33,522 nucleotides of DNA, from the NCBI GenBank assembly GCA_021413805.1, contig JAIOPR010000278.1, forward strand, positions 1 to 33,522. Reading direction: 5' to 3'. A program made the translations under genes and the position numbers. The notes under the pieces were generated by a model. The model saw nothing but the letters and a program-made list of their open reading frames with translations, searched no databases and was not told where the DNA came from. The stretch is from Planctomycetota bacterium. GTDB taxonomy: Bacteria > Planctomycetota > MHYJ01 > WSZJ01. Position 1 is the stretch's first letter, and the number at the start of each line of letters is the position of its first letter. Positions 1 through 33,522 of the stretch are shown in pieces.

Positions 1-969
1 GCAGTACCCGACTTCCTGCATCAGCTCGAGGTCGTACTTGGTGCGCGCTTCCAGCCGCTGGGCCTCGAGCAACTTTCCCTGCCCGCGCAATTCAATGAGC
101 CGCGCGGTGAGCTCGTCGTGGATCCCTTCGATCGCCGCGACCATCTTGTCCTGGGGCGTGACGAAGTGCTTCGCCGGGTAGACGGTGTAGTCGTCGTAGA
201 GGTAGAGGTCCGACCCGGTGACCGGGTTGATCTCGGTGATTTTCTCGATGGTGTCGCCGAAGAGCCGGACGCGCACGGCGGTTTCGGCGTACGCGGGGTA
301 GATCTCGATCGTGTCGCCTCGTACCCGGAATTTGCCGCGCCCCACCGCGATGTCGTTCCGCTCGTACTGCAGCTCGATCAGCCGGCGCAGCACCTGGTCG
401 CGCGAAACTTCGTGCCCCGTCCGGAGCGGCAGCACCATCGCCTTGTAGTCCGCCGGCGTGCCGAGGCCGTAGATGCACGACACCGACGCGATCACGACGA
501 CGTCGTCCCTCGACAGCAGCGCGGACGTCGCCGCCAGCCGCAACCGGTCGATGTCCTCGTTGATGTCCGCGTCCTTCTCGATGTAGATGTCCTTCTGCGG
601 GATGTACGCTTCCGGCTGGTAGTAGTCGTAGTACGACACGAAGTAATGCACCGCGTTCTTCGGGAAGAACTCGCGGAACTCCGAGTACAGCTGCGCCGCG
701 AGCGTCTTGTTGTGCGAGATCACCAGCGCCGGCTTCCCGAGCCGCGCGATCACATTCGCCATCGTGTACGTCTTGCCGCTTCCCGTCACGCCCAGCAGCG
801 TCTGGCCCTTCCGCCCGTCCTCCAGTCCCTTCACCAGTTTCTCGATCGCCGCCGGCTGATCCCCCGCGGGCTCGTACGGCGCCACCAGCTCGAACGCTGC
901 ACGCCCGGAGTTGCGCCGGTCGGCGTCGGAGGGGACGGGGGAGAGGGAAGGATTGGGGCCGTGGGACAT
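1..969 (-). CDS. uvrB: UvrABC system protein B (excinuclease ABC subunit B), 3' end truncated by window edge
   Basis: Reverse-strand translation reads [148 protein letters not shown]...[10 protein letters not shown]. This has UvrB Walker A GVTGSGKT and the [13 protein letters not shown] signature. Missing from the ORF track because it is open at the edge. Confidence 0.98.
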
Positions 970-1034
970 GGGGACATTAGACTTCGGGTGTTGAAGCGGC
1001 GTCTACGACGACTGTCATGCGAAAAGGAGGGCCC

Positions 1035-1415
1035 ATGATCCGCGGCGTCCACACGATGTTCTACACGTCCAAGGCAAAGCAGCTCCGCGAGTTCCTGCGC
1101 GACAAGCTCGGGTTCCCGTGCAGCGACGTCGGGGAGGGTTGGCTGATCTTCGACTTGCCGGAAGCTGACATGGGTGTCCACCCCGCCGACCCGGCGCACG
1201 GCGATTCGCGCACCGGGACGCACAGCATTTCGTTCTACTGTGACGACATCGCGAAGACTGTGGCGCAGCTCAAGAAGAAGGGCGTCAAATTCACCGGGCC
1301 GGTGGTCGACCAGGGGTACGGGCTCGTCACGTATTTCAAGGTGCCCGGCGGATTTTCTCTTCAGCTTTACCAGCCGCGTTACGAGAAGAGGAAGGGACGG
1401 AAGTCGCGGAAATAG
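1035..1415 (+). CDS. VOC/glyoxalase-bleomycin resistance family protein
   Basis: MIRGVHTMFYTSKAKQLREFLRDKLGFPC...GTHSISFYCDDIAKTVAQLKKKGVKFTGPVVDQGYGLVTYFKVPGGFSLQLYQP is typical VOC. AAGGAGGG Shine-Dalgarno lies just upstream of the ATG at 1035. Confidence 0.85.
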   Translation: MIRGVHTMFYTSKAKQLREFLRDKLGFPCSDVGEGWLIFDLPEADMGVHPADPAHGDSRTGTHSISFYCDDIAKTVAQLKKKGVKFTGPVVDQGYGLVTYFKVPGGFSLQLYQPRYEKRKGRKSRK

Positions 1416-1463
1416 CCGATTCGCCTTGTTGTTACTTTCCGGTCCGCGTAGGGGGGGCAGCCG

Positions 1464-2144
1464 ATGGCCAACAGCCGGCAATTGTTCATCGCCGTTCAGC
1501 GGCACCTCCATGCGCTCAAGCACGGTTACCAGGCGCACCCGGCCATCTGGAGTGATTTCCATCTTCGGGCGCGCAGCTGGAAAGTGCTGCTTGAGGCGTG
1601 CCTTGGCCTGGGCCGTCCGCTGACGATTGTCGAAACGGGGACGGCCTGTGATAACGGATCGACCTGGCTGTTCCATCTTCTGACTCGCAGCACCGGCGGG
1701 GTGGTGCACACGATCGACATCAACGAGGATCTGTGCGGATTCGTGTCCGAGGTCGCCTCAAAGGTCGGCGCCGGCGAAGAGATTGTCGTCCATTGCGGGG
1801 ATTCCCCCTCCGTTCTCAGGACTTTCCGCGACCCGATTGACGTGCTTTACCTGGATTCCTACGACGTTGACTGGACAAACCCTTCAGGCTCGATGGAACA
1901 CCATCTGCAGGAACTGAAAGCGGCCTGGCCGCTGCTCGCCCGACGGTCCATTGTGGCCTTCGACGACACGCCTTCGGGCGGAGCATTCGCCCCGTGGTGG
2001 TGCTCGCCTGCCGAGCGCGCTGCGATCTCCCAGCCGGACCCGCCGGGCAAAGGGCCGCTCGCCATCAAGCACCTCCGCCAACTCCCCGGTCGGGTGACGC
2101 AACTCATCCACGAGTACCAGGCTGTCTTCATGGTGGAAAAATAG
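1464..2144 (+). CDS. class I SAM-dependent methyltransferase-like protein
   Basis: 226 aa; TIVETGTACDNGSTWLFHLL (motif I-like), HTIDIN, HCGDSPSVL, DVLYLDSYD, and FDDTPSGG. Confidence 0.75.
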   Translation: MANSRQLFIAVQRHLHALKHGYQAHPAIWSDFHLRARSWKVLLEACLGLGRPLTIVETGTACDNGSTWLFHLLTRSTGGVVHTIDINEDLCGFVSEVASKVGAGEEIVVHCGDSPSVLRTFRDPIDVLYLDSYDVDWTNPSGSMEHHLQELKAAWPLLARRSIVAFDDTPSGGAFAPWWCSPAERAAISQPDPPGKGPLAIKHLRQLPGRVTQLIHEYQAVFMVEK

Positions 2145-2194
2145 TGGACCAGGAATTGCGAGGTTATGAAGCGAGACTCTCTGGGAGACTGGCC

Positions 2195-2887
2195 ATGGCT
2201 CACCGCGAACTTCACCGCACTTCCCGCATCGGCTGGCTGCGCGCCGCCGTCCTCGGGGCGAACGACGGCATCGTCTCCACGGCCAGCCTGCTGGTCGGCG
2301 TGGCCGCCGCCCACGCGGGCCATCGAGAACTGCTGCTCACCGGCGTCGCCGGGCTGATGGCCGGCGCCATGTCGATGGCGGCGGGGGAGTACGTGTCCGT
2401 CAGCTCGCAGTCCGACACCGAGCAGGCCGACCTCGCGCGCGAACGGGCCGAACTGGCGACTGAGCCCGAACTCGAACTCCAGGAACTGGCGTCGATCTAC
2501 GAAGGAAGAGGCTTGACCCCGGAACTCGCGCTCCAGGTGTCGAAACAACTGACGGCCCGCGATGCTCTTCATGCCCACGCGCGCGAAGAGCTCGGCATTT
2601 CCGAAGTCGTCAGCGCGCGCCCGGTCCAGGCCGGGCTCACTTCGGCCGCCACATTCGCCGTCGGGGCGGCCCTGCCGCTCCTCACGGCACTTCTCGCCCC
2701 TGTTCAGCACGTAGTGCCGATCGTCGCGGGCACGTCCCTGGTGTTTCTCACGGCGCTTGGAGTCTTGTCCGCACGCACCGGCGGAGCCCCGGTGCTCAAG
2801 GCCGCCGCCCGGGTCGCATTCTGGGGAGCGCTTGCCATGGGCCTGACCGCGGCGGTCGGGAAGCTGTTCGGGACCGTTGTGGGTTGA
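2195..2887 (+). CDS. VIT1/CCC1 family Fe2+/Mn2+ transporter
   Basis: MAHRELHRTSRIGWLRAAVLGANDGIVSTASLLVGVAAAHAGHRELLLTGVAGLMAGAMSMAAGEYVSVSSQSDTEQADLARER is the VIT family signature. An alternative GTG start at 2144 overlaps the previous stop. Confidence 0.93.
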   Translation: MAHRELHRTSRIGWLRAAVLGANDGIVSTASLLVGVAAAHAGHRELLLTGVAGLMAGAMSMAAGEYVSVSSQSDTEQADLARERAELATEPELELQELASIYEGRGLTPELALQVSKQLTARDALHAHAREELGISEVVSARPVQAGLTSAATFAVGAALPLLTALLAPVQHVVPIVAGTSLVFLTALGVLSARTGGAPVLKAAARVAFWGALAMGLTAAVGKLFGTVVG

Positions 2888-3051
2888 ATTCGCGTTCGGC
2901 GGTGAAGCGCCAATCTTACCGGGTAGGAATTCCCTGCCTGGCGGGCCGCGCGCAGCCGGGGCGAGCGCTTCCCCTCGAACCGACTTCGGCACGCGCCTTG
3001 CGATTGGCAGGGTGACGTCAAACGATGTCCTGCCACCTCAAGGAGAAGAGC

Positions 3052-3225
3052 ATGATCGCCATCGGACGGAAACTCGACTGCCTGCGGATGTTCCTGGAAC
3101 GGATTGTGGACGGAAGAGACCCGAAGGTAGTGCCGATGGGATCATCGAGAAATCTGCGGTCGGCGACGGCGCCCGGAGTGCCGAAGGAACCGCTTCCCGG
3201 CCACGCGACGGCTCGGCCCCGCTGA
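3052..3225 (+). CDS. small hypothetical protein (57 aa), tentative
   Basis: AAGGAGAAGAGC-ATG gives a good Shine-Dalgarno. MIAIGRKLDCLRMFLERIVDGRDPKVVPMGSSRN.... No homology recognised. Confidence 0.3.
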   Translation: MIAIGRKLDCLRMFLERIVDGRDPKVVPMGSSRNLRSATAPGVPKEPLPGHATARPR

Positions 3226-3321
3226 TCGCATTGGTGCGCGCCTGGAAGCGAAGCTGCTAGGATTCCGGTTCGTTCAGCGGAGACACGCCGCCCGGGTTCA
3301 AGCGCTTCGAGGACATTGGTC

Positions 3322-4344
3322 ATGGGCAAACGGGCCCGATGGGGTGGGGTAGTCGCGGTCCTTCTCTTGATGGCAGGATGCGGCAAGCGTCCTCTACCCG
3401 TTCTTCCGCCCACCACGCCCGCCGTGGTCGCGCCTCCCGTCGAAAAGCGGGTGCTTGTCGTGTCGGACATCGCCGCCGGTTACCGCGACAGCAACGGCTA
3501 CGCGCTCTCTTCCCGCCTGACCAGCGGGCTCCGCATGCTCGGCGTCGAATCCGTCGAGGACCCCGCGGCGGCGCATGACGCCGCGCTCACCCTCAAGATG
3601 GTCGAAACCCCCGGCGCGATGTACGACAACGGGCAACAGGGGATCAACTGCGAACTCCAGGCGTCGCTCGTCATTCCCGGCCGCGCCGCGCCGCTCGACT
3701 TCGGGTTCAAGGGCGGCTCGCTCTCGATGGAGTACATCAACAAGAGGGAATCCGTCGCCCTCCGCGGTCGCCAGCACATGGCCGACGAAAAACGCTCCGA
3801 TGCACTTCCTGCCCTCGTCGCCGCCGCACTCGGGATCAGGATCGGCAGCGAAGCGCTTGCGAAGGCGGCGGTGTTCCCCGAGACGCGCGACTACGCGATG
3901 GCCGGGATGAAGGCGATGGGGTGGAAGGCGGCCACGCCGGTGGAAGAGCGGTGCCTCGCGATCGCCACGGGGGATCTCGCCGTCCTGAAGCGCGATCCCG
4001 GTGCGGCCGCGGGGATCATCGCCGAAGTGCTCGACCGGTCATTTCCCCCGCCCGAGGAGTTCATCCGGCTCGTGCGGCTGCTCGGCGAGCTTCCGGACGC
4101 GAAATCCGCGGGCTGGCTCGCCGACCGGCTCCACAAGAACCTGAAGGTCGGGTGGGGCACGGCGGCGCAGCTGATTCCTGTCGTCGAGTCTCTCGGGAAA
4201 GTGGGCGGCGAAGAATCCCTTGCCGACCTCGACGCAGGCGCTGGAGGGAAGGTTGAGGACAAGACCTCCGCGCTGGCCGACCCGTCGCTCCAGAAACCCG
4301 CGGAAGCTGCCGCTGCCGCCATCCGAAAGCGTCTCGGGAAATAG
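3322..4344 (+). CDS. putative lipoprotein with HEAT-like C-terminal region
   Basis: MGKRARWGGVVAVLLLMAGCGKRP has a clear lipobox (LMAG-C). The 3' half is helical (EEFIRLVRLLGELPDAKSAGWLADRL...AAQLIPVVESLGKVG). The start could be 3316. Confidence 0.8.
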   Translation: MGKRARWGGVVAVLLLMAGCGKRPLPVLPPTTPAVVAPPVEKRVLVVSDIAAGYRDSNGYALSSRLTSGLRMLGVESVEDPAAAHDAALTLKMVETPGAMYDNGQQGINCELQASLVIPGRAAPLDFGFKGGSLSMEYINKRESVALRGRQHMADEKRSDALPALVAAALGIRIGSEALAKAAVFPETRDYAMAGMKAMGWKAATPVEERCLAIATGDLAVLKRDPGAAAGIIAEVLDRSFPPPEEFIRLVRLLGELPDAKSAGWLADRLHKNLKVGWGTAAQLIPVVESLGKVGGEESLADLDAGAGGKVEDKTSALADPSLQKPAEAAAAAIRKRLGK

Positions 4345-4356
4345 AAGGCCGCGCCC

Positions 4357-5871
4357 TCAGGGCTTCTTCGCTTCCACCTCGAGGACTTCCAGAACCATCG
4401 TGGACTCCCGCTTCCCGCCCGCGACTTTCCACCTTTCCTGTCGCACCTCGCCGCCGGGAACGGCCGGGCAGATCCAGCGATCGGTTTCCGTGAGCGACTC
4501 GTCCTTGTCGTCGTCGTGCACCACTTTGAGGACGAAGCACGGGTAGTCGGTCGCGCCGATACGGTACTGGCGGTCGAGATCGATCACGGTCTGGGTTTCG
4601 GTCATCACGGTTTCCTTCCCGCGGTGGCCCCAGCCGAAATCGCGCCGGATGATGCCGTCATTGGCGGGGAACGTGGTGCAGCGCCAGACGCGGTATTCGA
4701 GAATGAGGTCTTGAAGCGGTGCGGCGTTGCCGTTGGCGGGGGAGGGGATGACGACGGAGAAGATGTCGCAGGGCCAGTCTTTGCCGCAGGCCTTCACCGT
4801 TTCGGTGCCGATCGGCTTGACGCGGGCCCACCGCAGGTAGCATGAATTCCAGGGCATGTCCTGCACACTCGCCTTTGTGCCCACCGGGGTTTCGCCTGCC
4901 TTGTGCCACTGCTCCAGGGTCTCGTACTCCATCGTCCAGCCGCCGCTTTTCACGGCTTTGAGGGTGGTCTTGCTCACTTGAGATGACTTGCCCCCGGCGT
5001 CGCTGGTCTCGCATCGCGACAGGACCGAGCTTCCCGCGCCGAATCCTTTCCAGGCCGACGGCAAATACCGGAAGAGCGCCCGGACGTCGTCGCAGGCCCG
5101 GCGCACCTTGTCCTCAGGGATGGAGTCGTCGTCGCCGAAGGCCGTCACGGATTCCTCAGTCTCGACGTCCAGCCTCGTGCCGTGCCGGATGATCCAGCCT
5201 TTTCCCTTCCGGCTGACCACGCCGCCAGGCATGTCCGGGCTTTCGATCTCTTCGGTGACCGTCATCCCCATGTCGTCCTTGAGCATTTCGACCTCGCGGA
5301 AAGCGGTTCCCATCACGCGGCGCCCGCCGATTTCCACGAAGCGGTTGAATTCCACCGCTTCACGCGAGAGCGACGAGCCGTCCCGGCGGCGGCAATCGCT
5401 CGCAACAAGGGAGGCGGGAGTCGGGACGTACGTGCCGACCGAGAAGCGGTACTTCGCGCCGGCAGAATCCGTCGCCGACAAAACCGTGCACCGCTGCTGC
5501 ACTCCGCCTTTTTCAGGCTGCTCGAAACCTTCGTACTTTAGGTCCGCTTCGGGCAGGCAGAAATCCTCCACGGACTGGACCCACGGCTCCGACGGGTTTG
5601 AAAGCAACGTCATCGCAAGGACCGCCGTGCCGTCTTTCGCGATGCTGCGAAGTTCCCGTCGCTCGATGTATTGATTACGTTTGTCGCCCTCGCGCCGCAT
5701 GACCCGCCACTCGACCCAGGCGCCTTTTTCGAACCCATGCCACCCGTGTTCGATCCGGAAAACGCGTTCCGGTTCGGGCCCGCCTCCCGGTTCTGCGACA
5801 GGCCCGATCGCCTGGGCGGCGGCAACGTGGGCGAGGGCGAGGAGAAGCGCGATGCGAAGGGTGAGTTTCAT
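4357..5871 (-). CDS. secreted hypothetical protein with an apparent internal domain duplication
   Basis: MKLTLRIALLLALAHVAAAQ signal peptide; 504 aa. Two similar segments: GRRVMGTAFREVEMLKDDMGMTVTEEIESPDMPGGVVSRKGKGW and ATDYPCFVLKVVHDDDKDESLTETDRWICPAVPGGEVRQERWKV. Confidence 0.8.
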   Translation of the reverse strand: MKLTLRIALLLALAHVAAAQAIGPVAEPGGGPEPERVFRIEHGWHGFEKGAWVEWRVMRREGDKRNQYIERRELRSIAKDGTAVLAMTLLSNPSEPWVQSVEDFCLPEADLKYEGFEQPEKGGVQQRCTVLSATDSAGAKYRFSVGTYVPTPASLVASDCRRRDGSSLSREAVEFNRFVEIGGRRVMGTAFREVEMLKDDMGMTVTEEIESPDMPGGVVSRKGKGWIIRHGTRLDVETEESVTAFGDDDSIPEDKVRRACDDVRALFRYLPSAWKGFGAGSSVLSRCETSDAGGKSSQVSKTTLKAVKSGGWTMEYETLEQWHKAGETPVGTKASVQDMPWNSCYLRWARVKPIGTETVKACGKDWPCDIFSVVIPSPANGNAAPLQDLILEYRVWRCTTFPANDGIIRRDFGWGHRGKETVMTETQTVIDLDRQYRIGATDYPCFVLKVVHDDDKDESLTETDRWICPAVPGGEVRQERWKVAGGKRESTMVLEVLEVEAKKP

Positions 5872-5940
5872 GCCTCTTGGACGCAGATCGGTCCCGCGAG
5901 TTCCCCTGCTTTCGACCTCCTTTGCTACGATCGCTGCCCT

Positions 5941-7650
5941 ATGAAGATCCTCCCCATCAGTGTGCTCGTGCTGGCCAGTGCCCTTTCAGCCCTCGCCCAG
6001 CAGGACTCACCGCCGCCCGTGAAGGTAAAGGACGGCCACGCCCTCGGCGTTTTCTACGGCTGGTCCCCTGTGAACGACCTCTGGGGCAATTCGCGGTCGG
6101 GCGTCTGGACCCTCCGCAACGACGGGCTCCTGATGTGGGGGACCCCGGAGGGCCCGATTGACGAATTCGACGGCCGCGAGCTTACCCCTTTGGAAAAAGA
6201 GAACGGATCGGAGACCTATTCGATCGACGGCGAAAAGTTTCACTTCAGGTATCGCGACAATTCCACCGGCGAAGGAAAGATCACCTACGGCAAAGACGGG
6301 GGAATCGAACTGATCGAGGCCTCGGCGCTACGCTTCAGCCCCGTCCACCCGATCACCTTCCCGCTGGCAGGGAAATTCGACTGCACCACGAGCTTCACCA
6401 ACGGCGCTTACGCCATGACGACCACCGCGTGGAGCGGCTACTCGTTCTACCCGAACGGCGCGTTCGTGCTGGAATCCGGTGCCGGGACCACCTGCACGCA
6501 CGTCGAAACCTACGAATCCGTGCAGCGCGAAGTCCATGACTTCTACGGCAACGAAGCCAAAGGCCGCATGGGGCGCTTCCAGGTCAAGGGCACCGGCCTC
6601 ACGCTCACGTACGACGACGGCCGAACGGAGAAACGCTTCATCGCGCAGCTTTTCGACATCGACAGGGACGGGCTCGCCTGGATCCTGATCGGCCGCGGCC
6701 GCTTCGATGGCAAGCCCGGGAAATTCCCCGGCGAAGCGGAGAGCTGCAAGGCGGAGCAGTTCGAAGTGCGGCTGCCGAAGGGCTGGAAGGAGAGTTCGCA
6801 GGAGACGAACGGGATCAAGGTGCACACGCTTGTGCCGGGAGATGCCTCCGCCGGGCTCGCGATCCTCGCGATCGGGCTGGATGTGGACGCGGCGACTCGT
6901 GTGAAGACGGAGGGGGCGGAGAAGGAATTGCGGGATACGGTCGCGGCCTTCGTGGGAAAGAAGCTGGACGCCGCGGGGGATCTTGAGGAATTCCAGATCG
7001 ACGGCGCGGCCGCGGTGCGCGTGCCGAGCACGTTCGACAAGGACGGCGTCAAGGTGCGCGCCGACGCCATCTACGCGGTGAAAGGCGGCCGGGCGATCTT
7101 CCTGATCGCCCTCGGCACGCTGGAAGGAGCGTCGGCGTTCGCGGCGGACCTGCGGTCGATCCTCGCCGCCGCCCGGTTTGCCGCCGACGAGACGAAGGAC
7201 GCTTCGACGGGCGATTTTTCCGTGAAAGCCCCGAAGACGTGGACGGCCACCGCAGGGAAAGACACCGGCTCGACGACGCTGGCGCTCGCGCCGAAAGGCG
7301 TGGATTCCGCCGACTTCTTCGCCGCGATCGTTTCGCAGGTGACGGAGTTCAAGTCGGTCCGGGACAAGAAGGCGATGACGTGGCTGCGCAAGCAGGTCAC
7401 GGACACGATCCCCGGCGTCGAGAAACAGGGCGACGTCGAGAAGCTGACCGTGGATGGCGAACCCGCAATGGGCGTGACCTACGCCGGCTCGAAGCCGGAC
7501 GGCTCGGTCGTCGTCCTCCATCTCTACGCGGTCATCAAGAACGGAAAGGTCGCGCTCCTTTTCATGGGCGGGAAGCGCGAGCCCGTCGAGAAGCATTCCG
7601 GCGCAGCGCGGCGGGCGTTTGAGACGTTGAAGATGCGTGAAGGGAAGTAG
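5941..7650 (+). CDS. secreted hypothetical protein, C-terminal tandem PsbP/DcrB-like segments
   Basis: MKILPISVLVLASALSALAQQ signal peptide. Two related segments: FEVRLPKGWKESSQETNGIKVHTLVP.. and FSVKAPKTWTATAGKDTGSTTLALAP... Confidence 0.75.
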   Translation: MKILPISVLVLASALSALAQQDSPPPVKVKDGHALGVFYGWSPVNDLWGNSRSGVWTLRNDGLLMWGTPEGPIDEFDGRELTPLEKENGSETYSIDGEKFHFRYRDNSTGEGKITYGKDGGIELIEASALRFSPVHPITFPLAGKFDCTTSFTNGAYAMTTTAWSGYSFYPNGAFVLESGAGTTCTHVETYESVQREVHDFYGNEAKGRMGRFQVKGTGLTLTYDDGRTEKRFIAQLFDIDRDGLAWILIGRGRFDGKPGKFPGEAESCKAEQFEVRLPKGWKESSQETNGIKVHTLVPGDASAGLAILAIGLDVDAATRVKTEGAEKELRDTVAAFVGKKLDAAGDLEEFQIDGAAAVRVPSTFDKDGVKVRADAIYAVKGGRAIFLIALGTLEGASAFAADLRSILAAARFAADETKDASTGDFSVKAPKTWTATAGKDTGSTTLALAPKGVDSADFFAAIVSQVTEFKSVRDKKAMTWLRKQVTDTIPGVEKQGDVEKLTVDGEPAMGVTYAGSKPDGSVVVLHLYAVIKNGKVALLFMGGKREPVEKHSGAARRAFETLKMREGK

Positions 7651-7681
7651 GCCTCATACCATGCTTTCACGGAGGAATCGG

Positions 7682-8530
7682 ATGAGATTTCAGGTTGTCG
7701 TGGCCCTCGCGCTGTTGTCGGCGGGAATCGCACGAGCCCAGGAGGAGTCTGACCAGGCGCTGTTCGACAAGGCGTGGGCGCTTCAGGACGGGAAGAAGGA
7801 CTGGGCGGCGGCCGAGGAGATTTACGGGAAGCTCGTCGAGCGGCGAGCGGCGGGAAGGGAACTCGCTGTACGCACGCTCTACGAACGCGGCGTTTGCCTC
7901 GCAAAGCTCGAGAAAACCGAGGACGCGCACTTCGCCTTCTACCTGGTGTGCGACGAGTTCCCATCGGAATCCGGATGGTGCGCGAAGGCCTCTGCGGCGA
8001 GCGCTGGTTTGCGTCCGGCGTCCACGGACGAGGCGACCTTGAAGAAACTGAAGTCCAGTCATGTGTCGGCGACGTTTCGGGAGTGCAAGTTCCTTGAAGC
8101 GGTGGCGTTCATGGAAGAAGTGAGTGACCTGGGAATCCGGATTGAGGAAAGCGTCTGGCTCCTTTTCAGCACCGCTCGCGTTAGCTTCCGTGTCGAGGAT
8201 CTCCCGATGATCGACGCGATCGATCTCATGGCTCGCCAGGCCGGCCTGGGCTGGACGATCGAGGATGGCCGGATAGTCTTCGGCATCCCGATCGAGCAGA
8301 AGGACCGCGTGCGCCCCGCCCCGTCGGACACGCCGGAGAGCACCAAGGCGCTTCTTGAGCGTCTGTACGCGGCCAAAGTCACGCTGAACGCCCGGGACGA
8401 AAAGCCGCTCGCACTCGTGGAATACCTGCGGATTGCGACGCGCCTTCCCATCGTTCCGGGGCGCGAACTGCTCAGCAACTCCGGGCTCAATTTCCGGGTC
8501 GTCGATGGCGTCATCCTGCTGGATCCGTAA
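7682..8530 (+). CDS. secreted hypothetical protein with secretin/STN-like segment
   Basis: MRFQVVVALALLSAGIARAQ signal peptide, TPR-like N-terminal part (WALQDGKKDWAAAEEIYGKLVERR), then ARVSFRVEDLPMIDAIDLMARQAGLGWTIEDGRIVFG, an STN/secretin-N-like pattern. GGAGGAAT Shine-Dalgarno before the ATG at 7682. Confidence 0.65.
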   Translation: MRFQVVVALALLSAGIARAQEESDQALFDKAWALQDGKKDWAAAEEIYGKLVERRAAGRELAVRTLYERGVCLAKLEKTEDAHFAFYLVCDEFPSESGWCAKASAASAGLRPASTDEATLKKLKSSHVSATFRECKFLEAVAFMEEVSDLGIRIEESVWLLFSTARVSFRVEDLPMIDAIDLMARQAGLGWTIEDGRIVFGIPIEQKDRVRPAPSDTPESTKALLERLYAAKVTLNARDEKPLALVEYLRIATRLPIVPGRELLSNSGLNFRVVDGVILLDP

Positions 8531-8572
8531 ATCGAAAGTGCTCCCCGCAATCCCCCTGAAGGAGTTTCTCGA

Positions 8573-9547
8573 GTGAGCCCAGGCTCCGAGCAGCACGGCC
8601 TCGTCCATGCGGTCACCTTCGAAGGCGACGGCTCCGGGATGGCTCTCGCCTGGAACGAGATTGCGTCCTCCCAAAAACCGATCTGGATCCACCTCGATCG
8701 CACGTCGCCGGCGGCGCAGGAATGGATCAAGGGAGCTTCGGGACTCGATCCCCACACTTGCGAAGCGCTTCTGCAGGAGGAAACCCGTCCCCGCGTGGTC
8801 GTGGGAGATGCGGGCATCCTGCTGATCCTGCGGGGAGTGAACCTGAACCCGGGAAGCGATCCCGAGGACATGATCTCGATCCGCTGCTGGGTCGAGCCGC
8901 GGCGCGTGATCACGCTTCGCCGCGAAAAAGTCATGGCGATCCAGGATTTGCGGGACCGGTTGACGGTGGGGAAAGGGCCGATCGGTCCGGCCGATTTCGT
9001 CGTCGCGCTGGCCGGCGGACTGGTGGCGAGAATGAGCGCCGTGGTGACGGACATTGAGGAAGTGGTGGACGACTTCGAGACGCGGGTGCTCGAAAATGCG
9101 GAGAAGGGGCTGCGGTACAAGCTTTCCGAAACCCGCCGGACGACGATCATGCTCCGGCGGTACCTCGCGCCGCAGAAGGATGCGCTGGGCCAGCTGTTCG
9201 GCAGCGTCTGCCCGTGGCTTACCGCCGTCGATCGCAGCCACCTGCGCGAGGTCCTGGACAGGACCGCGCGCTGCGTCGAGGATCTCGATGCCGCCCGCGA
9301 ACGGACGCAGATCATCCACGAAGAGCTCGCCGCCCGCATGGCGGAACAGATGAACCGCACCATGTATCTCGTCTCAATCGTGACTTCCGTCTTTCTCCCG
9401 CTCGGCCTGATCACCGGCCTCCTCGGGATCAACGTCGGCGGAATTCCGGGGACCGAAAGCCACTACGCGTTCGCCGCCGTTTGCGGGCTGATGGCGGTCA
9501 TCATCGTGGTTCAGGTCTTCCTGTTCAGGCGGATGAAATGGCTGTGA
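8573..9547 (+). CDS. zntB: CorA-like / ZntB-type divalent cation transporter
   Basis: GTG start. IWIHLDRTSPAAQEWI...LLQEETRPRVVVGDAGILLILRGVNLNPGSDPEDMISIRCWVEPRRVITLRRE...SVFLPLGLITGLLGINVGGIPGTESHYAF, with a two-TM C-terminus bearing GIN. Confidence 0.93.
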   Translation: MSPGSEQHGLVHAVTFEGDGSGMALAWNEIASSQKPIWIHLDRTSPAAQEWIKGASGLDPHTCEALLQEETRPRVVVGDAGILLILRGVNLNPGSDPEDMISIRCWVEPRRVITLRREKVMAIQDLRDRLTVGKGPIGPADFVVALAGGLVARMSAVVTDIEEVVDDFETRVLENAEKGLRYKLSETRRTTIMLRRYLAPQKDALGQLFGSVCPWLTAVDRSHLREVLDRTARCVEDLDAARERTQIIHEELAARMAEQMNRTMYLVSIVTSVFLPLGLITGLLGINVGGIPGTESHYAFAAVCGLMAVIIVVQVFLFRRMKWL

Positions 9548-9564
9548 ACCCGAAAGGAAATTCC

Positions 9565-11082
9565 ATGCGGCATTCGCTCGCTGCGTTCGCATTGCTGCTG
9601 GTCGTCCTCGGCGTGGCGCGTGCCGAGGACCCACCCTCGTGGAACCCGGCGAAGACGTACGTCCTGGTCGCGAGCGTCATCGAGTGGCCCGACAAGGCCC
9701 TCGCGGCGTTCAAGGACGCTCGGCGGGACGAAGCGCTCGTTGAGCAGTTCAAGGCGGATGGCGTGCCGGCCGCGAATGTCGTTTTCTTGAAAGACAAGGA
9801 CGCCACGCTGGCGGCGCTTCGGCGGGAGCTCCACGCCCTCGCAGGCCGGGCCGGAGAGGGCAGCACGTTCATTTTCTACTTCCAGGGCCACGGGCTCACG
9901 CGGAAAGAGAAGACCTTTCTCGCGTGCTACGATGTGAACACGAAAGACCTCGCGACGGCTTTCGACGTGGACGAACTCTTCCCGATCCTGGACAAGGAAT
10001 GGAAAGGCGATCGTCTGCTGCTCCTCGGCGACTGCTGCCACGCCGGCGCCCTCGGCACCGTCGTGCAGCGCTTCGAGGGAAAAACCGCCGTCCGCGCCGC
10101 GTGCCTCACGTCTTCCACCGCTTCCAACCGCTCCACCGAGCACTGGACGTTCACGGAAGCGCTGATCACGGCGCTCGCGGGGGACGGCGCGGTAGACCGG
10201 GACCGGGATGGAAAGATCACCTTCGGCGAGGTGGACCTGTTCGCGCACGACGAGATGAAGTTCCGCGAGGACCAGCTGACGCGCGGGAAACGGACGAAGA
10301 ATTTCGAGGAAGCATTCGCGTTCCGGGCGGTAGCGGCGGACCGGCCGGCGCCGGCGAAGGTCCAGGGCGAGCGGCAGGTCGGTGAATTTCTCGAAGCGTG
10401 CGACCGAGACGGGAAGTGGTACGTCGCGCAGATCCTTGCGATCAAGGACGACCAGTTCCGCGTGCACTACTCGGGATGGGATTCGAAATGGGACGAATGG
10501 GTCGGCGCGGCGAAGCTTCGCCCGATCGCGCGCCCGAAACTCAAGGTCGGCGAGCGGTACGAAGTCGAGTGGCAGAAGGACCAGTGGTTCCTCGCGACCG
10601 TCACGAAAGCCGAGGAGGACTGGTTCTACTTCGTCCATTACGAGGGTGAGGAAGGCGACGACGACGAGTGGGTGACCGCGAGCAAGACCCGCACCCCCGC
10701 CGCGGGCACGAAGCCCAAACCGCCGGAATTCGCCGCGCTCGCGCCCCGAGCCCTCGTCAAAGGCGACGCCGTCGCCGCCCGCTGGAAACGCGCCTGGTTC
10801 CTCGCGGAGGTGACTTCGATCGACGGGGAGATGCACGCGGTCCGCTACGCCGACGGCGAGAACGGCTCCCTCACCGCGGCGGATCTCGTGCCGGTCGCGA
10901 AAGCGTCCGAGGTCGAGGTCGGCGACCGCGTCCTCGCATGCTGGAACGGAAAGCCGCAGATGTACCCGGGCGTGGTGGCGTCGAAGACGGAGAAGGACTT
11001 TTCGGTGAAGTGGGAAGATGGGAGCAAGGCGACGAGTGTGCCGATCGGGCAGGTGGCGCGGATCAAGGCGGCGGGAAAATGA
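9565..11082 (+). CDS. caspase family (peptidase C14-like) secreted protein with EF-hand-like loop and C-terminal Tudor/chromo-barrel-like repeats
   Basis: Signal peptide MRHSLAAFALLLVVLGVARAED. His box FIFYFQGHG, Cys box LLLLGDCCHAG, p10-like TEALITALAG. EF-hand loop DRDRDGKITFGE. Then WYVAQILAIKDDQFRVHYSGWDSKWDEWV and three further WF/Wx..V.. repeats to the C-terminus. Confidence 0.88.
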   Translation: MRHSLAAFALLLVVLGVARAEDPPSWNPAKTYVLVASVIEWPDKALAAFKDARRDEALVEQFKADGVPAANVVFLKDKDATLAALRRELHALAGRAGEGSTFIFYFQGHGLTRKEKTFLACYDVNTKDLATAFDVDELFPILDKEWKGDRLLLLGDCCHAGALGTVVQRFEGKTAVRAACLTSSTASNRSTEHWTFTEALITALAGDGAVDRDRDGKITFGEVDLFAHDEMKFREDQLTRGKRTKNFEEAFAFRAVAADRPAPAKVQGERQVGEFLEACDRDGKWYVAQILAIKDDQFRVHYSGWDSKWDEWVGAAKLRPIARPKLKVGERYEVEWQKDQWFLATVTKAEEDWFYFVHYEGEEGDDDEWVTASKTRTPAAGTKPKPPEFAALAPRALVKGDAVAARWKRAWFLAEVTSIDGEMHAVRYADGENGSLTAADLVPVAKASEVEVGDRVLACWNGKPQMYPGVVASKTEKDFSVKWEDGSKATSVPIGQVARIKAAGK

Positions 11083-11131
11083 CTGAGTGAGCACTCCTTC
11101 TAACAGCTAAATCGACTTCGGAGAGTAACCC

Positions 11132-11659
11132 ATGCATTTCGCCCGCTTCGCCGCCGCACTGTTCTTCGCTGTCATCTCGTTTCAGGCGCCCGCGCTCGCC
11201 GGCGACAAGGACAAGAAAGATGAGCCCTCCTTGGCGAAGACGCCCGAGGAGTGCCACGAACAGTTCAAGGAGGCGCTGATCGCGAAAGATGCCGCGGCGC
11301 TGTGGGCGGTGTTTTCGAAGAAGACGCAGAAGTGGCTTGCGGTGACCGCGGAGGAAGACCGCACGAAGGACGCCGAGGCGGTCGCGAAGTCGATCGGCGT
11401 GACGGCGAAGGAGCTGGAGAAGCTGGAAGCGAAGGACGTCGCGATTCGGAGGATCCTCGCGCAGGTGGACGACGCAGCGAAGGAGCGGATTGAGGCCGAG
11501 AAGCTGCAGGACCTGAGCGTGAAGGAAAAGATGGCGACGGCGGTCCGGAAGAGCGGCGACGACGAGCGCCTGGTCATTTTCGTGAAGGAAGGCGACGGCT
11601 GGTACGTGGCGATTGGCGGGGGGGAGTGCGACGGCGGGATGGACGAGGAGAAGAAGTAG
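11132..11659 (+). CDS. secreted hypothetical protein
   Basis: MHFARFAAALFFAVISFQAPALAGDKDKKDE signal peptide, then charged helical body. Starts shortly downstream of the caspase gene on the same strand. Confidence 0.7.
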   Translation: MHFARFAAALFFAVISFQAPALAGDKDKKDEPSLAKTPEECHEQFKEALIAKDAAALWAVFSKKTQKWLAVTAEEDRTKDAEAVAKSIGVTAKELEKLEAKDVAIRRILAQVDDAAKERIEAEKLQDLSVKEKMATAVRKSGDDERLVIFVKEGDGWYVAIGGGECDGGMDEEKK

Positions 11660-11666
11660 GGACTCG

Positions 11667-12866
11667 CTACGGGCGTCCGCGGGAATATTCCTCGACCGGC
11701 CGGCCGACGAGCGCCTCCAGCCGGCTGCGCGCGACGGCGAATTCGAGCTCGGCGTCGACTCCGCTGTGCGCTGCGAAGGAAGACGCGCGGGCGGCGCTGC
11801 CCCGAGCCCCCTGGTAACGGCGGACCGCGTCGGTCACGTCCCGCTCGACTTCGGCTTCCGCCGCGTTTCGGGCCTCCATGGTTGCACGCGCTTCGGCGGT
11901 GACCCTCACGATCGTGCGTCGGCCGTGGCCGCGGGGCGGGAGGTTCATGGAGAACCCGATGAACCCCGAGCTCTCCGAGTCGTGAAAGTCGAAGCTGGCG
12001 CTGTTGCGGTCGCGCTCGACGGAGTAGGCGACGCCGATGCCCGGATCGGGGGCGTCGTCGGCCTCGGCCTGGTCGAGCCGGCTGCGGGTTTCATCGGCGG
12101 ACGCGGCGAGCGCGGCGAGGCTCGTGCTGTGGAGGCGCGCCATGGCAATCGCCCGTGTGAGATCGACCTCGGGGCGGTCGTCCGGGAAGGAGTCCGTCAG
12201 CGTCCACGACGGCGGCGCTTCCGTGCCCACCAGGGTCTCCACGGCCCTTCGCGCTGATGACGCTTCCCACTCTGCCATTCGCAATTCGCCGCTGACCGAC
12301 TCCGGAGCGACGACGAAAGTGTCACCTCCGGGCCCAATCCCGTGGGGACGGTCTGGCTCGATGGCTCTCCTCCGCTCAACCCCGAGCCGATTTTCGGCGG
12401 CAACGGCCGACCAGTAGGCGCACCGCGCGATGTCGCGCACCCGGCAAAGCAAGTCGTCGGCATTCTCCCGGGCCAGCGCGATCTCCGCCGTCATCGCCGC
12501 CTGGCGTTTCTCCCATCGGCGGTTGTAGTCGAACACGTGCCGCACCGTCGCGCCGGAGGTTGTCATGACATCGCTCTGCGAAGGACGTACCCCGCTGACT
12601 TCGAACGGAAACGACGGAAACGACCGCGTCCCCTCAATCCTTACCTCCGCTTCACGGGTGAGTTCGCGCGCCACCGGTACCGCACCCCGCCGCTCCACGC
12701 ACACCAGCAATTCTTCCAGCGAAAGCCCGTCGCTCCAGTCGGGGAAGCGCCCGCAGGCTGCGTCTACCCTGCGCCAGTCGGTGTAGCGCCAGGGCGTGAC
12801 GGGCTCGGGGTCGCTTCCGCACGAGGCAAGCGCAGCGAGCAAAGGGAGGAAAGTGAGTTTTCGCAT
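11667..12866 (-). CDS. TolC/OEP-like outer membrane efflux lipoprotein
   Basis: MRKLTFLPLLAALASCGSDPEP lipobox. DLTRAIAMARLHSTSLAALAASADETRSRLDQAEADDAPDPGIGVAYSVE..GFSMNLPPRGHGRRT..ARATMEARNAAEAEVERDVTDAVRRYQ resembles an OEP repeat. Confidence 0.7.
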   Translation of the reverse strand: MRKLTFLPLLAALASCGSDPEPVTPWRYTDWRRVDAACGRFPDWSDGLSLEELLVCVERRGAVPVARELTREAEVRIEGTRSFPSFPFEVSGVRPSQSDVMTTSGATVRHVFDYNRRWEKRQAAMTAEIALARENADDLLCRVRDIARCAYWSAVAAENRLGVERRRAIEPDRPHGIGPGGDTFVVAPESVSGELRMAEWEASSARRAVETLVGTEAPPSWTLTDSFPDDRPEVDLTRAIAMARLHSTSLAALAASADETRSRLDQAEADDAPDPGIGVAYSVERDRNSASFDFHDSESSGFIGFSMNLPPRGHGRRTIVRVTAEARATMEARNAAEAEVERDVTDAVRRYQGARGSAARASSFAAHSGVDAELEFAVARSRLEALVGRPVEEYSRGRP

Positions 12867-12945
12867 GCTCTCCAGTGATGCAAATGGCGGCCCTTGCCAG
12901 CACCGGGAGAAGCGGCCTGCGGAGGGGCATTTGACCCTGTAAAAC

Positions 12946-15741
12946 TCACCGATTTCCGGAAGGATTGACCCGCTTAGCGGCGCTTTTCGGCCGCTGGCCC
13001 CGCGTTTCCCGGTACCACGTCTCGCCAGGGGGCGTCAGCCGGCACGCCGCGGCGAGGCGGAGGCCGTTGGTGAAGAACGCAGCGTGGATGTGGTTGACGC
13101 CGGAATGGCTGGCGCGGTTGCGCGGCGGGGCCTGCGAGAACGCGCCGCCTTTGCCGATGCGCATCGTGCCGTAGCCGAGCCCCGGGTCGTTCAGGCACCA
13201 GTTCCACGAGTTCCCGGCGAGCTGGCGGATGCCGTACGGCGACTCGTCCCACGGGGTCGCCGTGACCGGCACCGGGTAAAATCCGTCGCCGTGCGACCCG
13301 TAGGAATTGCACAGGCTCGTGTCGAAATGCCTCCCCCACGGATACCCCCGCCCGTCGACGCCGCGCGCGGCTTTTTCGCACTGGTCTTCGTGCAGAAGCG
13401 TGTACAGCCGCCCGTCGCGCATCGATTTCCAGCGTGCATACGCCATCGCATCGGCCCACGAGATGCCGAGCACGGGCCAGTCGGCATGCCAGTCCGCGGA
13501 GGCGGTGTCGAGGCGGCGGGCCTGCGCGCGCAACTCCGGTGAAGCGGCCGCGAGCCACGCCGCGTCCGGCACGGCGTACCCGCCCCCCGGCAGCCGCGGC
13601 CAGTACGTCACCCCCTCTTTTCCCATCCGCGGTACCCGCATCGCCGCCTCTTCGGCCGAAGAGCGGTCAAGGTCCATGAGAAACGCGGCGTACTCCGCGC
13701 ACGTCACGGGCGATTTCGAGACGAAGAAATCGGCGACATCCACGATCGCCGCCGGGCCGGAAGCCGGGTTCCCGGGATCGCCCTGCGAGTGGAACGCGCC
13801 CCCCGCGATCAGCTCAAACCCCGCGGGGATTTCCCCCTCGGCGAACACCGTCACCTCGACCTCGACCCGCTCGAGGCGCTTCACCTCCACCGGCACGCGC
13901 ACCGGCGGACCTTTTCCGGGAACGACGACGACCAGCCATGAGCCCACGGGAAGCGCCCGGTTCTTGACGGGCGTGGGGCCGAGGTGAAGGCCGGGGCCGC
14001 GCGGGCGGTAAGGCGAGTTGCCGAAGGCGCGGTCAAGGGCCGCGGACGGACAGGGCAGGCCGCCTTCCAGCGCGCTGACGGGGACGAGAACGCGGTCTAT
14101 TTCCTCGAAGCGCCAGGCCCACGCCTCGGCGCCAGGAGCGGGCTTCGTGTCGCAAGCGGGGGAGTGGACGCGCAGTGCAATCGGCGCGGCCAGCTCGAGT
14201 TCGGCCACGCACTCGACCTGCGGTCCCTCCAGCCGGCGGCCGGACCACGGGTGGAACCCGAGGACGTTGAGTCGATCCGGCGGCACGTCGTGCGCTTCGC
14301 GAAGGCACGCGCAAGCGTACGCGCTCGTGCGAAGCGTCAGCCGGCCTTCGCCGCGCAGCCGCTCGTTCAGCGCGCCGTCGTTCCAGCGCTCGGCCTGCGC
14401 GCGATGCAGGATCATCCCGCGCCGGTCGTCGGCTGCTTCCGCCTTCACGAAACCGTCCCAGTGGAATTCGGCCATGAGGCGGCGGGCTTCGGCGTGGTCC
14501 GGGGAGTTCGCGAGGGCGGCGTCGAGCGACGCGTTCGCTTGCGCTGCCAACCGCGCGGCTTCCCGGGCGAATTGCTCGGCCCGGTCTTCGGCGGCCCAGA
14601 GCCGCATCTTCTCTTCCCGCGGCGCGTGGTTCGGGATTTCGCGGTCCAGCCGCCCGGCATCCGTCCGCGCGGCCGCCGCTTCCGATTCCAGAGCCCCGGA
14701 CTTCGCCAGGTCCGCCGCGGCCTGCGCCGCGAACTCCGTGGCGAGCGCGCGGCGCCGTTCCCGCTCTCGGGTTCCTTCGAGGTGCGCGTCCAGTTCCGCG
14801 GCGAGTGCCGAGGCGTCGGCGAAGCGGTCCTCCTTGCGGTGGGAGAGAGCGCGGAGGCAGGCGGTTTCGAGGTCGGCGGGGACGTCGGGCCACCTCGAAC
14901 TCGCCGCGGTGCCGGGGCGCGCCGGAATCTCGGAGGCCCGCCGGCGGACGACGGCACTCGGGGCCTCCGGGGCCGAAGAGACGACCTTGCTCAGGATCTC
15001 CAGCGCGGTGTTCCCCGTGAATGGCGGCCGTCCGCAGAGGATCTCGTAGAGAATCGCGCCGAGCGCGTAGACGTCGCTCCGCGCGTCAATCGCTTCGATG
15101 TCGCCCGACGCCTGCTCGGGGGGCATGTACTCCGGCGTGCCCATCACGTCGCCGGCGAGCGTCAGCGCGTCTCCGCCGCCCGCCGTGCCTTTCATCGGCT
15201 CCGCGGCTTCCCCCGGCGCCCGCGCCAACCCCCAGTCCACGACGAGCGTTTCGCCGAATTCGCCGAGCATGATGTTCGACGGCTTGAGATCGCGGTGAAT
15301 CACGCCCCGGGAGTGCGCGAACGCCAGGGCACGGCAGGCGTCGCGAAGCGCTTCCACGAGCCGCCGTTGCGGCCACCCCGGCGTCGGCGTTCCTCGCCGC
15401 ATACCTCCGAGGACATCCGCCATGTCGCGCCCGGCAATTTTCTTCATCGCGAAGAAAATCTCGGCCGGTCCCTTGCCCGCCGGCAGGACGCCGAGGTCGT
15501 ACACCGGCACGATGTTGGGGTGCTCCAGCCGCGCCGTGATGCGTCCTTCGCGGCGGAAGCGCTCGACCAGTTCGAGCGGCGCGCCATCGAGGAGGAGTTT
15601 CAGCGCGACAGCCCGGCCGGTGCGCGCGTCCTGTGCTTCGACGACACGCCCGAGGCCGCCGCGGCCGAGTTCCCGGCCGAGGGTGTAGCGCTTCTCCTTG
15701 TCGACGGACGCAGGCTTCTGCTTTCGGTCACCTTTCTTCAC
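12946..15741 (-). CDS. Ser/Thr protein kinase fused to C-terminal formylglycine-generating-enzyme-like (SUMF1/FGE) domain
   Basis: YTLGRELGRGGLGRVVEAQD...AVALKLLLDG...GVIHRDLKPSNIMLG...VVDWGLAR...GTPEYMPPEQASG. C-terminus: FFVSKSPVTCAEYAAFL...PVLGISWADAMAYARWKSMRDGRLYTLLHEDQCEKAARGVDGRGYPWG..YGIRQLAGNSWNWCLND..RIGKGGAFSQ. GTG start. Confidence 0.95.
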   Translation of the reverse strand: MKKGDRKQKPASVDKEKRYTLGRELGRGGLGRVVEAQDARTGRAVALKLLLDGAPLELVERFRREGRITARLEHPNIVPVYDLGVLPAGKGPAEIFFAMKKIAGRDMADVLGGMRRGTPTPGWPQRRLVEALRDACRALAFAHSRGVIHRDLKPSNIMLGEFGETLVVDWGLARAPGEAAEPMKGTAGGGDALTLAGDVMGTPEYMPPEQASGDIEAIDARSDVYALGAILYEILCGRPPFTGNTALEILSKVVSSAPEAPSAVVRRRASEIPARPGTAASSRWPDVPADLETACLRALSHRKEDRFADASALAAELDAHLEGTRERERRRALATEFAAQAAADLAKSGALESEAAAARTDAGRLDREIPNHAPREEKMRLWAAEDRAEQFAREAARLAAQANASLDAALANSPDHAEARRLMAEFHWDGFVKAEAADDRRGMILHRAQAERWNDGALNERLRGEGRLTLRTSAYACACLREAHDVPPDRLNVLGFHPWSGRRLEGPQVECVAELELAAPIALRVHSPACDTKPAPGAEAWAWRFEEIDRVLVPVSALEGGLPCPSAALDRAFGNSPYRPRGPGLHLGPTPVKNRALPVGSWLVVVVPGKGPPVRVPVEVKRLERVEVEVTVFAEGEIPAGFELIAGGAFHSQGDPGNPASGPAAIVDVADFFVSKSPVTCAEYAAFLMDLDRSSAEEAAMRVPRMGKEGVTYWPRLPGGGYAVPDAAWLAAASPELRAQARRLDTASADWHADWPVLGISWADAMAYARWKSMRDGRLYTLLHEDQCEKAARGVDGRGYPWGRHFDTSLCNSYGSHGDGFYPVPVTATPWDESPYGIRQLAGNSWNWCLNDPGLGYGTMRIGKGGAFSQAPPRNRASHSGVNHIHAAFFTNGLRLAAACRLTPPGETWYRETRGQRPKSAAKRVNPSGNR

Positions 15742-15881
15742 GGCCCCAGTGAACCTGCGGAGGAAGCTGGTTTCAAGCGGCGCGAGCCATGAAGTGGCTC
15801 TTCAGGTTCCGCCTCATTTTTCTCGCCGCAGGGACCCTATGCCGCTAATTTCTCGCCCGAACAGGGTCTGGGGAGAAACCA

Positions 15882-16334
15882 ATGCAATCTGCAATGACCT
15901 GCGCCTGCGGTCTGTCGTTTGATTCCGCAACGGTGCCCATGTTGTGCCCCGGCTGCGGCGCGCCGCTTCGGGTGCCGAGCTTCGCTCCCATTCCGTCGCG
16001 GCCGGTCAACCCGGTGGAAGCGCTGAAGACGGAGCCGGGATTCCACACTGCCGGGGTAGTGGCAATGGGCGTGGTCGTGGTGACGTTTGCCGGAGGCTTC
16101 TTCTCCCACCTGATGTTCTTGTCGTGGCTCGTGGGCGGGTCGATTGGGGCCGTGCTGGCCGCGGGAGCCATGGTGAGGCTTCCCGGCCGGGACGGCGCGC
16201 TTGTGGGACGCAATTGGGCGCGCGCGGCGCTGCTGTTCGCCCTCCTCGAGCTGGCGATCCCGTTCGTCGCCGGCATCGTGGCCGTTCGGTGGATGTCCGA
16301 CCAGATTGCGGAACTGCAGAGTACTTACCGATGA
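15882..16334 (+). CDS. zinc-ribbon membrane protein
   Basis: MQSAMTCACGLSFDSATVPMLCPGCGAPL (CxC...CxxC) followed by three or so hydrophobic segments. Confidence 0.6.
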   Translation: MQSAMTCACGLSFDSATVPMLCPGCGAPLRVPSFAPIPSRPVNPVEALKTEPGFHTAGVVAMGVVVVTFAGGFFSHLMFLSWLVGGSIGAVLAAGAMVRLPGRDGALVGRNWARAALLFALLELAIPFVAGIVAVRWMSDQIAELQSTYR

Positions 16335-16834
16335 AAACCTCCCCCGAATCGCGCCGCTGTGCCTGCGGGGCCCTCCCGGACCCCAGCCACGATTTCTGCA
16401 TCTCCTGCGGAGCGAGGCAGGTTGCGCCTATCCCCGATATCACCCTGCGCCGCCAGCTCGAACCCTTTCAGGTCGTCGCGCTCCTGGTGCTTCTGGTTCC
16501 CGTCTGCGTTCCCATTCCCCGGGACCTTCTCGGCATCGGCGCGGCCACCTGCCTGGTCATCTCCTTTCCGCTCTTCATCGCAAGCCAGTTCCGAATCTGG
16601 CGGTCGCGCAAGATCATCGAAACGGTCCTGGCCAGCGCGCGGAACGGAAGCGCCGTCCGGGGAACGCTCACGCTGCTCGAGCCTTTTCCGGTCAGGCTCC
16701 GGTCGCAGGAGGCGTCCGGGTTGGCCGTGGTCGGATGCGGACTTGGCGTCGTGGCGACCGCCATGGGGCTGGCTTTCATCATTTTCCTGCTGGTCTTTGT
16801 TTCAGCCTTGCTCCGCGGCTGCGCTCCGCACTAA
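16331..16834 (+). CDS. zinc-ribbon membrane protein
   Basis: ATGA overlap with the previous stop. MKTSPESRRCACGALPDPSHDFCISCGARQVAP zinc ribbon, then TM segments VVALLVLLVPVCVPI, AATCLVISFPLFIAS, GLGVVATAMGLAFIIFLLVFVSALL. Confidence 0.65.
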   Translation: MKTSPESRRCACGALPDPSHDFCISCGARQVAPIPDITLRRQLEPFQVVALLVLLVPVCVPIPRDLLGIGAATCLVISFPLFIASQFRIWRSRKIIETVLASARNGSAVRGTLTLLEPFPVRLRSQEASGLAVVGCGLGVVATAMGLAFIIFLLVFVSALLRGCAPH

Positions 16835-16933
16835 GCCCCGCCGTTAAAGAATCATCTCGGGTCTCGGCAAAAACTTCGAAACCCGGCGTCGAGTCCGGCT
16901 GTAAATTCGTGCACTACCGTTCCCGGAGACTCC

Positions 16934-17941
16934 ATGCCCCATCGCGCCGCCCCGCTTCTCTTCCTGCTCCTCGTCTCCCTCGTCGCTGGTGTCGCCTGCA
17001 GCGGCGACGAACCCGTGCCGCCTGCCGCCGATCTCGAGAGAGTGGCCGTCGACATGGAAGGGAAGCGCATCGCGGTCGTGAAAGGCGTCGCCTACCTTTA
17101 CGACGGGGACGCGAAGAAGTGGGGATTCTTCAAGCGAATCATGGAGGACGGCTGGTTCGAGAAGAATTACGCCTTCGAGGGCGATCGCATCTTCCGGATC
17201 AGCGATGACGGCCGGAAAATCGAGGTTTCGCGGCACTTCAAGTCCGGCTTCGAGGACGCCGCGACGATCAAGGACCTCATCGGCGAGAAACCCGGCTGGA
17301 CCGCGTTCACGCTTCAGTCGCCGAAAACCCCGACGGTGCAGAACTACGTGGACCTGCGCAACCGCATCCTGAAGGAAGGTGTGGCGTTCCTCGATAACGT
17401 CGTCGAGCCGTCCACCGCAAGATTCCACAGCGGGAAAGCGGCGCTTCGCACGAAATCCGTCGCGAAATCGAAGGACATGGTCTGCGCCAAGGCGTCGCTC
17501 GAGTCCGAGCTGATTCATTTCAAGAAGGGCGACGACTACTGGTACAGCGCGTGGTATTTCATCGAGGACCGCGTCCCGTACACGCTGATGGACCTCGAGT
17601 GCACCTGGATCGAGGGGCACGCGGGGATCCGCATCACGACGTCTGATGCCGGCCTCGGTTTCGAGCTGAAATTCCCGCCGAAGCCGCATTACCGCACGAC
17701 GAACCCGACGCCGATCCCGCTGAAGAAATGGTTCCGCATCGTCGCCCACATCAAGCTCGACGAGAAGGACGGCCTCTGCGAACTCTGGCAGGATGGAGTG
17801 AAAGTCTGCGAAGGGAAGGGACAGACCCTGCCGCTCGCGGAGGCGATCTGTAATTCGCTCGAGATCGGGATCAGCGCGACCGATGTGGAGAGCACGGTGT
17901 GGGTGGATGACGTGGAGGTGTCGGACAAGGAGATTAAGTAG
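16934..17941 (+). CDS. secreted protein/lipoprotein with ConA-like (polysaccharide-lyase-like) C-terminal domain
   Basis: MPHRAAPLLFLLLVSLVAGVACSGDE lipobox-like. C-terminus KGDDYWYSAWYFIEDRV...PIPLKKWFRIVAHIKLDEKDGLCELWQDGVKVCEGKG..LEIGISATDVESTVWVDDVEVS is beta-jelly-roll-like. Confidence 0.65.
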   Translation: MPHRAAPLLFLLLVSLVAGVACSGDEPVPPAADLERVAVDMEGKRIAVVKGVAYLYDGDAKKWGFFKRIMEDGWFEKNYAFEGDRIFRISDDGRKIEVSRHFKSGFEDAATIKDLIGEKPGWTAFTLQSPKTPTVQNYVDLRNRILKEGVAFLDNVVEPSTARFHSGKAALRTKSVAKSKDMVCAKASLESELIHFKKGDDYWYSAWYFIEDRVPYTLMDLECTWIEGHAGIRITTSDAGLGFELKFPPKPHYRTTNPTPIPLKKWFRIVAHIKLDEKDGLCELWQDGVKVCEGKGQTLPLAEAICNSLEIGISATDVESTVWVDDVEVSDKEIK

Positions 17942-18338
17942 GCACCGAACCGCGCCTGGACAGGAGTGCCCCGAGGATCGCCGCGAGGATGTACGCGACG
18001 AGGCTCAGCGGCGTCATCGCGTCCTCAACGAGAAACGTCCCGCCGTGTGAACCGAGGATGACGATCGCTTCGCCCGCATTGAGCCCGCGGCTCCGCGCCG
18101 CCGCGATGGCGAACCCGGCCATGGTCCCGAATACGCACGACCACAGCGAGAGCCAGCCGCCGAGGAGCATGACGCGCCCGTCCGACCGGCGACCGATGAG
18201 ACGCACGGTGAGGCCGACGAATACGCCGACGTGAACGCCCGGAAGCGCGTTTCGCAGCCCGGAAAATCCCAGCGCCGCGGCCCAGATTGCGGCGAACAGG
18301 ATCGCGACAACCGAAGCCACCCCGGAGGTCTTCTTCAT
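17934..18338 (-). CDS. small integral membrane protein
   Basis: MKKTSGVASVVAILFAAIWAAALGFSGLRNALPGVHVGVFVGLTVRLIG...LLGGWLSLWSCVFGTMAGFAIAAARS..PLSLVAYILAAILGALLSRR. The start could be 18374. Overlaps the convergent upstream gene tail-to-tail by 8 bp. Confidence 0.6.
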   Translation of the reverse strand: MKKTSGVASVVAILFAAIWAAALGFSGLRNALPGVHVGVFVGLTVRLIGRRSDGRVMLLGGWLSLWSCVFGTMAGFAIAAARSRGLNAGEAIVILGSHGGTFLVEDAMTPLSLVAYILAAILGALLSRRGSVPT

Positions 18339-18381
18339 CGAGCGCTCCGTCGCCGGCGCAGCCGGACTCCGCATTTTGGAT

Positions 18382-19701
18382 TCAGTGCGCTTTTCCTGCC
18401 TCGACACCCTTCGCCGCCTCCGCCGCCTTCACCGCCTCAAGCGCCCCCGCCTTCCACGACTGAACCTGGTTGCGCCCGCTCTTTTTCGCGACGTAAAGTG
18501 CTTCGTCGGCGCGGGAAACCAGATCCTCCGGCGTCTTCATGTCCGCCGACCACTCGGCGACGCCGAAGCTCGCGGTGATCGACAGCTTCTTGGTCTCGCC
18601 CTGGATCGTTTTCGCCTCGAGCTTCTTCCTCAGGCGCTCGGCGAGCAACGCCGCCTGCTCGGCGGACGTCTCCGGGCACAACACTCCGAGCTCTTCTCCG
18701 CCATAACGGTAAGCCTCGTTTGACGACCGGATCGACTCGCGGACGATTTTCGCGACTTCCTTCAGCACCATGTCGCCCGTGAGGTGGCCGTACGTGTCGT
18801 TCACGTTCTTGAAATGATCGACGTCCACCATGATCAGCGCGAGGGGTTCGTTGTGGCGGCGGGCGATCGCTTCGTGGTGGTGCAACTGATTCGAGAAATG
18901 GCGTTTGGTGAAGAGCTTGGTCATGCCGTCGCGGATGGTGCGCTCGTAGAGGTCGGGCGTCTTGATGGCGAGCGCGACGAAATTCATGAGTTCGTACAGC
19001 TCGCTCTCGAGGCGCTTCGCAAACGCGGCGCGTTCGGCGTCGTCGCCTTCCTGGGGGATTTCGACCTGGAGGGCGCCGATGGTTTCTCGGTCGGCGGTGA
19101 TGGGGATGGCGAAGCGGAGGATGGCGCCGTCGTCGCGGGAGATGAGGCGGCGGCCGACGAAGGCTTCGCCGGCGATGGCGGCGTCGATTTTGGCGCGGGT
19201 GATCTTGGCGGGTTCGGTGATGGGTTCGCCCTCGCGCCAGACGGCGCGGAGCTGGAGTTTGTCTTCGCTGGCGAGGTGAATGGCGACGAGGCCGCGGTCG
19301 GGGGCGCCGGCGGCCTGGGCGACGAGGCCGAGGACTCGCTTGGCGATGGCGCCGAATTCGACTTCTTCGCGGAGGACGAGCATCATTTCGCGGGCGGCGG
19401 TGAGGAACTCGACGCGGCGTTCGAGCTCGTGCTTGCCGCGCGCGGCTTCCTGGCCCGCGGCGAGGTAGACGTTGGCTTCCTTCGCGAGTTCCTTCTCACG
19501 CCGCCCGGCCAGCGCCAGCAGCAGGCCCAGCACCAGCGCGTAGATCGACGTCAGCGCTGCGAACGCCGCCAGGAACGGGATCACCCCGCCGCGATTCTGC
19601 GCCGCCTGGTACTCGGCGCTGAACTGCCACATCGTCGCCAGCACGAAGGTCGCCGCCGGCAGGGTCGCGAAGAGCAAAAACCACCCGATGCGTTTTTTCA
19701 C
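18382..19701 (-). CDS. membrane-anchored GAF-type diguanylate cyclase (GGDEF)
   Basis: GTG start. VKKRIGWFLLFATLPAATFVLATMWQFSAEY...IYALVLGLLLALAG two TM segments. GAF-like ALREEVEFGAIAKRVLGLVAQAAGAPDRGLVAIHL. GGDEF: LALIMVDVDHFKNVNDTYGHLTGDMVLKEVAKIVRESIRSSNEAYRYGGEELGVL. Confidence 0.92.
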   Translation of the reverse strand: MKKRIGWFLLFATLPAATFVLATMWQFSAEYQAAQNRGGVIPFLAAFAALTSIYALVLGLLLALAGRREKELAKEANVYLAAGQEAARGKHELERRVEFLTAAREMMLVLREEVEFGAIAKRVLGLVAQAAGAPDRGLVAIHLASEDKLQLRAVWREGEPITEPAKITRAKIDAAIAGEAFVGRRLISRDDGAILRFAIPITADRETIGALQVEIPQEGDDAERAAFAKRLESELYELMNFVALAIKTPDLYERTIRDGMTKLFTKRHFSNQLHHHEAIARRHNEPLALIMVDVDHFKNVNDTYGHLTGDMVLKEVAKIVRESIRSSNEAYRYGGEELGVLCPETSAEQAALLAERLRKKLEAKTIQGETKKLSITASFGVAEWSADMKTPEDLVSRADEALYVAKKSGRNQVQSWKAGALEAVKAAEAAKGVEAGKAH

Positions 19702-19997
19702 CGCGCCTCCGTCAGCGTCGCGATCCGCTGGGCCGCCCGGCGTGTCACGCCCTTCACCCGGCGGATTTCGCCCGGGGAAGCGAACCGGCCGCGGGAAGAA
19801 CGGTCGGCGACGATGCGCTCGGCGGTTTTCGGGCCGACGCCGGGAAGGAGGTCGAGTTCGCGGGCGGAAGCGGCGTTGAGGTCGAGGCGGGGCGGCAGGG
19901 GAGCGGGGGGCGCGGCGGGAAACGCGGTCGGGAGCGCGGCAATGACCGCCGCGAGGGCGGCGGCGGCGGACGCGACGGCCGCGGTCCGGGAGGTCAT
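19698..19997 (-). CDS. ComEA-like helix-hairpin-helix protein
   Basis: N-terminal hydrophobic segment then LDLNAASARELDLLPGVGPKTAERIVADRSSRGRFASPGEIRRVKGVTRRAAQRI, a typical ComEA HhH pair. GTGA overlap with the GGDEF gene start. Confidence 0.88.
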   Translation of the reverse strand: MTSRTAAVASAAAALAAVIAALPTAFPAAPPAPLPPRLDLNAASARELDLLPGVGPKTAERIVADRSSRGRFASPGEIRRVKGVTRRAAQRIATLTEAR

Positions 19998-20223
19998 GCG
20001 ACCATGGTAGAGGACGAAGGCCGTGCGTCAATTGCTGGGGGCGAAAGGCCGGGGCGAACGGCCGGGGCTTCGGTCCGAGCGCCTTTGGCGTGTTCGGGAG
20101 CGGGCTCGACTCCGAACCGTGTCGGGGCGGTCCCAGGATTTCCACTGATCGATCTTCAGCGTGATTTGTATTGCGAGTCGTTGCCTTTGCCCCGGCATTC
20201 TGCCCCGGCCCTTGCCCCGGCCG

Positions 20224-21606
20224 TCACTTCCCGCGGAGGAAGTCCGCCGCCCTCTGCACGAGCGCCTCGACTTCCTTCTTCTTCACCGGCTCGTTGCTGA
20301 AGGCGACCTCGATGGTCCAGCGGTCCACGGCCGCGATCGAGTCCCGGAGCTTGACCGTCTGCCCGTTGACGTCGAGCGTCTTCCGGGCGTCGATGGTCTT
20401 TGCCGCACCTTCGACCTTGAGTTCGCCGTACTTCGACTCGGTGATCCTGATGCCTCCCGTCTTGAATTTCTCGTCCTTCGCCTTGCCGAGGTCCGCGTTC
20501 AGGTCGAACAATGTCCCGGCCGCCGCTTCGTCCTCCATTTCACAGATCCCGATAAGGATCATCGCGCGGCCCGGGTTGTCCTTCGGCGTCAGCACGAGGG
20601 TTTGCCCCCCGTGAAATCCCTTCAGGGCCTCCGCCAGCCGTTCCGCCGGCAGCAGATTCCCCACGGCGGTCTTGAACTCGACCTCGCTCAAGGTCACGAG
20701 CTGCGCGTTCCATTCCTCGGCGCGATCCTTCTTGAGCGCGTCGAACAGCGGGGCGAGATCCTTGGTGGCCGGGCCTTCGTCCGGTTTCCCGTACCGCTCC
20801 GGGTGCAGGATCACGTCCTTGCGCTTCGGCGGGTCCCGGAAGACCTCTTCCACAAAATTCTTGCGCCCGGATTTCTCGAGGGCGTTGAAGAACGCGAGGC
20901 CGTCGTGGTAGGCGAAGCGCGACAGGGAATTCAACAATTCGAGGACCATGCGTTCGCCGCCGGTGACGCCGGGCGGGACGGCGCCGACGATCCTTTCGAA
21001 TTGCTCGAAATGGGCGGCGCCACCCTCTTCCCGGGCGAGAATGCGCGAAGTGACGTACTGGGCGTGCCCCTCGAGGATTGCGTTCCAGGCGTGAAGTTCC
21101 TCGGCGGTCTTGAGAGTTGAGATCCGGTCGAAGGCCTTGAACCGGGCGTGGTCGGAGGCGTGGACCATCTCGTGGATGACGATGGTGTGGAAAGTGGCGA
21201 GGGAGAGGAGGTCGGGCTGCCCGGCGGTGTCGCCGAGCAGGTGGAAATTGTCGCGGACCACGTAGATGGTGTTCGTGCCGGGGGCGAATTTCCCGAACAG
21301 CGAGGCGCCGAACAGGTTCGCCATCTGCTCCGCGGCGGCGCGGCGGCCATCCTCGGGGAGCGAGGGCTGGAGAAGCGGGATCTGCGGGATCAGTTCCTCG
21401 ACGAGTGCCGCCGCGACCTCCTTTGCACCCGCAATTTTCGCTGACGGCGCCGGGTCGATCTTCGCGCCCGTTTCGGCCTCCACGAGCTTGAGCGCCTCCG
21501 CGACCACCCGTTTCACCGATTCCTCGGTGACGATTTCCTCGGCGGACTCGGCGCGGACGAACAGGGAGGTGAAAGCGAAGGCGGCGGTGAGGAGGAGGCG
21601 ATTCAT
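20224..21606 (-). CDS. secreted zinc-dependent metallopeptidase-like protein (HExxH)
   Basis: MNRLLLTAAFAFTSLFVRAES signal peptide. TFHTIVIHEMVHASDHARFKAF (HExxH), then LHAWNAILEGHAQYVTSRIL, a possible glutamate third ligand. Confidence 0.7.
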   Translation of the reverse strand: MNRLLLTAAFAFTSLFVRAESAEEIVTEESVKRVVAEALKLVEAETGAKIDPAPSAKIAGAKEVAAALVEELIPQIPLLQPSLPEDGRRAAAEQMANLFGASLFGKFAPGTNTIYVVRDNFHLLGDTAGQPDLLSLATFHTIVIHEMVHASDHARFKAFDRISTLKTAEELHAWNAILEGHAQYVTSRILAREEGGAAHFEQFERIVGAVPPGVTGGERMVLELLNSLSRFAYHDGLAFFNALEKSGRKNFVEEVFRDPPKRKDVILHPERYGKPDEGPATKDLAPLFDALKKDRAEEWNAQLVTLSEVEFKTAVGNLLPAERLAEALKGFHGGQTLVLTPKDNPGRAMILIGICEMEDEAAAGTLFDLNADLGKAKDEKFKTGGIRITESKYGELKVEGAAKTIDARKTLDVNGQTVKLRDSIAAVDRWTIEVAFSNEPVKKKEVEALVQRAADFLRGK

Positions 21607-21628
21607 GGAAATGCTCCGATAGGGCTCG

Positions 21629-22570
21629 TCAAACGGGGTTGGGCGGCGGTTCTCCACGCAGGACGGCGAGCACGTTCGAAGCAGCCATGGTGGCCATCCG
21701 GTTGCGGGTCTCAAACGTCGCGCTTCCGATGTGCGGCAGCAGCACCACGTTTTCCAGCTCGAGCAGACCCGCGCTGACCGCCGGCTCCTCCTCGAAAACA
21801 TCCAGCCCCGCGGCGAAAATCCGCTTTTGACGCAGTGCGTCAACGAGCGCCGCTTCGTCCACCACCGGGCCGCGCGCCGTGTTCACGAGGATCGCCGTCG
21901 GCTTCATTTTCGCGAGGAACGCCGCGTCCACGAGGTGCCGCGTCTCCGGCGTCAGCGGCGTGTGCACCGACACGACGTCGCACGTCGCGGCGATTTCGTC
22001 GAGGGAAGCGCTCCGGGCGGCGCAGGCGGCCTCGAATTCCGGCTTCGGCGTCCGTGAGAGATAGAGGACTTCCATCCCGAACCCCTTCGACATCCGCGCG
22101 ACTTCCTGCCCGATCCGCCCCGCGCCGACGATCCCCAGCCGCTTCCCCACGATCGTCTGGCCCTGGAGGAGAAGCGGGTCCCAGCCTTTGAAACGCCCGG
22201 CGCGGAGGAAGCGGTCGGACTCGGGGAGGCGGCGGGCGGTGGCGAGGATGAGGGCGAACGCGAGCTCGGCGGTCGCTTCCGTGAGGCAGCCCGGGGTATT
22301 CGTGACGGTGACGCCGAGGCGGCGGGAGGCCGACAGGTCGATGTGGTCGGTCCCGGCGGACATCGTCGCCAGGACGCGCAGCCCGGGGAGGGACAGGACT
22401 TGCTCGCCAATTTTATCGGTCAGCTGGCAGAGGATTGCCGTGTTTCCCTCGGCCTGGAACGCGATCTCCTCGGGCGTGAGCGGTTTCGGGCTCGTTGTGA
22501 CGGTGACGTGCGGAAAGAGCAGCGCGAGGCCGGATTCGGGGATCGGGCGGGTGATGAAGACGGATTTCAT
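21629..22570 (-). CDS. D-isomer-specific 2-hydroxyacid dehydrogenase (glyoxylate/hydroxypyruvate reductase-like)
   Basis: MKSVFITRPIPESGLALL...VLATMSAGTDHIDLSASRRLGVTVTNTPGCLTEATAELAFALILATARRLPESD..GKRLGIVGAGRIGQEVARMSKGFGMEVLYLSR...ILVNTARGPVVDEAALVDAL..AAGLDVFEEEP...NVVLLPHIGSAT. Confidence 0.96.
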   Translation of the reverse strand: MKSVFITRPIPESGLALLFPHVTVTTSPKPLTPEEIAFQAEGNTAILCQLTDKIGEQVLSLPGLRVLATMSAGTDHIDLSASRRLGVTVTNTPGCLTEATAELAFALILATARRLPESDRFLRAGRFKGWDPLLLQGQTIVGKRLGIVGAGRIGQEVARMSKGFGMEVLYLSRTPKPEFEAACAARSASLDEIAATCDVVSVHTPLTPETRHLVDAAFLAKMKPTAILVNTARGPVVDEAALVDALRQKRIFAAGLDVFEEEPAVSAGLLELENVVLLPHIGSATFETRNRMATMAASNVLAVLRGEPPPNPV

Positions 22571-22616
22571 TTCGGGAGAGTAGGGGGGTGTGGGTTGGCG
22601 CGCAACGATCGGGTGG

Positions 22617-22665
22617 CGGAGTTCGGAGACGGGAGTTGGGAGTTGGGAGTTGGGAGTTGGGAAAA
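22617..22665. repeat. 7-bp tandem repeat array (GGGAGTT)n
   Basis: CGGAGTT CGGAGAC GGGAGTT GGGAGTT GGGAGTT GGGAGTT GGGAAAA: four perfect units flanked by degenerate ones. Confidence 0.95.
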
Positions 22666-22729
22666 AGGGCCGGAGCGGAATGTTGTTTCGCTTCACGACC
22701 CTCCGGCCCCCCCCGCACAATCGCCCGCA

Positions 22730-23461
22730 ATGCCCCCTTCACGCACACCGGCGCTTCCGCTCGCCCTCTACGATTTCTCGAACACCTCGCAGATCGTGGT
22801 GCTGTTCACGCGGGATCTCGGGAAAGTGCGCGGGCTGGCTAAGGGCGCGAAGCGGGCTACGGGATCGTTCCAGGGAGGGTTTGACCTCGGGGCGGTGTAC
22901 GAGGTGACGCTGATCGAGAAGACGGAGGGGCTGGACCTCCTGACGAAGGCGGAGATGACCGAGGGGTTCCCGGGGCTGCGTCGGAATTTGGCGGCGCTGG
23001 AAGCGGCGTTTTATGTGCTCGAGCTGGCGGCCGAACTGACGGTCGAGCACGACCCGCAGCCGGAATTCTGGCAGGCGACGGTGGACACACTGCGGCTGCT
23101 GGACAAGTGGGCACCGCGCGACATTGTGCTTTTCGCATTCGAAGCGGCGGCGATGCGGCAGCACGGATTCATGCCGCGCGTGGACGACTGCGCCGTCTGC
23201 GGGCGGCCGCTTCCGCCGCGCCCGGCCTTCTCGCCGCGCTTCGGCGGTGCGCTCTGCACCGTCTGTGCCCCGATGGACCCTGGCGCGCGGGCCGTCTCGG
23301 CCGGAGGCCTCAAGATGATGGCCCGTCTCGCCGAGGGGACCATCCCGCTTCAGTCCCTGAACGTGGACGGCCGCGTCGGAAAGGATCTCCGCGCCGCATT
23401 CGACCTGTTCTGGCTGAACCTTTTCGGCCGCGAATTGCGAAGCGCGCGATTTGTCCGCTGA
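22730..23461 (+). CDS. recO: DNA repair protein RecO
   Basis: ALPLALYDFSNTSQIVVLFTRDLGKVRGLAKGAKRATGSFQGGFDLGAVYEVTLIEKTEGLDLLTKAEMTEGFPGLRRNLAALEAAFYVLEL plus zinc motif CAVCGRP...GGALCTVCA: RecO OB-fold and zinc finger. Confidence 0.92.
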   Translation: MPPSRTPALPLALYDFSNTSQIVVLFTRDLGKVRGLAKGAKRATGSFQGGFDLGAVYEVTLIEKTEGLDLLTKAEMTEGFPGLRRNLAALEAAFYVLELAAELTVEHDPQPEFWQATVDTLRLLDKWAPRDIVLFAFEAAAMRQHGFMPRVDDCAVCGRPLPPRPAFSPRFGGALCTVCAPMDPGARAVSAGGLKMMARLAEGTIPLQSLNVDGRVGKDLRAAFDLFWLNLFGRELRSARFVR

Positions 23462-23555
23462 AGCCGCACCCCGACGCCCTCACCCCCTTGCGCCGCTTCA
23501 CCCCTTGGAGTACCCTTCGCCGCCCCATTTCCTTTTTCAGGAGGTCTTCCCAGTC

Positions 23556-24020
23556 ATGCAGCGGACCCTCGTCATGGTCAAGCCGGACGGCGTGCAGCGC
23601 GGGCTGGTCGGCGAAGTTGTCGGCCGCCTCGAACGCAAGGGATTGAAGCTGGTTGCGATGAAGTTCCTGAACCTCGGCAAGGATCGCGCCGAGAACCTGT
23701 ATTCGGTACACAAGGAGCGCAAGTTCTACGGCTCCCTCATCAAGTTCGTGACGGGCGGCCCGGTCTGCGCGATCGCGGTCGAAGGCCCCGCGGCGATCAC
23801 CCTCGTCCGAAACCTGATGGGCGCGACGTTCGGCACGGAGGCCGCCCCGGGCACGATCCGCGGCGATTTCGGCGCTTCACGATCCTACAACCTCGTCCAC
23901 GGCTCCGACTCTCCCGAGTCCGCCGCGCGCGAACTTCCCATCCTGTTCAATGCCGCGGACTTCGTGGACTACAAGGTCCTCGGCGCCCCGTGGGTTTTCG
24001 ACGAGTCCGAGGACAAGTAA
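23556..24020 (+). CDS. ndk: nucleoside diphosphate kinase
   Basis: MQRTLVMVKPDGVQRGLVGEVVGRLERKGLKLVAMKFL...RGDFGASRSYNLVHGSDSPESAARELPILF, including the active-site NLVHGSDS. Shine-Dalgarno-like AGGAGG upstream. Confidence 0.98.
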   Translation: MQRTLVMVKPDGVQRGLVGEVVGRLERKGLKLVAMKFLNLGKDRAENLYSVHKERKFYGSLIKFVTGGPVCAIAVEGPAAITLVRNLMGATFGTEAAPGTIRGDFGASRSYNLVHGSDSPESAARELPILFNAADFVDYKVLGAPWVFDESEDK

Positions 24021-24671
24021 ATGGGCGCCGCCCGTTTCCTCTGGAGCCCCGGCGCCGCCGCGGCGGAGGGGGGAAGGGTGTGGCCCGCGGCCGCGGCGTG
24101 TGCTGCGGCCGCGTTCGCGCAGGGGGCGGCATTGAAGTGCGTGCTGTTGAGGCCGGAGTTCTCGCACCAGGACTCGCCGCCGATCCCGGACCCGTGGTGG
24201 GCGGTCGGCCTCAACGTGGCGCTCGTCGCCTTGCTCGCCTGGTTCATCCGCTCGACGGTCCTCGAGATCGCGCTCGACTGGCCTCGAAAGCTCCGCAACA
24301 TGCGGCCCAACCTCAGGGCGGAGGCGTGGATTTCGGCGATCGCGGGGACGATGGGCGCGCTCTGGGGATTCGTCGCGGTCCTCGCCGTCCCCCGCGGCGC
24401 TTCGCCCGTGATCATTTCAACGCCCGACAGCCCGCTGACCGAAGCCCACGTCGCCCCGACGCTGTGGGTGCTCATCCTGCCGTTCGCCGCGTTCTGGATC
24501 TGGCGCGCGGTCTGGGACGGCCGCGCCGCCGCGAAACTCTACGGCCGCTCCGCCATCCTCACGGTCGCCGCTTCACTCGTCGCCGGTTTCTTCGCCCTCC
24601 TGTTCGCCTTCTACGCCGTCACCTCCGCCACCGCCCAATATGACCGGATCTCTCACGCCTTCCGCGGCTGA
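24021..24671 (+). CDS. integral membrane protein
   Basis: 216 aa with hydrophobic segments VWPAAAACAAAAFAQGAA, WWAVGLNVALVALLAWFI, WISAIAGTMGALWGFVAVLAV, LWVLILPFAAFWIW, AILTVAASLVAGFFALLFAFYAV. Begins immediately after the ndk stop. Confidence 0.65.
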   Translation: MGAARFLWSPGAAAAEGGRVWPAAAACAAAAFAQGAALKCVLLRPEFSHQDSPPIPDPWWAVGLNVALVALLAWFIRSTVLEIALDWPRKLRNMRPNLRAEAWISAIAGTMGALWGFVAVLAVPRGASPVIISTPDSPLTEAHVAPTLWVLILPFAAFWIWRAVWDGRAAAKLYGRSAILTVAASLVAGFFALLFAFYAVTSATAQYDRISHAFRG

Positions 24672-25557
24672 GTCCGACCCCGCGGCGCTTCTCCGGGCAA
24701 AACTCCTCGCGGCCGTGGAGAAGTGGCGGGACCGCGCCCGGGGGAAGATTTTCAAGCTGAAGCAGGCGGCGGCGGACACGGCGCGGGCAGACGAGCTGCG
24801 GCTGTTCGGGGAGACGCTGAAGATGCATCTCGCGGAAATCCCGCGCGGCGCCGAGTCGGTCACTCTCCCCAACATGTTCGGCGGGCCCGATCTCGTGATC
24901 CCGCTCGAGAAGGCAAAGTCGCCGGCGGAGAACATGCGCGCGGTCTTCAAGCAGTACCACAAGGCGTTCCGCGGGCAGGAGGAGGTCGCGCGGCGCTCGG
25001 CGGCCGAGGAGAAATCCCTGGTCCGCATGGCCGGGATCGACGGTGAAATTGCCGCCGCAGACCTCGCTTCCCTGAGGGAAATCGAGGTGCGCCTGCAGTC
25101 CGCGGGGCTCTTCCCCCGCCCGGTCAAAATGCAGGAAATCGTCCGTTCCGAAAAAAAAGGACCGAAGCATTTCGTGTCAGGCGACGGATTGGATATCCTC
25201 GTGGGCCGCAATGCGGTGGAGAACGAAGACCTGTCGCTTCGGCTCGCCAGGGGCAACGACGGGTGGTTCCATGCGGAGGACCGTGCCGGGGCTCACGTGG
25301 TCGTCCGGGTGCCGACGGGAAAGGAACTTCCGCAGGAAACGATCCTGGATGCGGCGACGCTGGCCGCGTACCACTCGAAGCTGCGGGGCCGGCCGGTGGC
25401 CGAGGTGACGTGGACGCTGGCGAAATTCGTGACGCGGGCCAAGCATGCGCCGGCGGGGACTGTGATCGTGCAGAAGGGAAAGACGATTCGACTCAAGATA
25501 GAGCCCGCGCGGTTGGAACGGCTGATGGAGCCGGCGCGGCGCCTGGGAGAGGAGTAA
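24640..25557 (+). CDS. NFACT RNA-binding (DUF814/RqcH-related) domain protein lacking NFACT-N
   Basis: Coiled coil LLAAVEKWRDRARGKIFKLKQAAADT...; NFACT-R: KHFVSGDGLDILVGRNAVENEDLSLRLARGNDGWFHAEDRAGAHVVVRVPTGKELPQETILDAATLAAYHSKLRGRPVAEVTWTLAKFVTRAKHAPAGTVIVQKGKTIRL. Confidence 0.88.
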   Translation: MTGSLTPSAAESDPAALLRAKLLAAVEKWRDRARGKIFKLKQAAADTARADELRLFGETLKMHLAEIPRGAESVTLPNMFGGPDLVIPLEKAKSPAENMRAVFKQYHKAFRGQEEVARRSAAEEKSLVRMAGIDGEIAAADLASLREIEVRLQSAGLFPRPVKMQEIVRSEKKGPKHFVSGDGLDILVGRNAVENEDLSLRLARGNDGWFHAEDRAGAHVVVRVPTGKELPQETILDAATLAAYHSKLRGRPVAEVTWTLAKFVTRAKHAPAGTVIVQKGKTIRLKIEPARLERLMEPARRLGEE

Positions 25558-25560
25558 GCG

Positions 25561-25833
25561 ATGGCCGGGGCGAAAGGTCAGAAAAAATGTCCGGCGTGCG
25601 GGAAAGGCTTCCGCGCGAGGAACAGGGTCCACGTGTACTGCTCCCGCGAGACGTGCAAGGCGGGGCGGCGCTCGAACTACATGAAGAAGTACATGTCGGG
25701 GTGGAAGCGCAAGCACCCGAACTACTGGCGGACGGAGCGCCAGAAGGAGTACATGAAGCAGTGGCGCGACGCGCACCCGGCGTATTTCAAGGGGTGGCGT
25801 GACAAGGCAAAGCGGCGGGGGAAGGGGAAGTAG
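25561..25833 (+). CDS. small basic zinc-ribbon protein
   Basis: MAGAKGQKKCPACGKGFRARNRVHVYCSRETCKAGRRSNYMKKYMSGWKRKHPNYWRTERQKEYMKQWRDAHPAYFKGWRDKAKRRGKGK; CxxC...CxxxxC with two related YM..W...HP.Y motifs. Confidence 0.7.
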   Translation: MAGAKGQKKCPACGKGFRARNRVHVYCSRETCKAGRRSNYMKKYMSGWKRKHPNYWRTERQKEYMKQWRDAHPAYFKGWRDKAKRRGKGK

Positions 25834-25838
25834 CGGCG

Positions 25839-26987
25839 ATGCCGTCGATCGCGGCGTCGCTGGCGTTCGTGGGCGGGCGCTGGGTCGAAGGCGTCGAGGT
25901 GGCGCACGAAGGCGGGGTGATCCGGGCGGTGCGGCGCGTCCCCGGCGCCGGGCGCGGGAGGATCCTGCTGCCGGGGCTGGTGAACGCCCACGCGCATCTC
26001 GAGCTGACATTCCTGGGCGGAAAACTCCCGCCGGCGCCGTTTCCCGAATGGGCGCAGGGGCTGATGGAAGCCCGGGCCGGGTGGACGCCGGCGGATGTCG
26101 AGGCTTCGCTTCGGGAGGGCATCCGGCGGTCGGTCGCGTCGGGGACGGCGGCGGTCGGCGACTTCGCGTGGCTTTCGAAAAATGACGCACTGCGTCAATC
26201 CGGCCTGCGCGCGGTGAGCTGGCGTGAAGCGCTGGGGATTGCGCCGGAGCGGGCCGAAGAGTCGGCCGCGCGGGCGGGGACCTTCCTCGAAAAGAAAACC
26301 TCCACCTGGACGCCGGGGCTGGCGCCGCATGCGCCCTACTCCTGCTCGGGGGAGCTGTACCGGAAGCTGCACTCAATGGCCCGCCGGGCGCGGGTGCCGT
26401 TCGCGACGCACCTGTCCGAGCTGCGCGAGGAAATCGAATACCTGCGGACGGGGCGCGGGGCGTTTGCCGCGATGCTGCAGAAAATCGGCCGCGACGCCGG
26501 CTCGTGGCGCCCGCCGCGCCGGCGGCCGGTCGCGTACCTCGCGGGGCTCGGTGTGCTGCGCCGCACCACGGCGGCCCACGCGAATTACCTGACCCCGGCC
26601 GACGTCGCCCTCCTGAAACGCGATAAGGCCGTCGTCGTCTGGTGCCCGCGCACCCATGATTTCTTCGGCCACCCGGCCCACCCGACACGCCGCCTTCTCC
26701 GCGCCGGCGTCCCCGTCGCCCTCGGCACTGATTCCCTCGGGTCTTCGCCCGACCTGTCCGTGCGCGAAGAAATGCGCATGGCGATGGGGAAGGGCTTCAC
26801 GCTCGAGGAGACGCTGAAGATGGCAACCGAATCCGGCGCGAAAGCCCTCGGGCTGCGGCGGGCGGGCCGGATCGCCCCGGGGTGGGCGGCGGATTTCACG
26901 GTCATCGGCGGCAGCGCCCCGCTGGAAATTCTCCCCGGTCCCGTCCTCGATGTCATCGTCGCGGGGAAACGGCTTCGGCTCGCGTGA
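25839..26987 (+). CDS. amidohydrolase family protein (chlorohydrolase / aminodeoxyfutalosine deaminase-like)
   Basis: ILLPGLVNAHAHLELTFLGG...LAPHAPYSCSGELYRKL...PFATHLSELREEIEYL...TAAHANYLTPADVALL..VVWCPRTHDFFGHPAHPTRRLLRAGVPVALGTDSLGSSPDLSVREEMRMA..GRIAPGWAADFTVI: metal-ligand motifs HAH, H, H, D. Confidence 0.9.
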   Translation: MPSIAASLAFVGGRWVEGVEVAHEGGVIRAVRRVPGAGRGRILLPGLVNAHAHLELTFLGGKLPPAPFPEWAQGLMEARAGWTPADVEASLREGIRRSVASGTAAVGDFAWLSKNDALRQSGLRAVSWREALGIAPERAEESAARAGTFLEKKTSTWTPGLAPHAPYSCSGELYRKLHSMARRARVPFATHLSELREEIEYLRTGRGAFAAMLQKIGRDAGSWRPPRRRPVAYLAGLGVLRRTTAAHANYLTPADVALLKRDKAVVVWCPRTHDFFGHPAHPTRRLLRAGVPVALGTDSLGSSPDLSVREEMRMAMGKGFTLEETLKMATESGAKALGLRRAGRIAPGWAADFTVIGGSAPLEILPGPVLDVIVAGKRLRLA

Positions 26988-27012
26988 GCCGGGAGCGCCG
27001 ACTTCTCCCGGC
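26988..27012 (+). terminator. probable intrinsic terminator after amidohydrolase gene
   Basis: GCCGGGAG-CGCCGACTT-CTCCCGGC, perfect 8-bp GC-rich stem directly after the TGA stop, followed by TTCAAATTCTT (weak T tract). Confidence 0.6.
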
Positions 27013-27021
27013 TTCAAATTC

Positions 27022-27049
27022 TTGACGGATCCGCGCCGATTTTGAAAAT
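27022..27049 (+). promoter_or_regulatory. candidate sigma70-type promoter
   Basis: TTGACG - 16 bp - GAAAAT, located just after the terminator and before the GTG start at 27078. Confidence 0.35.
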
Positions 27050-27077
27050 GCCTCCCGTCGCACAGGGAGGGTTTGCC

Positions 27078-28160
27078 GTGAAATTTCACATTGTCGTTCT
27101 GCACCTCTGTCTCTTCGCCGGCGCGTCCGCATGGGCGCGGCCGCAGGTGGCGTCCGTGCGGGTGGAAAGCTCCGCCGCCTTACCGAAGATCCGCCATGGC
27201 GGACGCGCGCTGCTCATCGTCGACCGCGTCCCGAAGGCCCGCGTCGAACTCCGCGACTCCGAGGACCGGGAAGACGTCGTGGTCGTCGCCTTCGCCGCCG
27301 GGGTCCCGCTCGCTCGCCTCGAAGGCCGGACGACGGGAGGCCTCGATAACTCCTTCGAGTGCGACGTCCCCGGCGCCGACCGTGCCGACCGCTTCGACGT
27401 CGAACTTCCCGGCGATGCCGCCCGCATCGAGGGCCGCGTCGTCCGCCCGCCGGCCGAGTGGACCCGGCCCCCCGCCATCCGGATCGCGCCGATCGCCGGC
27501 TGGATCTGGAACGAACGCGATTCCGGCGCATCGTCCGCCCCTGTCGCTGGCGGAAGAGTGAGCGTGGGGTTAGGAAGCGGATTCTGGCTGGAGGCGGAAG
27601 CGGACACGTACGCGGGGCGGCGGGACCGGATTGAGGAAGAAGAGTTGCCGGGGCAGACGGTGTTTGTGCCGGGGTCGGGGGGGAATTCGAATCCTCCGCC
27701 GAGTCCGACGCCCAGTCCAAACCCCAATCCGAACCCGAATCCCAATCCGAACCCTAATCCGAATCCCAACCCGACGCCTTCTCCAACCCCTTCACCAACC
27801 CCGGCTCCTTCCCCGGGCACGACCACGAAGACCGGTCCCGGCTCCCGTACCGTCGTCGAACGCGACTATGTCCACGTCTCCACCTACCTCGCCGGCATCC
27901 GCTACGACGCTTTCTCCGCCGGCCCCCTCACCGTCTTCGCTGCCGCTTCCGCCGGCGCTTCGGAACTCCGTTTCCAGCGCCGCGACACCGAGGTGGACCC
28001 GGTCGGGCAGTTGCGCGGCGGGTTCGAGCTGCGTCTCGGCGATGCCGCCCGGCTGACGGTCGATTTCCGCGGCCGCGCCTCGCGCTCCGTTGACTCCCGC
28101 GGCTCCCACGAGTGGCAGGGCGCGATTTCACCCTCAATCGGATTGGAGATCGGATTCTGA
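27078..28160 (+). CDS. secreted/outer-membrane beta-barrel-like protein with Asn-Pro repeat insertion
   Basis: GTG start with GGGAGGG Shine-Dalgarno 6 nt upstream. [20 protein letters not shown] signal peptide. Amphipathic strands [22 protein letters not shown], then SPNPNP...TPSPTP linker, then [70 protein letters not shown] with terminal Phe. Confidence 0.65.
27720..27773 (+). repeat. (Asn-Pro)9-encoding AAYCCN hexamer microsatellite
   Basis: AAC CCC AAT CCG AAC CCG AAT CCC AAT CCG AAC CCT AAT CCG AAT CCC AAC CCG in frame. Confidence 0.95.
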
Positions 28161-29002
28161 TGCGTGCGATTCTGGTCGTGCTGTGCCTCGGCCTCGTCGC
28201 AGCCGCGGAACCTGCCCGTGCGACGCTTCGCATCGGCCGGGAAGACCGTACCGTCGCCGTCCGCGCGCCTTCCGCGAAGGCCGTGCTCCAGGTCATCCCT
28301 CGCGGCGCCGCGAAGGCCACGCTCGAGGTCGCTCCCGGCGACGACGGGTACTGGCGTCTCGATGCCATTCCCCTCGCAGCCGGTGCCACGCTCGCCGTCG
28401 CCGGCAAACCCTTCATCGAACTCGTCACGGCAGACGACTCCGCGGGCACCGAAGTCCCGGGGCTGATCGAGGCCGGCGAAGCGGTGGTCGAGGTCCCCGC
28501 GCCGGCCGCCGCCGCTGCGGTGCCGGGGACGTGCACGCTGACGCTGGAGAACGAGGGGTCTTCCATCCGCCAGGACTTCGCCGGAGCCGATGTCTTTATT
28601 TGTGGCGAGGGCACGGAAGCGCGCGCGGCCTTCCTCGGCCACATCGCGCCCGACCAGGCCGGGCTCAACGCGGTCACGTTTGCCACCGGGGACTTCAGCA
28701 GGAAATGGGAGGCCCGCGTCTACTCGTGGCGATGGAGCGCCGAGCGCCCCCGCGTGGCCCGCGGCGAGATAGCCCGGTTCCGGCTCGAGATCGACGGCCT
28801 CGCCGAGGGAACCGAGTGCGACATCACCCTCGCTTCAACAAACGGGCTGCAGCTCGCGCAGGCCCCCGGTACAGTTACCGCGAACGGAGCGGGGTTCTGG
28901 AAGGCCCGCGTCCGGGCCGGGACGTTCGAATTCGAAGCACCGGAGGACGGCGACGCGGCAGTGACCGCGGACCTGCAACCCGTTTGCGGAGAGGGGAAGT
29001 GA
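28160..29002 (+). CDS. secreted hypothetical protein
   Basis: TGATG overlap with the upstream stop. [21 protein letters not shown] signal peptide, beta-rich body. Confidence 0.7.
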   Translation: MRAILVVLCLGLVAAAEPARATLRIGREDRTVAVRAPSAKAVLQVIPRGAAKATLEVAPGDDGYWRLDAIPLAAGATLAVAGKPFIELVTADDSAGTEVPGLIEAGEAVVEVPAPAAAAAVPGTCTLTLENEGSSIRQDFAGADVFICGEGTEARAAFLGHIAPDQAGLNAVTFATGDFSRKWEARVYSWRWSAERPRVARGEIARFRLEIDGLAEGTECDITLASTNGLQLAQAPGTVTANGAGFWKARVRAGTFEFEAPEDGDAAVTADLQPVCGEGK

Positions 29003-29003
29003 G

Positions 29004-29594
29004 ATGAAGCTCCGGATGGCGGGGTTCGTGGTGGCTCTCGCGGTGGCGGGATGCGGGGGAGACGCGCCGAAGAAGACGGATAACAGCGAGGCGATGGAAG
29101 CGTACCGGTCCGACTGCACCGCGGCCCGCACCGCCTGCGAACGCGCGGCGGACTCCGCCGGCATGGAAAAGGGGACGCACGGCCTCGCGCGCTTTCTCGA
29201 ATTGTGGGCCGCCGACAAGAAATCGAAACCGCCTGACGGGCTCCAGGACCACGCGGACGTCCTCCGCGAACGCTTCACGGAGCTCGATGTCACCCTCAGG
29301 GCGTCGCGGGCCCTCGCCGACGGGACGCAGACCGACGAGAGGACGCGGGAAGCGCTCGACGCGGCGACCCGGGCGATCCGGAATACCGTGATTTCCGTCC
29401 GCGAGCACGCCGCGGTGGTGGAGCCTGCGATCCGCGAATTCATCAAGCGCGACCCGCAGAGCGACCTGGCGCAGAAACTGTACGCGTCGATCGAGGACGT
29501 CAACGGGACGACGCTTCCTTCCTGCGAAACCGCCGCGCGGTCCCTCGGGAGTGCCCGGGATGCCCTCAAGAAGGTTCTCGATTCTTCGAAATAG
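29004..29594 (+). CDS. hypothetical lipoprotein
   Basis: MKLRMAGFVVALAVAGCGGDAPKK lipobox VAG-C; helical body. Confidence 0.75.
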   Translation: MKLRMAGFVVALAVAGCGGDAPKKTDNSEAMEAYRSDCTAARTACERAADSAGMEKGTHGLARFLELWAADKKSKPPDGLQDHADVLRERFTELDVTLRASRALADGTQTDERTREALDAATRAIRNTVISVREHAAVVEPAIREFIKRDPQSDLAQKLYASIEDVNGTTLPSCETAARSLGSARDALKKVLDSSK

Positions 29595-29603
29595 GAGCGT
29601 GCG

Positions 29604-29774
29604 ATGGCGAACGCCGCGGGCATCCGGCCGGAGTTGATAGGGTTCCGCTCCCGGCGGCGCTACGATGCGGACCTCGCGCGGTACGACCGTTCGGTGGAAC
29701 GGGCCCACGAGACGTTCCTCACCGTCGCAAACCTGGTCGCGGCCGTGGTGACGCGCTTCCTCAAACATGGATAA
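29604..29774 (+). CDS. small hypothetical protein (56 aa), below ORF-track threshold
   Basis: GGAGCGTGCG-ATG. MANAAGIRPELIGFRSRRRYDADLARYDRSVERAHETFLTVANLVAAVVTRFLKHG*; fits the gap between two lipoprotein genes on the same strand with a Shine-Dalgarno. Confidence 0.45.
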   Translation: MANAAGIRPELIGFRSRRRYDADLARYDRSVERAHETFLTVANLVAAVVTRFLKHG

Positions 29775-29777
29775 ACC

Positions 29778-30164
29778 ATGAAACGCCTCTTCCTCCTGGC
29801 TGCCCTCGCTGGTTGCCATGCCCGCGAATCGGCGGCTCCCGCTGCGGATGCCCCTGACCGGCTTGCCGGTCTCTCGATCCTGCGTCTCGGGCAGGCGCAC
29901 CTCGGCGGCGCCCTCGAAGTTACACGCCTCAGCCGCGACCTGCCCCACCTCGCCGTCGGCGTCACCAACCGCACCGGCTCGGAGCTCCGCCTCCGCTGGC
30001 GTTTCCGCTACATCGATTCCGGCGGATGGGAGCGCCGTTCGCGCGACAGCGCCGAGTGGAAGCAGGCCGTCGTGGCGGCGGGGGAGGAGTGGGCGTTCGC
30101 GGGGGAGGCGGAAGTCGGCGAGGCCCAGTCGGTCGGGATGGACTGGCGCTACGAGAAGGAATGA
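29778..30164 (+). CDS. small lipoprotein, YcfL/DUF1425-like
   Basis: MKRLFLLAALAGCHARESA lipobox LAG-C. LEVTRLSRDLPHLAVGVTNRTGSELRLRWRFRYIDSGGWERRSRDSAEWKQAVVAAGEEWAF resembles the YcfL pattern. Confidence 0.6.
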   Translation: MKRLFLLAALAGCHARESAAPAADAPDRLAGLSILRLGQAHLGGALEVTRLSRDLPHLAVGVTNRTGSELRLRWRFRYIDSGGWERRSRDSAEWKQAVVAAGEEWAFAGEAEVGEAQSVGMDWRYEKE

Positions 30165-30170
30165 GCCGGG

Positions 30171-31637
30171 CTAAGAGCCCTCTTCCTTCTTCGGCGGCGC
30201 TTCCAGCACCTTGCGCACTTTTTCAGCCAGGCCCGCGGCCAGCACGTTGACTTCGCGCCGGTTCCCGTTCGCGGTGAATTCCTCGCGCTGGACGCCGGAG
30301 CCGGGCTTGAGGCGGAGCAGGACCGCCCGGACCTGGACGCGTTCCCCGTTGATGCGGACTTCACCGAACAGGACCGCTTCGGCTCCGTGCGTGCGGCCCG
30401 CGGATTCCGCCGCGACCTCGACGTCGTGAGCGAGGGCGATGTCGGCGCACGCCCGCGATTTCGGGAGCACCACGACGCGGCCCGCGGCGGCGATGTCGCG
30501 CGCGACGAGGTCGGGGACCGCCGTGCGGAGCCAGTCGCCCTCGGGGCCGGACAGTTCGGCGATCATCAGGATCGGCCGCGCCGTCCACGGGGCGCTCGGC
30601 ACCGGCGGCCTGGCCGGGTTCGAATCCACCGGGGCGGGTGCGGGGTTGGAAGCGGCGGTTCCGCGGACGATCCCGGGTTGGCCCGGGTTGAGCTCGGCAG
30701 GGCGCCACGCGCGAATCTTCTGGGAAGCGAAGGCTCCGCCCGCGAGAAGCAGGACGGCCGCGGCCGCGACGACGGGCCACTTCAGGGCGGCCTTGCGAAG
30801 CGCCGCGTCGAGGGCGCGAATGGTATCGCTGGCCGTCGCCGGCCGGTCGCCGGGGCGCTTGGACATGAGTTTTTCGACCAGGTCGGCCACCGGTTTGGGC
30901 ACGGAGGGTTCGAGGTCGCGGATCGCGATCGGTTCTTCGGTCGCGATCAGGCGGCGCAGTTCGGCGGGTTCTTCGGCGACGAAAGGAATGCGGCCGGTGA
31001 GCATCTGGTAAATCGTGACGCCGAGCGACCAGAGATCGGTGCGCCCGTCCACGGTGCCGGTGGAGTGCTGCTCCGGGCTCGCGTACACCGGGGTCCCGGC
31101 GAATTCGCGCGAGTCCATGACCTCGCCCGCCAGCGGCTTCGCGACGCCGAAGTCCATCACCGTCACGTGGCCGTCCGGTCCCACCATGATGTTCGCCGGC
31201 TTGATGTCCCGGTGCGCCATCCCCGCAGCGTGCGCCGCTTCCAGCGCCCGCGCGACTTCGCGGCCCACGGCCAGCGCGCGGCGCCACGGCATGCGCCCGT
31301 CGTTCTTGAGAAGTTTCTCCAGCGTGCGGCCGTTCACGTACTGCATGGCCATGTAGAGAACGCCGGCAGACTCCCCGGCACGATGCGTCTCGATGACGTT
31401 TGGGTGGTGCAGTTTCGCCGCGGCTCGGGCCTCTTCGAGGAAGCGCTCGCGCGTCGCCCCGTCGCGGACGGCCTGGGAGCGGAGGACCTTGAGCGCCACA
31501 GGGCGGTTGAGCGCGATATCGCGGGCGCGGAACACAGCGGCCATCCCGCCGCGGCCAAGGGGAGTCTCGATGAGGAATCCGTCGAGAGTCTTGCCGGGGA
31601 AGCGATCGAGGGGCGTGTTTTCGCTGACGGGTTCCAC
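30171..31637 (-). CDS. membrane-anchored Ser/Thr protein kinase with C-terminal CsgG/TolB-N-like extracytoplasmic domain
   Basis: GTG start. GFLIETPLGRGGMAAVFRARDIALNRPVALKVLR...MAHRDIKPANIMVGPDGHVTVMDFGVAKPLAG...GTPVYASPEQHS..DLWSLGVTIYQMLTGRIPF; TM WPVVAAAAVLLLAGGAFA; then RPILMIAELSGPEGDWLRTAVPDLVARDIAAAGRVVVLPKS. Confidence 0.93.
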   Translation of the reverse strand: MEPVSENTPLDRFPGKTLDGFLIETPLGRGGMAAVFRARDIALNRPVALKVLRSQAVRDGATRERFLEEARAAAKLHHPNVIETHRAGESAGVLYMAMQYVNGRTLEKLLKNDGRMPWRRALAVGREVARALEAAHAAGMAHRDIKPANIMVGPDGHVTVMDFGVAKPLAGEVMDSREFAGTPVYASPEQHSTGTVDGRTDLWSLGVTIYQMLTGRIPFVAEEPAELRRLIATEEPIAIRDLEPSVPKPVADLVEKLMSKRPGDRPATASDTIRALDAALRKAALKWPVVAAAAVLLLAGGAFASQKIRAWRPAELNPGQPGIVRGTAASNPAPAPVDSNPARPPVPSAPWTARPILMIAELSGPEGDWLRTAVPDLVARDIAAAGRVVVLPKSRACADIALAHDVEVAAESAGRTHGAEAVLFGEVRINGERVQVRAVLLRLKPGSGVQREEFTANGNRREVNVLAAGLAEKVRKVLEAPPKKEEGS

Positions 31638-31886
31638 GTTGCCTGCTCGCGATGGGTTTCTAACCTGTTAGACGGCGAAAACCCCGGCTCCGCTGAAGGT
31701 AAATGCAGAAAATCTGGCCCATCCTGAACGCTTGCAATTCGCACGCCCGGCGCCAGCTTGAGCTAAAGAATTGTAACCTGTTTGACTGCTATAGTTTGTG
31801 AAATCTGAGGGAATCCGCGCCTCGTTTCAGAATGTATTGATTCCAGTCACCCTGTACCATTTTGCACCACTTCCGCGCCCCGCCGT

Positions 31887-33260
31887 TCACGGAATGGACA
31901 GCCTCACCTGGACGTCGAAAGCCCAGGCGACGTCCAGCGACACCTCGACCGCGTAAGAAACCGAACTGAATTTGCCGCGCCACGGGCAGTACGAAGGCGG
32001 AAGCTGGATCTCGAACGGCACGTCGCTGTCCTTGACTGCGGACCCGGGGAAGCGGATCGCCGTCTCGATCGTCTGGTTCTGCTTCGAGTGCCCGCGCGCC
32101 ACGGCGCCCTCAAGCCGCAGGACGCGCACGTTGACCCATCGGATCGTCTTTCCCGAAGGATTCCCGATCCGCAAACCGCCCGTCAGCTTGACTCCCGGCC
32201 CCGCGGGACCCGGGTTGATCCACGCCCGGATGAAGGCGCTTCCGTCGGATTTGGCCTCGCGTTGCCCGACGCGATCCGGGATTTCAGGAATGACGCGGAT
32301 TTGGTAGTGCGCGGTCAGGTCGAAGGCTCGCGGGATGTCGACGCACGCATCGAGCGCCCAGGTCACGTCCGTGTTCAACCCGGCGTACGCGGCCGGCGCG
32401 CCTTTCGGGACCTCGAAACGGAACGGGTATTCGTACACACCCGCCTTCAGCGTGGGCTGCTCGTTGCCGGCCACCGCGTCGCCCATCGATCCGAAAAAGC
32501 CGAGCGGGTCCGGCGCGCCGAAGAGCCCGATCCGAAACGAGGCCCACGAGCAGCTCTCGTGGTACGTCGTCGCGTGCTTGCCGCTTCCCACCCGCACGTG
32601 CGTCTTCTCGCTTCCCGTCCAGTAAAGCCGCACGCCGCGCACGGCGCGGGATTTCGGCCAGTGGAGCCGGAGGACGCCGGTCATGGAGGTGCCCGCGAAA
32701 GCGATCGGCGAATCCAGGAAAAGATCGAACGCGCCGCCGGCGGGGACGCGGCCGGTGTGGGGCGGAAGCGGCGGCCGCGACGACGGCTTTGGCGGAGCAG
32801 GTGCGGCGGCGAGCGCAAGCGGGATCGCGTCGGGCGGCTCCGCGGTTTTCTTTTTGCGCGTGGTCGCGCCCAGGACCTGCGGCTCCGATACCGGCGCCGC
32901 CCCGGTTCCTTCCCGGATCCGGTCGCCCAGCCGCCCGAATTCATCGCGCTCGAGCGAGGAAAAACAGACGTGGTCGAGAGGCCCGGCCTTCCCGAGCAGC
33001 ACGACGCGCCCCGCGCCGAACGAGCCGCCTTCGAGCTCGCAGCCTTTGATATCACGAAGCGGAATGGCGCGGATGCTCACCGGACCGCCGAACCCGCGGT
33101 CGCCGACGAGCAGCCGCGATTTCGTCGCGACGAGCCACGTCTCGCCCGGGTCGCCCGAGCGGCTCCGCGAGGACGAACACGACCAGACTTCGCTCTCCCG
33201 CCCCAGCGCTTCTTCGAACTGCGGGCGGATATCCGCGGGGACCGTCGTCTTCATGGGCAT
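31887..33260 (-). CDS. PH-like + arrestin-like domain protein
   Basis: N-terminal ETWLVATKSRLLVGDRGFGGPVSIRAIPLRDIKGCELEGGSFGAGRVVLLG (PH/GRAM-like). C-terminal FDLFLDSPIAFAGTSMTGVLRLHWPKSRAVRGVRLYWTGSEKTHV...LKAGVYEYPFRFEVPKGAPAAYAGLNTDVTWALDACVDIPRAFD...VKLTGGLRI...VPFEIQLPP..VSYAVEVSLDVAWAFDVQ (arrestin N and C-like). Alternative start at 33254. Confidence 0.7.
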   Translation of the reverse strand: MPMKTTVPADIRPQFEEALGRESEVWSCSSSRSRSGDPGETWLVATKSRLLVGDRGFGGPVSIRAIPLRDIKGCELEGGSFGAGRVVLLGKAGPLDHVCFSSLERDEFGRLGDRIREGTGAAPVSEPQVLGATTRKKKTAEPPDAIPLALAAAPAPPKPSSRPPLPPHTGRVPAGGAFDLFLDSPIAFAGTSMTGVLRLHWPKSRAVRGVRLYWTGSEKTHVRVGSGKHATTYHESCSWASFRIGLFGAPDPLGFFGSMGDAVAGNEQPTLKAGVYEYPFRFEVPKGAPAAYAGLNTDVTWALDACVDIPRAFDLTAHYQIRVIPEIPDRVGQREAKSDGSAFIRAWINPGPAGPGVKLTGGLRIGNPSGKTIRWVNVRVLRLEGAVARGHSKQNQTIETAIRFPGSAVKDSDVPFEIQLPPSYCPWRGKFSSVSYAVEVSLDVAWAFDVQVRLSIP

Positions 33261-33307
33261 GGCGGGGAAGTGTGCCACGATCTGCCGACTCCGCATACAA
33301 TCCGCCC

Positions 33308-33522
33308 ATGGCCGACGCGCTTGCCGATCCCGCAGGACTTCGCAGTGTCATTGCCGAGCTCAAAAAGGGCCGGCGTTTCCTCCTCATCACGCACGCCCGG
33401 CCCGACGGGGATGCGCTGGGAAGCGAGCTGGCGCTGGGAGGGATGCTGTCGGGGGCGGGGAAGGAAGTGGTCATGGTGGTGGATGGCGGCGCTCCCGCTG
33501 AACTGGCCTTTCTCCCGGGGTC
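33308..33522 (+). CDS. DHH-family phosphoesterase (NrnA/bifunctional oligoribonuclease-pAp phosphatase-like), truncated by window edge
   Basis: MADALADPAGLRSVIAELKKGRRFLLITHARPDGDALGSELALGGMLSGAGKEVVMVVDGGAPAELAFLPG; the THxxPDGDALGS motif is diagnostic. Open at the 3' end so absent from the ORF track. Confidence 0.9.
   Translation, partial: MADALADPAGLRSVIAELKKGRRFLLITHARPDGDALGSELALGGMLSGAGKEVVMVVDGGAPAELAFLPG

Follow-up and report, generated by a model that had tools for sequence, protein, structure and literature searches.

Small modules of the Tudor and chromo type are used by eukaryotes to read chemical marks on histones. In bacteria, fusions of secreted chromo-like domains with caspase-like peptidases were described by Kaur, Iyer, Subramanian and Aravind (2018), and according to the main text of that paper the caspase-like fusion is one of the commonest contexts of secreted bacterial chromo-like domains, with carriers in planctomycetes, cyanobacteria, bacteroidetes and chloroflexi (PMC5906684). 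Methylated lysine-like groups in the envelope or matrix were proposed there as ligands, and secreted bacterial barrels were put forward as the ancestors of the eukaryotic mark-reading domains (PMC5906684, main text). On the peptidase side the closest described systems are the bacterial orthocaspases and metacaspases of family C14. Orthocaspases have been reviewed as Ca2+-independent and without p10, and a characterised bacterial orthocaspase was reported to be Ca2+-independent (PMC5756287). In TbMCA2 the Ca2+ site is made up of four Asp residues, and Asp211 is part of the proposed S1 pocket (PMC4357240).

Here we analyze a gene at positions 9565-11082 of a planctomycete contig, of which 33,522 nucleotides were studied (the window). 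The encoded protein shares with bacterial orthocaspases and metacaspases the p20 signature, the His/Cys dyad and an Asp at the position of TbMCA2 Asp211, but differs from the orthocaspases by its predicted export, a C-terminal Tudor array and an EF-hand-type loop after the core. It joins a caspase-like domain to tandem chromo-like barrels, as do the fusions in the main text of Kaur et al. (2018), and like them has aromatic cage residues; a signal peptide, which those fusions also have, is putative here and was read by eye. Compared to that text it differs in having four mixed barrels, the first MRG-like and the fourth Crb2/PHF20-like, a barrel 2 without a cage, and the EF-hand-type loop. No description of mixed cage types, of cage loss in barrel 2 or of a family-wide EF loop was found in open-access full text, which for PMC5906684 means the text without figures and supplement, and an identical four-barrel protein may be listed in the latter. 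The original prediction for this gene implied that the architecture was new. However, the combination of a secreted chromo-like domain and a caspase, planctomycetes included, had already appeared in 2018, together with the same idea of its function (PMC5906684). The domain combination has been known since then; the window protein exemplifies it clearly, is well conserved and has a longer array.

Gene structure and surroundings

The open reading frame is real and runs on the forward strand from the ATG at 9565 to the stop codon ending at 11082 (505 amino acids), in agreement with the original coordinates. An alternative upstream start at GTG 9214 is unlikely, since the frame would run into the preceding CorA gene; a signal-peptide-like leader starts at ATG 9565. 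Pfam, PDB profiles and AlphaFold2/Foldseek together support the predicted exported C14 peptidase carrying an EF-hand-type loop and about four Tudor/chromo-barrel-like domains. Conservation was assessed in an alignment of 25 homologues, seven with four barrels and 18 with two. The features are as follows:

9565..11082, +, whole gene: predicted exported C14 caspase homologue with an EF-hand-type loop and four SH3-like (Tudor/chromo-like) barrels (Pfam, AlphaFold2, homologues)
9565..9624, +, putative Sec-type signal peptide, cleavage expected after ARA (residue 20) (sequence read by eye)
9637..10155, +, caspase p20-like region, approximately residues 25-197, with H109, C158 and the S1 aspartate D156 (PF00656, 5.2e-7; metacaspase profile, 1.2e-9)
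9889..9891, +, codon of catalytic His109 (metacaspase profile alignment; 25/25 homologues)
10036..10038, +, codon of catalytic Cys158, the second Cys of DCC (aligned to the metacaspase catalytic Cys; 25/25)
10195..10230, +, EF-hand-type loop, residues 211-222 (conservation, EF-hand profile matches)
10369..10533, +, barrel 1, approximately residues 269-323, Tudor-knot/MRG/PHF20L1-like, full aromatic cage predicted (Pfam, PDB profiles, AlphaFold2)
10534..10698, +, barrel 2, approximately residues 324-378, Tudor-knot-like; the four-barrel clade no longer has the cage residues (AlphaFold2, Pfam, alignment)
10747..10902, +, barrel 3, approximately residues 395-446, Agenet/SETDB1-like, sequence match weak, fold confident (AlphaFold2, Pfam)
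10906..11070, +, barrel 4, approximately residues 448-502, like the second Tudor of Crb2/53BP1/PHF20, with W460, Y467, W483 and D485 (AlphaFold2, Pfam, alignment)

The leader reads MRHSLAAFALLLVVLGVARA followed by ED, with the expected cleavage between the two. Comparable hydrophobic leaders ending in A-x-A were read by eye in the other four-barrel members, and the protein is probably exported.

A gene for a CorA-type Mg2+ transporter (PF01544, 4.8e-74; window 8573-9547, forward strand) stops 17 bp upstream of the caspase gene. The downstream genes encode a small protein that starts with a hydrophobic leader, an efflux protein of the outer membrane and a fusion of Ser/Thr protein kinase and FGE-sulfatase domains (window 12946-15741, reverse strand; Pkinase 2.2e-35, FGE-sulfatase 8e-26). 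A conserved operon or partner, CorA included, was rejected because none of the neighbours was found next to the gene again, either in four further genomes of the genus or in two distant carriers, and the surroundings thus give no genetic hint to a partner. Nor did any conserved neighbour in these six genomes suggest a substrate or a methyltransferase.

The caspase-like domain

The motifs FYFQGHG and LLGDCCHAG, proposed as the catalytic His and Cys boxes, are both present where the original prediction had placed them, as is the EF-hand-type loop at 10195..10230. The p20 profile of family C14, Peptidase_C14 (PF00656), matched with an E-value of 5.2e-7 and 30 bits against a cut-off of 21.4. In a PDB profile search, a caspase-domain profile made from 14 homologues matched metacaspase-4 (1.2e-9), the Geobacter homologue GSU0716, TbMCA2 and MALT1, and GHG and D-x-C-x-S-G line up in the alignment. 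The dyad characteristic of C14, H109 and C158, was found in 25/25 homologues, and so was D156, which aligns with Asp211 of TbMCA2; the second S1 Asp, in helix 1, falls beyond the alignment. Based on D156 and the family, a preference for Arg or Lys in P1 would be expected. The EACC1-associated caspase subfamily (NCBIfam NF047832, caspase_w_EACC1) was matched at 1.8e-14 but with 53.7 bits, below the cut-off of 140, so that the protein is a relative and not a member.

The full-length AlphaFold2 model, made from five sequences, is modest (pLDDT 72, pTM 0.44), with low values for most of residues 183-261. Residues 61-150 were well predicted, in an alpha/beta order compatible with the caspase fold. 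No caspase was found among the top 50 PDB matches that Foldseek listed for this model, a listing dominated by the barrels. For this reason, and because the model is modest, the assignment of a caspase fold is based on the sequence profiles.

C14 homologues with a defective dyad are frequent in planctomycetes, where a survey found 64% of the metacaspases to have an intact dyad (PMC3501461), and the protein could on this background be a non-catalytic relic with a binding role only. We consider this very improbable, as the dyad and D156 are complete in all 25 homologues and the long open reading frame is conserved in five genomes of the genus. Since dyad and D156 are invariant here, against 64% intact in the survey, proteolytic activity appears to be under selection.

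The EF-hand-type loop

The loop DRDRDGKITFGE has the form of a canonical 12-residue EF-hand loop, with ligands at positions 1, 3, 5 and 12 and a Gly at position 6. D211 and E222 were found in 25/25 homologues; position 3 is D, N or S, position 5 is D or N, and the Gly is kept in 23/25. At the loop, the caspase-domain profile matched the EF-hand proteins calcium binding protein 2 (2jnx, 1.3e-4) and STIM2 (0.0015), and the EF-hand Pfam score of the single sequence was below threshold. Helices predicted by AlphaFold2 at residues 195-204 and 220-238 flank the loop, both with low pLDDT.

An EF loop as the hallmark of the Tudor fusion was refuted by the nearest Tudor-less caspases, in which it was read from the sequences in 9/9 cases, some with altered positions. 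Tudor-less caspases with an EF-type loop after the core are L009, L011, L012 and L044-L049. A motif scan identified the loop in 5/25 and 8/22 proteins of two overlapping C14 sets, compared to less than 1% in shuffled sequences; these fractions are rough, since the scans relied on crude dyad motifs by which several proteins were missed. The EF-type loop is apparently a wider feature of one bacterial caspase group, and it is not mentioned in the reviews consulted here. The predicted loop may bind Ca2+ and make the protein dependent on it. The Ca2+-independence reported for an orthocaspase counts against this part of our explanation.

The EF-type segment is located between the catalytic core and the barrels, and self-inhibition with activation by ligand or Ca2+ is common in clan CD (PMC4357240). 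The array could therefore be an intramolecular regulator, with the barrels or the EF-type segment covering the active site, in the manner of the inhibitory segments of other clan CD enzymes, and freeing it upon binding of ligand or Ca2+. As the linker region is of low confidence in the full-length AlphaFold2 model we regard such masking as rather unlikely; it is compatible in part with the tethered protease that we favor below.

Four SH3-like barrels

Four SH3-like barrels are predicted to span residues 269-502 approximately. For the whole protein, Peptidase_C14, Agenet, Tudor-knot, Tudor_3, SGF29_Tudor and MBT scored above their respective Pfam cut-offs. The four repeats quoted in the original prediction are all there, with Tudor-knot in barrel 1 (4.6e-9) and barrel 2 (3.1e-4), Tudor_3 in barrel 4 (2e-9) and, in barrel 3, a weak Agenet match (0.005) under the family cut-off. 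For the first repeat, the proposed resemblance to Tudor-knot/chromo-barrel domains was borne out by its Pfam match and by an MRG-type cage.

The original prediction had made the SH3/Tudor-like nature of the repeats depend on structure prediction. When the C-terminal 245 residues were modeled alone, AlphaFold2 gave a mean pLDDT of 84.5 and four successive barrels of 4-5 strands each (fragment residues 15-54, 71-110, 142-184 and 195-240). Foldseek matched them in the PDB to Agenet, SETDB1 Tudor, MBT and Spt5 KOW arrays with E-values of approximately 1e-7 to 1e-8. The TM-scores of the whole array were low (0.1-0.3), and the matches therefore support the single barrels and not their mutual arrangement. 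On the point that the original prediction had left to structure prediction, the outcome thus speaks for SH3/Tudor-like repeats. A specific likeness to the Spt5/DSIF KOW array, which gave the top Foldseek matches, was rejected as generic SH3-barrel similarity (TM at most 0.3, 11-15% identity). By hhalign, barrels 1 and 2 are closest to each other (99.6% probability), barrel 3 is near barrel 2 (96.5%) and barrel 4 is nearest barrel 3 (84%), a pattern that fits an array grown by duplication.

The solved structures most closely related to barrels 1 and 4 include the PHF20/PHF20L1 Tudor and the MRG15/MRG701 chromo barrel, with the same cage positions and spacing; these are eukaryotic nuclear readers without a protease, whereas the window protein is bacterial and predicted to be exported. 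The L3MBTL MBT repeats, the SETDB1 triple Tudor and the AGDP3 Agenet, found by Foldseek and sequence matches, likewise consist of tandem related barrels. These arrays lack a protease, and with the low whole-array TM-scores the matches support a likeness of the barrels and not of the arrangement between them.

Aromatic cages and possible ligands

In barrel 1, Y302, W305 and W309 have the +3/+7 spacing of the MRG701 cage residues Y62, W65 and W69 (PMC5084153), and the triad was found in 7/7 four-barrel members. In addition W312 is invariant, and position 286 (Y286 here) is aromatic throughout the alignment. Positions 302, 305, 309 and 312 are aromatic in 7/7 four-barrel members, and in the two-barrel homologues the barrel 1 positions are aromatic except for an Asp at 309 in 3/18. 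Barrel 1 thus has the conserved cage residues by which secreted fusions of a caspase and chromo-like domains are recognized. Barrel 2 has an aromatic residue at position 362 in 18/18 two-barrel proteins compared to Glu in 7/7 four-barrel proteins; position 366 is D or L in the four-barrel clade, and the window protein has E362 and D366. Judged from the alignment, the cage of barrel 2 is lost in this clade. Barrel 3 keeps W407, W411, Y428 and D430 in 7/7 and is intermediate by its residues, so that barrels 2 and 3 are both without a predicted full cage.

Barrel 4 carries W460, Y467, W483 and D485, which correspond to W1495, Y1502, F1519 and D1521 of the 53BP1 cage, with spacings of 7, 16 (17 in 53BP1) and 2; Y1523 of 53BP1 (PMC5974088) is replaced by Ser, Thr or Ala. 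The barrel aligns weakly with PHF20 Tudor 2 (E 0.06), and the 53BP1/PHF20-type cage is mostly kept across the four-barrel clade. The view that all barrels but the first are cage-less was dropped, since barrel 4 has cage residues with 53BP1 spacing. In three dimensions the residues of barrels 1 and 4 would be expected to form cages. The Tudor-like ligand reader of the original prediction is plausible for these two barrels, but the four are not equivalent, with the cage lost in barrel 2 and intermediate in barrel 3.

Bacterial SH3 domains of parallel architecture bind peptidoglycan peptides according to the text of PMC5906684, and the cage aromatic is lost in barrel 2 of the clade and at position 309 of 3/18 two-barrel homologues. 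The barrels could accordingly be plain SH3-like modules binding proteins or peptidoglycan peptides without methyl-amino preference, in which the aromatic residues are structural. This is unlikely, as barrels 1 and 4 have near-invariant cage residues in which the spacing of methyl-lysine readers is kept.

Aromatic cages in general bind quaternary ammonium groups, and the cages here are conserved. The barrels might then bind trimethylated lipid head groups (trimethylornithine lipids, phosphatidylcholine) and not methylated peptides, holding the protease on the membrane face. It was in planctomycetes that trimethylornithine lipids were first found (PMC7828035), but they are documented for planctomycetes at large and not specifically for the genus of the window, and the homologous eukaryotic domains bind peptides. 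We consider lipid binding distinctly unlikely. Because of the cages a methyl-amino ligand is favored, with a methylated peptide first and a quaternary-ammonium lipid as its rival.

Distribution and relatives

The four-barrel form was found in five genomes of the genus, that of the window included, with 67-76% identity to the window protein. The two-barrel form occurs in many planctomycetes; 40 of 294 planctomycete genomes had a match at 1e-8, many of them by the caspase domain only. Homologues with as little as approximately 40% identity still show all of the features, which are therefore not due to chance. The four-barrel proteins form one clade (support 100/98), made up of the genus and two metagenome-assembled genomes (L018 and L019) labelled Verrucomicrobia and Eremiobacterota. 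These two are sisters within the clade, a placement that suggests lateral transfer or misbinned contigs.

Tudor-knot domains were identified in 18 of 246 planctomycete genomes, in 16 of them, judged by the positions of the matches, within the Tudor-barrel caspase family. In the remaining two the domain belongs to a caspase-less triple-Tudor protein, which two genomes of the genus have in addition (L086, L098, L097/L015 and L110; four planctomycete genomes, of which two belong to the same genus). This protein has a hydrophobic leader, three Tudor-like barrels and a shared C-terminal domain without assigned function, and could be a related ligand binder.

The genome of the window also contains a second, two-barrel caspase copy (C371:3-614 and C113:4771-5333; L025 and L026), which appears to be split over two contig ends, FGGDG being common to both translations at the break. 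Two planctomycete genomes (G031, contig C25, and G125, contig C1) have C14 caspase genes in numbers of approximately ten or more, with several of them clustered on one contig.

Proposed function

Domain identity, the four-barrel fold, the conservation of dyad, loop and cages, and the distribution of the family are established computationally. We infer export, proteolysis, P1 specificity, Ca2+ binding, the methyl-amino ligand and the biological role. Our best explanation, to which we give a probability of roughly 60%, is an exported Arg/Lys-specific caspase-homologue protease that is tethered by methyl-amino-binding barrels and possibly tuned by Ca2+. The enzyme would be an orthocaspase/metacaspase-type protease of clan CD, family C14, acting in the periplasm or extracellularly. 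Its C-terminal barrels would tether it to a surface or substrate, with aromatic cages, mainly that of barrel 1 and probably also that of barrel 4, holding methylated amino groups of methyl-lysine-like peptides or quaternary-ammonium head groups. The N-terminal domain would cleave nearby proteins after Arg or Lys, and the EF-hand-type loop just past the catalytic core may bind Ca2+ and stabilize or activate the fold. A methyl-amino ligand was proposed independently from other examples in the text of PMC5906684. The modest full-length model, barrels 2 and 3 without full cages and the lack of conserved neighbours count against this explanation.

A bolder version, which we hold to be rather improbable, is an exported, Ca2+-gated caspase homologue with two kinds of reader barrel (MRG-type and 53BP1/PHF20-type) that seeks out methyl marks on proteins or lipids beyond the cytoplasm. 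If true, it would be an extracytoplasmic mark-reading protease in bacteria. Prokaryotic orthocaspases are viewed as not requiring Ca2+ (PMC5756287), and the EF-type loop of this caspase homologue opens that view to a direct test. With two distinct predicted cages beside an intact protease, this compact and conserved protein offers a direct handle on the ligand question, and identifying what its first and fourth barrels bind would reveal the targets of such domains outside chromatin.
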